DNA of 64,000 bases, taken from NCBI GenBank assembly GCA_016841945.1, contig JAENYC010000010.1, positions 1 to 64,000 on the forward strand, read 5' to 3'. The stretch's first letter is position 1. Each line of letters begins with the position of its first letter. The position numbers were made by a program, and so were the translations under genes. This DNA comes from Haloplasma contractile (GTDB taxonomy: Bacteria; Bacillota_I; Bacilli_A; Haloplasmatales; Haloplasmataceae). Under the pieces are notes generated by a model, which saw only the letters and a list, made by a program, of their open reading frames with translations, did not search any database and was not told the origin of the DNA. Of this stretch, positions 1 to 64,000 are shown in pieces.

Positions 1-18
1 GTATCAATGAACTGATGA

Positions 19-216
19 CTATAAGCATATGATGTAGATGTTGTAAAATAATTGCATAATTTCTTCACTACCTCTTACAACAAATGCATTCCAATTAATT
101 GATGTAAAAATCATGGCAAAAGCTAAAACTAAACAAATATACTTAGAACACCTAATAAACACTTTGTAGCTACTAGGAGCCTCCTCCTTTAGCACGACCT
201 TACTTTTTTTAAACAC
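19..216 (-). CDS. Short secreted-protein-like ORF, probably a truncated N-terminus
   Basis: A GTG start at 216 has a well-placed GGAGG at 224-228. It opens a 65-residue ORF with a basic N-terminus (FKKSKVVLKEE) and one hydrophobic segment (ICLVLAFAMIFTSI) that looks like a signal peptide, followed by NWNAFVVRGSEE, and then ends at TAG (19-21). The longer frame back to 315 lacks a ribosome binding site. A signal peptide followed by only about 25 residues suggests the 5' end of a larger exported protein cut by a stop or frameshift, with the rest outside the window. A genuine small secreted peptide is possible. No family is recognised. Confidence 0.35.
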   Translation of the reverse strand: MFKKSKVVLKEEAPSSYKVFIRCSKYICLVLAFAMIFTSINWNAFVVRGSEEIMQLFYNIYIICL

Positions 217-347
217 AATAATCCCTCCATTATTTATTAAGTTATAACTAATTAGATTAGATATAACTAAGTAAATTTTATCAAAAAAAAAAGATGCGTC
301 GATTTTTGTCGACATAACTAAAAGTTTTAAAAAAAGTTGTCAAAAAC

Positions 348-377
348 AAAAAAACTTGTGATTTCACAAGTTTTTAT
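348..377 (-). terminator. Rho-independent terminator downstream of the SRPBCC remnant
   Basis: An inverted repeat (AAAACTTGTG / CACAAGTTTT with an ATTT loop) is followed on the minus strand by a run of T. It lies about 90 bases past the 463 stop codon. Confidence 0.7.
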
Positions 378-462
378 TGTTTTTATTTAATTGATACTTC
401 ATTACTTTCTTAATACATTTTAGTAGTTTAAATTTTATATTTAATTTTTACTGTTTTTATGT

Positions 463-1110
463 TTATTCAACTTCATTTTCAGCGCGTTTTTTAATCCCTT
501 TTAACATTTGCCATTGTTGAATACCAATACCACCTGGTTCTGTTATGATAATATCCATTATTTTTGACACTACGTCATCACTTTCTTCACTTGTCCATCG
601 AACACATAATCTGGTTGTATCATTATCTACTTCTAATAACATAAATGTCCAAACTAAAATGATTTGAGTATCTTCTGATTGTATTAAAAGTAAGTGTTCT
701 TCTTCTACTAACTCAGTTACAACCATCCCATTGTCAGGCAATATATAAATGGCGTCACCTATTTCTAAATCTTGTAATTCAGGTATAATTCTTTCAGCTG
801 ATTGATTATTTTCATAAAAATAATCTTTAGCCGCTAATCTATTAATAAAGTCAAGATTATACCATCCTGCCCGTTGATACAACTTGAATGAGATAATCCC
901 ACACAATCTCTTTTGGTGCATCGATTGTGATTGCATGAGTATATTCTGTACCAGGTGAATCTATTAGTTCATCACCAGGCATCACCATGGTTAACTCTTG
1001 ATCAGTTGCTCCCAACCTAAAAATCCTAGGTCTAACTAATGTAAAATATATTAAACCCATTATAATAATGCTTAAGAGACCAAAACCTAAAACTTTTTTA
1101 ATTTCTTCAC
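463..1110 (-). pseudogene. Frameshifted SRPBCC-family membrane-anchored protein
   Basis: Two reading frames together make one protein. The upstream frame carries a hydrophobic N-terminus (GFGLLSIIIMGLIYF) and then TIDAPKEIVWDYLIQ. The downstream frame continues QRAGWYNLDFINRL and runs to the stop at 463. In intact SRPBCC (START/Bet v1-like) relatives these join as ...WPYLIQ-x-GxGRAGWY..., so a single-base shift lies near 870. A second break is likely near 1095: the best start (GTG at 1110 with AAGGAG at 1120-1125) is in a different frame from the hydrophobic segment and meets TAG after seven codons, next to an A-run. Two lesions make a decayed gene more likely than a sequencing error. The ligand is unknown. 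Confidence 0.7.
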
Positions 1111-1256
1111 TTAAATTTTCTCCTTATTATAAATCTATCTTATGAAACTATTAAATGTTTTTTAGAGCATACAATAGACAACATAACTACCTCTAAGGAT
1201 TTTCCTTTTATATATGTATTTATATAATAATATTATAAATTATATTTTATAGTTCA

Positions 1257-2360
1257 TCAATATAAAAACAAATCTAAGACTTTACGACAAATCTCCACCG
1301 GTTTAGCTTCATTATAATTCGTTAATACAACAATACCTAGTTTTTCATTTGGAACCATCATAACATATGAACGAACACCCGTATATCCTCCTCCATGTTC
1401 TATTATCTCTTGTCCTTTATATTTACCCGTTACCCAACCGAGTCCATAATTCATATCTTCTAAGTGAATATTGGGTAAATCAACTTTCACTTTAAAATAT
1501 TTCTTCTTCATTTCTTTGATGCTTTTATCTGTTAGAATAGGTGATTCATCCATCATATAAGCATTTAAATATTTAGCCATATCATTTGCGGTTGAATAGA
1601 TAAAACCAATTGGTGCAGCGATTGGATTTGTAGGAAATGCAACTTCTTCCTGCATAACATAATATCTAGCACTATCTTTATCCTCTTTTGCTTTTACTGG
1701 ATCTAGAGTAGAACGCGTCATTCCACATTTATTAAATATGTTTGTAAGAACATAATCATGCCAAGATTTTCCACTCACCTTTTCGAATAGATCACCTACA
1801 ATCGCATAGGCATCCGTACAATATTTCCATCCTTGTCCTGGTGCATAGGCCAATTCAATCCTTTTGAAATATCTTGTGATATCTTCAAAGGATTTTATAT
1901 TATTAATTGTTTCATTTGATATCCCTAATTCTTCTTGCCATTTTTTAAATCCTTCTATTTCAGTTCGATTTGTACAAACCAAGTTCGCAATTTTAATATC
2001 ACCAAGAAAACCAGCTGTATGACTTAGTAACTGTCTTACAGTAATGGAATCACTTTTCTTTTTATTTTTTGTTTGAAAATAAGGAAGATATGTGATTAAT
2101 GGTTCATCTAAATCTATCATGTTTTTTTCAACTAAATACATAATTGTAGTTGCCGCAAAACTCTTTGTGATACTTTGTATACTCATGATAGTATCAGGTG
2201 TTATCCTCTTTTTCGGATTTAATTTTCTATATCCAAAACCTTTAGAATAAATAATTTCATGATGATAGGTCATGACCACTGACATGCCAACCATTGGGTT
2301 TGACACAACATCATCTCTTAAATATCTATCAAACAAATCTATTTCTGTTGTTGTTATCAT
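1257..2360 (-). CDS. Serine hydrolase of the beta-lactamase (class C / penicillin-binding) family
   Basis: The 367-residue protein has the class C beta-lactamase/esterase fold signatures: SITKSF (the SxxK nucleophile motif, about residue 62), a tyrosine motif region near YCTDAYAIVGDLFEKVSGKS, and EHGGGYTGVRSY (the HxG motif replacing KTG) near the C-terminus. These enzymes act as esterases, D-aminopeptidases or lactamase-like hydrolases, and the sequence does not fix the substrate. No signal peptide is visible, so it is probably cytoplasmic. The ATG at 2360 follows AAAAGGTGATACC. It starts 11 bases after the GNAT gene at 2372, so the two are probably co-transcribed. Confidence 0.85.
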   Translation of the reverse strand: MITTTEIDLFDRYLRDDVVSNPMVGMSVVMTYHHEIIYSKGFGYRKLNPKKRITPDTIMSIQSITKSFAATTIMYLVEKNMIDLDEPLITYLPYFQTKNKKKSDSITVRQLLSHTAGFLGDIKIANLVCTNRTEIEGFKKWQEELGISNETINNIKSFEDITRYFKRIELAYAPGQGWKYCTDAYAIVGDLFEKVSGKSWHDYVLTNIFNKCGMTRSTLDPVKAKEDKDSARYYVMQEEVAFPTNPIAAPIGFIYSTANDMAKYLNAYMMDESPILTDKSIKEMKKKYFKVKVDLPNIHLEDMNYGLGWVTGKYKGQEIIEHGGGYTGVRSYVMMVPNEKLGIVVLTNYNEAKPVEICRKVLDLFLY

Positions 2361-2371
2361 GGTATCACCTT

Positions 2372-3172
2372 TTATTCTAAATTTAGAATGATGATATTAT
2401 AATCGTTTATTTTATTAAACTTCAATTTCTCTGCGATTCTTACAGAAGGTAAATTATTTCTCCAACTATCCCAATGGGGGATTAAGTTTAAAGATATACA
2501 CTTATTTACCAAATAGGTAGCAGTTAATGAACCTATTCCAAGTTTTTGAAACTTTTCTATTGTTTCTATCCCAATACCACACTGCTTTTGACTTAAATAT
2601 TCACAGGTACACCAACCCGCTATTTCATTATCGATGATTGCACAATAGCCAAATCCATATTTTAAAAACTGTTCAATACTTCCCCACATTTGTTTAATTT
2701 CATTTATTAAATCTATTGTATGTTCATCTTTTCTTTTTAATATATCCCTAGTAATCTCGTAAATCTCTACATCGTGATTGTTGTAACGTTTAGGTACAGG
2801 TTCATCTTTTTGATATTCAAATAATACACGTGGGTAAATATTTGGTTTGAAATCTGATAATTCTTCCATCAAAACTTTTTTCCAACGCTCATTTGTATAA
2901 TATACTTTGGCAAAATGAAGTTTTTGTTTTAAATCATTCGTAACAATTTTATCCTTAAAATAATGTATGACATCAATATAATCCTGTTCATCATTTGACT
3001 TTCCACCAAAAAAGAAACCATGTCCTTCATGTACGATGATGAGTTGACAATCTTCTTTTATAAATATATTAGCCTTTGTAAATACTTCATATATTGAATC
3101 AAAAAGAAAATCCATTTTTAATTCTTGATAATATTTTTTTATGTTTTTACTGTTGTTTTCAATTTTTATCAT
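2372..3172 (-). CDS. GNAT-family N-acetyltransferase, two-domain type
   Basis: In this 266-residue protein the C-terminal half is a GNAT domain. GWCTCEYLSQKQCGIGIETIE is the acceptor-side strand, and KFQKLGIGSLTATYLV is the acetyl-CoA pyrophosphate loop (Q/RxxGxG/A variant). It ends with the usual W(D)SWRNNLPSVRIAEKLKF helix. The N-terminal about 120 residues form a separate domain, as in the GNAT_acetyltran (PF12746) group, which I recognise from overall layout only. The substrate is unknown. The ATG at 3172 is preceded by TAGGAGTGTAAC. It is the first gene of a probable pair with the 1257 hydrolase. Confidence 0.8.
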   Translation of the reverse strand: MIKIENNSKNIKKYYQELKMDFLFDSIYEVFTKANIFIKEDCQLIIVHEGHGFFFGGKSNDEQDYIDVIHYFKDKIVTNDLKQKLHFAKVYYTNERWKKVLMEELSDFKPNIYPRVLFEYQKDEPVPKRYNNHDVEIYEITRDILKRKDEHTIDLINEIKQMWGSIEQFLKYGFGYCAIIDNEIAGWCTCEYLSQKQCGIGIETIEKFQKLGIGSLTATYLVNKCISLNLIPHWDSWRNNLPSVRIAEKLKFNKINDYNIIILNLE

Positions 3173-3190
3173 GTTACACTCCTAATAGAT

Positions 3191-3214
3191 AAAGGCCGTT
3201 TTCACGGCCTTTTT
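3191..3214 (-). terminator. Terminator after the P5C dehydrogenase gene
   Basis: A strong GC-rich stem, AAAGGCCGT / ACGGCCTTT with a 4-base loop, lies 5 bases beyond the stop at 3219. The longer T-tract is on the plus strand, so termination may work in either direction. Confidence 0.75.
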
Positions 3215-3218
3215 ATGA

Positions 3219-4772
3219 TTATAAACTCTCACTAACTGTTTTTCCTTGCATATGAAGTACTAAGTAATCAGGACCTCCTGCTTTTGAATCGGTTCCACTC
3301 ATATTAAAGCCACCAAATGGTTGATACCCAACTATAGCACCGGTACACTTACGGTTAAAGTATAGATTACCAACATGGAACTCTTCACGTGCTTTTTCTA
3401 AATGGAATCGATTATTAGAAATCACTGCACCAGTTAATCCATATTCAGTATTATTCGCAACTTCAATTGCTTCATCAAAATCTTTGACTTTACAAATTGC
3501 AAGTACAGGACCAAATATTTCTTCCTGCATGATTCTTGCTTTTGGTTCTACATCTTTAATGACAGTCGGTTCTATAAACCATCCTTTTGATGCATCTGTC
3601 TTACCACCAGCCACGAGTTTTCCTTCTTTAGAACCTATTTCAATATATTCACTAATTTTCTTAAATGATGCTTCATCAATAACAGGTCCCATGAAATGAC
3701 TAAAGTCATAAGGGTCTCCTACTGTTAAAGCTTTCGTCTTTTCTACCACCTTATTGACGACTTCATCATACACATCTTGATGAATTACAGCGCGTGAACA
3801 CGCACTACATTTTTGACCACTAAAACCAAATGCCGATTTTACAATTGACTCTGCGGCAAGTTCTAGGTCTGCATCCCCATCTACCACGATGGTATCTTTT
3901 CCACCCATTTCAGCAATTACACGTTTAAGCCATATTTGACCTTCTTGAACTTTTGCAGCCTTTTCATAGATAGATATGCCCACTTCTTTAGAACCGGTGA
4001 ATGATATAAATCGTGTTTTAGGATGATTAACAATATATTCACCAATTTCAGACCCTTTCCCAGGAACAAAGTTTACAACACCTGCAGGGAGTCCTGCTTG
4101 TTCTAATAACTCAACGAATTTATATGCAATGACTTGTGTATTAGATGATGGTTTTAACAATACCGTGTTCCCACTGACAACAGCTGCAGTTGTCATACCT
4201 GTTAAGATTGCCATTGGGAAGTTCCATGGAGTAATAACAGCTCCTACACCAAGTGGAATATAACGATACTCATTGCGTTCTAAATCACGACGACTTTGAA
4301 CTTTTTGATCAATTGATTCAAGTTCTATCATTTGTCTTCCGTAATACTCCAAGAAATCGATCGCTTCAGCTGTATCAGCATCTGCTTCAATCCATGGTTT
4401 TCCTGCTTCTTTTGTCATCAAAGCACTAAATTCAAATTTTCTTCGCTTTAAGATATTTGCGGCTTTAAATAAAACATCCGCTCTTATCTTAGGATTAACT
4501 TTACTCCATGTTTTAAATGTTTCAAGTGCGACCTCCATCGCTTTTTCAGCTTCATTGATACCTGCTTGGTGAATAGCACCAATTAATTCCTTATGATTTG
4601 CTGGATTATAAGAATTAATTGAACGGTTTGTTTCAATACGTTCTCCACCAATTATTAGAGGATAATTTTTACCATATCCCTCCACTTGTTTTAATCCTTC
4701 TAAATACTTCTCTTGATTTTCCTTCTTACTGAAATTCGTTAAAGGTTCAGTTCTGTACGGATAAATAGCCAT
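3219..4772 (-). CDS. rocA: L-glutamate gamma-semialdehyde (1-pyrroline-5-carboxylate) dehydrogenase
   Basis: This 517-residue aldehyde dehydrogenase oxidises P5C/glutamate semialdehyde to glutamate with NAD(P)+, the second step of proline breakdown. It has the ALDH signatures [18 protein letters not shown], the general-base motif EMGGKD (about residue 288) and [11 protein letters not shown] with the catalytic Cys near residue 317. Its length and the C-terminal [18 protein letters not shown] segment are typical of the RocA/PruA group. The start at 4772 follows AAAGGAG. It is the last gene of the operon that begins at 8076, directly after the proline dehydrogenase-like flavoprotein gene, which supports the assignment. 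No PutA-type ProDH domain is fused to it. Confidence 0.95.
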
Positions 4773-4786
4773 TTTTATTCTCCTTT

Positions 4787-5932
4787 CTATACCACTGATT
4801 TCTCATAAGTAAATACTTGTTTATTTTTAAAACGGCTGATATGTAAATCACTTATATCAATTGTAGATGGTTCTTTTAACATAATCTCTGAAAGTAACAA
4901 TCCTGTCATAGGTGCAAACATAAATCCATGACCACTAAATCCACAAGCTAGATAAAAACCTTCTAGTGCTTCAGTATCTCCAATGATAGGTTGACGGTCT
5001 GGACTCATGGTATACGAACCACCCCACTGTCTAACAACACGTAGTTTTCCTACCAACGGCAATACTTCACAAACGGTCTTGGCCATTTCATCTAAGAATT
5101 GCCATGAAGATTCAATACAATGATTATGTGCTACGCTTGGATCACTTCTTCCCATAATAAAACTACCATGAGGAACTTGTTGACAATAAATATTTTTTGA
5201 AAACGACATTACCATTGGACTTTGTATCTTCTCTATTGGCTCTGTTACTAATATTTGATGATTTTCTGCATACACAGGAATATCAACACCTGCCATATCG
5301 CCAATTTCTTTAGCATATCCTCCTGCCGCATTCACCACATGATTTGTATATATTTCTAAATTCGAAGAAATAACTTTTTCTATTTTGTTTTCATGAACCA
5401 TGATATCTTTTACTTCTTCGTTAAAGTAAAACTTCACACCTAGACGCTTCGCTGCCCGATAATAGGCATCTGTCATACGAAATGGATTTAAATGTCCATC
5501 TGTTGGACAAAAAGTAGCGCCTTTAATAATTTGAGTATTTAAATGAGGAACAATTTCCTTAGCTTCTTCTTTGGAAATTTTTCTAGCAGGAATACCTAAG
5601 CTTTGTTGAAGTTCTACATTCTTTTCAAACTGTTCATCTTCTTCGAAAGTTGTAGATATAATTAAATATCCTTCTTGTTTGAATTCTATGTCTCCTTCAT
5701 ATTCTAAGGTGTCCTTAGCCTTTTCAAAGAATTCAATACTTCCCTTTGCCAATAAACAATTCATTTTAGTACCCCATTGTTGTCTAATTCCAGCACCACA
5801 ACGACCAGTTGAACCACTCGTAAGATAGGACTTATCTAACACAACAATGTCTTTTACACCTTTTTTTGCCAAATTATAAGCAATACTACATCCACTAATT
5901 CCAGCACCGATAATTACATAATTAGCTTTCAT
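4787..5932 (-). CDS. FAD-dependent proline/hydroxyproline dehydrogenase-like catalytic subunit (beta)
   Basis: This 381-residue flavoprotein of the DAO / sarcosine oxidase-beta type has an N-terminal dinucleotide fold ([17 protein letters not shown]), [11 protein letters not shown] near residue 45, and the C-terminal motifs [16 protein letters not shown] and [13 protein letters not shown]. It resembles the beta subunits of archaeal dye-linked L-proline dehydrogenases and the catalytic subunits of opine/hydrogen cyanide synthase-type (Oox/Hcn) complexes. Its neighbours supply the other subunits and P5C dehydrogenase, so oxidation of L-proline or a hydroxyproline isomer is the best inference. 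Sarcosine- or D-amino-acid oxidation is the alternative. Its start overlaps the end of the 5922 gene by 11 bases. Confidence 0.8.
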
Positions 5933-6203
5933 CTCTGGCTCCTTCGTTAATAGAATTTAATTTAACACCTGTAGTAAGGGGTCTTACTTTTTGAATTTTT
6001 ACCGCTTCCAATTTCACTTTTAAATACTTGCTTATTTCTCTTTGAACCAATTGGCCACAAGTATTCCCTTGACATGGTCCCATACCAATTCTTAAAAGTC
6101 TCTTTAACTCTTCAAAACTGGTATAACCTTTATCCATAAGATTGTGTATATCTTGCAAGGTTACATCCTCACACCGACATATAATTATATCTCTTTTATT
6201 CAT
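5922..6203 (-). CDS. BFD-like [2Fe-2S] subunit of the dehydrogenase complex
   Basis: The 93-residue protein has the four-cysteine BFD pattern: IICRCEDVTL near the N-terminus and GMGPCQGNTCG in the middle (CxC...CxxxxC). In Hcn/Oox-type and archaeal proline dehydrogenases this domain is either a small separate subunit or the C-terminal part of the alpha subunit; here it is separate. It probably passes electrons between flavin centres. The start at 6203 overlaps the preceding stop by 4 bases and follows TTAGGAG, so translation is coupled. Confidence 0.85.
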   Translation of the reverse strand: MNKRDIIICRCEDVTLQDIHNLMDKGYTSFEELKRLLRIGMGPCQGNTCGQLVQREISKYLKVKLEAVKIQKVRPLTTGVKLNSINEGARDES

Positions 6204-6679
6204 ATTTTTCTCCTAATCGTCACAAAATCATATAAGTTTTCTTTATCTACTAATACTTGTATAACCGCTGTACGGTCTTGACGTTTTGTAAGCATCACTT
6301 TTTCAATCAAAGCATCACCTATGATTTCACCCTTACGATTAATTGCATGCCAAGTCTCACTTTCATTTGGATATGGTAAAAATTCATAAGGTATTTTAAA
6401 TCGTACTTTATCACCTATTATTTGGCAAACCATGATGGCAAGTCCAGGACAGTTATAAATACAAACACCACAACCAGTGCATTTATCAAAATCTATTTTA
6501 GGTAACTGATTTATATCTTCTAAAATTGTAATGGCATCAAATGGACAACTTGTACTACAAGGATTACATGGAATATTTTCATAACATTCTATGATTGCTT
6601 TTGGTTTTACTAAAAATTCCTGTTTAGGAAAACGTGAAATGACTTGTTCATAAGTTGCAACACCATCTTTAACTAACAT
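6200..6679 (-). CDS. 4Fe-4S ferredoxin-like subunit
   Basis: The 159-residue protein carries two cluster motifs: CNPCSTSCPFDAI (about residue 37) and CTGCGVCIYNCPGLAI (about residue 67). It continues as a longer C-terminal region without further cysteine clusters. It matches the small ferredoxin-like subunit (PdhF-type) found in multi-subunit proline dehydrogenase operons and probably forms the electron wire of this complex. The start at 6679 follows AAGGGGTGTGTAAAG, and the gene overlaps the 3' end of the alpha-subunit gene by 11 bases. Confidence 0.85.
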   Translation of the reverse strand: MLVKDGVATYEQVISRFPKQEFLVKPKAIIECYENIPCNPCSTSCPFDAITILEDINQLPKIDFDKCTGCGVCIYNCPGLAIMVCQIIGDKVRFKIPYEFLPYPNESETWHAINRKGEIIGDALIEKVMLTKRQDRTAVIQVLVDKENLYDFVTIRRKI

Positions 6680-7763
6680 CTTTACACACCCCTTGCTTCT
6701 TAAGTCCTATGCGAATCTTCTCTCCAAAGGGACCGTTACGTAGATTAGTCAGTTGCTGATGATACTCATTCATTAATTCATCATTTTTTGGATGAAATTT
6801 CCCTAGTTTTTTACAAGCATGAAGACCCGCCAAGTATCCTTCAACAATTGCACTACTTGCCTCTTCAATGCCTGATGCATCACCACAGACATAAATATTT
6901 TCAATACTTGTTTCATGATTTTCATTAATAATTGGAACCAATCCACCTAATTCACTAACATATTTCATTTGACATCCAATCATTGATAAAAGATTGGTCA
7001 ATGGGGTTAACCCGACTGCGATACAGACTGCATCAACCTCATATTCTTTTTCTGTCCCCTCTATTTCTTTCCAATTCTCATCAAGCTTAATCGTCTCGAT
7101 TTTTTTTACATTCTCATGACCTATTGCTTTTTTGATTGTACAAGATGTTTCAATATTAACACCTAGACGACGCACTTTAGATGCATGAACCTTATATCCT
7201 CCAATTTTAGGACTGGCTTCAATGATTGATAGTACATTGACACCTGCTTGCATTAATTGATAACTAACAATTAAACCAATATTCCCGCTTCCAACCATAA
7301 CTATTTTATGACCTGGTTTTACACCATAGACATTCATCAATGTTTGAACAGCTCCAGCACCATAAATACCTGGTAAATCGTTGTTTTCAAAGGCTAATAC
7401 TTTTTCACTTGCACCAGTTGCGATAATAATTGCCTTAGCTTGTATTTTAACATACCGTTCATTTTTTAATACCGTGACAACCTTATCTTGATATAGCCCA
7501 ACAACTGTAGTATCTTCCCATATATCGATTAGATCAGAATATTTTTTAACATCTTCTACTAATTTTTCTGCAATATCAATTCCTCTTGTTTTTGCATATT
7601 GTTTTTCAGAACCAAAGAACATATGAGTTTGTTTAATTAGTTGCCCACCTAAAATTTGATTTCTATCAATCAACATACAACTTTGATTTGCCTCAGCTAC
7701 CATCTTAGCTGCGCATAAGCCAGCTGGGCCTCCTCCAATAATCACTAAATCTTTTTTAATCAT
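6669..7763 (-). CDS. FAD/NAD(P)-binding oxidoreductase, alpha subunit of proline dehydrogenase complex
   Basis: The 364-residue protein has two nucleotide-binding folds: LVIIGGGPAGLCAAKM at the N-terminus (FAD) and KIVMVGSGNIGLIVSYQL near residue 155 (NAD(P)-type). The C-terminal flavin motif is NIYVCGDASGIEEASSAIVEG. This is the HcnB/OoxA/PDH-alpha type. I chose ATG 7763 over the upstream in-frame start because AAAGGTGA lies 7 bases before it. The resulting overlap with the 7756 gene is 8 bases. In the complex this subunit would exchange electrons with a carrier; whether it uses NAD cannot be read from sequence. Confidence 0.85.
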   Translation of the reverse strand: MIKKDLVIIGGGPAGLCAAKMVAEANQSCMLIDRNQILGGQLIKQTHMFFGSEKQYAKTRGIDIAEKLVEDVKKYSDLIDIWEDTTVVGLYQDKVVTVLKNERYVKIQAKAIIIATGASEKVLAFENNDLPGIYGAGAVQTLMNVYGVKPGHKIVMVGSGNIGLIVSYQLMQAGVNVLSIIEASPKIGGYKVHASKVRRLGVNIETSCTIKKAIGHENVKKIETIKLDENWKEIEGTEKEYEVDAVCIAVGLTPLTNLLSMIGCQMKYVSELGGLVPIINENHETSIENIYVCGDASGIEEASSAIVEGYLAGLHACKKLGKFHPKNDELMNEYHQQLTNLRNGPFGEKIRIGLKKQGVCKDVS

Positions 7764-8076
7764 ATATTTCACCTTTATTAGACTGTACTTTGACATCCAT
7801 ACCTTCTTTTAATAATGTGACACATGTTTTAACATTCGGTTCTCCGTCAACAATCATTCGACATGACGAACAATTTCCTATGGCACAATAAAAACCTCTA
7901 GGTCTTTTTAAGTTCATGCTTTCACTCAATTTTTTTATCCCCAAAGCATGTAACGCAGAAGCTATCGTATCCCCTTCATAGCCAGTTACTGGGCAATTAT
8001 TAAATGTAAAATGAATAACTTTTCTTTCTTCTTTAAAATTTAGAATTGGATGCTCTTTAATTCTCAATCTCCTCAC
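7756..8076 (-). CDS. [2Fe-2S] ferredoxin-like subunit (HcnA / SoxA-N-terminal type)
   Basis: The 106-residue protein has the plant-type [2Fe-2S] pattern in RGFYCAIGNCSSCRMIVDG plus a later Cys in NVKTCVTLL. This matches the N-terminal domain of sarcosine oxidase alpha and HcnA/OoxA-associated small subunits. It is the first gene of the operon. The start is given as GTG 8076; TTG 8067 lies right behind GAGGAG and is an alternative. The promoter and cre-like site are immediately upstream, so the leader is very short if GTG is used. Confidence 0.8.
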   Translation of the reverse strand: MRRLRIKEHPILNFKEERKVIHFTFNNCPVTGYEGDTIASALHALGIKKLSESMNLKRPRGFYCAIGNCSSCRMIVDGEPNVKTCVTLLKEGMDVKVQSNKGEIYD

Positions 8077-8090
8077 CTCTTCCCATCAAC

Positions 8091-8120
8091 ATTATATCAT
8101 ACAAGCGCTTTCATTAACAA
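8091..8120 (-). promoter_or_regulatory. Probable sigma-A promoter of the proline-oxidation operon
   Basis: On the minus strand TTGTTA (8115-8120) and TATAAT (8091-8096) are separated by 18 bases. The spacer is occupied by the cre-like site, and transcription would start close to the first gene. Confidence 0.55.
8100..8113 (-). promoter_or_regulatory. cre-like operator (CcpA catabolite control)
   Basis: TGAAAGCGCTTGTA matches the catabolite-responsive element consensus TGWAANCGNTNWCA at all but the penultimate position. It lies between the -35 and -10 boxes, where binding would block RNA polymerase. Repression of proline oxidation when sugar is available is the expected effect (inference). 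Confidence 0.6.
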
Positions 8121-8256
8121 TTTTATCAGACAAATTTTAGAAAAATTACTATATTTCTCCATGATAAATCTTAAAGAAAAAGTTATTCCTATTACCTAAA
8201 TTATAACATAAATGGAAATTTCAACCAAATTAAAAACTCACTACAAAGTAGTGAAT

Positions 8257-8796
8257 TTATATATCTTGAAAACTATTTAATTTTTCTCTTAACCTAATAA
8301 TACTTTGATTAGTTGTATAACTCTCTAAATCCCTCATTAAAACCCATTTTAAATCACTAGATTCATGATTTATTTTTAACAACTCACATTCACAAGCTTC
8401 AAATATAAATCTTATATCATAGTGTTTATGCCCTGGTTCATTATTAGTCTTTGGTATTTTATGGACATCAATATCATAAATATCTTGTGATAACAATCGA
8501 AGTGATTCTAATCCCGATTCTTCCTTTGCTTCACGAATAGCAGCTTCAATAATGGTTTCATTTTCCTCAGTGTGACCTCCTAATTGTAACCATTTTTTTA
8601 ATTTTTTATGATAGGTTAACAATATTTTGGATTTATCTTCGTTAATAATAAACGCTGAAGCAGTAATATGTCCAACTTTATTTTTTTTACCAAAAATGTA
8701 ATGATGTTGATTAATGAAATTCAATGTTAATTTACAATTATGATCATTATCATACTGACTTATTAATTCTATGAGTACTTGTTTATTATTCTTCAT
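8257..8796 (-). CDS. NUDIX hydrolase
   Basis: The 179-residue protein has a complete Nudix box, GGHTEENETIIEAAIREAKEESGL in pattern (GX5EX7REUXEEXGU), at about residues 77-100. It hydrolyses a nucleoside diphosphate linked to some moiety; the substrate is not predictable. I start it at ATG 8796 because it begins 2 bases before the stop of the GAF gene (8798-8800), suggesting translational coupling. The in-frame start at 8859 would overlap that gene heavily. There is no clear Shine-Dalgarno site, consistent with coupling. Confidence 0.85.
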   Translation of the reverse strand: MKNNKQVLIELISQYDNDHNCKLTLNFINQHHYIFGKKNKVGHITASAFIINEDKSKILLTYHKKLKKWLQLGGHTEENETIIEAAIREAKEESGLESLRLLSQDIYDIDVHKIPKTNNEPGHKHYDIRFIFEACECELLKINHESSDLKWVLMRDLESYTTNQSIIRLREKLNSFQDI

Positions 8797-8797
8797 A

Positions 8798-9505
8798 TTA
8801 AATGCAAAGAATCTCCGATAAAGTATCTGCCCATGATTGAGCAATTTGCATTGATTCACGAGAATTAAATTTTACTGATTCCATTGATTCAAAACTATCA
8901 AAGGCTAAAACAGCAATGACTATTCGACTATTGTTATTAGCAAAAATCGGAGCAGCTAGTACTGAACGTAACTCTTTCGCAACCATGGTTTGATCTTCTT
9001 CTTTGTAATCTTTTATATGATTCGACGGTAACTCTTTAGAAACAGGGATTCGTTTCAAAAATGCCTCTCCAGTTATCCCAAAATCTATATCATATATAGC
9101 TGTTCTCTCAGGGTCAGCTAATACATTATAAGCATATACGGTTTCACGCTTTTTTGTTTTATAATTACAAATTGTAATGATGGCTCTTATATGTTTCGTA
9201 TTCTCGGGATAAATTAAAGACTTACAAGCTGATTCAAGTATTCGTTCGACAACTTTTCGCTTAATTGATTGAATGGTTTTTATTTCTTTAGATGATATCT
9301 TAATTTGTAAATAGATAAAAAAGGTAATACCTATTATAATAAAATTCCAATTCCCTAAATTATAAATAGTTTTTACTACATCTTTAGTTTCTACTATTTG
9401 ATTATTAAATAAATTCACATATAATCCTAATAATATCGCTTGAACTAACGTAATAAAGGCATTAATGATAAAGTTAAACTTTTGTAAATGATTATAATTC
9501 TCCAT
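8798..9505 (-). CDS. Membrane-anchored GAF-domain protein
   Basis: The 235-residue protein has two N-terminal transmembrane segments (about residues 9-35 and 52-70), then a GAF-like sensory domain (residues 85-235) with features such as FGITGEAFLKR, VAKELRSVLAAPIF and VIAVLAFDS. GAF domains bind small ligands or sense redox state, and there is no output domain here. ATG 9505 follows GGAGGAAT. It is probably co-transcribed with the NUDIX gene downstream. Confidence 0.75.
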   Translation of the reverse strand: MENYNHLQKFNFIINAFITLVQAILLGLYVNLFNNQIVETKDVVKTIYNLGNWNFIIIGITFFIYLQIKISSKEIKTIQSIKRKVVERILESACKSLIYPENTKHIRAIITICNYKTKKRETVYAYNVLADPERTAIYDIDFGITGEAFLKRIPVSKELPSNHIKDYKEEDQTMVAKELRSVLAAPIFANNNSRIVIAVLAFDSFESMESVKFNSRESMQIAQSWADTLSEILCI

Positions 9506-9523
9506 ATTCCTCCTCCGATTTCA

Positions 9524-9802
9524 TTACGACTCATTCCATTGAAATGGTAATATATCTTTTAAAGGTAACATTTTATCTTCATCAACATGCGAATATTTTA
9601 TAATATCAATGATTCCTTCATGGAGCAAAGCTTCCCCACCAGAGAAAGTAATTGATTTAACACCACTATTTACAAAATGGTCAATTATTCTTTTATTATC
9701 CTTAGCACTTAAAGGACTACTATTAGAATTACGAAAACAATATGGACATGTTTCATTACATTAATTTGTAATATTCCAACATACTTTATAAACTTTATGC
9801 AT
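9524..9802 (-). pseudogene. Remnant of a radical SAM protein with an in-frame TAA
   Basis: ATG 9802 follows an AGAGGAAAG-type ribosome site. The frame reads MHKVYKVCWNIT, then a TAA at 9761-9763, then CNETCPYCFRN. This is the CxxxCxxC radical SAM cluster motif, followed by SITFSGGEALLHEG (the GGE motif). The frame ends at 9524-9526 after only 93 codons. Radical SAM enzymes of this type are about 250 residues or more, so the middle is deleted and the remaining tail (LPFQWNES) joins directly. The stop falls where relatives usually have a Lys or another residue just before the first cluster Cys. It is non-functional as it stands. Confidence 0.75.
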
Positions 9803-9876
9803 CTCTTTCCTCTATCCTCTTTTATTTATTATAACTATTATATTATATCAAGAAAGTGATGTAAATAGATGGAAAT

Positions 9877-10734
9877 TTAAGCCTTTATATTCCTTAAAAA
9901 ATACATTGATAGTAAGACCGATATTATTAATATCGTTGGCATAATAAAGATAACTGGAATGATAGGATAGCCTTCTAATCCCATATAAACGATTTTAGCA
10001 CTTAATGATGTCATCAGTAAAGATAGAAATATTAAATATACAAGTCCATAAATTTTTGCATGCGGTCTTTGACGCAACAGTAAAATACCTACTACAAATC
10101 CAAACGGTAATAATAGACTAAGATCCATCCCTTGTACAATCAACGTAGTATAATGATGAAGTTCAGCAGGATAAATAGAACCTTCTAATAATGGGGGTAA
10201 AACTCTACCTAACCATAATAGCGCCATCATGGATGCATTAATAATCAAAAAAATGCCTGATAATAAAGCCGGTCTTCTTTTAGTTAAATTTATATGTCCT
10301 TCTTTTATTAATGATATTAACAGGATAATAAATGCAAAAAATGAAGTTCCTGTTAATATGACATAAAGAAGAAAGAACTCATTATACATCACCATCGTTA
10401 AATAGAAGAGATAGGTTAATAAAAAATAACCTATTATCCCTGTTAAAATATAACGAGCTCTTAAAGAACCTTTTAAAACATAATAAATTGATATAGACAG
10501 TAAAGGTACTCCTATAAATAAGGTTACAATATCTTGAGCAATACCTTGTATGGCCACTTCAGATGACATATGTCTATAAATACCTTTGCCAAAAATCTCA
10601 ATTATCTCACCACGGATGGTTTCATACTCATAACTCCCACTACCACCACTTGAAAATATACCAAAGGCTGATGCGATGGTTGATAGTATAGCAATAATGA
10701 GTACTAAAGCTGTTAATGTTTTTCTTTGATTCAT
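9877..10734 (-). CDS. Multi-pass membrane protein of unknown function
   Basis: The 285-residue protein has about eight hydrophobic segments. The first (residues 8-27) looks like a signal anchor, followed by a small Gly/Ser-rich external stretch (FSSGGSGSYEYE). No catalytic motif or family is recognised. ATG 10734 follows AAAGGAGATATTTAT. It is a single gene; the next gene (10830) is divergent. Confidence 0.6.
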   Translation of the reverse strand: MNQRKTLTALVLIIAILSTIASAFGIFSSGGSGSYEYETIRGEIIEIFGKGIYRHMSSEVAIQGIAQDIVTLFIGVPLLSISIYYVLKGSLRARYILTGIIGYFLLTYLFYLTMVMYNEFFLLYVILTGTSFFAFIILLISLIKEGHINLTKRRPALLSGIFLIINASMMALLWLGRVLPPLLEGSIYPAELHHYTTLIVQGMDLSLLLPFGFVVGILLLRQRPHAKIYGLVYLIFLSLLMTSLSAKIVYMGLEGYPIIPVIFIMPTILIISVLLSMYFLRNIKA

Positions 10735-10829
10735 ATAAATATCTCCTTTTCTATTAATAATATTTGTATTTATGACTAAATTATGGTATATATATAATGA
10801 TATTATATTATGGATTAGGAGTATATGTT

Positions 10830-11696
10830 ATGGAAATTGGAAATGTGTATTATTATTTATTGTTTTTATTTATATTGACTAATATTACCATATTATCTGT
10901 TTTTATTGTCAATAAAAAAAGTGTGAAATTTAATAAGATTTTTATTTTTAGCATCTTATTATCGGGATTCATTCTTCATTTTTTGAAGCTATTATTCCCT
11001 CCATATCATCACGATTGGCCTTATTCACTAAGTAGCATTTCTTTTGAAAACCTATGTGCTGTAAGTACGTTGATATTTCCTTGGTTATATTTATCAAAAA
11101 ATCAGTTTTTAAAAGATTATATGGTCTTAGTTGGATTAATAAGTGGTCTTGTCTCTATTATATTCCCATATCAATCAGCTGGTTTTGAACGAATATCATT
11201 TGATATCATTAGGTTTTATTATGCCCATTTTGTATTATTTTTAGCACCATTATTAATGTTACATACTAATCTACATCATTTTAACTTAAAAAGTATCTTT
11301 AAAATTCCTTTCTTAGTCTATGGGTCTCTTATTCTTATATTGGCAAATGAAGTTATATTAATCACCCTTGGTATTGTATCAGGTGATATCAATACATTAC
11401 TTGACCCAAGCATAAGAAACTCAGCATTAATTTTTGGACCTAATCCATATACATCTGGTTTAAATTGGTTATATAGTCCTTTAGTGCCTGATGTATTAAA
11501 AACCATTCCTTATGGTGAAAATGCTGGTCAACCAATGTATTGGCCTATTATATGGATGATTATACCAGTTTATCTATTCGTTTGTCTAATTGGTGTTATC
11601 ATTGATTTATCATTTAAATATGCATCAAATAAAATAGAATCAAAACCTTTTCTTATATCTGATGAAATTTATAATTATCATTATAAAAATAGTTAA
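10830..11696 (+). CDS. YwaF/TIGR02206-type integral membrane protein
   Basis: The 288-residue protein has about seven transmembrane segments. The motif pattern of the YwaF (TIGR02206, TMEM164-like) family is present: PPYHHDWPYSLSSISFENLCAVSTLI (helix 3) and an FYYAHFVLFLAPLLML helix. The cellular role of the family is not established. I start at ATG 10830 because AGGAG lies at 10817-10821; the in-frame start at 10797 has none. A terminator follows. Confidence 0.65.
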   Translation: MEIGNVYYYLLFLFILTNITILSVFIVNKKSVKFNKIFIFSILLSGFILHFLKLLFPPYHHDWPYSLSSISFENLCAVSTLIFPWLYLSKNQFLKDYMVLVGLISGLVSIIFPYQSAGFERISFDIIRFYYAHFVLFLAPLLMLHTNLHHFNLKSIFKIPFLVYGSLILILANEVILITLGIVSGDINTLLDPSIRNSALIFGPNPYTSGLNWLYSPLVPDVLKTIPYGENAGQPMYWPIIWMIIPVYLFVCLIGVIIDLSFKYASNKIESKPFLISDEIYNYHYKNS

Positions 11697-11697
11697 A

Positions 11698-11730
11698 AAT
11701 AAAATGTACTTAACAGTACATTTTTTTATA
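11698..11730 (+). terminator. Terminator of the YwaF-like gene
   Basis: A stem, AAATGTACT / AGTACATTT, is followed by TTTTT on the plus strand, directly after the stop at 11696. Confidence 0.75.
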
Positions 11731-11744
11731 TGCATTACTAATTA

Positions 11745-11760
11745 TTAGATAATTATCTAA
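11745..11760. promoter_or_regulatory. 16-bp perfect palindrome, probable operator for the ArsR-type regulator
   Basis: TTAGATAATTATCTAA is perfectly symmetric and sits just upstream of the MFS gene's -35 box. The half site TTAGATAAT recurs at 11775-11783 inside the promoter spacer. The regulator encoded as second gene of this operon (13108) is the likely ligand-responsive binder (inference). Confidence 0.6.
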
Positions 11761-11768
11761 TTTTTATA

Positions 11769-11797
11769 TTGACATTAGATAATAATAAATGTATAAT
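11769..11797 (+). promoter_or_regulatory. Sigma-A promoter of the MFS-regulator operon
   Basis: TTGACA (11769-11774) and TATAAT (11792-11797) are both perfect consensus hexamers separated by 17 bases. A TTAGATAAT operator half site lies within the spacer, so repression by occlusion is expected. Confidence 0.8.
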
Positions 11798-11825
11798 ACA
11801 GATATCTTACATAGGAGGATATCTT

Positions 11826-13118
11826 ATGAACTTAAAACTCATTAAACAAAAAAACTTGTTATTATTATTAACCGGAAAATTAATATCACTGTTAGGAAGT
11901 AATATACAACAATTTGCATTATCTTTATATGTACTTGCATTAACAGGTTCTGCCACTATATTTGCATCAATTTTATCTATTTCAATTTTACCAAGACTAT
12001 TATTGTCTCCAATAGCTGGCGTCTTTGGAGATTGGTTTAACAGAAAAAAAGTCATTGTATTTTTAGACATTATAAATTCTCTTTTAATCGGTTTATTTGC
12101 CTTAATCTTTATTATAAATGGTAGTCTAACGATTATCATGATCTATATATTGGTCATACTCTTAGAAATGACAGAAATCTTTTTTCAATCTTCAATGTCA
12201 GCTGTCATTCCTAGTATCGTAAAAAAGGAAGAATTATTAGATGCGAATGCCTTTAATAGTTTAGTCGTCAATATAGGACAATTATTAGCACCCGTTATCG
12301 GTGCACTTTTATATGGGGCATTTGGTTTGAAAATCGTACTCATCATTAACGCAGTCAGTTTTCTTATATCTGGTATTAGTGAAATGTTTATTAAAGTTCC
12401 TCAAAACAATAATAAGCCTGAACGAATTAATTATAAATCATTTAAAAATGATTTAATGGAAGGCATCAATACTATAAAAAGCAATAAGGCCATATCAACT
12501 ATTATTGGATTGGGAACAATAATTAATTTTTGTGCAGGACCTTTATTTTCTGTTGGATTAATATTTATTATAAAAGAAGTTCTTCTAGCAACAGATTTTC
12601 AATTTGGCCTATTTCAAATGATATTTGCTTCATCGATGGTACTTGCACCAATATTGTGTTCAGGTTTTATTAAAAAGATTCAAATCGGTCGATTATGTTA
12701 TCTTAGCTTTATAGTGATTGCTTTACTCATCTTTACAATGGCAATCATTCCATCAAACATAGTCCTAGATATATTCATTCCGAATATATTACCTTTTATT
12801 TTACTCATTATAATAACATTCATCATTGGTATGAGTGTAACAGTTGCTAATATATCAGTTGGAACTTTATTCAATCAAGTCGTTCCTATTGAATTAATGG
12901 GAAGAACATCCACGGTTCTTAATCTAGCAGTTACTATATTCATACCGGTGGGTAACATGGTTTTTGGTTTTCTTTTTGATACAATAGCCTCAAGTTATGT
13001 TATAATAACAAGTGGTCTCATATTATTAGTAGCCACATTAATATTTAAAAAACCTTTATTAAACATCAAGTCAATAGAGGATAAAGATATAGGAGATGAG
13101 ATGGCTAATGAAATATAA
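11826..13118 (+). CDS. MFS efflux transporter
   Basis: The 430-residue protein has about twelve transmembrane segments. The loop 2-3 motif GVFGDWFNRKKV is the MFS motif A (GxxxDRxGRR-like), and ANAFNSLVVNIGQLLAPVIGALLY is typical of MFS_3-type exporters. It is probably a drug/proton antiporter. ATG 11826 lies 6 bases after AGGAGGATATCTT. The downstream regulator gene overlaps its end by 11 bases, and a consensus promoter with a palindromic operator precedes it, so the transporter is probably inducible by its own substrate. Confidence 0.85.
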   Translation: MNLKLIKQKNLLLLLTGKLISLLGSNIQQFALSLYVLALTGSATIFASILSISILPRLLLSPIAGVFGDWFNRKKVIVFLDIINSLLIGLFALIFIINGSLTIIMIYILVILLEMTEIFFQSSMSAVIPSIVKKEELLDANAFNSLVVNIGQLLAPVIGALLYGAFGLKIVLIINAVSFLISGISEMFIKVPQNNNKPERINYKSFKNDLMEGINTIKSNKAISTIIGLGTIINFCAGPLFSVGLIFIIKEVLLATDFQFGLFQMIFASSMVLAPILCSGFIKKIQIGRLCYLSFIVIALLIFTMAIIPSNIVLDIFIPNILPFILLIIITFIIGMSVTVANISVGTLFNQVVPIELMGRTSTVLNLAVTIFIPVGNMVFGFLFDTIASSYVIITSGLILLVATLIFKKPLLNIKSIEDKDIGDEMANEI

Positions 13119-14208
13119 ATATTATCCACAAGAAAGTAAAATATATGATTTTTTAAATTTTCCTAAATGTTTATATTTTAAACACGTACTCACAAGAGAA
13201 ATAGATCATTATCAAGAAATTGTGGTGGATGAATACATAGATTTTATTCAAGATATAGAAAAGAAATTAAAACCATATTCACAAGAGATAGAAGTCTTTT
13301 ATCATAAAGATTCCTTTAATGATTATGATTTTATAGATTTAATTTCCCATGTTCATACTCCTTTCTATTATAAAAATGAAAAAGATTATTTAGAAATGAT
13401 GTTGAAGTTAGATGAGAAAGTGATTAGAAAATATATCATTTATTCTATAATTGACAACAATCTAGAATATGAAAGTAATAAAGAAGAAATAATGAAGAAA
13501 GTAAATGACATTAGCTCTAGCCACGATGAAACAATTACCTTTATTAAGGAATTATCCATTGATAATAGTATTAAGTGGAATCTTTTCTTATTCGTTGAGG
13601 AACCAGTTAAATACATGAAGATGTATGTTGAATTAATGAAAAAATTAAAGCCTATATTTGATGACATATACCAACCTTTAAAGGAGGAAATTAACCGTAC
13701 TGGTAATGATTTAGTCAGTTATTTAAACAGTACTAGTGGCCATGGTATAAAAGAATTAACCAACTCCCTTCTAGATGAAACATTACTAGAAGGTAAGTAT
13801 AAAAAAATATTGATATCTGTCATCTTCTCATACTCAATCACGATTACCTCGGTTGTTGAAAATAAATATATTGTGTGGGGCTTAAAGATGGAAGAAGCCC
13901 TAAAAAAGTTAAAAGAAATAAATGAAAATAAGACTAATGAAAGAGTTAGAATATTTAAAAACCTTGGTGATAAAACAAGATATGAAGTTTTAAAACTCAT
14001 CGCATCAGGTATTACATCTACAAAAGAAATAGCAAGTCGGTTAGGGGTATCTAGTGCCACTATTTCATATCATATTAATGCATTTATCACATCTAAGGTC
14101 ATTAAAATGAACAGTAGCCAAAAAAAATTTGATTATGTTGTTGATTATCAATTATTAAATGAAACACTAGAGGAGTTTAAAGAAGATTTAATGTTTCCAA
14201 AAGACTAA
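13108..14208 (+). CDS. ArsR-type winged-helix regulator with a large N-terminal domain
   Basis: The 366-residue protein has a C-terminal winged HTH (residues about 285-355) reading VRIFKNLGDKTRYEVLKLIA, then STKEIASRLGVSSATISYHI (recognition helix). About 280 residues without a known enzymatic motif precede it, the layout of ArsR-like regulators with an N-terminal sensor domain (DUF5937-type). ATG 13108 is chosen: ATG 13096 is only one base after GGAG. The gene overlaps the MFS gene and ends before a terminator. It probably represses its own operon through the TTAGATAATTATCTAA site. Confidence 0.75.
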   Translation: MKYKYYPQESKIYDFLNFPKCLYFKHVLTREIDHYQEIVVDEYIDFIQDIEKKLKPYSQEIEVFYHKDSFNDYDFIDLISHVHTPFYYKNEKDYLEMMLKLDEKVIRKYIIYSIIDNNLEYESNKEEIMKKVNDISSSHDETITFIKELSIDNSIKWNLFLFVEEPVKYMKMYVELMKKLKPIFDDIYQPLKEEINRTGNDLVSYLNSTSGHGIKELTNSLLDETLLEGKYKKILISVIFSYSITITSVVENKYIVWGLKMEEALKKLKEINENKTNERVRIFKNLGDKTRYEVLKLIASGITSTKEIASRLGVSSATISYHINAFITSKVIKMNSSQKKFDYVVDYQLLNETLEEFKEDLMFPKD

Positions 14209-14230
14209 ACCTCCATTACGGAGGTTTTTT
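14207..14230 (+). terminator. Terminator of the MFS-regulator operon
   Basis: AAACCTCC / GGAGGTTT is followed by a T-run. It overlaps the stop codon of the regulator gene. Confidence 0.85.
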
Positions 14231-14245
14231 ATATTCATTAAATAA

Positions 14246-14270
14246 AAAAAGCACTGAAATCAGTGCTTGA
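14246..14270 (-). terminator. Terminator of the ferritin gene
   Basis: A stem, AAGCACTGA / TCAGTGCTT, precedes TTTTTTT on the minus strand, immediately after the ferritin stop at 14272. Confidence 0.85.
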
Positions 14271-14271
14271 A

Positions 14272-14814
14272 TTATCCAGTTGCTTTTGGTAACTCAGCCA
14301 TTTGACCATACTGTTGATCGAGTAATAATATAGCTGCATTATTTCCGCCTGCCATTTGTAACTTATTAATAATTTCAGCCGGAAATGCTTCCTCATCTAC
14401 TTGCTCGAAGATAAAATTACGGAAGATAATTTGACTTTGAACATCGTTTTCATTTTGCGCAATTTCTAATGCTCTTTTATATGTCCTTGTAACCATTTGT
14501 TCATGTTCGAGTACTACTTTAAATGTTTCTAAAGGTGTTCCAAAACTGCTTGGTTTAGATTGTATTTCTCTAATTTCTACTAATCCACCTCTATCAATTA
14601 AATATTTCATTAATTTATTCGCATGATTTAATTCCTCATTATACTGCGCTCTTAAATACTGACCAAATCCTATCAATCCTATTCTCGTTAAATAATTGGA
14701 CATAGCAAGGTATAAATAAGCAGAGTTTAAATCTAATTGAATTAAATTATTAACAACATCTTGCATCGTTGGATTAATATTATTGGTTAAGTTTGTTGTT
14801 TTATTATATTGCAT
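14272..14814 (-). CDS. ftnA: Ferritin
   Basis: This 180-residue four-helix iron-storage protein keeps the ferroxidase residues EELNHA (Glu/His of helix B) and LEHEQMVT (Glu of helix C), and FIFEQVDEE in helix D. The usual first-site Glu of helix A is Asp here (LDLNSAYLYLAMS), a conservative change that may slow oxidation. The protein oxidises Fe(II) and stores Fe(III) in the cytoplasm. ATG 14814 follows GGAGGGAAATC. It is a single-gene unit with its own terminator. Confidence 0.85.
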   Translation of the reverse strand: MQYNKTTNLTNNINPTMQDVVNNLIQLDLNSAYLYLAMSNYLTRIGLIGFGQYLRAQYNEELNHANKLMKYLIDRGGLVEIREIQSKPSSFGTPLETFKVVLEHEQMVTRTYKRALEIAQNENDVQSQIIFRNFIFEQVDEEAFPAEIINKLQMAGGNNAAILLLDQQYGQMAELPKATG

Positions 14815-14961
14815 GATTTCCCTCCATTAAACAATAATATAATTGCCCTATAATATTTTATGTCACAAATGAGTGGTTGTTAATCTTTTTGGTCAAAATA
14901 TAAATCAAAAGGATAGAATTAAATTCTATCCTAAGAACAATTATTTCTTATATACCTTTAT

Positions 14962-15762
14962 CTATACAGCAAGACTTCTCCTATCAAATATAATAATAGC
15001 AATATAATATATAACTGCTGATACGAATAACATAATACTACTAGCGATATAACTAAATGCGCCACCATCTAATATTCTATCAATATCCACTAGCGAAAAA
15101 GGTGTAATATATTTTAGGAATTCAAGACGCTCATCAATATTTTTTATCGCATTTGCCATAAAAAACACTACCGCAAATAATGAACTAAAAGATAGTGCTT
15201 TACTACTTTCATCAAATAAAGATGAAAAGAGATAAGTAATCGAACTAACAAAGAGTAATACAGAAAGAGTTGTCACATTTAACATGATAAAATTAAGAAT
15301 ATCTAAATCACCTGGAAATAATGCAACACTCATTAAAATAATTAATATAGTATTAAATAATACAACAAAGCATGTTGACAAAATAAGAAAGATTGCTTGT
15401 GTTGTCGCTATTTTAATCCTTGAATGAGGTGTTGTTAATAAATAAGCCATAGAACCTGAATCAACATGTTTAGAAAGCACTTTATTTCCAACAAGAATAA
15501 TAAAAATCATCGGAAAAATAAAGAAAATAAATCCATATAAATAATGAGAAATATATGTGGTTAAGTCTTCACCAAATCCCATAAAATTCATCGCTTTAGC
15601 GAAACCTTCAGGTAAAAGGTCTAACATTGAGTTAATCGCTTCTACACTCGTTGGATTATACATACCTGTTGCAATAGAAGAGTACATGGTTAAAATTAAT
15701 GTAAATGAAATAATTAAAATCTTATTGGATTTTAAATTAAATAAAAATAAGTATTTACTCAT
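14962..15762 (-). CDS. ABC-2 transporter permease
   Basis: The 266-residue protein has six hydrophobic segments in the ABC-2 layout, including SYLFSSLFDESSKALSFSSLF and a polar loop after helix 2 with ILVGNKVLSKHVDSGSMAYLLTTPHSR. It is the membrane partner of the ATPase directly upstream: its ATG at 15762 overlaps the ATPase stop by 8 bases and is preceded by AAGGAGGAGAATC. It probably exports a lipid, peptide or drug. Confidence 0.85.
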   Translation of the reverse strand: MSKYLFLFNLKSNKILIISFTLILTMYSSIATGMYNPTSVEAINSMLDLLPEGFAKAMNFMGFGEDLTTYISHYLYGFIFFIFPMIFIILVGNKVLSKHVDSGSMAYLLTTPHSRIKIATTQAIFLILSTCFVVLFNTILIILMSVALFPGDLDILNFIMLNVTTLSVLLFVSSITYLFSSLFDESSKALSFSSLFAVVFFMANAIKNIDERLEFLKYITPFSLVDIDRILDGGAFSYIASSIMLFVSAVIYYIAIIIFDRRSLAV

Positions 15763-16636
15763 GATTCTCCTCCTTACTATAGTACTTCATAAAAATATCT
15801 TCAATGGATTGTTTTTTACTTGTAACTTGAATGACATCATATTTAGCTAATGTTAAGAAAAATTCTTTATAATTATCTTTTACTGATATCTGATATTTTG
15901 CATTTTCAAGGTGTTTAATTTTTAAGTTCTCTTTTAAAATATCATCATTTGGTTTTTGTAGAGTAACATCAAATATATCCTCTACTTTCTTTGTATCACC
16001 ACTAAAATCCTCAATTGTGATAATACGACCATCTCGAATCATGCCAGCTCTATCACATACTTTTTCGACTTCTTCGATAATATGTGAAGACATTAAAATT
16101 GTTTTTCCCGCTTTTTTTTCTTCTAACAATAATTCTAGAAAAATATTCTGCATTAATGGATCTAATCCTGATGTTGGTTCATCTAATATCAGGATTTTAG
16201 GATCATGCATGAAGGCTGCGATAATTCCTAATTTTTGTTTCATTCCTTTAGACATTTTCTTGATAGGACTACTGGTATCTAATTCAAAACGTTCTACTAA
16301 ATCTTGACGTTTCGTCTTATCTTTTAATTCTCTCATATTACCTATAAAATCTAAAAATTGTTTACCTGTTAGTCCTTGAAAAAATGCCATTTCTCCAGGA
16401 ATATAACCAATTATTTCTTGTAAGGTAGCTCTTTCTAATCGTGCATTTTTTCCATTGATTGTAACAATTCCTTCATCTGCATTCGCAAATCCCAATATAT
16501 TTCGAATCGTTGTCGTTTTTCCTGCACCATTAGGACCTAAATATCCAAATACTTCTCCTTCTTCAATATTAAAGTTTAAATCAAAAACTCCTTTCCCAGA
16601 TTTATAAGTTTGAGTTAAATTTTTAACCTCAATCAT
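15755..16636 (-). CDS. ABC transporter ATP-binding protein
   Basis: The 293-residue nucleotide-binding subunit has Walker A GPNGAGKTT (about residue 36), the signature MSKGMKQKLGI, Walker B ILILDEPTSGLDPL and the H-loop MSSHIIEEVE. The C-terminal 80 residues after residue 215 are typical of ABC-2 exporters of the CcmA type. ATG 16636 follows AAAGGAGAATGTT, and it is coupled to the 14962 permease. Confidence 0.9.
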   Translation of the reverse strand: MIEVKNLTQTYKSGKGVFDLNFNIEEGEVFGYLGPNGAGKTTTIRNILGFANADEGIVTINGKNARLERATLQEIIGYIPGEMAFFQGLTGKQFLDFIGNMRELKDKTKRQDLVERFELDTSSPIKKMSKGMKQKLGIIAAFMHDPKILILDEPTSGLDPLMQNIFLELLLEEKKAGKTILMSSHIIEEVEKVCDRAGMIRDGRIITIEDFSGDTKKVEDIFDVTLQKPNDDILKENLKIKHLENAKYQISVKDNYKEFFLTLAKYDVIQVTSKKQSIEDIFMKYYSKEENHE

Positions 16637-16648
16637 AACATTCTCCTT

Positions 16649-17404
16649 TCATTTTTTTATCTCAAATATGGCATAGGTCGGCGTATTCATATATCCATTA
16701 TATCTAGATAAACTACTCGCTTTCCAATCTTCTGGAGGAAGTGGTTCACTTAAGGATTTTATCATTAATTCTGCTTCAATTATATTATTTATATAATCTG
16801 ACATTGTATGATGATAACTAAAGGATAAATAATTTTCTATCTCATTATTATATTCAATCCAAGGTTGAATATAAGCTCTTAATTCTTTATTTAAGTATTT
16901 CACTTTCCATTCTTCATCATTAATAATAGGATATTGTGCAGAATATACAGGATGTATAACTGATAAAATAAACAAACCACCTGGTTTTAAAATCCTTTTT
17001 ATTTCCTGCATAATACGTTTTAAATCTTTAAGATAATGAAATGTCGTTGAGGAAAACACAAAGTCTATGCTTTCATCTTCAATGCATGATAAATCTTCAA
17101 TATCATTTTGTATAAACTCAATAGTAGATTTTTTATCCTTTCCAAACATCCTTGCCATATCAATCATTTCACTAGATATATCCATTCCTATAATCTTTTT
17201 AGGGTGATAATCTTCTAATAAAAAGGTAAATCTTCCTGTCCCACAACCCAAATCAATGATTGCTTTATTCTCTAAATTAGGTATTAATAGTTTTATAGCT
17301 GGCCATTCTATCCGATTACTATATGAGTTTGGTGAGTTAGTAAAATCTTCATATGCATTTGCCATCTTGTTCCAATTTATTGTAATATCTTTTTTCTTCA
17401 TCAT
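16649..17404 (-). CDS. Class I SAM-dependent methyltransferase
   Basis: The 251-residue protein has motif I AIIDLGCGTGRFTFLLE, motif II GMDISSEMIDMAR and motif IV IDFVFSSTTFHYL, and a post-motif LKPGGLFILSVIHP. It transfers methyl from SAM to an unknown small molecule. GGAG lies 6 bases before ATG 17404; the TTG at 17416 is too close to serve. It lies 12 bases upstream of the ABC ATPase gene, so the three genes from 17404 to 14962 may be one operon. Confidence 0.85.
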   Translation of the reverse strand: MMKKKDITINWNKMANAYEDFTNSPNSYSNRIEWPAIKLLIPNLENKAIIDLGCGTGRFTFLLEDYHPKKIIGMDISSEMIDMARMFGKDKKSTIEFIQNDIEDLSCIEDESIDFVFSSTTFHYLKDLKRIMQEIKRILKPGGLFILSVIHPVYSAQYPIINDEEWKVKYLNKELRAYIQPWIEYNNEIENYLSFSYHHTMSDYINNIIEAELMIKSLSEPLPPEDWKASSLSRYNGYMNTPTYAIFEIKK

Positions 17405-17465
17405 TATCTTCTCCAAATCTTTTAATTATTTTAATTTTATCAAAACAATTACTATATGACAATAA

Positions 17466-17501
17466 AAAAGTGTTAATGAATAAAATCATTAACACTTTTT
17501 T
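17466..17501 (-). terminator. Terminator of the arsR-permease-thioredoxin operon
   Basis: A long stem, AAAGTGTTAATGA / TCATTAACACTTT, is followed by a T-run on one side and an A-run on the other, so it acts in both directions. It abuts the stop codon of the small thioredoxin gene. Confidence 0.85.
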
Positions 17502-17729
17502 TTATAAATATTTTTTTATCTCTTCTTTCGTAGGAACTCGTCCTGATAATTTGACTTTCCCATCCACTACAAGAGCTGGCGTACTCATTACACCAAAAGA
17601 TACAATATCTTTGTAGTCTGTTACTTTTTCAATTGTAGCTTCTACTTCTAGTTCTTTTACAGCCTGTCTTGTACGTTCTTCTAATTTTTTACAATTAGGA
17701 CAACCTGAACCTAAAATTTTAATATCCAT
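17502..17729 (-). CDS. Small thioredoxin-fold protein (MTH895 type)
   Basis: The 75-residue protein is a minimal thioredoxin/glutaredoxin fold with the redox motif GSGCPNCKKLE (CPNC) at residue 9 and the cis-Pro segment MSTPALVVDG. It is the last gene of an arsR-permease-thioredoxin operon; the same trio occurs widely in Bacillota and archaea. It probably reduces a partner protein or a metalloid adduct connected with the permease. ATG 17729 follows GAAGGAGGTTTAGA. Confidence 0.85.
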   Translation of the reverse strand: MDIKILGSGCPNCKKLEERTRQAVKELEVEATIEKVTDYKDIVSFGVMSTPALVVDGKVKLSGRVPTKEEIKKYL

Positions 17730-17742
17730 TCTAAACCTCCTT

Positions 17743-18783
17743 CTATACTAATAAATATGAAATACTATTAAATATATAACCAATGATAATAATACCTGTT
17801 GAAACAATAAAAATAAAGATAAATAATAATTTCTTTTTAACGACTTTACTTAATAATATCATTGATGGAAGGGATAGGGCAGTAACCCCCATCATAAAAG
17901 TTAATATAGTACCTATTCCTATTCCCTTATTAAATAATGCCTCAGCAATTGGGAGAGTACCAAAAATATCTGCATACATTGGGATAGCAATCACTGCCGC
18001 AATTAAAACTGAGAATGGGTTTTTATTTCCTAAAACATTATGTATAAATGCCTCAGGTATCCAATTATGGATGAGTGCACCAATTCCAACCCCAACAAGT
18101 ATATAAATCCAGACACGATGTATAATGTCCTTCACTTGCTGTTTAGAATACTTTATTCTATCTTTTCTCCTTAACTTATAAACATCATCTTTTTCCTCAT
18201 CAATCTCACTGTTTTCTTTTATCTCTAAAACAAAATCTTGAAGATATTTTTCAAGTTTTAATTTATCTATTATCGTTCCACCAACAACAGCGAGTATTAA
18301 TCCTACAAGTACATACGCAATGGCTACCTTTAACCCAAATCCAGGGATAGACATGATTAAAAGAACTGATGCTAAATCTACAAATGGTGAAGAGATTAAA
18401 AATGAAAATGTAACGCCTATAGGTAAACCTGCTTTAGTAAATCCAATAAAAATTGGAATACTAGAGCAAGAACAAAATGGTGTAATGGTTCCCAATATTG
18501 CACCGAGAATATTTCCTTTGATTCCTTTAACCTTACCTAATATTTTCCTTGTTCTTTCTGGTGGAAAATAACTTTGAATATAAGAAATACTAAATATTAA
18601 GATAATTAGTAAAATAAATATTTTAATTGTATCATAGATAAAAAAATGTATACTTTCACTTAATTTATCTTCCATAGATAAACCAAAAATATCTTCAATC
18701 AGTAAAACAATTAGATCATACAACCACTGCATTTTTAAAAGCTGATTACTTAACCAATTAAATACATCAGATATAAACTCCAT
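17743..18783 (-). CDS. YraQ/ArsP-family permease
   Basis: The 346-residue integral membrane protein has about eight to ten helices. The family signature PFCSCSSIPIFIGF, a Cys-rich motif in a membrane loop, is present, with a second matching half in the C-terminal repeat (NPFSVLIAAVIAIPMYAD). ArsP members export trivalent organoarsenicals; other members of the family are linked to other metals. I start at ATG 18783 because AAGGAG precedes it with 7-base spacing. It follows the arsR gene by 14 bases and overlaps nothing. Confidence 0.8.
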   Translation of the reverse strand: MEFISDVFNWLSNQLLKMQWLYDLIVLLIEDIFGLSMEDKLSESIHFFIYDTIKIFILLIILIFSISYIQSYFPPERTRKILGKVKGIKGNILGAILGTITPFCSCSSIPIFIGFTKAGLPIGVTFSFLISSPFVDLASVLLIMSIPGFGLKVAIAYVLVGLILAVVGGTIIDKLKLEKYLQDFVLEIKENSEIDEEKDDVYKLRRKDRIKYSKQQVKDIIHRVWIYILVGVGIGALIHNWIPEAFIHNVLGNKNPFSVLIAAVIAIPMYADIFGTLPIAEALFNKGIGIGTILTFMMGVTALSLPSMILLSKVVKKKLLFIFIFIVSTGIIIIGYIFNSISYLLV

Positions 18784-18797
18784 TGCAATACTCCTTA

Positions 18798-19133
18798 TCA
18801 ACTAATTTTTATAAATCTTTCTGCATTTTCACTTTTTTCTATATCTTCTTTTACTATAGGGTAGTCATTTATACTATCTAATATGTCATCTAGAATTCTT
18901 AAATATAATTTATTATTTGTTTTTAAGGAATAAAAGATAAATTGTTCATGTCTTTCATCATCTATTATTCCTAAATCTCTTAGCTTGGCTAAGTGTTTCG
19001 AGACTTTTGGTTGTGATTCATTCATAATACCGCATAGTTCGCATACACATAACCGTTGACTTTTTAACAATAAAAGTATTCTCAAACGTGTTTCGTCTGA
19101 TAACAGTTTAAAAAATTTAGTTAGTTCACTCAT
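18798..19133 (-). CDS. arsR: ArsR/SmtB-family metalloregulator
   Basis: The 111-residue winged-helix repressor has FFKLLSDETRLRILLLL, the metal-site motif LCVCELC (ELCVCD-like, an alpha-3 As/Sb-binding site) and the recognition helix SQPKVSKHLAKLRDLGI. It derepresses on binding As(III)/Sb(III) or a similar thiophilic metal. It is the first gene of the operon with the permease (18783) and thioredoxin (17729) genes. The inverted repeat at 19145-19172 just upstream is its probable operator. Confidence 0.85.
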   Translation of the reverse strand: MSELTKFFKLLSDETRLRILLLLKSQRLCVCELCGIMNESQPKVSKHLAKLRDLGIIDDERHEQFIFYSLKTNNKLYLRILDDILDSINDYPIVKEDIEKSENAERFIKIS

Positions 19134-19144
19134 ACAGTCCTCCT

Positions 19145-19172
19145 ATATACTTATATAACCAAATGCGTATAT
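19145..19172. promoter_or_regulatory. Probable ArsR operator
   Basis: The arms ATATAC and GTATAT are separated by 16 bases, directly upstream of the arsR start and its GGAGG. Placement and symmetry suit an ArsR-type site; binding is inferred. Confidence 0.45.
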
Positions 19173-19269
19173 ATGTATTATATGATGAAAAAGAAAATAT
19201 GTCAATACAACAAATTAATCATGTTAAATATATAAGACGAACATCTATTGTAAGATGTTCATCTTATAT

Positions 19270-19605
19270 TTACTTATTATCAAAACCAATTAATTGATTT
19301 AAAATCTTTTGTGCTCGTCTCCAATTATCTCTTTTAAGTTTAAGGTATTCCTTTCCCAAAGCTGTTAGACTATAATATTTTCTTTTTGTATTATTTAATC
19401 CTTCTTTCCAATAGGATTGTATATAGTGTTCTTTTTGAAGTCTTTTAAACGCAGTATAAAGCGTTGCCTCTGTTAAACTAAATTCATGATTAGTTGATTT
19501 TGTGATGATATTGTTAATTTCATATCCATAAGAATCTTTTTCTTCCAAGATAGATAATATTATTGTATCTGTATGTCCTCTTAAATAATCTCCAACTAAG
19601 TCCAT
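19270..19605 (-). CDS. PadR-family transcriptional regulator
   Basis: The 111-residue PadR-type winged helix has LRGHTDTIILSILEEKDSYGYEI and LTEATLYTAFKRLQKEHYI, followed by GLNNTKRKYYSLTALGKEYL. It lies 4 bases after the stop of the 19609 gene and is probably translated from the same mRNA. The usual arrangement (regulator first, then DUF1700-type membrane protein) is reversed here. It probably controls its own operon through the direct repeats at 20888-20939. Confidence 0.85.
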   Translation of the reverse strand: MDLVGDYLRGHTDTIILSILEEKDSYGYEINNIITKSTNHEFSLTEATLYTAFKRLQKEHYIQSYWKEGLNNTKRKYYSLTALGKEYLKLKRDNWRRAQKILNQLIGFDNK

Positions 19606-19608
19606 AAA

Positions 19609-20877
19609 TTAAATATCTCTCCAAGATTTTTGTTGTTTTTTATTTCTCATTATCGTCATGACAATATTTATAACAGTGATTAAAATTATCATAAACATAG
19701 CATACAGTTCATGAAATAATCCAATATCCAATAAATCGTCTGTTTGTATTTTATAAACGATTACGTATAACATGATAATACTCAAAAACCAAAAATAATA
19801 TCCTATTGAAAGAATACTATGATGAATTCTACCTAATAATGCGCTTATAATTAACAAAATATTTACTAATATCGCTAATAAAGGTAAAATACTGATAAAA
19901 TAGAATGAACGAGACAAGGATTCAAACAAAAATTGACCAAATATTGAGTGATAAATTTGACTTGAGTATCCATCTCCATCTACATATTCCCACCATGTAA
20001 ACGGAAGAAATAATCCAACAACAATTATTATGATTCCAAATAGAGGATAAATTAAGTAATCAAATTTACTATGATTAAATCCTATTATTTTTTGACTATA
20101 TAGAAATTCATAACTTTCTCGTATTTTACCTTTAAGATTAGTATTACCAGTTAAGAAATAATATTGATTCATTAGACGATAATAGATGCTTATAAAAATA
20201 AGTAAAAAAATAACTAATATTGTTATATAAAGGATAATATATACAATAATATATGATGTGAAAGAATCAAATACATTAATAATATTTTCTTCTAAATTTA
20301 TTAAGTCAAAGTCATAATCAATTAAGCTAGAACTTTGATCTAATAATATAAAATATCTGATAATGTTCATCAACAAGTTAACCATAGTAAAAGATAGACT
20401 AATTGCCCAAAATATAAAACTAGTTTTCATATACTTGAATATCTTTTGTAGTAACATATTGTGTTTTTTAATATCCATATACTCTTTTCTAACATATTGA
20501 GAATACGAATAGAGATAATAAGCCGCACCACTAAATAGTAAAATACTAATTGCAGTTATAATAGTGCCTGTAACTACAGTAAATAATGTGATGAGAAGTC
20601 CAAATATACTGAGAATTGCACCACTCATCAGTAGAATATCAGGAATACTTGGTTTAATACTGTATACTTCTGGAATTTCATTAAATTTACTATCAGAAAA
20701 ATCTCCCATTGATTTAATTGCTTCGATATAAGCATCATCAGGTTTTTTTCCTTCATCTAAGTATTCATGATATCTGTCAGTTAAATTAGCGATAATCTCT
20801 TGTTTTAAATCTTCAATATCATCACGTTTATCAAAACGAAATTGATAATTCACATATTGTTTTATTTTATTTTCCAT
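19609..20877 (-). CDS. DUF1700-like membrane protein with an N-terminal permease-prefix domain
   Basis: In this 422-residue protein the first 70 residues form a soluble helical domain with EIIANLTDRYHEYLDEGKKPDDAY and AIKSMGDFSDS, as in proteins that travel with PadR regulators (DUF1700/permease prefix). About ten membrane segments follow. No transport or enzymatic motif is seen. ATG 20877 is preceded by AGGAGATTTT, and the promoter and direct repeats lie just upstream. It is co-transcribed with the PadR gene 19605. Confidence 0.7.
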   Translation of the reverse strand: MENKIKQYVNYQFRFDKRDDIEDLKQEIIANLTDRYHEYLDEGKKPDDAYIEAIKSMGDFSDSKFNEIPEVYSIKPSIPDILLMSGAILSIFGLLITLFTVVTGTIITAISILLFSGAAYYLYSYSQYVRKEYMDIKKHNMLLQKIFKYMKTSFIFWAISLSFTMVNLLMNIIRYFILLDQSSSLIDYDFDLINLEENIINVFDSFTSYIIVYIILYITILVIFLLIFISIYYRLMNQYYFLTGNTNLKGKIRESYEFLYSQKIIGFNHSKFDYLIYPLFGIIIIVVGLFLPFTWWEYVDGDGYSSQIYHSIFGQFLFESLSRSFYFISILPLLAILVNILLIISALLGRIHHSILSIGYYFWFLSIIMLYVIVYKIQTDDLLDIGLFHELYAMFMIILITVINIVMTIMRNKKQQKSWRDI

Positions 20878-20887
20878 AAAATCTCCT

Positions 20888-20939
20888 ATATACCTAATCT
20901 GTTTATGTATATATTATATGCCTCATATACCTAATCTGT
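20888..20939 (-). promoter_or_regulatory. Two 15-bp direct repeats, probable PadR operators
   Basis: ACAGATTAGGTATAT (minus-strand reading) occurs exactly at 20888-20902 and 20925-20939, 37 bases apart. The upstream copy overlaps the -35 region and the other lies just before the ribosome binding site. Exact duplication in this short AT-rich space argues for protein binding. Confidence 0.6.
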
Positions 20940-20942
20940 CAA
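20913..20942 (-). promoter_or_regulatory. Sigma-A promoter of the DUF1700-PadR operon
   Basis: TTGACA (20937-20942) and TATAAT (20913-20918) on the minus strand are separated by 18 bases. A copy of the 15-bp repeat overlaps the -35 box and spacer. Confidence 0.7.
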
Positions 20943-20972
20943 GGTATTGAAGTAAAAAAATTATATTTATAT

Positions 20973-20999
20973 AAAAAAAGCGATATAATCGCTTTTTTT
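20973..20999 (-). terminator. Terminator of the Cys-rich protein gene
   Basis: A stem, AAAAGCGAT / ATCGCTTTT, with long A and T runs spans the stop codon of the 20998 gene. Confidence 0.8.
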
Positions 21000-21432
21000 A
21001 TCCTTTTATTTTTACTCTACATTCTTTTCCATCCCACAAAGTTTCTAATACCTCATAAGTACTATCTGGATTTACACCTTTTACCATTCCTTCCATAGGA
21101 TTTAGACAATAAATATGACAAGGATTAGCATTAGTCATTTGTTTAGCCATTGCACATAACTTACAAGATTGATTAATCGCGGTAAATCCATCTTCTTCCT
21201 CTTCAATTTCCCACTTTGCACAATTATAAATTTCACATGATTTTTTGAAAACATCTTGTGCTTCTTTAATTCCTAAACTATCTGCTCGTGTTTTTCCCAT
21301 CATCAATTGTTCTTTTCTCTTTTGGTCTGTTACTGTCTCTAAAACACCTTCCTTATCAAAATAACGAACAGCATCAGCTAAAACACCTGCATAAGCAATT
21401 TCTAAAAATTTTACTTTTTTCTCTAACTCCAT
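20998..21432 (-). CDS. Cysteine-rich cytoplasmic protein, possibly ATC-hydrolase family
   Basis: The 144-residue protein has clustered cysteines: KSCEIYNCAKW, QSCKLCAM and NPCHIYC, and otherwise a helical N-terminus (EIAYAGVLADAVRYFDKEG). The pattern suggests metal binding and is somewhat like L-2-amino-thiazoline-4-carboxylate hydrolase-type proteins, a tentative match. It lies 76 bases after the ECF sigma factor gene on the same strand. ATG 21432 follows ATAGGAGGACTTTTTT. Confidence 0.55.
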   Translation of the reverse strand: MELEKKVKFLEIAYAGVLADAVRYFDKEGVLETVTDQKRKEQLMMGKTRADSLGIKEAQDVFKKSCEIYNCAKWEIEEEEDGFTAINQSCKLCAMAKQMTNANPCHIYCLNPMEGMVKGVNPDSTYEVLETLWDGKECRVKIKG

Positions 21433-21508
21433 AAAAAAGTCCTCCTATTTAATGATAGACCTTTAGGTCTTCATTAATATTAGGGGAATAAAATTAAAAT
21501 TTGTGACA

Positions 21509-22195
21509 TCATTTGATAAAATTTATCCAAAAATTTTTCTGCGGAAGAATTTTATTAGATTCTAAATAAATATTCGCTTTTCTAACAAACCGTCTTACCT
21601 TTTGATACTCTTTCTGTAAATCAATTTCAGTGACTAAGTGCTTCATCCTACAGTTACATTTACCTTTTGGATTGTATAAAATACATTCTTTATTAAGAAA
21701 ATTCTTTAATTTTTTTCTACATCGTGATACTATCTTCCTCATTGTTGCAGGTTCTTTCTCTAATATATCACTTATTTCTTCATAGGATAGTTCTACCATA
21801 TCTCTAAATAAGTAAGCTAAACGACTCTCTTCATCTAAACAATGTAAGATACCCGTTAAACATTTATCACACATTTCTTTAATCCAAATATGTTTATCAT
21901 AATCATATTGATAGGGAACTACTAATGGTTCACCTCGAAAATAACTGCTTAAAAAATTAGTCGTGTATTTCTTTTCATTTTTACAATAACGAATCACTGT
22001 ATGATAAGTAACGGTATAAATCCAAGTAGATAATTTTGATTCTCCTCTATATTTGGGTAATCCCTTCACAATTTCTAACCACACTTCTTGTGCAGCATCC
22101 TTAGCATCGTCTTCTTTTTGAATCATTCGATGACAAAGTGATGAGACTAAAGGTCCATACTGATTGACTATATCATTTGTACATATTGCTTCCAA
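21509..22195 (-). CDS. ECF-type RNA polymerase sigma factor with a Cys-containing C-terminal extension
   Basis: The 228-residue protein has sigma region 2 in KDAAQEVWLEIVKGLPKYRGESKLSTWIYTVTYHTVI and region 4 in LSYEEISDILEKEPATMRKIVSRCRKKLKNFL. About 60 extra residues after region 4 include KECILYNPKGKCNCRMKHL, a small Cys cluster that could bind a metal or act as a redox switch. TTG 22195 is used, with AGGAG 7 bases upstream. No anti-sigma factor is visible next to it; the following Cys-rich gene (20998) may be a partner (inference). Confidence 0.75.
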   Translation of the reverse strand: MEAICTNDIVNQYGPLVSSLCHRMIQKEDDAKDAAQEVWLEIVKGLPKYRGESKLSTWIYTVTYHTVIRYCKNEKKYTTNFLSSYFRGEPLVVPYQYDYDKHIWIKEMCDKCLTGILHCLDEESRLAYLFRDMVELSYEEISDILEKEPATMRKIVSRCRKKLKNFLNKECILYNPKGKCNCRMKHLVTEIDLQKEYQKVRRFVRKANIYLESNKILPQKNFWINFIK

Positions 22196-22249
22196 TTTAA
22201 TTCTCCTATTCTAAATTAATCAATAATTGAAACAATCTAATATTTTATG

Positions 22250-22606
22250 TTAGGATTTTCTACGAGCCACAACTCTTGTGAATCCTAAATATTCTCCACC
22301 ATCAGCTTTTAATAAATCTATATTACCATTTCTTTGCCATAGGCCTGATGCTTTTGCTGTTGTTTCCCATCTAAGCCACAAATCCCATCCATTAGGTGGG
22401 TTTCAACATCAAATTCTTTTAGTAAACTTAGAACCACAATGCCTATTTGACCATTTGTTTTTAATAACTTTATAAACTTGAGTAGATATAGCTCATCTGA
22501 ACCAAAATAATGATAAGCATCAATACTAATAATTGTGTCAAAAAAATCATTAGCATATGGAAGGGTATGGGCTTCTTTTAAACAGATTTGGTTAGATTTG
22601 ATCAGA
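22250..22606 (-). pseudogene. Remnant of a class I SAM methyltransferase
   Basis: The minus strand encodes, in one frame, EAHTLPYANDFFDTIISIDAYHYFG and LKTNGQIGIVVLSLLKEF. After a frame change near 22395 it encodes GWDLWLRWETTAKASGLW and, at the end, KADGGEYLGFTRVVARRK. This C-terminus and the IDAYHYFG motif are typical of a small-molecule methyltransferase family. The N-terminal SAM-binding motif I is absent and part of the middle is deleted, so this is a decayed fragment. Confidence 0.7.
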
Positions 22607-22640
22607 TTTTTTTAAACTGTTTTATACCCCTTCAATTAAG

Positions 22641-23636
22641 TTATAATTTTAAATTATTATCGTATAAAAGTATTGCTTCACTTTCTTTATATTGTCTATT
22701 CATCTCTTCTGTTTCAAAATAAGTCATGAATAGTTTTTCAACAGGTACAGTCATTTTTACTAAATAGACACTTTGATACTGAGGATTATTAAAATCACTG
22801 AAGCTTTTAGCCACTTCTAAGTTAAAAGTACATGGTAAAAAAGTTCTAAATATCTCTTTCCATTTACTTTCACTAGACATGCCTCTATATAATACTACTT
22901 CATGAATATTCAATAAATGATAATAAGCTCTTATAAATGCTAGTCGATGAATAAGATATTTTCTTCTATTTTCTTTACTTCCTAATCCCTCAAATATATC
23001 TTTTGTTCTTGGGATTTTACCCTGATATGAAGCAAGTCCCATCTCAGCTAAAACTATTTTCATACCTTTAATCCATTCACCTGAATTAGGATTTAATACC
23101 ATTGTTTCAGATGTATATTTTTCCTCTTTTAATAAATGAACCGATTCCATATAATGTTTTAAATCAGTTGCTAGCATTTTTGAACCTTCACATGATGTAA
23201 AATCAATTTTATGGTTTTTTTTAAAAAATACAGCATTCTTGTTTACCCATTTAATGATTTCTTCTTTTTTTCTATCAATTTCAATATTTGTTTCTTTTTG
23301 AATTTCCATATTTATTTCAATATTTAATACCTGTTGATAAGTTTGAATTTTGTTGATTATTAACTTTACTTGTGATTCATTCAATATTAAAGAATCCTTT
23401 TCAAACTGAAACAATTTTATATCTTCTGCAGGTAAATCCCAAAACTTCCCTTTATCTTCAAACTTTGTAATTCTCCACCTAAACATGGCACTATCTTCAA
23501 AATATTTCTCTATATATCCATTAGTCCTTCTTCCATCAAGTAGTCGACACTTATTTTCTGGAACTAAATATTTTATATGTCCTGAAATAAATTCACTATC
23601 AGGTTTTTTATTTTTATCAAATTCATGAATACTCAT
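22641..23636 (-). CDS. ADP-ribosyltransferase-fold protein
   Basis: In this 331-residue protein the C-terminal third has the arginine-specific/VIP2-like ART layout: VVLYRGM (the NAD-binding Arg, about residue 245), FLPCTFNLEVAKSFSDF (in place of the STS strand), and VKMTVPVEKLF followed by YKESEAILLY with the ExE motif (Glu-Ser-Glu). The first 230 residues are of unknown fold, with a charged helical section (QKETNIEIDRKKEEIIKW). The target is unknown; it could modify a protein or a nucleic acid. ATG 23636 is one base from the stop of the nucleoside phosphorylase frame and is preceded by GGGGGATAGT, so the two are coupled. Confidence 0.6.
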   Translation of the reverse strand: MSIHEFDKNKKPDSEFISGHIKYLVPENKCRLLDGRRTNGYIEKYFEDSAMFRWRITKFEDKGKFWDLPAEDIKLFQFEKDSLILNESQVKLIINKIQTYQQVLNIEINMEIQKETNIEIDRKKEEIIKWVNKNAVFFKKNHKIDFTSCEGSKMLATDLKHYMESVHLLKEEKYTSETMVLNPNSGEWIKGMKIVLAEMGLASYQGKIPRTKDIFEGLGSKENRRKYLIHRLAFIRAYYHLLNIHEVVLYRGMSSESKWKEIFRTFLPCTFNLEVAKSFSDFNNPQYQSVYLVKMTVPVEKLFMTYFETEEMNRQYKESEAILLYDNNLKL

Positions 23637-23637
23637 A

Positions 23638-24394
23638 CTATCCCCCTATTTTTTTCAACAAACCATTAATTAATAAAGCTATATTTTTTCCTCTTGACCT
23701 ATGATATCTTTCAGTATATTCTTGACTACGACCAGTTAGATGCTGGTTCATTGCAGCATTATCTGACACACATAATAAAGCGGTCCCACGTTTCTCCATT
23801 AAATTCATACATCTAAAAAAAACTGCAGTCTCCATTTCAATTGCTTCAGCTCCCATCTTACAAATTTCATCTAAATGCGTATATTCACAATAAATAGAAT
23901 CTATTGAATAAACTTTTTTTCTTATGATATCAATATCACACTCTTTTCCAACCTCTAATAAATGAGTGGTTATTTTCACTTAAGTAAAAAGAAGCACCTT
24001 CACCAGAAATTGAACAATTTGGAATTATGATATCTCCTAATTGAATATCATCCTTTAAAGCACCCACTGCTCCTATAAAAAGTATATTATTACATTTTCC
24101 ATGTCCCAAAGTCAAACAACAATCAATCACATTTGATGCACCACTTGCTGTTTGAATATATCCAACCTTTTTATTTTCAATTTCTAATACGTATCCGTTA
24201 TAATATGGTCCTTCCTTGACTTGTTCAATATCATAATTATATTTTAACCATACTTTTTCTGGTTTCCAAGATGGCGCAACAATGATTAAATCATATTTCT
24301 CTTCATCATCTAAACCATATGTCGTTTTCATTATATTCTCTGAATTACTATGTTTTTTCATATTATTCTGTAGTTTTTCATATATTTTTTTCAT
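23638..24394 (-). pseudogene. Frameshifted nucleoside phosphorylase (PNP/UDP family)
   Basis: Two overlapping frames make one phosphorylase-type protein. The first frame (ATG 24394 after AAAGGTGG) carries YDLIIVAPSWKPEKVWLKYN, GYIQTASGASNVIDCC and ILFIGAVGALKDDIQLGDIIIP. The second frame continues THLLEVGKECDIDIIR and holds EAIEMETAVFF (the conserved EMExA motif) and LLCVSDN. The shift lies near 23960-23980, in GAAAATAACCAC, without an obvious slippery run. As read, the enzyme is broken; one extra or missing base would restore it. Confidence 0.75.
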
Positions 24395-24574
24395 AGAAAC
24401 CACCTTTTGAAACTTAATTCTACTAATATTATAACAAAATATAAATTTACTTGATATATATATTATATAATTTTATTAATTAATGATAGATGTTTCGATA
24501 CTAAATCACCAATTTTATTCACTCATTTTTATTCATAATAACTTGAAATTATAATCTCTACTTACTCTATATAG

Positions 24575-25324
24575 TTAGTTATAATCATACCGAAAAGTTT
24601 TAACAGATACTATAATGCCGATAAAACCGATTATTAATAAAAAGATAATTTGCCATAAATAATTTGTTAATGAGTTTCCTAAAGATACACCTTTTAACAC
24701 ATTAATACCGTGAGTTAATGGCATGATATAAGCAATGTTTTTCAATAATTTTGGCATGATTTCATAAGGTATTGTTGCACCAGAGAGAAAAAACATCGGA
24801 AAATATATTAGAGTACTGAGTAAATTAGCTGTCTTTATTGAGTTAGAAACACTCGCTATAAATAGTCCTATTGAATAAATAGGAATTGTGATGATTAAAT
24901 AAACTAAACCAAAAATTAAAAAACTACCTTTTAATTGATAATTGAAAAAGATATAGGCGGTTAATAAAACAAGTGTTGATGAAATTAATGCGATGACAAG
25001 ATTTGTGAAAAACTGTACACCTAACAATAAAAATGGAGAAGTTGGTGTAACTTGAAATCTTCTTAATATTCTTTTTTCTCTATAACTTGATATGGTTAAC
25101 GGGATTCCCATTAGTCCTGAAGCACAAATTCCTATTGTCACAACAGCCGGAACTCCCTGTTGAACTAATGTAATAGATGAACTTTCACTAACTGTATCAT
25201 TTCCATATAAGGTTCCTAATAAAAGCATGATACCAACAGGTAAAATCACGCCAAATAAAACACCTGAGAATTCTCTAATAGATAATTTTAATTCAATTTT
25301 AGACAATGTGTAAAAAGCTTTCAT
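24575..25324 (-). CDS. ABC-2 transporter permease
   Basis: The 249-residue protein has six transmembrane helices and the ABC-2 motif FLSGATIPYEIMPKLLKNIAYIMPLTHG near its end. It has the conserved amphipathic region after helix 2 (SSYREKRILRRFQVTPTSP). It is the membrane partner of the ATPase encoded directly upstream, whose end it overlaps by 26 bases. ATG 25324 follows GGAGAGGAGAACGAAA. It probably exports a drug or lipid. Confidence 0.9.
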   Translation of the reverse strand: MKAFYTLSKIELKLSIREFSGVLFGVILPVGIMLLLGTLYGNDTVSESSSITLVQQGVPAVVTIGICASGLMGIPLTISSYREKRILRRFQVTPTSPFLLLGVQFFTNLVIALISSTLVLLTAYIFFNYQLKGSFLIFGLVYLIITIPIYSIGLFIASVSNSIKTANLLSTLIYFPMFFLSGATIPYEIMPKLLKNIAYIMPLTHGINVLKGVSLGNSLTNYLWQIIFLLIIGFIGIIVSVKTFRYDYN

Positions 25325-26045
25325 TTTCGTTCTCCTCTCCAATATAATGTAAATAAGCATCTTCAAGATTAGATAATCCTGACTTTGTAACTATTTCTTT
25401 TGGTGTACCTTGAACAACCTTATTTCCTTTATTCATTATTATTACCTCATCACATAAATATTCTACCTCGTCCATATAATGTGATGTTAAAAAGATGGTT
25501 AATCCATTTTGTTTAAGTAATTTTAATAATCTCCATACTTCTCGTCTTGCTTTTGGATCTAATCCCGTAGTTAGTTCATCTAGAAAAACAAGTTTAGGTT
25601 TATTCATTAATGCAATTAAAACGGACAATTTTTGTCTTTCTCCACCTGAAAGTTTGGCAACTTCATGATTTGTTTTATCGCTAAGACCGAATTGTTTTAA
25701 ATATGACTTCCAATCAATTGTATCCTTATATAATGCTGCGATCATTTCACACATTTCGCCAACGCGTATTCTATCTGGGAAAAAGTTCTTTTGAAATTGT
25801 ACTCCAATTGCTTTACATATTTCTTTTTTCGACTCAACTATTTTCATCCCTAAAATTTCGATATTGCCTTTATCATAATTTTTCATTTCAAGGATACAAT
25901 CAATTGTGGTTGATTTTCCAGCACCATTTGGGCCAAGCAACCCAAAAATTTGTCCTTCCTTTACTTCTAAACTTAGATTATTCACAGCACATAAATCCTT
26001 ATAATATTTTGTTAAGTTTTTAACTGATAAAACTATTTTTTGCAT
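25299..26045 (-). CDS. ABC transporter ATP-binding protein
   Basis: The 248-residue protein has Walker A GPNGAGKST, the signature LSGGERQKLSV, Walker B LVFLDELTTGLDP and the H-loop TSHYMDEVE. In Walker B the usual DEP is DEL, an unusual Leu for Pro that should not disturb catalysis. ATG 26045 is chosen because AAAGGAGAAAATTTA precedes it; the longer in-frame N-terminal extension has no ribosome site and is not conserved-looking. It pairs with the 24575 permease. Confidence 0.9.
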   Translation of the reverse strand: MQKIVLSVKNLTKYYKDLCAVNNLSLEVKEGQIFGLLGPNGAGKSTTIDCILEMKNYDKGNIEILGMKIVESKKEICKAIGVQFQKNFFPDRIRVGEMCEMIAALYKDTIDWKSYLKQFGLSDKTNHEVAKLSGGERQKLSVLIALMNKPKLVFLDELTTGLDPKARREVWRLLKLLKQNGLTIFLTSHYMDEVEYLCDEVIIMNKGNKVVQGTPKEIVTKSGLSNLEDAYLHYIGEENENESFLHIV

Positions 26046-26143
26046 TAAATTTTCTCCTTTCACTTTATCTATCTGATATTCTAAACCATCCCCTAAAAGG
26101 ACAGTCAATAGATATTTTAGAAAAAATTTAAAATAACTAAAAA

Positions 26144-26165
26144 AATCACTGCTTTCACAGTGATT
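26144..26165 (-). terminator. Terminator overlapping the desulfhydrase stop codon
   Basis: AATCACTG / CAGTGATT with a 6-base loop is followed by TTTTTTT on the minus strand. The stem includes the last codons and TGA of the 26155 gene. Confidence 0.75.
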
Positions 26166-27153
26166 CTTTAAAAAATAGATTGCTTTTTGGGAAAACACCA
26201 AATATTCCCCCAGTATGTATAAATAAAATATTTTTATATTGTTTAAGATTTCCTTTCTTAAGTTCGTTTACTAATCCATACATTGCTTTTCCAGTATATA
26301 CTGGATCTAATATAACACCTTCTAGTATAGCAAGATAGTGAATAAATTCTAATTCCTCAGGTCTTGATTTAGCATATCCTTCACCTACATAGCCATCTAT
26401 GATATTGATTTCATCCTTTGTAAAATCTATATCTTTGTCTATGTATTGAAAACTATCATTTAATATTCTTGATATTTGATTTTTAAAATAAGTTGCATCA
26501 TCACATACATTGACACCATAAATATCAGTTTGACGTTTTAACAATTTATTACCTAAAAATAATCCACTATATGTACCACCAGAACCAACTGGTAATACGA
26601 TCGCATCAAATGATATGCCTAGTTGCTTTTCCTGATCAGTTATCTCTTCCATTGCACTGTAATAACCAAAGGTTCCAATTCCCATTGAGCCACCTTCAGG
26701 TATAATGTAGGCTTTATGACCTTGTTTTTTTAGTTCTAATTGAATCTCTTCCATGATTACCATTCTTCTTTTTTTATAATCATCATGACTAACTAGTTTA
26801 ATATTAGCACCTAGTAACTGATCTAATAAATAATTTCCTTGTAATGCTTCATCTCCACTTGTTCTTAGGACTAAATATGATTTAATCCCTAATTTAGCAG
26901 CAATGGCAGCTGTTGCTCTTGCGTGATTAGATTGTATACCACCACAAGTTATTAAATAATCACAATGTTGGTCTAGGGCTTCTTTAACGATATATTCAAG
27001 TTTTCTTACCTTGTTCCCTGATACTTCAGAACCTGTCTGGTCATCGCGTTTTATATATATCTTTGGTCTATTTAATTCCTTTGATAGACGAGATAAGTGT
27101 TCTATTTTAGTGGGCAAATTCGCAAGTTTAATTTTAGATGGTAATTTAATCAT
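26155..27153 (-). CDS. dcyD: PLP-dependent D-cysteine desulfhydrase / ACC deaminase family enzyme
   Basis: The 332-residue tryptophan-synthase-beta-fold enzyme has the lysine PLP site in QTGSEVSGNKVRKLEYIV, followed by CGGIQSNHARATAA. SGGTYSGLFLGNKLL is the phosphate-binding loop, and IIPEGGSMGIGTFGYYSAM is also typical. It probably converts D-cysteine to pyruvate, ammonia and sulfide; some relatives act on other D-amino acids. ATG 27153 is used because GGGGAG lies 7 bases upstream; ATG 27159 is too close. Confidence 0.8.
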   Translation of the reverse strand: MIKLPSKIKLANLPTKIEHLSRLSKELNRPKIYIKRDDQTGSEVSGNKVRKLEYIVKEALDQHCDYLITCGGIQSNHARATAAIAAKLGIKSYLVLRTSGDEALQGNYLLDQLLGANIKLVSHDDYKKRRMVIMEEIQLELKKQGHKAYIIPEGGSMGIGTFGYYSAMEEITDQEKQLGISFDAIVLPVGSGGTYSGLFLGNKLLKRQTDIYGVNVCDDATYFKNQISRILNDSFQYIDKDIDFTKDEINIIDGYVGEGYAKSRPEELEFIHYLAILEGVILDPVYTGKAMYGLVNELKKGNLKQYKNILFIHTGGIFGVFPKSNLFFKESL

Positions 27154-27180
27154 TATCATTCTCCCCTTAAAAATCTTTCA

Positions 27181-28065
27181 TTAAAAAAACGTGGGATGAT
27201 TTAACCAATCGTCTAAGTCTTCACGACCTTGTATCTCAATCAATCTATACAAATATCTATAAGGCATTCTGCATATTGTTAAATCAGGTATATCTAATAT
27301 AGATTGATAACCTTGTATGAAATAATGTGCGCTTTCTTTATCTAACACATATTCTAAAGCAATTAAGTCTAACTCTCTTGGTCCTTTCACATAAGCCTCT
27401 GTATCTACTAAACCCGTTATCATTTTTCCATTGGTTAAAAATTGGGTAGGATCCATATCAACTAAAATATAGGACGATGATTGGGGGTGTTTCATCTCAC
27501 TTAGTATCTTAATGATTTGTGGTAATTTTGATAGGATTTTTTCATTATCTAAATAGCTTTCATTTACCATTTTTTTTAATGCATTTATTAAATGATTATG
27601 AAATTGATTTAATTCAATGCGAAAAGTACCTAATGGATTTCCTACATCATTCATCTTTATACAATGTATTTGAGCCAATCCTACACCGAAATGATAAAGT
27701 AATTCTTTTGGTTGATTCATAAATGTTTTTAATGGATATCCTTCTAACTTCTCTAATACTAAATATTCCTTATCAATAAATCCTTTGCGTAAAATTTTAG
27801 GAACTTTTATACAACTCATATTATAAAGTATATTATTCACAGTTTCTAAAGCATGTACATTCGTTGGATTAAGACCAAATACATGATGACATCCTTTCCA
27901 AAAAGGGCCTTCCTCTTCTAAACCATTTGATTTTGATGTCCGTACGATGACCTCTTCATCTTTTGTTTTAACTAACCATACCTCACTTGCATGATTTTCA
28001 TAACCAGGTGATAATTCTTTTATATTCAATATCTTTTCTTTGAATAATTTTTGTATTTTCATCAT
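27181..28065 (-). CDS. Aminoglycoside phosphotransferase-like protein with altered catalytic motif
   Basis: The 294-residue protein has the APH/choline-kinase layout. The Brenner motif, normally HGDLHxxN, reads ILVDMDPTQFLTNG (D kept, H changed to V, N to Q). The metal-binding DxD/E strand is TGLVDTEAYVKGPRELDL, which looks intact. The nucleotide-loop Lys region is weak (WLVKTKDEEVIVRTSKS). It could be a kinase with altered chemistry or a pseudo-kinase. The start overlaps the methyltransferase stop (ATGATG over TGA), so the two are coupled. Confidence 0.65.
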   Translation of the reverse strand: MMKIQKLFKEKILNIKELSPGYENHASEVWLVKTKDEEVIVRTSKSNGLEEEGPFWKGCHHVFGLNPTNVHALETVNNILYNMSCIKVPKILRKGFIDKEYLVLEKLEGYPLKTFMNQPKELLYHFGVGLAQIHCIKMNDVGNPLGTFRIELNQFHNHLINALKKMVNESYLDNEKILSKLPQIIKILSEMKHPQSSSYILVDMDPTQFLTNGKMITGLVDTEAYVKGPRELDLIALEYVLDKESAHYFIQGYQSILDIPDLTICRMPYRYLYRLIEIQGREDLDDWLNHPTFF

Positions 28066-28808
28066 TTTTGAGCTACCACAATTAATTTCCAAGAATTATC
28101 TTTCTGATAAGAATTCATTTGATAATCACCATAAAGTTCCACCTTTTTAAATCCTGCTTCCTTTAAAAGGCATTTAAAATCATCGTCTAAAAGAATTTTT
28201 AATTTCATACTATGTTTTTTCATTTCATTCTTTGTTGTACTATGAAAAATATCTAGTATGTTAACCATCTGAAATCCATCTTCAATATCCCTAACATACA
28301 ATCTTGAAAAATCTTGATTATTGATAACTAAACTAAATCTAAATTGATTTTGTAATGTTAGATGTGTAGTCCCTTGTGTCATGACTAAGATTCCATTCAT
28401 GTTCAATCTTTTATACATAGATTTCATCGCTTTTATTAAATCATCTTTAGTATGCATATGCGCAATTGCTTGTGTCATACAAAGTACTGCATCATATTTT
28501 TGATTCCAAGTATTTTCAAGATATCGATAATCAACTTGTTTTAAAGGAATATTGATTCCTTCTTTCATTAGGTTTTTTTGACAAACATCTAACATGGATG
28601 AAGAATAATCACTTCCGACAATATCAAACCCCATTTTATGAACTATGTAAAGATGTTTCCCTGTTCCACAAGCACAATCTAATACTTGTTTTACGCCATA
28701 TTTTTGAAATACCTTATTAATAAATGCTTGTTCCTTTTGATCAATATCTGATATAGAACCAAATTGATCATAGTCTTTAGCAAAATCACTGTAGATATCT
28801 TTAACCAT
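28062..28808 (-). CDS. Class I SAM-dependent methyltransferase
   Basis: The 248-residue protein has motif I VLDCACGTGKHLYIVHKMG, motif II GSDYSSSMLDVCQKN and motif IV YDAVLCMTQAIAHM, with the C-terminal KEAGFKKVELYGDY element. The DCACGTG form of motif I resembles glycine/sarcosine methyltransferase-like enzymes, but the substrate is not fixed by this. It is upstream of, and coupled to, the APH-like gene 28065. ATG 28808 follows GAAAGGAGGGATAAAAA. Confidence 0.85.
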   Translation of the reverse strand: MVKDIYSDFAKDYDQFGSISDIDQKEQAFINKVFQKYGVKQVLDCACGTGKHLYIVHKMGFDIVGSDYSSSMLDVCQKNLMKEGINIPLKQVDYRYLENTWNQKYDAVLCMTQAIAHMHTKDDLIKAMKSMYKRLNMNGILVMTQGTTHLTLQNQFRFSLVINNQDFSRLYVRDIEDGFQMVNILDIFHSTTKNEMKKHSMKLKILLDDDFKCLLKEAGFKKVELYGDYQMNSYQKDNSWKLIVVAQK

Positions 28809-28849
28809 TTTTTATCCCTCCTTTCTTCTAAACCATTATAACATTTTTT

Positions 28850-29704
28850 TTACAATATTTGTCTATTAAAAGTAATTAACACAATGAATGTATTAATCAA
28901 GTAAATCATCCCACTTACCACAATATTTATTGGAAAATAAAGAGTGATAATCAAAAAACATAAAATATAAAAGATAAACAAAGATATCAACGCGATAATT
29001 AAATTATATTTATTCTTCTTCTTAAATTTTTGATACTCTACATTAATTGTTTCAACATCAGGATTATACTTTGTTCTATAATCCTCTATTCTATTAGTCA
29101 ACGCTTTATTAAAACTTAAATGAACATAGATGGTAAAACAAACAATCACAAGAATCATTCCATTAAAAACCTCATATACACTCAATAATTGAGGAATAAA
29201 ATGGGTAGCATAAATATCACCATATCCTAGTAAAACGATTGTCGTCCCGCTATAATACAACATATTCATTAACTGTAAATAATTCTCGTTAAACAATCCA
29301 AAAGAAATATGGATTACCCAAAATATCATGGCATAATTAATGATGATTTCAAGATAACTAAATAGAGCTAGTTCAATTCTTTCTTTAAATGTCATGTAAC
29401 TAACTTTATAAGAATGATTTAATTTATCCAAAGCATCCAATAAAAAAGATATAAATATTTCATTAACTCTTGAAAAGAAAAAATAACATAATAAAAACAA
29501 GGATGGAAATAGATTATTTTGATAAAAGTTAACATTATCAATCAAAATAAATACAAGAAATAGAATTAAAGAAAATAAAAAATATTTTTTATTTTTTCTT
29601 ATAATAAATCTTGCTTTTTTTTCTTCATCTAATTTTTTCTTTTTGTAATCAGCATATAAATATGTAGGTGAGATAATATATAATACGATTTTTTTATAGC
29701 TCAA
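28850..29704 (-). CDS. Potassium-channel-like membrane protein (two-pore-domain type)
   Basis: The 284-residue protein has six or seven hydrophobic segments and one pore region, YYSGTTIVLLGYGDIYATHF (about residues 150-168). GYGD is the K+ selectivity-filter signature and TTIVLLGYGD follows the T-x-G-Y-G pattern. Helices flank it on both sides, as in Ion_trans_2 channels. A Lys-rich cytoplasmic N-terminus (YKKKKLDEEKKARF) precedes the first helix. The start is TTG 29704 after AAAGGATGAAAACCA. No RCK ligand domain is fused. Confidence 0.75.
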   Translation of the reverse strand: MSYKKIVLYIISPTYLYADYKKKKLDEEKKARFIIRKNKKYFLFSLILFLVFILIDNVNFYQNNLFPSLFLLCYFFFSRVNEIFISFLLDALDKLNHSYKVSYMTFKERIELALFSYLEIIINYAMIFWVIHISFGLFNENYLQLMNMLYYSGTTIVLLGYGDIYATHFIPQLLSVYEVFNGMILVIVCFTIYVHLSFNKALTNRIEDYRTKYNPDVETINVEYQKFKKKNKYNLIIALISLFIFYILCFLIITLYFPINIVVSGMIYLINTFIVLITFNRQIL

Positions 29705-29796
29705 TGGTTTTCATCCTTTAAAATAGATTTAAACTTATACATAGTATTATCTTATACAAAAATCAAACAAAAATAAGTCAATTCTAAATCTATAAA

Positions 29797-29820
29797 AAAA
29801 GCACCAATAAATAGTGCTAA
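29797..29820 (-). terminator. Terminator of the 29817 GNAT gene
   Basis: A short stem, AGCAC / GTGCT, is followed on the minus strand by TTTTTTT and overlaps the stop codon. The stem is short, so confidence is moderate. Confidence 0.5.
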
Positions 29821-30209
29821 TTAATTAACTCCATATAAATCTCTGGTTTACTTAAAGCTGTAAAACCAAATTGTTTATAAAACTCATGCGCATCTTTTGT
29901 AAGTAAACACCACCTTTTAACATCTTCTAAATCAGGATATTTAAAAACACAATCCATACACCATGAGCCTAATCCCTTTTGTCTATAATCTTCATCAATA
30001 ATAAAATCACAAATATAGGAAAAAGTGGTAAAATCAGAAACGACTCTTAATAAGCCAATTTGTTCATCTTTATAAAACAAAGAAAAACATAAAGAATTTT
30101 TGAATGACTTAACCATTACATCTTTAGAACGACTACTTGCCCAATACGTTTTTGATAGAAGATTGTATACCTTTTTAAAATCTAATTTGTTTGTGTCTGT
30201 GGTTATCAT
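29817..30209 (-). CDS. GNAT-family N-acetyltransferase
   Basis: The 130-residue GCN5-like enzyme has the acetyl-CoA loop DEDYRQKGLGSWCMDCV (Q/RxxGxG/A), strand 4 GLLRVVSDFTTFSYICDFII and the C-terminal KDAHEFYKQFGFTAL motif. ATG 30209 is preceded by AAAGAGGAATTT. An in-frame ATG at 30254 has GGAGG only 2 bases before it, so it is disfavoured. The acceptor is unknown. It is a single gene with a terminator. Confidence 0.8.
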   Translation of the reverse strand: MITTDTNKLDFKKVYNLLSKTYWASSRSKDVMVKSFKNSLCFSLFYKDEQIGLLRVVSDFTTFSYICDFIIDEDYRQKGLGSWCMDCVFKYPDLEDVKRWCLLTKDAHEFYKQFGFTALSKPEIYMELIN

Positions 30210-30433
30210 AAATTCCTCTTTATGAAAACTAATAATCTGATTCAAAACAATCATATCCTCCTCAACAATAATTATATACTTATTATACATTGATAATACA
30301 ATATCTTCCACAATAATGATAAATTATATAATTGTTGGATTATAATTAGAAAATATTGTAAAATGAGTATATAGCTTGAAAATACATGATATAACTTTCA
30401 CTATTTTCTTTTAAAAAAAGGAGGAACAAAATT

Positions 30434-31273
30434 ATGATTTATATCAAATGGTTTATACTCATACTTAGTATCATAACTATAATTTTTCTCATCTATCAAT
30501 CAAAGGGCCTATATAGAAAGTTTATTAAAGAAATCACTATGGGTTTAGAAAGAACACAAAAATTAGATAAACTGGTTATTTCTGAAAGAGATATAGCTCA
30601 TCTTCCTATTGCTGTGCAGAATTACTTAAAATATGTTGGGGTAATTGGAAAATAAAATATTAATAATTTCCAAATTAATATTGATGGTCAGATGAAACCT
30701 GATAGAGAAAAGGCTTGGACTCATGTTAATGTTCAACAATTTAGTACCTTAGATACATTTGAGAGACATTTTTATCTCAATATGAAAATGGGACCTCTCT
30801 TTATCTATGGATTACATTCATACAAAGATGTGACAGCCATAATGGATATTAGACTAGCAGGTTTGCTAAGGATTGTGAACGGAAAAGGTAAAGAGATGGA
30901 TAAAGCAGAAACCGTTACTGTATTAAATGATATGTGTATAATGGCTCCGGGTAGTCTCATCGACGAACGTATAACATGGGAAACGATTGATTCATTAACA
31001 GCTAAAGCAATTTTTACTAATGAAGATATAACTGTGTCTGCAATCTTATATTTTAATAAAGAAGGACAACTGATTAATTTTGTCTCAAATGATAGATATT
31101 ACTCACCTACTGGTGATAAGTATGAAAGTATCCCTTGGTCAACTCCTATTTCTCATTATCAAAATATCAATGGATACAATCTAGCAACATATGGTGAGGC
31201 AATATGGATGTTCACAGATGGAGATTATTGTTATGCAAAATTTAATATTAAAGATGTTAAATACAATATTTAA
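30434..31273 (+). pseudogene. DUF6544-like membrane-anchored protein interrupted by one in-frame TAA
   Basis: A single 280-codon frame runs from ATG 30434 (after AAAGGAGGAACAAAATT) to 31273 and is interrupted only by TAA at 30653-30655. Before the stop are a signal anchor (WFILILSIITIIFLIYQ) and HLPIAVQNYLKYVGVIGK. After it come NNFQINIDGQMKPDREKAW, GPLFIYGLHSYKD, ITWETIDSLTAKAIF and YATYGEAIW-type elements, the DUF6544 (DUF6920) layout. The stop replaces one residue of the linker. Either one base is wrong, or the gene has just decayed; a stop-codon readthrough form is possible but unsupported. Confidence 0.75.
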
Positions 31274-31289
31274 ATGATAGGAGAATACT

Positions 31290-32210
31290 ATGAATCATTT
31301 AACCAATTTGTTGAACAAACATTATCCATTGAAATTTGAAGATACTCACCTACATAGAGATATGATTGGTTCTGTTTACTTTGTAAAATCACACAATAAA
31401 AAACTTGTATTTAAACTATTTAGGCATTTCCACACAAAAAATGCATTACAATCAATTGATATTATTCAGTATTTAAAAAATCTTAATTATCCTGTTGTTT
31501 CTATTGTCCCAACAATAGAAAATAATTTATATATTAAAATAGATACTGAAAAAGGCGAATGTATCGGGATACTATATGACTATATAGATGGAATAGAGCC
31601 TAATATAGAGACAGACATCACGGATATAGGATTGCAAATAGGCAAACTCCACCAGTTAATGGATAAATATCCAAATCCATTAATCAAAAGAGGTAAGGCT
31701 TTTTATATTGATCGTTTCATTAATATGTTAAAAGAGATAAAATATCCAACTTGTAAAATTGAAGAACTAGAAAATTATGGTAATGAAATATGGAAAACGA
31801 TGGAAAGATTACCAAATGGATTTTGTCATGGCGACCTACATTCTGGTAATATGTTTAAAACAAAAACAAAGAAATTTATCCTATTTGACTTTGATATAGT
31901 TTCTTTTTCATACTCTATCATTGATGTTGCTACATTAAGTGACCATACGAATTTCAATCAATTTGATAGTTCTAGTTATGACCATACAAAAAGAAGATTT
32001 CAGAGATTTTATAAAGGATATTCTAAATATAGAACCTTAAGTGAACATGAAATCAATGCGATATTTGATTTTATACCCGCAAGACATTACGAGTTAATCG
32101 CAACTATTACTGAATGCGAAGGTTTAAATACTTTAAATCAATCTTTTCTTGATCAACAATTCAATTGGTTAATAAAATGGAGAGACTTATGTCATCAAAA
32201 TAGATTTTAA
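31290..32210 (+). CDS. APH/choline-kinase-like small-molecule kinase
   Basis: The 306-residue protein has a Brenner motif FCHGDLHSGNMF (catalytic Asp and Asn) and a metal motif FILFDFDIVSFSY, with an N-terminal nucleotide region SVYFVKSHNKKLVFKLF (Lys conserved). It is related to homoserine-kinase II/aminoglycoside phosphotransferases, and the substrate is unknown. ATG 31290 follows ATAGGAGAATACT. It lies 16 bases after the DUF6544-like remnant. Confidence 0.8.
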   Translation: MNHLTNLLNKHYPLKFEDTHLHRDMIGSVYFVKSHNKKLVFKLFRHFHTKNALQSIDIIQYLKNLNYPVVSIVPTIENNLYIKIDTEKGECIGILYDYIDGIEPNIETDITDIGLQIGKLHQLMDKYPNPLIKRGKAFYIDRFINMLKEIKYPTCKIEELENYGNEIWKTMERLPNGFCHGDLHSGNMFKTKTKKFILFDFDIVSFSYSIIDVATLSDHTNFNQFDSSSYDHTKRRFQRFYKGYSKYRTLSEHEINAIFDFIPARHYELIATITECEGLNTLNQSFLDQQFNWLIKWRDLCHQNRF

Positions 32211-32213
32211 TTT

Positions 32214-32717
32214 TTAATCATCAAATGCTTTAGCCAACTTTTTTAATGACTTATCATTGACTCTATATACCGTCCACTCATCCATTGGTTTTGCACCCAT
32301 TTTTTTATAAAACGCAATAGAAGATTTATTCCAATCTAAACACCACCATTCAAATCTTCCACAATTTCTATCAATTGCTAGCTTAGCTAGATATGAAAGC
32401 ATTGTCTTACCTATTCCTCTTCCTCTCATCTCTGGTTTAACATATAAATCTTCTAGATATATTCCCGGTCTTCCTACAAAAGTTGAAAAATTATGAAAAA
32501 ATAATGCGAAAGCAACCGGTTCATTATGATATTCACCAATCATTACTTCAGCCATTTTTCTTTCAAATAATGATTCCTTTAATACCTCTTCTGTTGCTAC
32601 AACTTCATTTAACATATTTTCATAATGGGCTAGTTCTTTTATAAAGTTCATAATGAGTGATGTATCATTAACATCTGCAAATCTTAACTTAAAGTCATTT
32701 AATTTAGTATCAATCAT
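32214..32717 (-). CDS. GNAT acetyltransferase of the diamine (SAT) type
   Basis: The 167-residue protein matches the spermidine/spermine N1-acetyltransferase family in layout: IKELAHYENMLNEVVATEE, GIYLEDLYVKPEMRGRGIGKTML (the CoA loop) and WCLDWNKSSIAFYKKMGA. It probably acetylates a polyamine, diamine or related primary amine. ATG 32717 follows GAAAGGAATAGAAAATAT. Its 3' end is 4 bases from the convergent kinase gene stop at 32210. Confidence 0.8.
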   Translation of the reverse strand: MIDTKLNDFKLRFADVNDTSLIMNFIKELAHYENMLNEVVATEEVLKESLFERKMAEVMIGEYHNEPVAFALFFHNFSTFVGRPGIYLEDLYVKPEMRGRGIGKTMLSYLAKLAIDRNCGRFEWWCLDWNKSSIAFYKKMGAKPMDEWTVYRVNDKSLKKLAKAFDD

Positions 32718-32768
32718 ATATTTTCTATTCCTTTCTATTAATTATAAATTAATAATACTATAAATAAG

Positions 32769-32795
32769 AAAAAGGAGCAATGGAGCTCCTTTTTA
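32769..32795 (-). terminator. Terminator of the LRR/PPC lipoprotein gene
   Basis: A stem, AAAAGGAGC / GCTCCTTTT, is followed on the minus strand by a T-rich tract, 7 bases beyond the stop at 32802. Confidence 0.8.
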
Positions 32796-32801
32796 CTATT
32801 A

Positions 32802-35800
32802 TTATTGACTTGTTATGATATGAAAAACATAATCTCCTGTATCATCATCAAAGAAATGAGCAACTTCTACATAATAGGTGCCAGGTATTAAGGTTTTACA
32901 AAAGTAAAAATTTGAATCCATATATGAGCGTTCATCATTATAACCTATCTGAGTAAAAGAGGAATTATACATCCGAGCGACTGTATCAGTTGTACCAGTT
33001 GAATATATTTCTATCGTTTGTTGTTCTTCTAGTGTGAATACAAAATAATCAACATCTTGTATAAATTCAATGGATGCTTCAATACTTGAATCTAGATTGA
33101 CGGAAAATCCTGTATCAAAAGATTGACCTCCAATATCAGGATATGCTTCTATATTTAATTCATATTGACCACTTGATAAAGTCGTTTCACCCGATATGGA
33201 TAAATAATAGGTCCCTTCTTGTAATGCATAGGATATTTGACAATTATTACCTGAACCACTATTTTTATCAATGATAAGGATTTCCATATCTTCATTATAT
33301 AACATACCTACAGTATTGGTTGAGCCTGTGGTATAGATAAAAAGATGCATTGGTGAATTTAGTGTCAATTTGAAATAATCATAATCCCAACTAAAATTGA
33401 TATTTCCAGTGGTAGTATCATCAACTGACATAATTACGGCTTCTTCTTTCCAATCACTAATATCATCATCGATCAATTTTCCATTTAAATCAGATACAAT
33501 ATCACTGTCAATAAAATACTGTATCGTTATGTAATTATTATTTCCTTCAATGATTTCAAGTGGATTATTAAACAGTGCAACAGTCTCTAAATAAGATATA
33601 TTCATAAGTGGTGAGATATCTGTGATTAGATTAGAATGCAACCATAGGTTTGTTATATTAGGTAGACTCGTAATTGGAGTTATATCAACAATTTGATTTG
33701 ATGTAATTTGTAGTTGTGTTAAATCAGTAAAATACTCTATTCCTGTTATATCAATGATATTGTAATTCTCAGAGATTGCCAGTTGTGTCATCCCTTCAAT
33801 ATCATTTGTGAATATTGGTCTATCATATATATTTAATTGTGCTCTAACTGCATTTTCAAAATTAATATCGTTAAATATTACTTCTGTTAACACAATTTCT
33901 TCAAAGTATAATCGATATGGACCTATATCCTCTTTAGTACAATTAATTTTTAAATAATAAGTTCCTGCATGCAAATATAGTGAAAGGTCAAAATTGATAT
34001 CATTACTAGCAAGTTCATTTAAATCACTGTCGTATAACACACCGTATGTATCAATACTACCCGTGGTATAGAGATGCACATTGGTTCCTTCAATTAAAGT
34101 AAATACAAACCAGTCCTCATCATCATACACTTCTAAATGTCCATCTATCATATCTGTAAAATCGATAGTTGTTGCATCAGTAGATGCATCACCATGATCA
34201 TCTGGTATTTCATAATCTAACAAAGCGCCTTGATGATATAAATAGACTAATATAGTATAAGCCTCTGAATTCATTGAAATATCGAGTAATGGATTACCAT
34301 TAATATAGATATTATTTTCTCCATACCAATAAAAATCTCTAAAAGCACCAGCATCATACAGTGTACTTAATACGTTGATATTAGTTAGAAGATTATTTGA
34401 TAAATTAATAGTGCATAATTGATTTAAATGTCTTAATACAGAGATATCTGTTATTTGATTTGTACTGAGATTTAAATATTGTAAATTATTTAAACCACTT
34501 AAGGCATTTACATCAGTGATAGCATTATGACTTAAATCTAATGCTACTAAAAGTGTTAGATTACTTAATGGTGATAAGTCGCTGATAGTATTATACTCAA
34601 TATATAAAGTATTAATGTTTGTTAGTTGACTTAATACAGAGATATCTGAAATATGATTATGACTTAAATCTAAAATCTCTAGTTGAGTTAAACTACTTAT
34701 TGGCGTAACATCTGAAAGGTTATTATCATGTAAACTCAAATAGGTTAAATCACTAAAGACTTCAAGGCCTGATAAATCAGAGATATCAAAACCATCTAGC
34801 CATAGATCTGTGACATTAATAATATCATGCGCATAGATTGGCCGATTATATACATCAAGATTATATCTAATGCCTTCTTCTAAATGAGTATCTGGAAAAA
34901 TAAGTGGTGCACCACATTCAATTTCTTCTATGTTTAATTCATATGGTTCATTGTTTGAATCAGTATATCCGTATATATCAATATAATAAGTTCCTGCTTC
35001 TAAATATAATAATAAATCAAAATTTTCTCCATTCACATCTCTTGTGATATGATTTAAATCGTAATCGTATAAAATAATATAGATGTCTGTACTACTAACA
35101 GAATATAGATGAACAAAAGTCCCTTGTTCTATTGTCAATATAAACCAGTCCTCATCATAAGAATCAATTAAATTACCATTATTTATAGAATCTATAATGA
35201 TCGGAAATGCCCCAGATGAATGATCACAATATTCATCAATATCATTAATGGTAACATCATTTTGGCTTAAATAAGTGATGACATTATGAGCATCAGTACT
35301 TTCACTTATATCTAAGGATAGATTTCCATCAAGATTGACATGATATCCGTAACTCCAATCTATACCATTAAATGCCCCTCCGTCATATAAAGTGGTTAAG
35401 ACGTTAATATTAGTTAATTGATTTCCTGCTAAATTAATGGAAATTAAATTAGTTAACTTATTAAGAGATGATATATCTTCAATATTATTTATGTTTAGAT
35501 TTAAGTCTTCTAAATTACTTAAATTAGCAAGGGGTGATACATCTACTATATTATTATGACTTAAATGTAGTTTATATAAGTTTGAAAGATTACTTAATGG
35601 TGATAGGTCACTAATATTATTACCGTTTAAAGAAAGTACTTCTAAATTATCTAAATGATACAATGGTGTAAGATCACTAATGTTGTTATAATCTATCCAT
35701 ATTGTATGAAGGGTAGTTAAATCACTCATTATTGTAATATCTGAAATTTTATTATGATTCAAGTTTATAAATTCTAAGTTTATTAAATTATTTAATGTGG

Positions 35801-37553
35801 AAATATCATCGATTTTATTATTATCTAACCAAACTTGCGTTAAATGAGTCAAATTACTGATTGGTGTAATATCTCTAATATGATTATCGGATAAACGTAA
35901 AAGAATTAATCCTTCAAAATATTCAAGTCCTGTTAAGTTCGTAATTTTTTTATCTTCTAAATGTAGTTCAGTAATATTTTTAACATCATCTGAATAGATT
36001 GGACCCTCATTGATATTTAATTCGTCTCTAATTGCTTCTTCTAAATACTTATCTAAAAAATTTATTTCTCTATTTGTTTCAATTTCTTCAATATATAGTT
36101 CATATGAACCCGTGGTATTTTCATTACCATTAATTACTAAATAATAAGTCCCTGATTGTAATACTTCTTCTATAAAAAAATTAAACCCTGCTCCACTATC
36201 AAAATCAATACTCAATAGATTTTCATTAATATCAAGTAAACTACCTGTTGTATCTATTGTTCCTGTTGTATATAATTTAACAGTTGTTTCCTTATAAACT
36301 GTTAACACAAAATAATCTATATCAAACCTGTAATCTATTTCACTTAAATGATTTGAATTAAGTTGTATAATTGATGCGTCATTTTTATCATCTGAATGGT
36401 CATCATCGATAAATTTACCACTTAAATCGCAATCAATAGAATGATCAATGAAATACTCTATTACATCCCTATTATCGCTACCATCACTTAAATCAATTTG
36501 ATTTAAGTTTAACATAACAAGTTGTAAATGGGTGAGTAACATAAGTGGAGTGATATCGGAAATATTATTATTTGTGAGTTTTAACTCACTCAAATTAGTG
36601 AGTTGCTGAATACCAGATAAATCTGTAATATTACAAGATGAAGCATCTAAATAAGTAATCATTTGTGCTTCTTCTAATGTAACAGGACCATCTGTTTTAT
36701 CCAAAGCACTTCGTATACAATCTTTTAAATGAGCATCTTCGATTAAATATAATATATCATTAATTACATGAATCGTTCTTGTCACTTGTATCGCATCATT
36801 TCCATAATAACTCACATCATATGTTAGGACATAATCACCTACTGTATTAACATCCACAAAACCACCAATGTTAATTTGTTCACTAATATCCTTTTCCTCT
36901 ACCATGGCTAAAGCACCTAATTCTTCATAAGTATCCCCTATAAATAAAGTCAATTCTTCTTCTCCTATTAAATGAATAATAGGAATAACAGAACAGACAA
37001 TTGTAATGATAATCGTTTCTTCAGCTTCATTATTATTTTCATCGATAACACGATATACAACCTCATAAGTCCCAGGGGTATTCATATCAAGGTCTTTTGT
37101 ATCAATATTATCAAGTGTTAATATGATATCGCCATCATAATTATCATTTACCGTCACACCGGATAACCAATCAGGTTCATTTGCGCCTACTTCAAGTGTC
37201 AAATTTTGTAATCCTTCAAAGACTGGTTCTATTGTATCGACGATTTCAATTGTTAGCGTCTTAGCCGATTTTATTCCTCTCAAATTCTCTACTTCATATA
37301 TAACATCAAAACTTCCAACCGTATTCATATCAACATTCGTTATATCCACCATATCCTCAGTAATTATAATCTTCCCATCGACAACATCCGAAGCAGTAAC
37401 AGCTTGAAGCCAATTAGGTTCATGAGAATAAACTTCATATGTCGTCTCAAAATCACTATTTACTTCTATATAAGGTGGTGTTTTATCAATTTTTTTACAG
37501 CCAGAGAGAAATAAAAATAATAGAAATAGTATCATCGAAAACTTTTTAAACAT
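32802..37553 (-). CDS. Giant lipoprotein with Ig-like (DUF5011) repeats, leucine-rich repeats and PPC domains
   Basis: This 1583-residue surface lipoprotein has the lipobox FLFLSGC after a hydrophobic signal (residues 3-20). Three DUF5011/HYR-like Ig modules follow (about 30-105, 105-190, 195-270) with NTPGTYEVVYRV-type motifs. Four blocks then alternate leucine-rich repeats with pre-peptidase C-terminal (PPC)-like beta modules: LRR 275-375, PPC 385-485; LRR 515-740, PPC 776-880; LRR 890-1098, PPC 1112-1216; LRR 1220-1365, PPC 1365-1468. A last PPC (1470-1583) follows. LRR units read LTNLEFINLNHNKISDI and are 21-22 residues long; PPC units repeat DEDWFILTI...SGTYYLxI. ATG 37553 is preceded by AAAGGAGAACGT. 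It probably serves adhesion or binding at the cell surface. Confidence 0.85.
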   Translation of the reverse strand: MFKKFSMILFLLFLFLSGCKKIDKTPPYIEVNSDFETTYEVYSHEPNWLQAVTASDVVDGKIIITEDMVDITNVDMNTVGSFDVIYEVENLRGIKSAKTLTIEIVDTIEPVFEGLQNLTLEVGANEPDWLSGVTVNDNYDGDIILTLDNIDTKDLDMNTPGTYEVVYRVIDENNNEAEETIIITIVCSVIPIIHLIGEEELTLFIGDTYEELGALAMVEEKDISEQINIGGFVDVNTVGDYVLTYDVSYYGNDAIQVTRTIHVINDILYLIEDAHLKDCIRSALDKTDGPVTLEEAQMITYLDASSCNITDLSGIQQLTNLSELKLTNNNISDITPLMLLTHLQLVMLNLNQIDLSDGSDNRDVIEYFIDHSIDCDLSGKFIDDDHSDDKNDASIIQLNSNHLSEIDYRFDIDYFVLTVYKETTVKLYTTGTIDTTGSLLDINENLLSIDFDSGAGFNFFIEEVLQSGTYYLVINGNENTTGSYELYIEEIETNREINFLDKYLEEAIRDELNINEGPIYSDDVKNITELHLEDKKITNLTGLEYFEGLILLRLSDNHIRDITPISNLTHLTQVWLDNNKIDDISTLNNLINLEFINLNHNKISDITIMSDLTTLHTIWIDYNNISDLTPLYHLDNLEVLSLNGNNISDLSPLSNLSNLYKLHLSHNNIVDVSPLANLSNLEDLNLNINNIEDISSLNKLTNLISINLAGNQLTNINVLTTLYDGGAFNGIDWSYGYHVNLDGNLSLDISESTDAHNVITYLSQNDVTINDIDEYCDHSSGAFPIIIDSINNGNLIDSYDEDWFILTIEQGTFVHLYSVSSTDIYIILYDYDLNHITRDVNGENFDLLLYLEAGTYYIDIYGYTDSNNEPYELNIEEIECGAPLIFPDTHLEEGIRYNLDVYNRPIYAHDIINVTDLWLDGFDISDLSGLEVFSDLTYLSLHDNNLSDVTPISSLTQLEILDLSHNHISDISVLSQLTNINTLYIEYNTISDLSPLSNLTLLVALDLSHNAITDVNALSGLNNLQYLNLSTNQITDISVLRHLNQLCTINLSNNLLTNINVLSTLYDAGAFRDFYWYGENNIYINGNPLLDISMNSEAYTILVYLYHQGALLDYEIPDDHGDASTDATTIDFTDMIDGHLEVYDDEDWFVFTLIEGTNVHLYTTGSIDTYGVLYDSDLNELASNDINFDLSLYLHAGTYYLKINCTKEDIGPYRLYFEEIVLTEVIFNDINFENAVRAQLNIYDRPIFTNDIEGMTQLAISENYNIIDITGIEYFTDLTQLQITSNQIVDITPITSLPNITNLWLHSNLITDISPLMNISYLETVALFNNPLEIIEGNNNYITIQYFIDSDIVSDLNGKLIDDDISDWKEEAVIMSVDDTTTGNINFSWDYDYFKLTLNSPMHLFIYTTGSTNTVGMLYNEDMEILIIDKNSGSGNNCQISYALQEGTYYLSISGETTLSSGQYELNIEAYPDIGGQSFDTGFSVNLDSSIEASIEFIQDVDYFVFTLEEQQTIEIYSTGTTDTVARMYNSSFTQIGYNDERSYMDSNFYFCKTLIPGTYYVEVAHFFDDDTGDYVFHIITSQ

Positions 37554-37701
37554 ACGTTCTCCTTTCAAAACTTAATAATTTATTCAATTATATATGGAAG
37601 ATAATCTTCATTTGTAAAAATATGTCTTATTATTAAAATATATTCATTTTATTAATTATTTATTTCAATATATTATAGTTAGAAAAATCCATTATGTTAA
37701 A

Positions 37702-37733
37702 AATAAAAAAAGATACTAATTTTGTTAGTATCT
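37702..37733 (-). terminator. Terminator of the 37741 kinase gene
   Basis: AGATACTAA / TTAGTATCT with a 5-base loop is followed on the minus strand by TTTTTTTATTTTT. Confidence 0.85.
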
Positions 37734-37740
37734 AGATATT

Positions 37741-38622
37741 TTATAATATAGCAGACATTAGTCTATCTTTGTTGTCAATGCCAAACTTTAAAATATGCCA
37801 CATATCCTCTACAGCTTTAGGACCAAATACCGGCATATACATTAGCTGCATAAATACAGCACCATCGAATATTAATTTTTTTTCATATAAACTCATATGA
37901 GTTTTAGAAAAATATCCTTTATAAAAGGCTTTAGCATTTTCAAAGTCATATTTTATTTTTTTAGTTTGTTTATTAAATTTAACAAACTGCGTAATTAAAG
38001 GATAACCTATATCAATATAGGGTGAACCCATTCCAGCATCATCAAAATCGACAAATATAACATTTCCTTCTTTGTCCATCAATGCATTATGTGGACCAAT
38101 GTCTGTATGTATAAAGGTTTGTTTATACGCATTAAAATTCGGTAAACTATTTACTATATCATCATACTCCTTCTTAAATGAATATTCAAAAAACCTTCTT
38201 TTCATATTGTATATTCTTTCTTTAAAATCCAAACAAGAAGAAACATCATAATCATGATATGAATGCAATATCGCTGATCTTTCACCCAACTTAAATTCAT
38301 CTTCTATAGTTTCTTCTAATTGTCGTCCTTTAATATATTCCATAATATAAATATATTGATTATCTATTCTTGAGAATAAACGCTTTTCATGATTTGGATA
38401 TATCTTAGGTGCTAGCTTTATGGCTTTACTCCCTATGTAATCTAATGCATGAGTATATCTTTTTATTATATGTTCACCTCGTTCAACAGGAAAAGCTTTT
38501 AAAATATACTTACCTATATTGGTATTAATTAAGTCTACAGTCCTTTTTCCTTTAGTATATAGTCTTAAAATATACTTTATGTTCTCTAAATGCCACTTAT
38601 TTTCTATCTCTTTAAGATTCAT
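37741..38622 (-). CDS. APH-family phosphotransferase
   Basis: The 293-residue protein has a catalytic motif FIHTDIGPHNALMD (HxDxxxxN) and a metal motif VIFVDFDDAGMGSPYIDIGY. The N-terminal lobe has SYILKAFPVERGEH-type strand/Lys features and YIYIMEYIKGRQLEE, as in spectinomycin/choline/homoserine kinases. It may phosphorylate an antibiotic or small alcohol. The ATG at 38622 overlaps the DUF1697 stop codon (TAATG), so the two genes are coupled. Confidence 0.8.
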   Translation of the reverse strand: MNLKEIENKWHLENIKYILRLYTKGKRTVDLINTNIGKYILKAFPVERGEHIIKRYTHALDYIGSKAIKLAPKIYPNHEKRLFSRIDNQYIYIMEYIKGRQLEETIEDEFKLGERSAILHSYHDYDVSSCLDFKERIYNMKRRFFEYSFKKEYDDIVNSLPNFNAYKQTFIHTDIGPHNALMDKEGNVIFVDFDDAGMGSPYIDIGYPLITQFVKFNKQTKKIKYDFENAKAFYKGYFSKTHMSLYEKKLIFDGAVFMQLMYMPVFGPKAVEDMWHILKFGIDNKDRLMSAIL

Positions 38623-39176
38623 TATATGCTCCTTGAAATTAGTTTATTAAGTTTTAAAATTGTATTCCAATTCCGTGTTGTGGCATAAATATCTAATTTC
38701 TGAATATTTCTTGAAAGTTTTGAGTTTCTATAATTTTTATGTAAGAATAACAAATATACATCACGCCCTACAATTTTAAATTTATCACCTTCAGTATTAA
38801 TTTCATCAAGTAATTCAACTTTATTATTAGCAGCAATCTTTTTTAAAAATGATATATAGACTCTTTCACCTGTTAATAATTTTGCTTTTTGAATTTCCTC
38901 TTTAGAAAAAGGACACTTTAAGATGACTTCTTTTAATTCTTTAGACGTTCTTAAAACAACAGGTACCACATATCGATATCTTATCATGATTTCACGTTCA
39001 ATCATTCTACGTATTATCTCTTCATCTTTGTCTGATTCAAAAAGAACATTTCCATTTTGTAGATAGGTTTGTACATTTTTAAATCCCATCGATAAAAAGA
39101 TGTATTTTAAATCATTCATTTTTATTCTATTATGTTTACCGACATTTATTCCATGTAAGAATGCGATATAAATCAT
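38622..39176 (-). CDS. DUF1697-family protein
   Basis: The 184-residue protein has the DUF1697 signature IAFLHGINVGKHNRIKMNDLK at the N-terminus followed by LSMGFKNVQTYLQNGNVLF. The family's biochemical role is not established; some members look nucleic-acid or metal related. ATG 39176 follows ATAGGAGATAAAAAA. It is followed without a gap by the APH-family kinase gene. Confidence 0.85.
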   Translation of the reverse strand: MIYIAFLHGINVGKHNRIKMNDLKYIFLSMGFKNVQTYLQNGNVLFESDKDEEIIRRMIEREIMIRYRYVVPVVLRTSKELKEVILKCPFSKEEIQKAKLLTGERVYISFLKKIAANNKVELLDEINTEGDKFKIVGRDVYLLFLHKNYRNSKLSRNIQKLDIYATTRNWNTILKLNKLISRSI

Positions 39177-39225
39177 TTTTTTATCTCCTATAATCTACTT
39201 GTGTATATTATATCATATGTTAAAT

Positions 39226-39254
39226 AAAATCCCTCAAATATTTGAGGGATTTTA
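39226..39254 (-). terminator. Bidirectional hairpin terminator
   Basis: AAAATCCCTCAAA / TTTGAGGGATTTT is a long, perfect inverted repeat directly after the 39255 gene's stop codon. Confidence 0.85.
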
Positions 39255-39896
39255 TTACAGATACATATCTTTTTTGTATTTTAAATTGACAATTAAAACA
39301 GTTCCAATAAGATTGAAAACATAAATTCCAAGGAATATTAAGCTCATTGACATTTGTAAAGACGAATCAATAAAGTAAATGGTTGAATAAAAAATATTGA
39401 TAATAAAGGCTAGTAATAAAATTATTAAACGTATGTTAATTAATACTTTTTTAAATACATCCATATTGTAGTTTTTATTTTTATCGTAACCTGCAATCAT
39501 GGTGAAATCATTATTTTTTATACTATTTTCAAAGGCAAAATAAATGATGATGTTTAAAGTAAAACCTGTACCAGGACCAATAAGCATACCTACTAAATTA
39601 CTTAATCCTATAATACCTAATACAAAATGAGCTAGAAATGATGCACTACTGAGAATAAGAAGTAATAACAATCTGCTTCTGTTTTTACTATCATTCACAA
39701 TACCATCAACTAAGTATTGAAAATCGGTATTAAATATTTCAGCGATTCTTTTAATAGTATCCATATCTGGTTGTGTTTTATTATTTTCCCAATTAGAAAT
39801 CGCTTGTCTTGTAACATTTAATTTCTTTCCCAGCTCATCCTGAGACATATTGTTTTTAATTCTAAGATTATGAATATTTTTACCTATTTTTGACAT
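39255..39896 (-). CDS. XRE-family HTH regulator with C-terminal membrane domain
   Basis: In this 213-residue protein, residues 5-60 form an XRE/Cro helix-turn-helix (LRIKNNMSQDELGKKLNVTRQAISNWENNKTQPD). Four hydrophobic segments follow (residues 75-95, 98-120, 150-172, 180-205). Membrane-bound XRE regulators of this shape are common near envelope-stress or bacteriocin genes. ATG 39896 follows GGGAGGTTATATT. Target genes are unknown. Confidence 0.8.
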   Translation of the reverse strand: MSKIGKNIHNLRIKNNMSQDELGKKLNVTRQAISNWENNKTQPDMDTIKRIAEIFNTDFQYLVDGIVNDSKNRSRLLLLLILSSASFLAHFVLGIIGLSNLVGMLIGPGTGFTLNIIIYFAFENSIKNNDFTMIAGYDKNKNYNMDVFKKVLINIRLIILLLAFIINIFYSTIYFIDSSLQMSMSLIFLGIYVFNLIGTVLIVNLKYKKDMYL

Positions 39897-40041
39897 AATA
39901 TAACCTCCCTTAGCTTTATTATACGTTTAAATAGATAAAAAATCTATCAATAAGATATTACAACAACGCAATAATTTATTGCTTTTTTTGATTTCTTAGC
40001 TATTATATTAACATTAAATCAATTTTTATACTCAACTTTTT

Positions 40042-40815
40042 TTATAGGTTATATTTAATCGCTCTAGTTGCGATAAAGGTATTAATATATGGATCTAATA
40101 GATCACCTACTGATTTATCTTCATAAAAACCATTGATTAAAAATCCAACTTTAATTTGACCATCGATTTGATCCATTAATGTATGTCCGAATTCTAATGT
40201 ATCATTTAATTCAATTTTTTTATTTAATTGTTCTTTTGAAAGTTGTTCTAAATCAGAATAAGGAATTTTATGTTTGACTACTAAATGATTATTCTCCCAT
40301 TCATCATCATCAAAGATATAAATAATCGGATTACAAAAGCCAGCCAATAAACTACCACCTTTTTTTAAAACTCTATAACATTCTTTCCATACAGAGTTAA
40401 TACCATCAATAAAGCAGTTTGATACTGGATGAACAATTAAATCAAAGGATTCATCTTTAAATCTAGATAAGTCTCTCATGTCGCCTTGTTCTAAATTGAT
40501 AGGTAATTTTTCTCTTTCAGCAACCAATTGATCTTGTGCAAGCTGATTTGGACTATTGTCATATACAGTCACGATTGCACCTGTTGCAGCTAGGATTGGG
40601 CCTTGTTGTCCTCCACCTGATGCGAGACATAATACTTTTTTACCTTTTAATTTTGGAAACCATTTCATTGGCACTGGTTTGTTGGGTGTTAACAAAAGTC
40701 TAAAATTTCCATTTCTAGCCTCTTTTATTTGTATGGATGTAGCAGGCTTTGTCCAAATATATCCTTCATTAACAAGTTTATTCCAAGCTTTACGATTGTG
40801 TTTTAAAATATCCAT
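40042..40815 (-). CDS. Class I SAM-dependent methyltransferase
   Basis: The 257-residue protein has motif I KVLCLASGGGQQGPILAATGA, motif II VYDNSPNQLAQDQ and motif IV FDLIVHPVSNCFI. The ASGGGQQ form of motif I identifies a methyltransferase group common in Bacillota. ATG 40815 follows ATAAGGAGTAATCACT and lies inside the 3' end of the 40790 gene (26-base overlap). The substrate is unknown. Confidence 0.8.
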   Translation of the reverse strand: MDILKHNRKAWNKLVNEGYIWTKPATSIQIKEARNGNFRLLLTPNKPVPMKWFPKLKGKKVLCLASGGGQQGPILAATGAIVTVYDNSPNQLAQDQLVAEREKLPINLEQGDMRDLSRFKDESFDLIVHPVSNCFIDGINSVWKECYRVLKKGGSLLAGFCNPIIYIFDDDEWENNHLVVKHKIPYSDLEQLSKEQLNKKIELNDTLEFGHTLMDQIDGQIKVGFLINGFYEDKSVGDLLDPYINTFIATRAIKYNL

Positions 40816-41884
40816 AGTGATTACTCCTTATTTTGTTATCATGATATACCAAATCACACTTTTCATTAAGATTATAAGTTTTAAAATATGTATCTTCTAA
40901 ATGAATCCATTCATTTATAAATCGATTGAGCATTTCTTTCCCATTTCTTTTTTGAATTCTATTTCTTTGTTCAACTCTATTTAGCTGCATGAAGATTTTT
41001 AAATCATAATCATTGATTAATGTCTTATGCATACTATAAGAGCCTTCTATAATATTTAATCTTTTAGGTTTTATTATCTCTGAATCTATAAAAGATCCAT
41101 CTTTACAGTTATATTTGCGATATTTAAAGTTTTGATTATTTTTTATACAACTCAATACTTCATGCTTAAAACGTAAATAATCAACATTTCCACCGATTTC
41201 TTTTAACCTTAACTCAGTTCTTAAATCAGGTGTTAAAAAGAAATCATCCATATGAAAGACATTACAATCATAAACATCGTTTAAAAGAGCAGCTAATTCA
41301 CTTTTACCTGCACCACAATTTCCATCGATAGCAACAATTATCTTATCTTTCACCTTCATAAGAGAATCAATCTTTAAAAACACATCATAGTAATTCTTAT
41401 ATTGTGTTTTTATAACTCGATAAGATGGAAAATAAGTGTTTCGATAAACCTCACTATGTCTTACTGGTGGATATCCTATCTTTTTATACTCTTTTATATA
41501 ATTTTCATATTTATCTATTGAAAATGGTAACTCTTTATGAGTAATACACTTTCTAAGAACATTTAACTTTTCTAAATAAGATTCTATTGACCCCTTTATG
41601 GTATTAGCTGATATCACAAAAAATTGATTAATTGTTGATAACTTAATATTTTCTATTGAATGTAAATGAATTCTAAATAAGTCATTTCCTATCTCTTCAA
41701 ATATTTCTTTTTCCATTCCTATTTTTTTTATATGATGAACTTCCTCACACAATCTTTTGAAACTTTCTCTTTCATCATTAATCATATGACCCCCAGCAAA
41801 CTCATTTTGATAGATTAATTTAATCATATCTTGAATTTGTGATTTGGGATATAGATGATAATGCTTTATCAATAATTCTTTCAT
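40790..41884 (-). CDS. Uridine-kinase-like P-loop protein with an unknown N-terminal domain
   Basis: The 364-residue protein has about 190 N-terminal residues without a recognised fold (QFFVISANTIKGSIESY is a typical stretch), then a P-loop kinase domain starting at IVAIDGNCGAGKSELAALL (Walker A, about residue 195). VFHMDDFFLTPDLRTE and LNIIEGSYSMHKTL follow, as in uridine/pantothenate kinase-like proteins. ATG 41884 follows TTGGAGGTATATCTT with 7-base spacing. The nucleoside or cofactor target is not clear. Confidence 0.7.
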   Translation of the reverse strand: MKELLIKHYHLYPKSQIQDMIKLIYQNEFAGGHMINDERESFKRLCEEVHHIKKIGMEKEIFEEIGNDLFRIHLHSIENIKLSTINQFFVISANTIKGSIESYLEKLNVLRKCITHKELPFSIDKYENYIKEYKKIGYPPVRHSEVYRNTYFPSYRVIKTQYKNYYDVFLKIDSLMKVKDKIIVAIDGNCGAGKSELAALLNDVYDCNVFHMDDFFLTPDLRTELRLKEIGGNVDYLRFKHEVLSCIKNNQNFKYRKYNCKDGSFIDSEIIKPKRLNIIEGSYSMHKTLINDYDLKIFMQLNRVEQRNRIQKRNGKEMLNRFINEWIHLEDTYFKTYNLNEKCDLVYHDNKIRSNHYGYFKTQS

Positions 41885-41902
41885 AAGATATACCTCCAAT
41901 AG

Positions 41903-41929
41903 AAAGATACTGCAAATACAGTATCTTTT
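41903..41929 (-). terminator. Terminator of the 41937 gene
   Basis: A stem, AAAGATACTG / CAGTATCTTT with a 6-base loop, follows the stop at 41937 by about 8 bases. Confidence 0.75.
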
Positions 41930-41936
41930 ATTAATA

Positions 41937-43082
41937 TTATTTTATAATACAAACATCATCAGATAATCCCTTACCTGGTTTCTTATGATAAGATACGGTT
42001 ATATATTGGTCAGAATCATTATAGAACATAAGTACTAATTTGTGTTTCCTTTTTATATTCTTAAGTTCAATTAATGCTTTGTTACCAGTATTTAAATCTA
42101 TCTCTACATAAGACATATCTCCAATAGCGTTATCACTGGTATAGTAGATACCTAATTTATTCTCATCAACAAATCCAATATCTAAGTAATTATTATATAT
42201 TGCCGCATTTTCACTATATACTAATGTAAACTCTTCAACATCATATACCTTTAAATCTTTATTTTCATTGATTAAAACAAGCCATTTATGATGGTTGTGA
42301 GAAACTATATCTATGACATCATTTATTGTTTCAACCTTATGATATACTTGTTTATACTCACTAGTGGTAATATCTTGTTCTATAATTGTCGTCCATACCT
42401 CTCGATCATATATATCTTCTAAGACAAAAAAGAACTTCCCATGCCCATATACAACATCTAAAGCATGCAAATTTTTTGATTCATCAAGGCTTAGAAATAG
42501 ATGCTTTTCTTCCTTAATAACACTTAATGATTGATTCAGTATAATTTGAGTCACATTTTTAATCTCATCTTCACTCGAATTAAAAAACACATGAATTTCA
42601 TCATCAACTTCTATTAAATTTGTAACCTCTCTATGGTCAATATCTTCGATTTCATGTCGATATAAATCTTTCACATTACCCTCTTCATCAATAGATTCAA
42701 CAACAAGTTCATAATATTCTCTTTCCTCATCATCCCATTTAGAATAGAGAACGTACGTCACATCATCTATTACTTGCATATCATAAACTCTTGATAGGTC
42801 TTCTTCATCAATATGATGGGTCCATTCTACACCATCACTATTTAATTTAGATATCATATGTTGATTTGTACCTTCCAACACAGGGCCTTCAACATAAGTA
42901 TAATAAAATATAAAATTTCCCTTACTATCTGTATCTAGCATTCTACCATAGTTAACAGGATGACCACCTAATTCACTAAAACATGTTCTATTCAAGCCAA
43001 TAATGATTCTTTTAATACCAAAATAACTTAAGACACCAATGATAACTACAATAATAATAGTTCTTACTTTTTTCTTATTCAT
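41937..43082 (-). CDS. Membrane-anchored beta-propeller-like protein, function unknown
   Basis: The 381-residue protein has an N-terminal transmembrane anchor (IIIVVIIGVLSYFGI, residues 8-24) and a long external region. That region has regularly spaced beta-hairpins such as VYDMQVIDDVTYVLYSKW and HALDVVYGHGKFFFVLEDI, with many Asp/Glu, as in beta-propeller sensors. No enzymatic motif is seen. ATG 43082 follows AAAGGGGATTAT. It lies 28 bases downstream of the NYN gene 43110 on the same strand. Confidence 0.6.
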   Translation of the reverse strand: MNKKKVRTIIIVVIIGVLSYFGIKRIIIGLNRTCFSELGGHPVNYGRMLDTDSKGNFIFYYTYVEGPVLEGTNQHMISKLNSDGVEWTHHIDEEDLSRVYDMQVIDDVTYVLYSKWDDEEREYYELVVESIDEEGNVKDLYRHEIEDIDHREVTNLIEVDDEIHVFFNSSEDEIKNVTQIILNQSLSVIKEEKHLFLSLDESKNLHALDVVYGHGKFFFVLEDIYDREVWTTIIEQDITTSEYKQVYHKVETINDVIDIVSHNHHKWLVLINENKDLKVYDVEEFTLVYSENAAIYNNYLDIGFVDENKLGIYYTSDNAIGDMSYVEIDLNTGNKALIELKNIKRKHKLVLMFYNDSDQYITVSYHKKPGKGLSDDVCIIK

Positions 43083-43109
43083 ATAATCCCCTTTCTCTAT
43101 TTACATTTT

Positions 43110-43952
43110 TTATGACTTTTTCTTTTTTGACCTTCTTTTCTTTTTAGCTGCTTTAATATGTGGTTTACTATGACTCTGCTTTACACCTGTTTTTAATGAT
43201 ACCCATATACCATTGGTTCCTTTAATTTGAGTTTCAAGAAAATCAAATTGTGTCAAAAATTTAGATAGTTTTTTGTAGCCATAATTCCTCACATCAAAAT
43301 CAGGATACCGTTTTATTAATCGACTCCCAAGTTCTCCTATATTCATACTTTGATCTTTAGCATTCATCATCTTAATAATTGTATTTTCTATTACTTTTAT
43401 ATCCGTCATATTTTTAACTTTTTCATCAGTTTTACTAGGTTCACTTTCATTTGTTTTTGATTGTTTGACTACTTTACCTTTTGAATCAGTATCATTATCA
43501 ATTGATAAATTATCATTTTCAGAAGCAGCAATTACATCAAGATATTTAAATTGATTACATGAAGAAATAAATGGTTTTGGTGTTTTCTCTTCACCCATTC
43601 CAACAACAACCATCCCTGATTCACGTAATCTTGATGATAATTTTGTAAAGTCACTATCGCTTGAAACGATACAAAAACCTTCAACATTATTAGAATATAA
43701 TATGTCCATTGCATCTATGATCATCGCTGAATCTGTAGCATTTTTTCCTTGTGTATAATTATATTGTTGAACAGGTGTAATTGAATTTTCTAATAATATA
43801 TCTTTCCAAGATGATGGTTTAGTCCAATCACCATATATTCTTTTATATGTAGCAACACCATAATTGGATATTTCATCTAATATTATCTTTATGTATTTCG
43901 CTGTAACATTATCTGCATCAATTAAAACTGCAAACCTTTTTTCTTCTTGCAT
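43110..43952 (-). CDS. NYN-domain ribonuclease-like protein with a LOTUS (OST-HTH) domain
   Basis: In this 280-residue protein the N-terminal NYN/PIN-like nuclease fold has the acidic sites FAVLIDADN, NATDSAMIIDAMDILY and FCIVSSDSDFTKLSSRL. After a charged linker (residues 150-190) follows a LOTUS/OST-HTH module with IKMMNAKDQSMNIGELGSRLIKRYPDFD and a Lys/Arg-rich C-terminal tail (KKKRRSKKKKS). It probably cleaves or binds RNA. ATG 43952 follows AAAGGAGAATGTT. Confidence 0.8.
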   Translation of the reverse strand: MQEEKRFAVLIDADNVTAKYIKIILDEISNYGVATYKRIYGDWTKPSSWKDILLENSITPVQQYNYTQGKNATDSAMIIDAMDILYSNNVEGFCIVSSDSDFTKLSSRLRESGMVVVGMGEEKTPKPFISSCNQFKYLDVIAASENDNLSIDNDTDSKGKVVKQSKTNESEPSKTDEKVKNMTDIKVIENTIIKMMNAKDQSMNIGELGSRLIKRYPDFDVRNYGYKKLSKFLTQFDFLETQIKGTNGIWVSLKTGVKQSHSKPHIKAAKKKRRSKKKKS

Positions 43953-44035
43953 AACATTCTCCTTTTTGCTTAATAAGATTTATATCATTTATTATATCAA
44001 ACTATAAGAGATAATGCCATTTCAATCTATATCAA

Positions 44036-44067
44036 AAAACACAGTTATCAAGTAACTGTGTTTTTTT
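44036..44067 (-). terminator. Terminator of the MacB-like ABC transporter gene
   Basis: CACAGTTA / TAACTGTG with a TCAAG loop and long T and A runs lies 4 bases from the stop at 44071. Confidence 0.85.
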
Positions 44068-44070
44068 AAC

Positions 44071-47000
44071 CTATCTATTTCTAATCGCATCTATTGGTTT
44101 TTTAAGGGCAATACGATATACAGGGATGAAACTCGCAATTAATGCAACGCCAACACTAACCAAAATCATTAAGAAGAATTGACGAATACCAAAGTTTAAG
44201 AAAGTGATGAGTAAACCATATTGGTTGCGTAGCGAACTATTAATATATATAATTGCGCCAATTGTAACACCTAAAGCTAGTATGAAGTTAATGAGTGCGA
44301 TAATTAAACTTTCACTGAAGAAGATACCAAAAACATCACTACTTCTTGCACCTAAAGCACGTAGTATCCCAATTTCCCGCTTCTTCGCTGCGATACTAGC
44401 TGTAATGAAATTAAATAATAGTAATGCTGAAAATACCGCAAATCCAATACCAATATATAAAAATATTTTGGCTGATTGCTCAATAAAGTCATTGACTTGA
44501 TCCAATAAGAAATTCACCGCATTTTTCATTTCATATTGTGTACCTTCTATACCACTATCATATCTAAACTCTACAATTTTTCTGATTTCACTTTTATCTG
44601 TTGGCATTTGTGCAATAGCCCAACTATATGGACCTGGAGCATATTCATTAAATAAAAGATATAAGGAATCATCAACAATTAAATATTGAAAATCTTTAAA
44701 ATTATGAGCTCCAATCATTTTATCATTAGGTAAAAAGAATCCTACAATAGATATTTCTTTTCCTTTATCTCCTTCTTCATTAATTGGACCATATCGATCT
44801 ATATAACCATATAGTTCATATCCTTCTGTATCAATCATTGATAATAAATCGTGTTCAATAATGATTTCTTTTTTAGCTTCTTGTTCTAGATAACGACCAT
44901 CTAGACCAAATGGATTTTCATAATATCCATCTAATTGTCTAATATACTCATAATAATTATTTATCTTCTCGCCTTCTGTTTCATCTTCATTATCCTTTCC
45001 TACTAATGCTGAAGTGAAGCCTTGCTCATATGCCTCTTGATAATGATTTGAAGCATAGTCTCTTATCCTATCATCAACAGTTTTAAATATTAAATCAGCA
45101 TATGTCCTAATACCAGTCTCTTGATATTCTGCTGGTAATTCTAGTTCGAATAAATTTAATTGTTCTATTGCTTTAATCCCATTAATAAGAGTTTCACCAT
45201 CAGCTAATGATGTTTTATTAGTATCAATCATATAAATTTGATCACTTGTTAAGTCAGATAATTTTGCGATATGACTGATATTATATAAATATTCTCTTTC
45301 TCTGCTTATATGAATATTTCCAAGATTATTTAACGCTATACCGATACTGTCATCTTTTCTTTTATTTTCGATAAATCCAGTATTCACAAAGCCAAGGGCG
45401 TGATATCCAAATCGTATGACAGTATCAAATTCTTGTATCTGAATATAGTCAATAATCCCTGTTTCACCACGTTCTTCTTTTAAATATCCATATCTACCCT
45501 CATTTATTTCAGTATCGATAATTCCGGTAATAGTATAATTTTCTTCATTAATTAATATTTCTTTCCCAATAATGCTTTGCTCAGTAACATTATCCGATTC
45601 TATTTCAATTGTTCTAGAATGATTTTGATAACCTGCAACTTGAAAATGTTCAAAGATATATTTTGTAATCGCTATTTCATCATTTTCTTTTGGTAATTCT
45701 CCACTCAAAGAAAATCCTAAGTCATTTAATAATTCATCAGATATTTCCATAAATCCTGATATTTCTTGTCTATAATAACCTTCATACTTAGAACCTAATT
45801 CACTTGTATCTATTATATTATTCATTATATGAAAACCTTCACTTGTATCCCTATTCTCTGTATAGATTGGATTAAATGATATATCTAATTTTTCTTCAAT
45901 AATATCAATATCTGTATCATACATTGTCGTTTCTCCATACCAAGAATGATTCGACCATTCATCACTATATAATTCTTTTTTTACAAACGAGATGTTTCTA
46001 ACATTACTATCTATTATTGAATTAACAGTTGCATCGACTTTATTATAAGAACCCATTGTATCAGCAAGTCCAAATAAAGTAAATGAAACCATTGATAATA
46101 AAATGGTTAAGAATAACCGAATTGGTTTCCCACGTAATCCACTTGCTCCCACTTTAAATGCATCTTTTATTGGTAATCGAGATTTAATTAATTTAAATGG
46201 GTTCTTTTCATCTAAGGATAATAAACGTTTTGTGTTGGTTGGTTTAAATACTTCCTTATTTCCTGCATCATCAATTCTAGCAAACTTCTTTATATTGCTG
46301 TTAGTATGTTGATCGATTGAAATAATAACATCTTCATTTGATTTTTCTATATATTCATTTATTATATTGATATCTTCTGGTGTTAATTTATATCCTCGTT
46401 TAATATGGATAAAGGAATCATCAACAATATTAACTCCTTCTGATTTTTTTGTTGGCTTTTCTATACTCTTTTCTATATCACTTATGATTTCTCCATCAGA
46501 TAACTCAATAACTCTATCACCATATAATTCTGCATATTCCCTATCATGTGAAACAACAATCACTAATTTATCTTTTGATAGTTTCTGTAATGTGTTAAAA
46601 ACTTGAATTCCTGTTTTACTATCTAATGCGCCAGTTGGTTCATCAGCCAAAATAATTTCAGGATTTTTTACAAGGGCTCGAGCAACCGCCACCCGTTGCA
46701 TTTGCCCTCCTGATAATTCATTAGGTTTTCTTGAACCATATCCAACCATATCAACTTCTTCCATAATACGGTTAATTTCTTCATCTGTTGCCTTTTTACC
46801 TTGTAGTTCAATGGCTAAACCAATATTGGCGCCAACTGTAAATTCTTCCAAAATATTGTATTCTTGAAAGATGAATCCTAGATAAGTATTTCTATAACTA
46901 TCAAAATCGCTTTGTGTGAAATCTTTAGATGATTTTCCTTTTATGATAATTTCTCCACTATCAGCTTGATCTAAACCTCCTAAGATATTTAATAAAGTAG

Positions 47001-47136
47001 ACTTTCCACTTCCTGATTTTCCTAATACAAAAACCATTCCTTTATCTTGAAACTGAAGACTAACATTCTTTAATGCGGTAACTGGTACTCCCTTTTTTGG
47101 TTTATATTTTTTTGTAATATTTCTTATTTCTAACAT
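44071..47136 (-). CDS. MacB-like ABC transporter, ATPase fused to FtsX-type permease
   Basis: In this 1021-residue protein residues 1-230 are the ATPase: GKSGSGKST (Walker A, about 39), [22 protein letters not shown] and the H-loop VVSHD. A linker with a hydrophobic helix near residue 345 leads into a large extracytoplasmic domain (about 370-890, with Asp/Glu/Tyr-rich beta structure). Three C-terminal helices of the FtsX/MacB fold follow ([56 protein letters not shown]). It is a mechanotransmission-type exporter for a peptide, lipid or protein. ATG 47136 follows GAAAGAAGGAGTTATT. Confidence 0.85.
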
Positions 47137-47266
47137 AATAACTCCTTCTTTCTTGTATATTGACTATTATATAATCTAGTATTTGTCACATTACATAAAC
47201 TAATTTCTATAATAAATGAAAATCATTTGATTTGCAATAAATAATATTAGAAAATAAAAAAGAAAT

Positions 47267-47293
47267 AATCCTCTGCTTAAAGCAGAGGATTTT
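47267..47293 (-). terminator. Terminator of the sugar-ABC/GH3-AraC operon
   Basis: ATCCTCTGCTT / AAGCAGAGGAT is a perfect 11-bp stem followed by a T-rich tail on the minus strand, 25 bases past the stop. Confidence 0.85.
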
Positions 47294-47317
47294 ATTCATA
47301 AGAGGAGATATATAATA

Positions 47318-49189
47318 TTAATCATAATAACTAGAATTATTTCTAAAATACGTAGGTGTTGCCCCAACATTTTTCTTAAATAACTTAACAAAATAGTTAA
47401 TATCAAAATAACCACATAGATTTGCAGCCTCATTTACTCTTAAGTTAGTCGTTAACAATAGGTGTTTTACTTTTGTAATTCTGACTTGATTTAAGTAAGT
47501 GACAAACGTTGTTTTAACATTTTGTTTAAACAAGCGACATAAATGTTCTTTGGTAATTAAAAACTCTTCTGCAACAGATGATAGTGTTAACGGTTTAGAG
47601 TAATTTTCATCTATATATTGAAGTATATGATCAGTGATAAAATTATTAATAGCTTTATGAGTTCTTTTTCTTTTGTCTAATTCAACAGGTAGTTTGCCTT
47701 TAGCTTCACTTCCTTTTAGTACCTTTATTAAAGATTGTATGGATAATTTAGTATATTCATACATACAAATGTGACATTCAGGCAGAACTTGCCCTAATAT
47801 ATCATAAGGTGTTCTTAATGAAATGAGTAGTACCCTTACATCATTTTGAATCAAATTCGCATAAAGAACTTTTTGAACCAATGTTAAGTGTGAATCTGAT
47901 AATGCTAGAATGACTTTCTTACCTTTTACAAAAGATTGAACCTCGCTCACATTAAATTTCTTACTATCAATACTGTAATACGGAATAGAAAATTCTTCTC
48001 CTATTGTCTTTGCGATATCAATATTTTCAACATTTGCATCTTCTGCAAAAGATTGTAGATAGTTCGTAACCCCTACTACAATTGTGTTGTCATCTATTTT
48101 AAATGGTATACCATGAGATATTGTAATACTAGATAGACTTATAGAATCAGCAATTTCTTGATTTTTCTTAACATCGCACTCAATTTCTTTTTCCACACAA
48201 TATTTCTTTTTATACTTTAGTATTCTTTCTATTGATTGATCGATTATTGACATGTTTAGTTTTCCGGATTTAACCGCATCTAAAAGTGCATTTCTCACTG
48301 TTAATTGTCTTCCAAAGGTATGACTCACAATAATAATATTACATGATGCTTGTATGGCGAAAATACTAGCATTATCTAATGAGAAAGCACGAGATAAAGC
48401 CTCCATTTCTAAACAATCTGATACAACTAAACCTTCATAACCTATTTCTTTTCTTAATAAATCTTTGATTATTTTTTGAGAAACAGAAGCAGGAAATCTA
48501 TCATCTAAATGTTTATATAAGATATGTGCAATCATTACCGCATCCGGTATGTCTCCCTCTATGTAGGGAATTAATTCTGTTTTTCTCAATTCTTCAATGC
48601 TTTTATTGACATATGGTAAATCTAAGTGAGAATCAAGACTCACATCACCATGTCCAATAAAGTGTTTATACGTTGCTACAACATTCTCATTTTGAATGGC
48701 TTTACTCATATCACTTGCCAACCGGGATACCACATGAGGATCATCACTAAATGCGCGGATGGCGATTATAGGGTTTTGAGGATTTGTATTAATGTCAACA
48801 ATCGGTGCAAACACCATATTAACACCCAAACTCCTTAGTTCTTGACCTAAGATATGCCCAATTTCACTAGCAGCGTTTGGTCTGTTATAACTTGCTGCGC
48901 CGATTGCCATATGACTTGGAATATTAGTGACCCCATCATATATTCTTCTCACATTGCCACCTTCTTGATCGGTTGCAATAAAAGCGGGTACACCATTGTT
49001 TAGAATCGCAGCTTCTTGAATCTTATTCGTTAATTCTTTTAACTGTTTAGCATCTTTAATATTTCTCGTAAATAATATAATATTACCAAAATGATATTTT
49101 TTAATTAGTTCTACTATATCTTCTGCTTTATCACTTTGCCAACCAATCATCATTAACTGTCCAATTTTTTGTTCTAATGTCATGTTCAT
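47318..49189 (-). CDS. Glycoside hydrolase family 3 (NagZ-type) fused to an AraC-family DNA-binding domain
   Basis: In this 623-residue protein, residues 1-330 are a GH3 beta-N-acetylglucosaminidase-like barrel: FIATDQEGGNVRRIYDG, then KHFIGHGDVSLDSHLDLP (the KHxPGHG/DSH catalytic Asp-His dyad, with Ile for Pro), then VVSDCLEMEAL (the nucleophile Asp). A second alpha/beta domain covers about 350-500. The last 110 residues are an AraC-type tandem HTH (LSSVAEEFLITKEHLCRLFK and NEAANLCGYFDINYFVKLFKK). It is the last gene of an ABC sugar-importer operon. I take ATG 49189 (AAAGGAG 8 bases upstream) rather than the GTG at 49198. It could hydrolyse an imported amino-sugar oligosaccharide and also control the operon. 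Confidence 0.75.
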   Translation of the reverse strand: MNMTLEQKIGQLMMIGWQSDKAEDIVELIKKYHFGNIILFTRNIKDAKQLKELTNKIQEAAILNNGVPAFIATDQEGGNVRRIYDGVTNIPSHMAIGAASYNRPNAASEIGHILGQELRSLGVNMVFAPIVDINTNPQNPIIAIRAFSDDPHVVSRLASDMSKAIQNENVVATYKHFIGHGDVSLDSHLDLPYVNKSIEELRKTELIPYIEGDIPDAVMIAHILYKHLDDRFPASVSQKIIKDLLRKEIGYEGLVVSDCLEMEALSRAFSLDNASIFAIQASCNIIIVSHTFGRQLTVRNALLDAVKSGKLNMSIIDQSIERILKYKKKYCVEKEIECDVKKNQEIADSISLSSITISHGIPFKIDDNTIVVGVTNYLQSFAEDANVENIDIAKTIGEEFSIPYYSIDSKKFNVSEVQSFVKGKKVILALSDSHLTLVQKVLYANLIQNDVRVLLISLRTPYDILGQVLPECHICMYEYTKLSIQSLIKVLKGSEAKGKLPVELDKRKRTHKAINNFITDHILQYIDENYSKPLTLSSVAEEFLITKEHLCRLFKQNVKTTFVTYLNQVRITKVKHLLLTTNLRVNEAANLCGYFDINYFVKLFKKNVGATPTYFRNNSSYYD

Positions 49190-49194
49190 ATTGC

Positions 49195-50037
49195 TCACTC
49201 CTTTACTGCACCAGCTGTTAGACCTTTTATAATATTTTTCTGTAAGAAGAAATAAACAATTATTATAGGAATTGCAATCAAAGCAACTGCTGCAACCATT
49301 AATCCTTGATTAGTTCCACCTTCTTTAGAGCTAATCTCTCTCAACAATGCACTGATTGGCATTTTTCTTCTATCTGTTAAAATAAGCATTTGTAAGAATA
49401 AATCATTATAACTCCATAAAAATACAAATATAGCTGCAGATGAATAGGCAGATTTAGACATTGGTACTGTAATATGTCTCATGACCTGAAATACATTAGC
49501 ACCATCTAAATAAGCTGATTCTGCTACCTCAGTCGGTATATTTTGTATAAATCCAGTCAGTAAAATAGTCGCAAATCCTAAATTCCCAGCCACTTGTGGT
49601 AATATTACGCCTAAATGTGTACCGTGAATTTTAAAACTGACCAACATTTTATATAAAGGAAAAATAGTAGAAAAGATTGGAAACATCATACAGGCAATCA
49701 CTAATGCATAGATTAGTTTTTTACCTTTGAATTGATATCTCGCTAATGCAAATGAACTAAAAGTCGTAATGATTAATACCAAAATAACGACTGAAAATGA
49801 AATAATAAAACTATTTAAATAAGCTTGTAATATATTATATCGTCCTAATATAGCCGATTCATAATTATCAAGTGTAAAAAATTTAATTGGAAGGGAAAAC
49901 GAGTTTCTGATGATTTGATTTTTATCTTTAAAGCTATTTATTAATATCCATATAAAAGGATAAATACAGCCAATCGCCCAAATAGATAATATTGTATAGA
50001 TTAGTCCCTTCGATATTGCTTTTTTCCGATTTCTCAT
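49195..50037 (-). CDS. Sugar ABC transporter permease, MalG type
   Basis: This 280-residue inner-membrane permease has six helices, the EAA loop PTEVAESAYLDGANVFQVMRHITVPMSK and the C-terminal KNIIKGLTAGAVKE tail characteristic of carbohydrate uptake (CUT1) permeases. It is the partner of the 50052 permease and the binding protein 51051. ATG 50037 follows AAAGGGGGAAAACA. Its TGA overlaps the region of the next gene's Shine-Dalgarno site. Confidence 0.9.
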   Translation of the reverse strand: MRNRKKAISKGLIYTILSIWAIGCIYPFIWILINSFKDKNQIIRNSFSLPIKFFTLDNYESAILGRYNILQAYLNSFIISFSVVILVLIITTFSSFALARYQFKGKKLIYALVIACMMFPIFSTIFPLYKMLVSFKIHGTHLGVILPQVAGNLGFATILLTGFIQNIPTEVAESAYLDGANVFQVMRHITVPMSKSAYSSAAIFVFLWSYNDLFLQMLILTDRRKMPISALLREISSKEGGTNQGLMVAAVALIAIPIIIVYFFLQKNIIKGLTAGAVKE

Positions 50038-50051
50038 TGTTTTCCCCCTTT

Positions 50052-50930
50052 CTAAAGATTATGATTATGTCTAAATACGACATTAGCTATTAAACTCATT
50101 AAGACACCAGCAAGTACCATAAACACTGCAAATCCAGCAGCATAGCCAACATCAACTGCATTAAACGCTTTATCATACATATATGTTCCTAAAAAATGCG
50201 TTTTCCCACTTGGGTAACCATTTGGCGAAATAATATATGGAAGATCAAAAACTTTTAATGTACCCGTTATCGCAAGTACAATAACCGTTCTCGTTATATT
50301 TCTTAACATGGGAACTTGAATATGCCTTACTTTTTGAAACCCAGTACAACCATCTATTTCAGAAGCCTCCATAATCTGTTTTGACAATCCAGCTAAGCCC
50401 GTCAAAAATATAACAAAATAAAACCCAATATATTGCCAAATAACAGGACTCACAATAATCGCAAACAAACGGGTAAGATTTTGGGGGTCTTTCCAAAATA
50501 TTTTTTCTTGCCCCAATATTAATAAGATTTGATTAAACATCCCATTATTGTAATCATAAAATAAATTAAACATTAAACCTAATGCAGTAGCTGACACTAC
50601 AATTGGCATAAATAATGTTACTTTAAAAAATGTATTAAATTTCGTAATGGAATTAACAAGTAAGGCTAAACCTAAAGAAATTCCAACTTGAAATATCAAA
50701 ACTAAGCCAACAAGTATTAATGTATTAGTCAATGAACGTATAAAGGTATCGTCATTTAACATCGTTATATAATTGGCTACTCCAATGAAACTAGGATTCC
50801 TATCTAACATGTTATCAAACTCGAAGAAACTGTTTTTTATATTAATGAAGAAGGGATAAAATAAGAATACAAATAAAAATGCTAGCATTGGTATTATCAT
50901 TAAATATGCAATCCATTTTTTTCGATACAT
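50052..50930 (-). CDS. Sugar ABC transporter permease, MalF type
   Basis: The 292-residue permease has six transmembrane helices and the EAA motif SKQIMEASEIDGCTGFQKVRHIQVPMLRN near residue 190. It forms the heterodimeric channel with MalG-type 49195 for import of an oligosaccharide. ATG 50930 has a weak upstream site (AAAGAAAA), and a hairpin terminator (51019-51044) separates it from the binding-protein gene, so its expression should be lower than that of the binding protein. Confidence 0.9.
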   Translation of the reverse strand: MYRKKWIAYLMIIPMLAFLFVFLFYPFFINIKNSFFEFDNMLDRNPSFIGVANYITMLNDDTFIRSLTNTLILVGLVLIFQVGISLGLALLVNSITKFNTFFKVTLFMPIVVSATALGLMFNLFYDYNNGMFNQILLILGQEKIFWKDPQNLTRLFAIIVSPVIWQYIGFYFVIFLTGLAGLSKQIMEASEIDGCTGFQKVRHIQVPMLRNITRTVIVLAITGTLKVFDLPYIISPNGYPSGKTHFLGTYMYDKAFNAVDVGYAAGFAVFMVLAGVLMSLIANVVFRHNHNL

Positions 50931-51018
50931 TTTTCTTTAGTATAATAAATACACACGATATACATGTATTTAATACTCTCCTTTCTAAAGAATTAAGCAA
51001 TGAACTTTTTAAAAAAAT

Positions 51019-51044
51019 AAGGTATTGCATTAAGTGCAATACCT
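51019..51044 (-). terminator. Intra-operon terminator after the solute-binding protein gene
   Basis: A perfect stem, AAGGTATTGCA / TGCAATACCTT, with T-rich flank, lies directly after the SBP stop and before the permease genes. Confidence 0.75.
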
Positions 51045-51050
51045 TGTTTT

Positions 51051-52304
51051 TTATTGCTGGCTTAAGTAATCTTCTAATACATCCCTTATTTCTTCTTCGT
51101 TTCCTGTAATATAATCATTAGCTCCACCAACAAGTACAGAGAATGTACCTGCCTTAGAAGAATCTGATAGTGGTAATGTTGCTCCTACAGTTCTTGCTGT
51201 CATTGAATTCATTGATATTTGTAATTCATTTTGATTTTCTAATTGTACTTCAGGGTCAGCAGGTATTCCACCAGTTTTACAATATTCTTTTACAGCATCA
51301 GTATTAATCATTGATTCAACTAACTCAACAACTAAATCTCTCTTATCAGGATTATCCCATGCTTTTCTTGAAATATAGAATCCTGATGTAAAACCACTTT
51401 GCATATAGACTTCATTTTTTCCACCTTCGCTAGTTGGAATTGCTGGGAATGGCATCATAATTAAATCACTAGCTTTAACATCGGTTGTTTCATCAAAGCC
51501 ACCAGCAAACCAAGAACCATCTAAAATCATCGCTGCGCTACCATCTTTAAAAGATGCTTCTGCTAATGTATGTTCTTGATTACCATTTGTTGGACCAAAC
51601 CATCCAAGTTCAGCAAAATCATTAATTAATGTTAATGCATCAACCCACTCATCTTCATTTGCTTCTAAAGATCCCTTTATATCTGCAAATGCATCTGGAC
51701 CTAGCATACCTAATACTGTGTGTTCAATCCAATAATGAGGAACATCAGTTGCACCAAACGCGAATGGAATTTTACCATTTGAGATTAATTTTTCTGCGAT
51801 ATCATGATAATCTTCCCATGTCCAAACATCTTTTTCTAAGTACGGCGCTAAATCACCTGTAAATAATGTTGTATTAACAAAAACACCTTCAACAAATCCT
51901 TTTAACGGAACTGCATATGGATCCATTACACTTTCTGATATGTTACTCGCAAAATCAGGATATTCTTCTCGAATTTCTTCAATTGATACAACATAATCAT
52001 TACTTACTAATGGCTTGGCTATTTCACCTGTGAAATAAAATAATACATCAGGCTCTACACCACTATAAAATGCAGTAAGAACACTAGTCTTCCAAATCTC
52101 ATCTGAAGTAGCAGAATTATCAGAAATTACGACATCATGTTCTTCTTCAAACTCAGTCAATAAAGCCTCATAAGTTTCAGCATGTGGATCGGTTCCACCA
52201 AACATACTCATTGTTTTAATTTCTACAGTTTTTGAACCTTCACTACATCCAGCTATTAACATAGCTGTAAACAAAATTATAAAAAGCGAAAACAACTTTT
52301 TCAT
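51051..52304 (-). CDS. Extracellular sugar-binding lipoprotein of an ABC importer
   Basis: The 417-residue family-1 solute-binding protein has a signal peptide with lipobox LIAGCSEGSK, cleaved before Cys, then the SBP fold: KTVEIKTMSMFGGTDPHAET at the start, EPDVLFYFTGEIAKPLV, PLKGFVEGVFVNTTLF and SAAMILDGSWFAGGFDETTD, typical of CUT1 binding proteins. ATG 52304 follows GGAGGATAAAC. It probably delivers an oligosaccharide to the permeases 50052 and 49195. No ATPase gene is next to them, as is usual for CUT1 systems that share a MsmK-type ATPase. Confidence 0.9.
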   Translation of the reverse strand: MKKLFSLFIILFTAMLIAGCSEGSKTVEIKTMSMFGGTDPHAETYEALLTEFEEEHDVVISDNSATSDEIWKTSVLTAFYSGVEPDVLFYFTGEIAKPLVSNDYVVSIEEIREEYPDFASNISESVMDPYAVPLKGFVEGVFVNTTLFTGDLAPYLEKDVWTWEDYHDIAEKLISNGKIPFAFGATDVPHYWIEHTVLGMLGPDAFADIKGSLEANEDEWVDALTLINDFAELGWFGPTNGNQEHTLAEASFKDGSAAMILDGSWFAGGFDETTDVKASDLIMMPFPAIPTSEGGKNEVYMQSGFTSGFYISRKAWDNPDKRDLVVELVESMINTDAVKEYCKTGGIPADPEVQLENQNELQISMNSMTARTVGATLPLSDSSKAGTFSVLVGGANDYITGNEEEIRDVLEDYLSQQ

Positions 52305-52316
52305 GTTTATCCTCCC

Positions 52317-52331
52317 TGTAAACGTTTTACA
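52317..52331 (-). promoter_or_regulatory. LacI/CcpA-type operator at the sugar operon transcription start
   Basis: TGTAAACGTTTTACA is an inverted repeat (TGTAAA and TTTACA around a CGT centre), close to the cre consensus but one base longer. It lies between the -10 box and the ribosome site of the binding-protein gene, where a repressor would act. Confidence 0.5.
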
Positions 52332-52336
52332 ATTTA

Positions 52337-52364
52337 AGTATAGCACTTTTTGGTAAATTAACAA
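52337..52364 (-). promoter_or_regulatory. Probable sigma-A promoter of the sugar-ABC/GH3 operon
   Basis: TTGTTA (52359-52364) and TATACT (52337-52342) on the minus strand are separated by 16 bases, with an operator-like repeat just downstream. Confidence 0.5.
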
Positions 52365-52647
52365 TAGTATAATTTTAACATTTATAGTAATATATTAACA
52401 TTTTGATATGTTTTATATCATAAAATACTCAACTTTGAAGATTTTTTAGTATAAAAAAAGAAAAAAATATGATTTTTTTTCTTTCTTTTATATGTATTTG
52501 ATGGCTATACTCTTTTTTCTATTTTACCTTTAATATAAACTTCACAATCTTATTTTTACATCTTACCTTAAAATAGATACGTCTTACAATATAACCCATG
52601 ACATAAAAGCGTATTTTTAATATGATGTAGGTGAAAGGAGTGGACGT

Positions 52648-53583
52648 ATGTCAAATATCATTGAAGTAAAAAGTCTACGTAAATCTTATAAAGAAGTAGA
52701 GGCAGTTAAAGGTATTCATTTTTCTGTTAAAGAAGGTAGTTTTTTTGCCTTTTTAGGAGAAAACGGTGCTGGAAAATCAACCACTATTAATATTATCGCT
52801 TCTTTAATCAAGCAAACATCGGGAGAAGTATATATCAATGGATATCAAGTAGGTAAACAAGATGAGCAAATTAGGAAAGAAATTGGTGTTGTTTTCCAAG
52901 GGAACATGTTGGATAAGTATTTAACTGTCAAAGAAAATCTTGTAAATAGAGGTCTTCTATATGGTCTGTCAAGAAAACAAATTAAAGAAAGAATTACATC
53001 ACTATCCGACAAGATTGGCATAAAGGAAATATTAAATAGACCCTATGGTAACTTAAGTGGTGGACAAAAAAGACGCGCTGATATTGTTCGTGCCCTAATA
53101 AATCAACCTAAAATATTAATCTTAGATGAGCCTACAACAGGTCTTGATCCTTATACAAGAAAATGTGTTTGGGAAACCTTAAAGCAATTGAAAGAAGAAC
53201 AAAATTTAACCATTTTCTTAACAACGCACTATATGGAAGAAGCAGCTGGGTCTGATTACGTGGTTATTATGGATTCAGGATATATAAAGGCAGAGGGCAC
53301 ACCTGAACAATTAAGACTAAAGTATAGCTCAGACCGATTAATCGTATTATCAGATGATACACCCTCTATATCTCAATCATTAAAAACCATGAAATATTCT
53401 TTTAAAATCGATAGGAACAAAATTAATATTTCTTTAAAATCTTCATTTGACGCCATTGATATTGTTTCTATACTTAAAGATAAAATAGAAAGTTTTGAAG
53501 TTCTTAGAGGAAATTTAGAAGATGTATTTATCAATGTGACCGGACGTTCAATTCAAAATAATGAGGTGAATTATTATGAATAA
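52648..53583 (+). CDS. ABC transporter ATP-binding protein
   Basis: The 311-residue ATPase has Walker A GENGAGKST, the signature LSGGQKRRADI, Walker B ILILDEPTTGLDP and the H-loop LTTHYMEEAA, with a C-terminal extension typical of ABC-2 exporters. ATG 52648 follows AAAGGAG. The permease 53576 overlaps its end by 8 bases. It probably exports a drug or lipid and is linked to the LytTR regulator pair downstream. Confidence 0.9.
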   Translation: MSNIIEVKSLRKSYKEVEAVKGIHFSVKEGSFFAFLGENGAGKSTTINIIASLIKQTSGEVYINGYQVGKQDEQIRKEIGVVFQGNMLDKYLTVKENLVNRGLLYGLSRKQIKERITSLSDKIGIKEILNRPYGNLSGGQKRRADIVRALINQPKILILDEPTTGLDPYTRKCVWETLKQLKEEQNLTIFLTTHYMEEAAGSDYVVIMDSGYIKAEGTPEQLRLKYSSDRLIVLSDDTPSISQSLKTMKYSFKIDRNKINISLKSSFDAIDIVSILKDKIESFEVLRGNLEDVFINVTGRSIQNNEVNYYE

Positions 53584-54454
53584 AATATTTAGTTTGACTA
53601 TAAGGAATTTAAAACGTTATTGCCGAGATAAAGGTGCTTTGTTCTTTTCATTTCTAAGTGTGTTTATTGTTGTAGCCTTGTATGTTTTCTTTTTGGCGGA
53701 TATGCAAATAGAAACAATAAAGTCAACCGCTGGAGATATCGCTCATATAGACCAAGTGATATATACTTGGATTTTAGCTGGATTACTCTGTATCCCTGCT
53801 GTGAGTGTTCCTCTTATCATACTAACGTTTAAAGTCGACGATGTGGTAGATGGTGTACAGGATGATTTATATGTGACACCCATTAATCGTACTTGTATTA
53901 TGTTTGGATACGTTTTAGCTGCATTAGTTGCAGGTTTAATTATGACTTTTCTTACCTTAATTATAGGAGAACTCTTTATTCTATCAAAAGGTGGTACCAT
54001 TTTATCTTTTACATCTACACTAAAAGTAATGGGAATCTTAAGTCTTATCATATTTGCCTTTTCTGGTTTTTCCTTCTTTATTATATTACCATTAAAAACA
54101 AGTTCTTCCTTAATGGTGATTAATACAATCCTTAACACTTTAATTGGTTTTTTTGCTGGATTATATGTACCTATTGGCTTTTTATCAGAAGGCATCGGCA
54201 ATGTAATTAAGATTTTTCCTCTGTCACATGGTGCCAGTTTACTTCGTCAAATCATAATGAAAACAACCATGCAAGAAGCTTTTCACTCTGTCCCTGAGAA
54301 AATCAGTTCTGCTATTAGAAAAGATTATGGCATCGACTTAGTCATTGGAAATCATCTTTTTACTTCTTATGAAATGATTTTTGTATTAGTAGTATTTTGC
54401 CTTATCTTTTATGCTGGTTCTACCTTATTTTTGAAGAAATATAAAAGAAAATAA
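53576..54454 (+). CDS. ABC-2 transporter permease
   Basis: The 292-residue protein has six transmembrane helices. Between helices 1 and 2 is a long exterior segment (DMQIETIKSTAGDIAHIDQVIYTWI). LKTSSSLMVINTILNTLIGFFAGLYVPIGFL and IKIFPLSHGASLLRQIIM are ABC-2 motif regions. It pairs with the 52648 ATPase and is followed after 52 bases by the LytTR gene. ATG 53576 is preceded by GAGGTGAATTATT. Confidence 0.9.
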   Translation: MNKIFSLTIRNLKRYCRDKGALFFSFLSVFIVVALYVFFLADMQIETIKSTAGDIAHIDQVIYTWILAGLLCIPAVSVPLIILTFKVDDVVDGVQDDLYVTPINRTCIMFGYVLAALVAGLIMTFLTLIIGELFILSKGGTILSFTSTLKVMGILSLIIFAFSGFSFFIILPLKTSSSLMVINTILNTLIGFFAGLYVPIGFLSEGIGNVIKIFPLSHGASLLRQIIMKTTMQEAFHSVPEKISSAIRKDYGIDLVIGNHLFTSYEMIFVLVVFCLIFYAGSTLFLKKYKRK

Positions 54455-54458
54455 TATT

Positions 54459-54488
54459 TTGACACTATATAAATCCTCATGCTACAAT
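54459..54488 (+). promoter_or_regulatory. Promoter of the LytTR-DUF3021 genes
   Basis: TTGACA (54459-54464) and TACAAT (54483-54488) are 18 bases apart, between the exporter permease stop and the LytTR gene, giving the regulator its own promoter. Confidence 0.6.
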
Positions 54489-54506
54489 ACAATTGAGGTG
54501 TAGGCC

Positions 54507-55055
54507 ATGAATCAACAATATAAATTAATATGTAAAACTGAAAATCAAGCCATCTTATCTGCATTATTAGAATCTAATCATTTTACAATCAATCAAACAT
54601 CAAAATATATTCTTTGTGAAGATGGTGTAGAATGTAACCATGATTATGATCTTCTCATCTACTTTAAAAAAGAAAAAATTACAGAGTTACTAGATTTATT
54701 AAGAGAAGATAACAAAACCAATTCTAAATTGATGATGGGTAGAAGAAACGGTAATTATATTCCAATTGAATTGGATAACATTGTGTATTTTAACTCCTAT
54801 GGTAATGATACCTATGCTAATACTGTATATGGTAAATCATATAAAATTAAATATAAACTCTATAAACTTGAAGAAGATATATTACCAAAACAATTTATTA
54901 GAATCAATAAATCAGAAATTGTTCATATCAAACACATAACTAAAATTGTCCCCATGTTCAAAGGTAAGTTTATACTCAAAATAGATGGGTATAAGCAACC
55001 TGTTGATATCTCTAGAAATTATATTAAAAACTTCAAAGAAAGGATTGGAATGTAA
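54507..55055 (+). CDS. LytTR-family DNA-binding regulator
   Basis: In this 182-residue protein the C-terminal LytTR DNA-binding domain covers about residues 80-180, with IELDNIVYFNSYGNDTYANTV, YKLEEDILPKQFIRINKSEIVHIKHI and ILKIDGYKQPVDISRNY. No receiver domain precedes it; the N-terminal 75 residues are of unknown fold. Such stand-alone LytTR proteins paired with DUF3021 usually control the neighbouring ABC exporter. ATG 54507 follows TTGAGGTGTAGGCC. Confidence 0.85.
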   Translation: MNQQYKLICKTENQAILSALLESNHFTINQTSKYILCEDGVECNHDYDLLIYFKKEKITELLDLLREDNKTNSKLMMGRRNGNYIPIELDNIVYFNSYGNDTYANTVYGKSYKIKYKLYKLEEDILPKQFIRINKSEIVHIKHITKIVPMFKGKFILKIDGYKQPVDISRNYIKNFKERIGM

Positions 55056-55057
55056 AT

Positions 55058-55465
55058 ATGTTTAATAAAGATTCTTTCATTCGATTAATATATTCTATTG
55101 TTGTTGCTCTTTCCATCACATTATGTGCAATGTATTTTACCACAGAGTATAAAGAAGTTGTTCTTATTGTATTTAAGGGTATGATGGCAGGAATCATCAT
55201 CTGGTTCTTAGGAGAATTTTTTTTCTCTCTATGTGAAAAACTATTTCCAACAAATATTTTATCTGGTTATATCATATTGTTTTTTCTTATATTATTAGGT
55301 ACCTCTGGCTTTGGATATATCTTTGGTATAAAAGATATAATAACCCTTTTAATTATGAGTATTGTAGCTGAAATATTTGGTTTAGGAGTTACTTTCTTCT
55401 ACAGAAGAAAATTAACAAAAGATTTAAATGAACAACTCTTGAAACATAAAAATAATTTATATTAA
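55058..55465 (+). CDS. DUF3021-family membrane protein
   Basis: The 135-residue protein has four transmembrane segments and the overall DUF3021 form, including WFLGEFFFSLCEKLF and a conserved final helix with LGVTFFYRRKL. It begins 2 bases after the LytTR gene. The pair is a common two-gene cassette where the membrane protein may sense an envelope signal for the LytTR regulator. A terminator follows. Confidence 0.8.
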   Translation: MFNKDSFIRLIYSIVVALSITLCAMYFTTEYKEVVLIVFKGMMAGIIIWFLGEFFFSLCEKLFPTNILSGYIILFFLILLGTSGFGYIFGIKDIITLLIMSIVAEIFGLGVTFFYRRKLTKDLNEQLLKHKNNLY

Positions 55466-55496
55466 AAATCCCTTATATTACAAGGGATTTTTATAA
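55464..55496 (+). terminator. Terminator of the LytTR-DUF3021 unit
   Basis: A stem, AAAAATCCCTT / AAGGGATTTTT, lies directly after the stop codon at 55465. Confidence 0.85.
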
Positions 55497-55633
55497 TGTT
55501 TATTTAATTATTTTAAAGAGCATACATGCTCAACTTATACAATATCATGATAATGTAAAAATTCTACTTAGTTCTAAAAAATGGATTGTAAACATAATTT
55601 TATATAAGAAAATATATAAGGAGTGTAAGCTAA

Positions 55634-57019
55634 TTGAAAAAAGTGAAAGTCAGTTTACGACCCATCGTTAGTAACATCAATTTACCTACTGTGATAAAAA
55701 CAGCAATTTCTCCAGGTAACTCAATCGAAACACTATTTATCGCAACCCAAACAGGTGTGATTTTTTATATAGAAAATAACGTTTTAAAACCTTTTTTAGA
55801 TATTAAATCACAGATCATACAATTAGGCGCAGCTGGCGGATATGATGAACGAGGATTGTTAGGACTAGCATTTCATCCTAATTTTTATTATAATGGTCTT
55901 TTTTATCTTCACTATTCAGTCGCTAACTCACAAGGTAAAAGCGCTCTTCCTGGTTCTTTTAACCCTAATCCATGTGATATTAAAACGCTAAATTTAAAAT
56001 GGACAAATAGAGAGCATAACTATGACCATATTGATACAATTGAAGAATGGGTATTAAAATCAAATAATCAACCTCAAAAACGGAGGACATTACTTAATTT
56101 AAGAAGACCATTTTTTAATCATAATGGTGTCAATAGTTTAAACTTTTCACCTGAAACTGGAAAACTTATTTTCACAAACGGTGATGGAGGGTCTGGATAT
56201 GATCCATTTAATCTAAGTCAAGATGATATGGAAATCGCTGGAAAAATAATTGAAATTGATGTTAATAATGATAAATTTCATTTAAAACCACCAATTGTCA
56301 GTCGATTTGATGAACTCCCTGTATCTATTCAAGAAACAATCTCAGTAATGGCTAAGGGAGTTCGCAATATTCCTGGTATATCGTTCCAGAAGTTTTATGA
56401 CCGATATATAAAATATGTAGGAAATGTTGGTCAAGATTTGGTAGAGTCTATTTTTTCATTTAATAATTATAAATCAATTCCAATAAATCAATTAAATCAA
56501 TCTTCTAAAGACATGATTAACTTAGGTTGGAGAGGATGGGAAGGTGCTTTGCCTACTTCTATGATTGAAAGTTGCCCTACAAATCAAAATCTAGATGAAA
56601 AAACAATTGCCTATTACAATGAAGCAGTAAAGTTATCAATACATCGGCAACAACCTCTTATAAGTTATTTTCATAAAGATAATCGTCCTGATAAGTTTAG
56701 AGGAACTGCACTAACAGGTGTTCAGTCTTATATTGGTATTAATATCCCTGATTTAACAGGAAAAGTTATTTTTACAGATATCGCCAGAAAGTCACAACCT
56801 CCAGTTAAAGGTGTTTTAGCCTATACAACAGTAAGTGATAATTGTAAACTGAATGATTTCAGTGTGATTGATATTGACGATAATTTTAGTACTCAATCAG
56901 CTTTTTATGTTAGTTTGGGAACGAATTTAGATCAAACCAAACTATATTTAGGTGTTTATGGCTCTATGAAAGTGACTGATTATAACTTAGGTAATGTATA
57001 TGAAATTGTACAAGGATAA
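55634..57019 (+). CDS. GSDH/soluble aldose sugar dehydrogenase-like beta-propeller
   Basis: The 461-residue protein shows glucose/sorbosone dehydrogenase (PF07995) hallmarks: ISPGNSIETLFIATQTGVIF, YDERGLLGLAFHPNFYYNGLFYLHYS, FNHNGVNSLNFSPETGKLIFTNGDGG and NLGWRGWEGALPTS. Family members use PQQ to oxidise aldoses. Here there is no signal peptide, so the protein may be cytoplasmic and its activity is uncertain. The start is TTG 55634, 10 bases after AAGGAG (55618-55623), with GTG 55643 as a weaker alternative. It is a single gene. Confidence 0.75.
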   Translation: MKKVKVSLRPIVSNINLPTVIKTAISPGNSIETLFIATQTGVIFYIENNVLKPFLDIKSQIIQLGAAGGYDERGLLGLAFHPNFYYNGLFYLHYSVANSQGKSALPGSFNPNPCDIKTLNLKWTNREHNYDHIDTIEEWVLKSNNQPQKRRTLLNLRRPFFNHNGVNSLNFSPETGKLIFTNGDGGSGYDPFNLSQDDMEIAGKIIEIDVNNDKFHLKPPIVSRFDELPVSIQETISVMAKGVRNIPGISFQKFYDRYIKYVGNVGQDLVESIFSFNNYKSIPINQLNQSSKDMINLGWRGWEGALPTSMIESCPTNQNLDEKTIAYYNEAVKLSIHRQQPLISYFHKDNRPDKFRGTALTGVQSYIGINIPDLTGKVIFTDIARKSQPPVKGVLAYTTVSDNCKLNDFSVIDIDDNFSTQSAFYVSLGTNLDQTKLYLGVYGSMKVTDYNLGNVYEIVQG

Positions 57020-57078
57020 TGAGGAAATAATGCAAAGTAATTTATATAAGGGATTCGATTTTTATAATATTATTTTCA

Positions 57079-57450
57079 TTATATCTTCTTCTTGTATCTA
57101 TTTGCATAAATCATAAGTAATATTGTTCAAAATCCATATATGCCTAATAAAGCACCTGTGTACACAAGAGAAACATTAGCTAATATTAAACCAAAAATCA
57201 TGATTGGAAAAACAATATTATATATATCAAAAACCTTACTTTTTGCCTTATATTTAATTTTTACATTCCTTTCATCAAATAAATCCTCAACCTAAACATT
57301 GAAGAACTTCGATATTTTAAAAGCTAAATTAAGAGAGGGATTATACCTTCCATTCTCTAAAGAACCAATGGTTAATCTTGAAACATTTCAAAAATCCGCT
57401 AGTTTCGTTAAACCTTTCTTTTTTCTATACTATTCTATTTTATTTTTCAT
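57079..57450 (-). pseudogene. Decayed XRE-family regulator with a membrane tail
   Basis: One continuous 124-codon frame on the minus strand reads MKNKIE, then YRKKKGLTKLADF, NVSRLTIGSLENGRYNPS, LNLAFKISKFFNV, VEDLFDERN and FPIMIFGLILANVSLVY. This is an XRE HTH (IGSLENGRYNPS...LAFKI...VEDLF) followed by a hydrophobic tail. Four in-frame stops interrupt it: TAG at 57430-57432 and then TGA, TAG and TGA. All surrounding residues still match the family, so this is a recent, multiply mutated pseudogene. Confidence 0.8.
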
Positions 57451-57500
57451 ACGATCACTTCTAGATGTTAAGTTTGCTTTCCATTATCATAAAATAATAA

Positions 57501-57536
57501 AAAAAATAGACGATTCAATTACCGAAACGTCTATTA
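57501..57536 (-). terminator. Terminator of the rubrerythrin gene
   Basis: AATAGACG / CGTCTATT flanks a 15-base loop and is followed by TTTTTT on the minus strand, 8 bases past the rubrerythrin stop. Confidence 0.75.
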
Positions 57537-57543
57537 TATCCCT

Positions 57544-58119
57544 TTAATAATTAGTTTGTTTTACTTCAAAATATGCTTGTGGATGTTGACATACAGGACA
57601 TACCTTAGGTGCTTTTTCACCATAGTGTACATGACCACAGTTTCTACAATACCAACTTTGTTGATTATCTTTTTGGAAGACTATGTCTTTTTCTATATTA
57701 TCAAGAAGCTTTAAATATCTCTCTTCATGATCTTTTTCTATTTTAGCGATTGAACTAAATGCAAAGGCTATTTTTGGAAATCCTTCTTCCTTAGCCACTT
57801 TAGCGAATTCAGGATATAAAACCACAAATTCCTCATGTTCTCCTTCTGCAGCCGCTTTTAAGTTTTCAGCAGTTGTTCCTATTTTTCCAGCTGGGTAAGT
57901 AGCAGTTATTTCTACATTTCCACCTTCTAAAAATTTAAAGAAAATTTTAGCATGTTGATATTCATTTCCAGCAGTTTGTAAAAAGAATTCAGATATTTGT
58001 TCATATCCTTCTTTTTTTGCTTGTTTTGCAAACATCGTATAACGATTTCTCGCTTGTGATTCACCAGCAAATGCTTTTAGTAAATTTTGTTCTGTTTTAG
58101 TTCCTTTTAAACTTGTCAT
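57544..58119 (-). CDS. rbr: Rubrerythrin
   Basis: This 191-residue protein has an N-terminal di-iron four-helix bundle with the ligand pattern ESQARNRYTMFAKQ (helix A) and FLQTAGNEYQHAKIFFKF (helix B), and a repeat in helices C and D (AAAEGEHEEF and IAKIEKDHEERY). The C-terminal rubredoxin-like domain is WYCRNCGHVHYGEKAPKVCPVCQH (four-Cys iron site). It removes peroxide using a reductant in oxygen-sensitive cells. ATG 58119 follows GGGAGGAAAATAGT. It is the second gene of the Fur-type operon. Confidence 0.95.
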   Translation of the reverse strand: MTSLKGTKTEQNLLKAFAGESQARNRYTMFAKQAKKEGYEQISEFFLQTAGNEYQHAKIFFKFLEGGNVEITATYPAGKIGTTAENLKAAAEGEHEEFVVLYPEFAKVAKEEGFPKIAFAFSSIAKIEKDHEERYLKLLDNIEKDIVFQKDNQQSWYCRNCGHVHYGEKAPKVCPVCQHPQAYFEVKQTNY

Positions 58120-58140
58120 ACTATTTTCCTCCCATTATAT

Positions 58141-58548
58141 TTATTTATCTAAAAGACAATTTTTACATTTACCTATAAAATATAATTGCCTTTCTTCAAC
58201 TAGAAAATCATTTAGTACATCTTCATCTACTTGTATATAACTAATACCAAAATCATATATCTTACCACAGTTTTCACATTTAAAATGACCATGTAATTTA
58301 GTATTAGCATCATATCTGACTTCATTTTCTTCGATTGTTATCATCATAATAATTTTCTTTTCTAAAAACAGCTTAAATGTATTATATACTGTAGTTCTAG
58401 ATAATGTTGGCATCTCTTGAAGTAAATCATTATATACTTGGTCAACAGTAGGATGATTTTTTTTAGTGCTTAAATATTCATATATTTTGATTCTTTGTAA
58501 TGAAGGTTTAATTCCATTTTTCTTTAAATATTCGCTCATATTCTTCAT
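58141..58548 (-). CDS. perR: Fur-family regulator, probable PerR
   Basis: The 135-residue protein has an HTH with QRIKIYEYLSTKKNHPTVDQVYNDLLQEMPTLSRTTVYNT and dimerisation motif HGHFKCENCGKIYDFG, with a zinc pair CENC and CKNC. It precedes the rubrerythrin gene by 21 bases, so peroxide control (PerR) is more likely than iron (Fur). ATG 58548 has only a distant GGAG; a TTG at 58554 after AAGGGTTAACCCGA is an alternative. The promoter and operator lie at 58594-58650. Confidence 0.8.
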   Translation of the reverse strand: MKNMSEYLKKNGIKPSLQRIKIYEYLSTKKNHPTVDQVYNDLLQEMPTLSRTTVYNTFKLFLEKKIIMMITIEENEVRYDANTKLHGHFKCENCGKIYDFGISYIQVDEDVLNDFLVEERQLYFIGKCKNCLLDK

Positions 58549-58593
58549 GATCAATCGGGTTAACCCTTCATCTCCTGTATATAATATATAATA

Positions 58594-58609
58594 GTAACAA
58601 ATTTGTAAC
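58594..58609. promoter_or_regulatory. Probable PerR/Fur-type operator
   Basis: GTAACAAATTTGTAAC has a 10-bp perfect palindromic centre (ACAAATTTGT) and lies immediately downstream of the -10 box of the PerR-rubrerythrin promoter. Autoregulation is expected (inference). Confidence 0.5.
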
Positions 58610-58621
58610 CATTACAATTTA

Positions 58622-58650
58622 ATTCTACAACACAATACTATCATTGTCAA
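58622..58650 (-). promoter_or_regulatory. Sigma-A promoter of the PerR-rubrerythrin operon
   Basis: TTGACA (58645-58650) and TAGAAT (58622-58627) on the minus strand are 17 bases apart. Confidence 0.7.
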
Positions 58651-58775
58651 GAGAAATACATTAAACATTTTGCCAATGCGATGGCCATATAATTATCAAA
58701 GTAAATTATGAAACTTTTGCATAGTAAGAAAAGTACTTTGCCATAGTTTGTTGTCCTGAACCAAAGGAAACAAAT

Positions 58776-58798
58776 GAGAAACATCCAGTTTCTCTTTT
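58776..58798 (+). other. Unassigned hairpin in the Fur-AraC intergenic region
   Basis: GAGAAAC / GTTTCTC is followed by TTTTATT on the plus strand, so it looks like a small terminator. No plus-strand gene is upstream. Between 58651 and 58805 I see no other gene; a 65-codon minus-strand frame (58706-58903) overlaps the AraC gene and shows no family features. Confidence 0.4.
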
Positions 58799-58807
58799 AT
58801 TATAACA

Positions 58808-58834
58808 AAAAAGTGCTCTAAAACAGCACTTTTT
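58808..58834 (-). terminator. Terminator of the AraC/GyrI gene
   Basis: AAAAAGTGCT / AGCACTTTTT with a 7-base loop lies 8 bases past the stop of the 58843 gene. Confidence 0.75.
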
Positions 58835-58842
58835 ACTTGTCT

Positions 58843-59724
58843 TTAATGATTTTTCTTCTTCACTGCAATCCATACTTCCTGTTTTTGGTCCTGTAAATAA
58901 CATTCTATAACAGGAAGATTATCTAATTCATAACCTGAACTAGGCAACCATTCTGTATAAAACTGTTTATAAACCTTTTGGACTGATTCTGGTAAAGGTC
59001 CATTTGCTTCAAATATCGCCCAGGTAGCTTTAGGTAATTGTAATTCATTCATTTCATTTGGAGTCATCACTTTTTCACAGTTATCTACATCAACATGAGT
59101 AGTTAATCCCAAATAATAATTCATCTCTTCCTTTTCTCCCCATTCACCTCCAACACTCACTCCTAAAAGTCCAGAAGGTCTCATATCGGCTTTCATGATA
59201 AGTTCAAATAACCTTTCCATCGTACCATCTTTACCAGATGTATCCCAAATTTGTGGAATAACATGAAAAGCTTCATCAGTCTTTACTCTTTTCTTGAATC
59301 CAGATATAGTAAATGCTGGCCAATGTTCAATCATATAATTCATATCACTTTCTCCTTTTATAGTTATTTGAAAGGAGATTTTCGGACAAGTTTTAAGCAT
59401 CACTGTCCCTGTCCTTACTTTTGAGGGAAGAACACCATGAAATTTATGAAATGCTCTTGTAAAAGCATCATGTGAAGTGTATCCATATTTTAACGCAATG
59501 TCCAAAATATGATCTTTACTATTCAGAATATCAAACGCTGCTAAAGTTAGTTTTCTACTTCTAATGTATTCACTTAATGATTTATTAGCGATATATGAAA
59601 ACATACGTTGAAAATTATAAATAGAACATAATGTGATTTTTTCAATTGTATCATAAGATATATCTTTATCTAGATTGTCTTCTATATAATTAATTGTTTC
59701 ATTAATTCGTTCGACCCAGTTCAA
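58843..59724 (-). CDS. AraC-family regulator with GyrI-like effector domain
   Basis: In this 293-residue protein the N-terminal two HTH units are MNWVERINETINYIEDNLDKDIS, FQRMFSYIANKSLSEYIRSRKL and ILDIALKYGYTSHDAFTRAFHKFHGVLPS (the AraC signature). The C-terminal 160 residues form a GyrI/SHS2-type ligand domain (YMIEHWPAFTISGFKKRV, then EWGEKEEMNYYLGL). It probably senses a small hydrophobic molecule. The start is TTG 59724, with GGAGGAGAGTAGA just upstream. It is a single gene. Confidence 0.85.
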   Translation of the reverse strand: MNWVERINETINYIEDNLDKDISYDTIEKITLCSIYNFQRMFSYIANKSLSEYIRSRKLTLAAFDILNSKDHILDIALKYGYTSHDAFTRAFHKFHGVLPSKVRTGTVMLKTCPKISFQITIKGESDMNYMIEHWPAFTISGFKKRVKTDEAFHVIPQIWDTSGKDGTMERLFELIMKADMRPSGLLGVSVGGEWGEKEEMNYYLGLTTHVDVDNCEKVMTPNEMNELQLPKATWAIFEANGPLPESVQKVYKQFYTEWLPSSGYELDNLPVIECYLQDQKQEVWIAVKKKNH

Positions 59725-59828
59725 TCTACTCTCCTCCTTTCCTGCTAATTATACAACAAATGTATCTAATTCTCTCGATTTTTTATGTCGTCTAAAATCG
59801 ATTACCAATATGTTAACTAAAAATAATG

Positions 59829-59852
59829 AATGCTTCCCCTATGGGAAGCATA
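59829..59852 (-). terminator. Hairpin downstream of the lipoprotein gene
   Basis: ATGCTTCCC / GGGAAGCAT with a CTAT loop lies 10 bases past the 59862 stop. The T-tail is weak, so it may be a 3' stabilising hairpin. Confidence 0.5.
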
Positions 59853-59861
59853 TTCTATTTA

Positions 59862-60344
59862 CTATTCAACTGTAATTGTTTTTGACCACTTAAAATATAG
59901 ATCTTTATTATCTTCTAACTTATCTTCTAAACAACCGAAATTCATTGAATAAAAATGATTTTCACCTTCCATTACAATCAGCATATAACCAAAGGTTTGA
60001 TCACCTACAGTTGAGGTATAATATGCATACTTATATAATAAATCGCCTTCCTCAAATGTTTCAACAGTTGCAGTTTTACTAGCGTTACTTAATACTGCTT
60101 CTATGTAAGAACTTAAGTCTGCAATACCATAAGTACTTAAATCAGTCTTGGTTTCTCTTAGAGCCATAAATAAATGATCTTTCGATTCAAGATAAAAAGG
60201 TGCTTGAATGACTTCCTTTTCAACAAATGAACTATTTAATGTGATCGATACACCTGCGCCCGAAAAAGTTTTTTCATTTGATTTACAGCCAACAAGAATC
60301 AATGCAAAGAAAAAAACACTAAGTATCAACATTCCTCTTTTCAT
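59862..60344 (-). CDS. Small lipoprotein of unknown function
   Basis: The 160-residue protein has signal peptide MKRGMLILSVFFFALILVGC with a lipobox cysteine. The mature part has alternating beta strands (FSGAGVSITLNSSFVEKEV and GYMLIVMEGENHFYSMNFGC) and no catalytic motif. ATG 60344 follows ACAAGGAGATTAGT; the in-frame extension back to 60374 has no ribosome site. The family is unknown. Confidence 0.7.
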   Translation of the reverse strand: MKRGMLILSVFFFALILVGCKSNEKTFSGAGVSITLNSSFVEKEVIQAPFYLESKDHLFMALRETKTDLSTYGIADLSSYIEAVLSNASKTATVETFEEGDLLYKYAYYTSTVGDQTFGYMLIVMEGENHFYSMNFGCLEDKLEDNKDLYFKWSKTITVE

Positions 60345-60494
60345 ACTAATCTCCTTGTAATTTAAATTTATCATATTAATTTAATATGATAAATTTATTA
60401 TACCAAACCTTTTATGAATTTTCACCTTATTTAATTTATTATTTTTAAATATCACATTTACTCATAAATTTAGAAGTTTTTAAGAATAAGCACT

Positions 60495-61154
60495 TTATAG
60501 TTTAAAGTGATGAATAATATCTTCATATCTTTTTTCAATATTATTATTCTTTTCATCTCTAATAAAACATTTAAATCCACTATTTAATAACTCATTATAG
60601 TGTTCTATACTGTTAATTTTAGCGATACATGCTTTATAGTTCTCCATTGTTTTTTCTGGATCTTTTGATTTTTTTATTTGTTGTAGGATAAATTGTTTTT
60701 CAGGATCTCCTCTATCAAAGAAATTATCAACTGACATTGATTGTGGAGATAACATAAGTGCAACGTGATGATAATCAGATATTTCATGTAATATATCCAC
60801 TGGTATATTTGTATCTACAATCACTTTTTGATTTTTTGCGATACTAATTAATTCAATCACTTCGAATTGCGCTAATTCTCTACTGGTATTAGTAATCCAA
60901 CTATCATATTCTTCTGGAGTACGTGAAATAAATTCTTGCCAATCTTTCATTGTTTGAAAATAGCACATATTAGGATATTTCAAAGGAGTGGCGATTTTTA
61001 AAAAATCACCTAATTTATAATTTTCTTCACAGTGATAAAGTCCTAGTCTATCAGAAATCATTTTACATATAGTTGATTTTCCTGCATATGCTGTACCATT
61101 AATAAAATAGACATTTTTTAAATATTCCTTAATAATTTTATTATCAATATTCAT
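60495..61154 (-). CDS. P-loop nucleoside/shikimate-kinase-like protein
   Basis: The 219-residue protein has Walker A FINGTAYAGKSTICKMIS at the N-terminus, the acidic strand VIVDTNIPVDILHEI and helices rich in charged residues, as in AAA_33/adenylate-kinase-like proteins. The substrate is unknown. ATG 61154 follows TAGGAGTTGATAATT. It is a single gene on the minus strand, without a clear terminator downstream. Confidence 0.65.
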   Translation of the reverse strand: MNIDNKIIKEYLKNVYFINGTAYAGKSTICKMISDRLGLYHCEENYKLGDFLKIATPLKYPNMCYFQTMKDWQEFISRTPEEYDSWITNTSRELAQFEVIELISIAKNQKVIVDTNIPVDILHEISDYHHVALMLSPQSMSVDNFFDRGDPEKQFILQQIKKSKDPEKTMENYKACIAKINSIEHYNELLNSGFKCFIRDEKNNNIEKRYEDIIHHFKL

Positions 61155-61339
61155 AATTATCAACTCCTATTTAAACACTAATATATTATACAAAACAATT
61201 TTTTTTATGTAAATACAAATGTTGCATAACCCAAGGTGTAAAATAACTTCTGATTCGACATATGGATATAAAAATTATCCATTTACTCATTTTATCATAA
61301 TTACTTGCTGTATAATTATATATATATGTGATAGAATAT

Positions 61340-61435
61340 TATATGTGTATTAATCATTATGAATGAACTCCTTTGATATATAAGTTGTGGTTGACAGATT
61401 GCAAATTTAGATATATCAGAAGGAGTTTTTTTATT
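61340..61435 (+). ncRNA. Candidate small RNA / structured intergenic element
   Basis: A long inverted repeat lies at 61365-61427: AACTCCTT and TGATATAT pair with ATATATCA and AAGGAGTT, with one bulged G and a loop of about 29 bases. It is followed by TTTTTTT, as in an intrinsic terminator on the plus strand. An AT-rich segment just upstream (TATAATTATATATATATG) could be its promoter. No plus-strand gene is nearby, so a short stand-alone transcript is plausible but not shown. Confidence 0.35.
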
Positions 61436-61472
61436 AAAATAGATGAGAAGCTATAAACTTCTCATCTATTTT
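61436..61472 (-). terminator. Terminator of the RCC1-repeat protein gene
   Basis: AAAATAGATGAGAAG / CTTCTCATCTATTTT forms a perfect 15-bp stem, 8 bases past the stop at 61480. It would also stop plus-strand transcripts. Confidence 0.85.
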
Positions 61473-61479
61473 ATATATA

Positions 61480-64000
61480 TTAATTAACTTTTATCCATTT
61501 TGCATATAAATTCAAGTCATTTAATGGCATATTCGTTAGCTCATATGGTTGGGTTAAATCACTATCAAGATACCATCCTTCAAACAGATATCCATCTCTA
61601 CTTGGTTCATCTATATGTGCTATGATTGAATCATAATCAACCTGTATTGTTTCATATAATATATACTCTGAAAAATCAATTAACTTCGGTTTCCAAATAT
61701 CTCCTAAACCTAATTGACCATAACCATTACTTCCCCAAGAATATAAAGATTTAATTGATGTAACAACCAAAACGTGGCTATTTCCTACCTTTATATCTAA
61801 AATCGATTCATTATTTTTTAAATTAATGATATCAGTGATATCAAATGGTAATTCTCTTTTATCTATCGAAAAATCTCCTATTTGACCGTTATTAGCTCCC
61901 CATCCAAAAACGCGATTATTTGATGTTATGACAAAAGAATTATATCCTCCGCATTGTATAAATTCAATTGTTTCATTTTGCTCTAAGTTAATATTTTGTG
62001 ATATTAATACAGGTGTGTTTTTGGACATAGAAGTACCATCTCCTATTTGACCATAACCATTATTACCCCATGCAAAAATACGACCATTTGATGTCTTAGC
62101 CAATGTATGAAATGATCCCGCATTTATATCTATAATAGATTCATTCGCCAGTAGAGTAAAATATGGCGTTATATTTTGTGGATTACTTACAGGATTATAA
62201 GTACCATTACCAATTTGTCCCCAATAATTTCCTCCCCAAGCAAATACTCGATTATCTGATGTTAAAATCATAGAGTAATTATATCCCGATATTATTTTGG
62301 TAATTGTTTCATTCTCCTGTAAATTAAATTGGGATGTTATCTCTGTTGGAACATATGAATCACCAGTTACCCCACTAGTTAATTGATAATTGTAATTGTC
62401 ACCCCATGCAAACAAACGCCCACTTGATGTCTTAGCAAGGGTATGTAAATCACCTCCAGTTATGTCTGTCACAACTTCATCAACCCCTAAATTAAAATAT
62501 GGTGTAATTTCAGTTGGTATATTTTTGTTAATACTTGTTCCATCTCCTAATTGACTATAGTAATTATAACCCCAAGCGAATACTCGATCATTTGATGTAA
62601 TAACAAAATTTTGATTACATACTACTACAATTTTCTCAATTGATTCTCCAATTGATAAATTAAAGTTTGGTGTAATTTCTATTGGATACGGTCTATCAAC
62701 ATTTGTTCCATCTCCTAATTGACCATGGTTATTTCTTCCCCAGGCATATAAACGTCCATCCTCAGTCAATGCTAATGTATGATTTAAACTCGTTACAATC
62801 TCATCAAAAGAAATATTAAACCCTTTATTAAAATTATGTGATATATCAACTGGAGATGTCTTATTATAGGTAAATTCAAATCCTAATTGACCAAAAGTAT
62901 TAGACCCCCAAGCATATAAAGTTCCTGTTGAAGTAATCATTACAGAATGATATGATCCTACATTCACTTTTTTTACTACTTCATTATCTTTTAGAATGAT
63001 ATTAGGCGTTATCTCTACTGGTGTATAACTTCTAGTAGTCGTTCCATCTCCTAATTGACCATAAGAATTAAATCCCCATGAATAGATACTTCCAAACGTT
63101 GTTATTGCAATATTATGCTTATCTCCTGATGCTACTGCATATATTCTTTCATTTGTCTTTAATTTAAAATTTTTTGTTATATCTACTGGTATATTGCTAT
63201 TAGTAGAAGTACCATCTCCTAATTGTCCATAATAATTATCTCCAAATGCAAAAATACGTCCTCTTGATGTCAAAACAAAACTACTATATGAACCAGTTGA
63301 AATATCATCAATCGTTTCATTTGGATATAAATTAAAATTGGTTGTGATTAATTGTGGTAAGCTTCTACTGACAATTGTTCCATCTCCTAATTGTCCATAA
63401 TTATTATAACCCCACGCAAATACGCGTCCAATTGTAGTTAGAGCGATAGTATGACTTTTACCTGCATTTATTTCTTCAAATGTTTCATTAGCATATAAAA
63501 TAAAATTCGAGGTTATATCCACAGGTAATATTTTATTTTCTGTTGTACCGTCTCCTAATTGACCAACTGAATTAATACCCCACGTAAGTAGACGTCCCTT
63601 TGTTGTCAATACTAAAGTAAATAAATTGCCTGCTTCTATTTTTTCAATTGATTCATCCGTTAATAAGTTTAAATGATGAGTTATTTCTACTGGTAATAAT
63701 TTGTTTTCTGTTGTCCCATCTCCTAATTGTCCATAGTTATTTAGACCCCATGCAAATACTCTATTATTTGTAGTAATAACAAAGCAACTATAATCACTTA
63801 CAATGATTTCTTTAATTGATTCATCAACATCTAGATTTAGATTTGCAGTAATGTCTACAGGTATAGTCTTAGATTCTGTTGTTCCATCTCCTAATTGTCC
63901 ATAGTTATTTAGACCCCATGCAAACAATCGTCCATCATATGTGTATGCTAAATTATGCATATCTTTAGAAACAATATCTTTAAATTTTATTGATTGTAAA
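61480..64000 (-). CDS. RCC1-repeat (beta-propeller) surface protein with C-terminal InlB repeat, N-terminus outside window
   Basis: The frame stays open past the window edge, so the 5' end is missing; an ATG at 63960 is internal. Fourteen RCC1-type repeats of about 58 residues are visible, each with xFAWGxNNYGQLGDGT followed by a loop and the next strand (SFVITTNNR or HTLAKTSSGR). Fourteen blades suit two seven-bladed propellers. The last 60 residues form a Listeria-Bacteroides/InlB repeat: YDSIIAHIDEPSRDGYLF, then EGWYLDSDLTQPY and YAKWIKVN. It is probably exported and attached to the surface; the signal peptide would be outside. Confidence 0.85.
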   Translation of the reverse strand, partial: LQSIKFKDIVSKDMHNLAYTYDGRLFAWGLNNYGQLGDGTTESKTIPVDITANLNLDVDESIKEIIVSDYSCFVITTNNRVFAWGLNNYGQLGDGTTENKLLPVEITHHLNLLTDESIEKIEAGNLFTLVLTTKGRLLTWGINSVGQLGDGTTENKILPVDITSNFILYANETFEEINAGKSHTIALTTIGRVFAWGYNNYGQLGDGTIVSRSLPQLITTNFNLYPNETIDDISTGSYSSFVLTSRGRIFAFGDNYYGQLGDGTSTNSNIPVDITKNFKLKTNERIYAVASGDKHNIAITTFGSIYSWGFNSYGQLGDGTTTRSYTPVEITPNIILKDNEVVKKVNVGSYHSVMITSTGTLYAWGSNTFGQLGFEFTYNKTSPVDISHNFNKGFNISFDEIVTSLNHTLALTEDGRLYAWGRNNHGQLGDGTNVDRPYPIEITPNFNLSIGESIEKIVVVCNQNFVITSNDRVFAWGYNYYSQLGDGTSINKNIPTEITPYFNLGVDEVVTDITGGDLHTLAKTSSGRLFAWGDNYNYQLTSGVTGDSYVPTEITSQFNLQENETITKIISGYNYSMILTSDNRVFAWGGNYWGQIGNGTYNPVSNPQNITPYFTLLANESIIDINAGSFHTLAKTSNGRIFAWGNNGYGQIGDGTSMSKNTPVLISQNINLEQNETIEFIQCGGYNSFVITSNNRVFGWGANNGQIGDFSIDKRELPFDITDIINLKNNESILDIKVGNSHVLVVTSIKSLYSWGSNGYGQLGLGDIWKPKLIDFSEYILYETIQVDYDSIIAHIDEPSRDGYLFEGWYLDSDLTQPYELTNMPLNDLNLYAKWIKVN

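Follow-up and report, generated by a model that had tools for sequence, protein, structure and literature searches.

Sugar operons normally keep sensor and enzyme apart. Joined forms exist: Ada-type methyltransferases carry an enzyme together with an AraC-type helix-turn-helix (HTH), HexR-Glk links a sugar enzyme, glucokinase, to a regulator, and PutA has a ribbon-helix-helix DNA-binding domain. Enzyme-regulator fusions form a known class, the trigger enzymes (PMC8249747). PutA, like NadR and BirA, is a metabolic enzyme that also regulates its own uptake or catabolic genes, and it binds a single target beside its transporter gene (PMC8249747). A NagZ-like domain has been turned to transcription control in Ngs1 of Candida albicans, where it senses N-acetylglucosamine (GlcNAc) and has lost the dyad histidine together with hydrolase activity (PMC5063960). 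In Paenibacillus sp. FPU-7, the binding proteins NagB1 and NagB2 bind chitin di- and trisaccharides, and chitobiose, once imported, is cleaved by PsNagA, a GH3 enzyme of the cytosol (PMC8233162).

The window analysed here, 64,000 nt of DNA from Haloplasma contractile, carries a gene in which a glycosidase of the NagZ type and an AraC-type regulator share one reading frame. Its parts are as follows.

47318-49189, minus strand: gene for the 623-aa GH3-AraC fusion (one open frame with hits in Pfam and NCBIfam; full-length homologues elsewhere)
48215-49180, minus strand: GH3 (NagZ-type) catalytic barrel, residues 4-325 (PF00933, E 3.3e-88; a genome search returns the same stretch)
47675-48199, minus strand: second domain (alpha/beta), as in GH3 N-acetylglucosaminidases with two domains, at about residues 331-505 (alignments with 6k5j and 4zm6)
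47330-47629, minus strand: AraC/XylS-type double HTH domain, residues 521-620, with HTH_18 at 540-617 (PF12833, PF00165)
47267-47291, minus strand: intrinsic terminator downstream of the fusion gene (stem of 11 pairs, T-rich tail)

The initial annotation had placed a NagZ-type barrel and two AraC HTH motifs in a single frame at 47318-49189, and both the coordinates and the domains were borne out, the gene being read from the minus strand. It runs from an ATG at 49189, preceded by an AAAGGAG ribosome-binding site, to a stop at 47318, with no internal stop or frameshift between the domains, and ends about 25 nt before the terminator; stops are abundant on the plus strand of the same interval. 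When the 623-aa protein was searched against Pfam, Glyco_hydro_3 matched at full length over residues 4-325, and HTH_18 (8.6e-19) and HTH_AraC (7.8e-14) marked a C-terminal domain of ~100 aa with the two HTH motifs of AraC/XylS proteins. NCBIfam PRK05337 (beta-N-acetylhexosaminidase) scored 214.9 bits against a cut-off of 207. The best solved relative, 6k5j, which we take to be PsNagA, spans residues 3-504 (E 4e-85) and the second best, 4zm6, residues 4-505; residues 331-505, far from being a mere linker, correspond to the second domain of these two structures. The linker proper comprises residues 506-520, is variable and lies ahead of the HTH domain. A structure predicted from only two sequences (pLDDT 39.6, pTM 0.27) was of too low a quality for contacts between the domains to be assessed.

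Ngs1 is the nearest known parallel. Both it and RmNag of Rhizomucor miehei (4zm6) resemble the fusion in joining a NagZ-type GH3 to a second module in one polypeptide, but they are eukaryotic and that module is a GNAT acetyltransferase, not a DNA-binding domain. Among trigger enzymes PutA is the best fit, with the difference that it is a proline dehydrogenase and a repressor, whereas the fusion is a glycosidase with an AraC-type HTH and a probable activator. Neither Ada nor HexR-glucokinase senses through a glycoside hydrolase; a bifunctional regulator/glucokinase family model turned up among the profile matches. That no such case had been described (the initial annotation could name none) holds for a bacterial GH3-AraC fusion, of which we found no description in the open-access literature; it does not extend to NagZ-like GlcNAc sensors of transcription, since Ngs1 is one (PMC5063960). 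Like a trigger enzyme, the fusion unites an intact enzyme and a DNA-binding domain in one conserved polypeptide, and we put at roughly 0.7 the probability that the protein is such a bifunctional enzyme, a local activator that uses its catalytic barrel to sense an imported oligosaccharide of GlcNAc.

The catalytic half was compared with solved NagZ-type enzymes and with fused and unfused relatives. These came from a survey of about 395 genomes of one class, plus a phylum sample, with G000 denoting the genome of the window. Seven fused proteins cover the barrel and 18 unfused relatives were included.

48626-48634, minus strand: codons of the Asp186-Ser-His188 dyad (aligned with solved NagZ-type enzymes; invariant in fused and unfused relatives)
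48416-48418, minus strand: codon of the nucleophile Asp258 (aligned and invariant likewise)

The catalytic and GlcNAc-binding residues D74, R145, K175, H176, D186, H188 and D258 are invariant in all seven, in keeping with a GH3 barrel with an Asp nucleophile, and the claim of an intact active site (K175-H176, D186-x-H188, D258) thus stood. Described NagZ enzymes carry the motif KHFPGHGx4D(S/T)H with an Asp-His dyad (PMC4974736). The fusion keeps KH and the dyad D186/H188, and its loop (48647-48667) is altered, P178 being replaced by Ile: KHFIGHG is found in 7/7 fused proteins covering the site, against KHFPGHG in 18/18 unfused relatives. This change may give a substrate or a rate different from those of NagZ. 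Two further residues of the fused proteins, R81 and H93, occur in only two and in none of the 18 unfused relatives, respectively. From the alignment we expect the enzyme to be active, perhaps with an altered preference.

The altered loop, R81 and H93 would also suit a protein in which the GH3 part is a ligand-binding domain for the AraC regulator and hardly hydrolytic. Fungal Ngs1 lends this reading a precedent, being a NagZ-like sensor that lacks hydrolase activity and binds GlcNAc through residues equivalent to D74, R145, K175 and H176 of the fusion (PMC5063960). Ngs1 lost the dyad histidine, however, whereas every fused protein covering the position has H188, and dyad and nucleophile are invariant across a deep clade. 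The fused operon, moreover, has no hydrolase besides the fusion, and the genome of the window has no other NagZ-type GH3; its sole other GH3 match is part of a much larger frame of 819 aa, is 25% identical and is not of the NagZ type. We therefore consider a pure sensor unlikely.

As an active trigger enzyme, the protein would draw its ligand from the importer encoded upstream in the same operon.

49195-50037, minus strand: sugar ABC importer permease B, BPD_transp_1 (Pfam; other fused operons keep the order, at 60-88% identity)
50052-50930, minus strand: sugar ABC importer permease A, BPD_transp_1 (Pfam; solved relatives of the MalF/SugA type)
51019-51045, minus strand: hairpin resembling a terminator, in the gap between the genes for binding protein and permeases (stem of 11 pairs, T run)
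51051-52304, minus strand: lipoprotein solute-binding protein (Pfam SBP_bac_1; PDB 7ehp NagB1, E 7e-17, and 7eho NagB2, E 2e-10)

The initial annotation had read a sugar-import operon ending in the fusion, and the order binding protein, permease A, permease B, GH3/AraC, with the terminator downstream, agrees with this. A neighbourhood survey found the same importer genes and order in the seven genomes in which the operon is present, namely six with an intact operon and one, G026, in which it is decaying. In G217 the binding-protein gene reads as two overlapping frames. The strong hairpin at 51019-51045 probably lowers permease expression, giving more binding protein than permease. No ATPase gene lies in the importer operon (49195-52304 of the window), which presumably borrows an ATPase of the MsmK/MalK type encoded elsewhere.

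Among solved structures, the binding protein comes closest, though distantly, to the chitin-oligosaccharide binders NagB1 and NagB2. In combining a NagB1/NagB2-related binding protein with a cytosolic GH3 enzyme, the fused operon resembles the chitobiose system of strain FPU-7, whose solved GH3 enzyme (535 aa) is without an HTH and whose regulators beside nagB1 are a two-component pair. The unfused NagZ relatives, from the same class and partly from the same genomes, point elsewhere. Like the fusion they have the barrel and the second domain, over which they are 35-40% identical to it, but they are without the HTH, keep the KHFPGHG loop, go with a different importer and lie in recycling operons (NamZ-NagZ-kinase-AnmK-MurQ-MurR), their neighbours being NamZ, a BadF-type kinase, AnmK, MurQ, MurR, and NagA or NagB. 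The NamZ/AnmK/MurQ/MurR neighbourhood is absent around the fused genes, and the genome of the window contains NagA and no MurQ over the cut-off, so that peptidoglycan recycling as the role of the fusion was left unsupported. Because the binding protein is NagB1/NagB2-like, recycling neighbours are lacking and NagA occurs without MurQ, the likeliest substrate would be a GlcNAc oligosaccharide of the chitin type, as judged from distant matches. A congener, G001, has the full NamZ-NagZ-AnmK-MurQ-MurR operon; MurNAc recycling seems to have been lost in the organism of the window.

To place the regulatory half, we compared leader sequences across the six intact operons.

52337-52364, minus strand: promoter TTGTTA - 16 nt - TATACT (consensus scan; -10 position constant in six operons)
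52364-52399, minus strand: proposed operator of the AraC domain, tandem GTTAA-N5-TACTAT with a 20-bp period (conserved block, repeat lag, mismatch search)
52317-52331, minus strand: cre-like box GTAAAACGTTTACA, with the core ARCGNWWWCA

The leaders share a conserved block, in G000 AAAATGTTAATATATTACTATAAATGTTAA, with an information content of 34.9 bits against 24.5 in shuffles (sd 0.8, maximum 26.2). The block lies upstream of the TATACT -10 box, and its start is 57-58 nt from that box in 6/6 operons; in G000 the TATACT of the promoter is at 52342, 57 nt from the block start, and another, earlier TATACT falls inside the repeat at 28. Comparison of the block with itself peaked when it was shifted by 20 nt (mean 10.5/17 matches, against 3.7-7.8 at other lags); G000 and G004 show the strongest repeat, G265 and G217 a weak one. 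In the window, the downstream half of the tandem repeat abuts a weak -35, TTGTTA. Tandem half-sites beside the -35 are the usual position of an AraC-type (class II) activator, and by position and conservation 52399-52364 is likely the AraC site.

The initial annotation had instead proposed 52317-52331 as the operator. Because that site shifts relative to the promoter while the spacing between direct-repeat block and -10 stays constant, it was rejected as the AraC site and is, from its sequence, better read as a catabolite-repression (CcpA/cre) box. The ARCGNWWWCA core occurs in five of the six leaders at varying positions, a frequency of at least 3/6 never being reached across 2000 shuffles, and CcpA-like LacI proteins are present, scoring below the CcpA cut-off. 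When 18 genomes were searched for the operator motif with up to 2 mismatches, sites with at most one mismatch were found only in front of the fused operon; G164's own site has 2 mismatches, and the remaining 2-mismatch matches were about as many as in the reversed control. A wider regulon was thereby rejected, and the fusion looks like a single-target regulator, as far as motif searches can tell. In G026 and G182, the genomes with a broken operon, the motif was absent at up to 2 mismatches.

The leader also bears on whether the enzyme, though active, uses its HTH as a DNA tether, as a repressor or as an unrelated regulator instead of activating this operon under ligand control. Such roles fit poorly with a conserved site that abuts a weak -35 at constant spacing, where a class II activator usually sits, and with 20-bp direct repeats, as expected of AraC-type dimers. 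The direction of regulation is unreadable from sequence, and PutA, itself a fused trigger enzyme, is a repressor (PMC8249747); even so, we regard these roles as quite improbable. The conserved DNA site before the importer suggests that the enzyme would turn on its own operon.

The bifunctional trigger enzyme would then work as follows. The importer would take up an oligosaccharide containing GlcNAc, a chitin oligosaccharide being the likeliest; the GH3 part would bind it in the cytoplasm and release GlcNAc from it, to be consumed by NagA and related enzymes. Ligand in the barrel would alter the grip of the dimeric AraC-type domains on the direct repeat of 20-bp period, and from this repeat, abutting the -35, the fusion would switch on its own importer-enzyme operon in the manner of a class II activator. 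The cre-like box would add catabolite repression, and hydrolysis would remove the bound ligand. It is from comparison of sequences that we infer enzymatic activity, its substrate, binding to DNA, control by ligand, and activation as opposed to repression. Taking fusion, active site and operon together, the most economical reading is that of the initial annotation: one protein that both hydrolyses and controls genes locally. More tentatively, the circuit could be a self-timing switch, in which the inducer is the substrate of the activator itself, the activator destroys its own signal and output follows the flux of imported oligosaccharide. If this last idea were true, no earlier example would be known to us of a bacterial glycoside hydrolase serving as the DNA-binding activator of its own uptake operon. 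If a catalytically complete glycosidase does carry its own AraC domain in this way, the active site would be read out as a gene-control signal, which would make the protein a compact part for sensing GlcNAc oligosaccharides. It would be a bacterial counterpart to Ngs1, the two representing two outcomes of recruiting one fold to transcription control.

The fused form was found in 8 genomes from four families of one class and is intact in six of them: G000, G004 (75% identical to the fusion of the window; locus L001, whose contig has an equal length, was counted together with it, not separately), and G265, G217, G143 and G164 (57-67%). Matches in the phylum sample were confined to the same class, no relatives of the fusion were found in the viral contigs searched, and on plasmids only unfused GH3 proteins were among the best matches listed. 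In a tree with the 18 unfused relatives, the seven barrel-covering fused proteins form one clade with 100/99 support. Where measurable, in two close pairs with dS near saturation, dN/dS was about 0.06-0.09 in barrel, middle domain and HTH; in the same pairs, linker 506-520 drifts freely and is the only segment free of constraint. Since dN/dS is low in all three domains, both halves are being kept, and the fusion is, by these comparisons, old and conserved, with both halves under purifying selection. A frameshift or assembly error, which could have undone the original claim, was ruled out by the intact homologues in other genomes, the fused form recurring in eight.

A chance or assembly join of two genes with a non-functional HTH, for which the in-frame stop of G026 and the deletion remnant of G182 might speak, is hardly credible and already refuted by conserved full-length homologues: the junction is the same in six intact genomes of four families, the HTH is conserved and under purifying selection, and the broken copies sit in operons decaying as a whole. 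In G026 one TAA in frame breaks the fused gene, and the genes for permease A and the binding protein are interrupted as well (L011 2136-2140; L031 9927-11874); decay seems to affect the operon as a whole. In G182, where the operator block is missing, a deletion has joined a fragment of permease A to the fusion from residue ~203 onward (L073 8500-9933).
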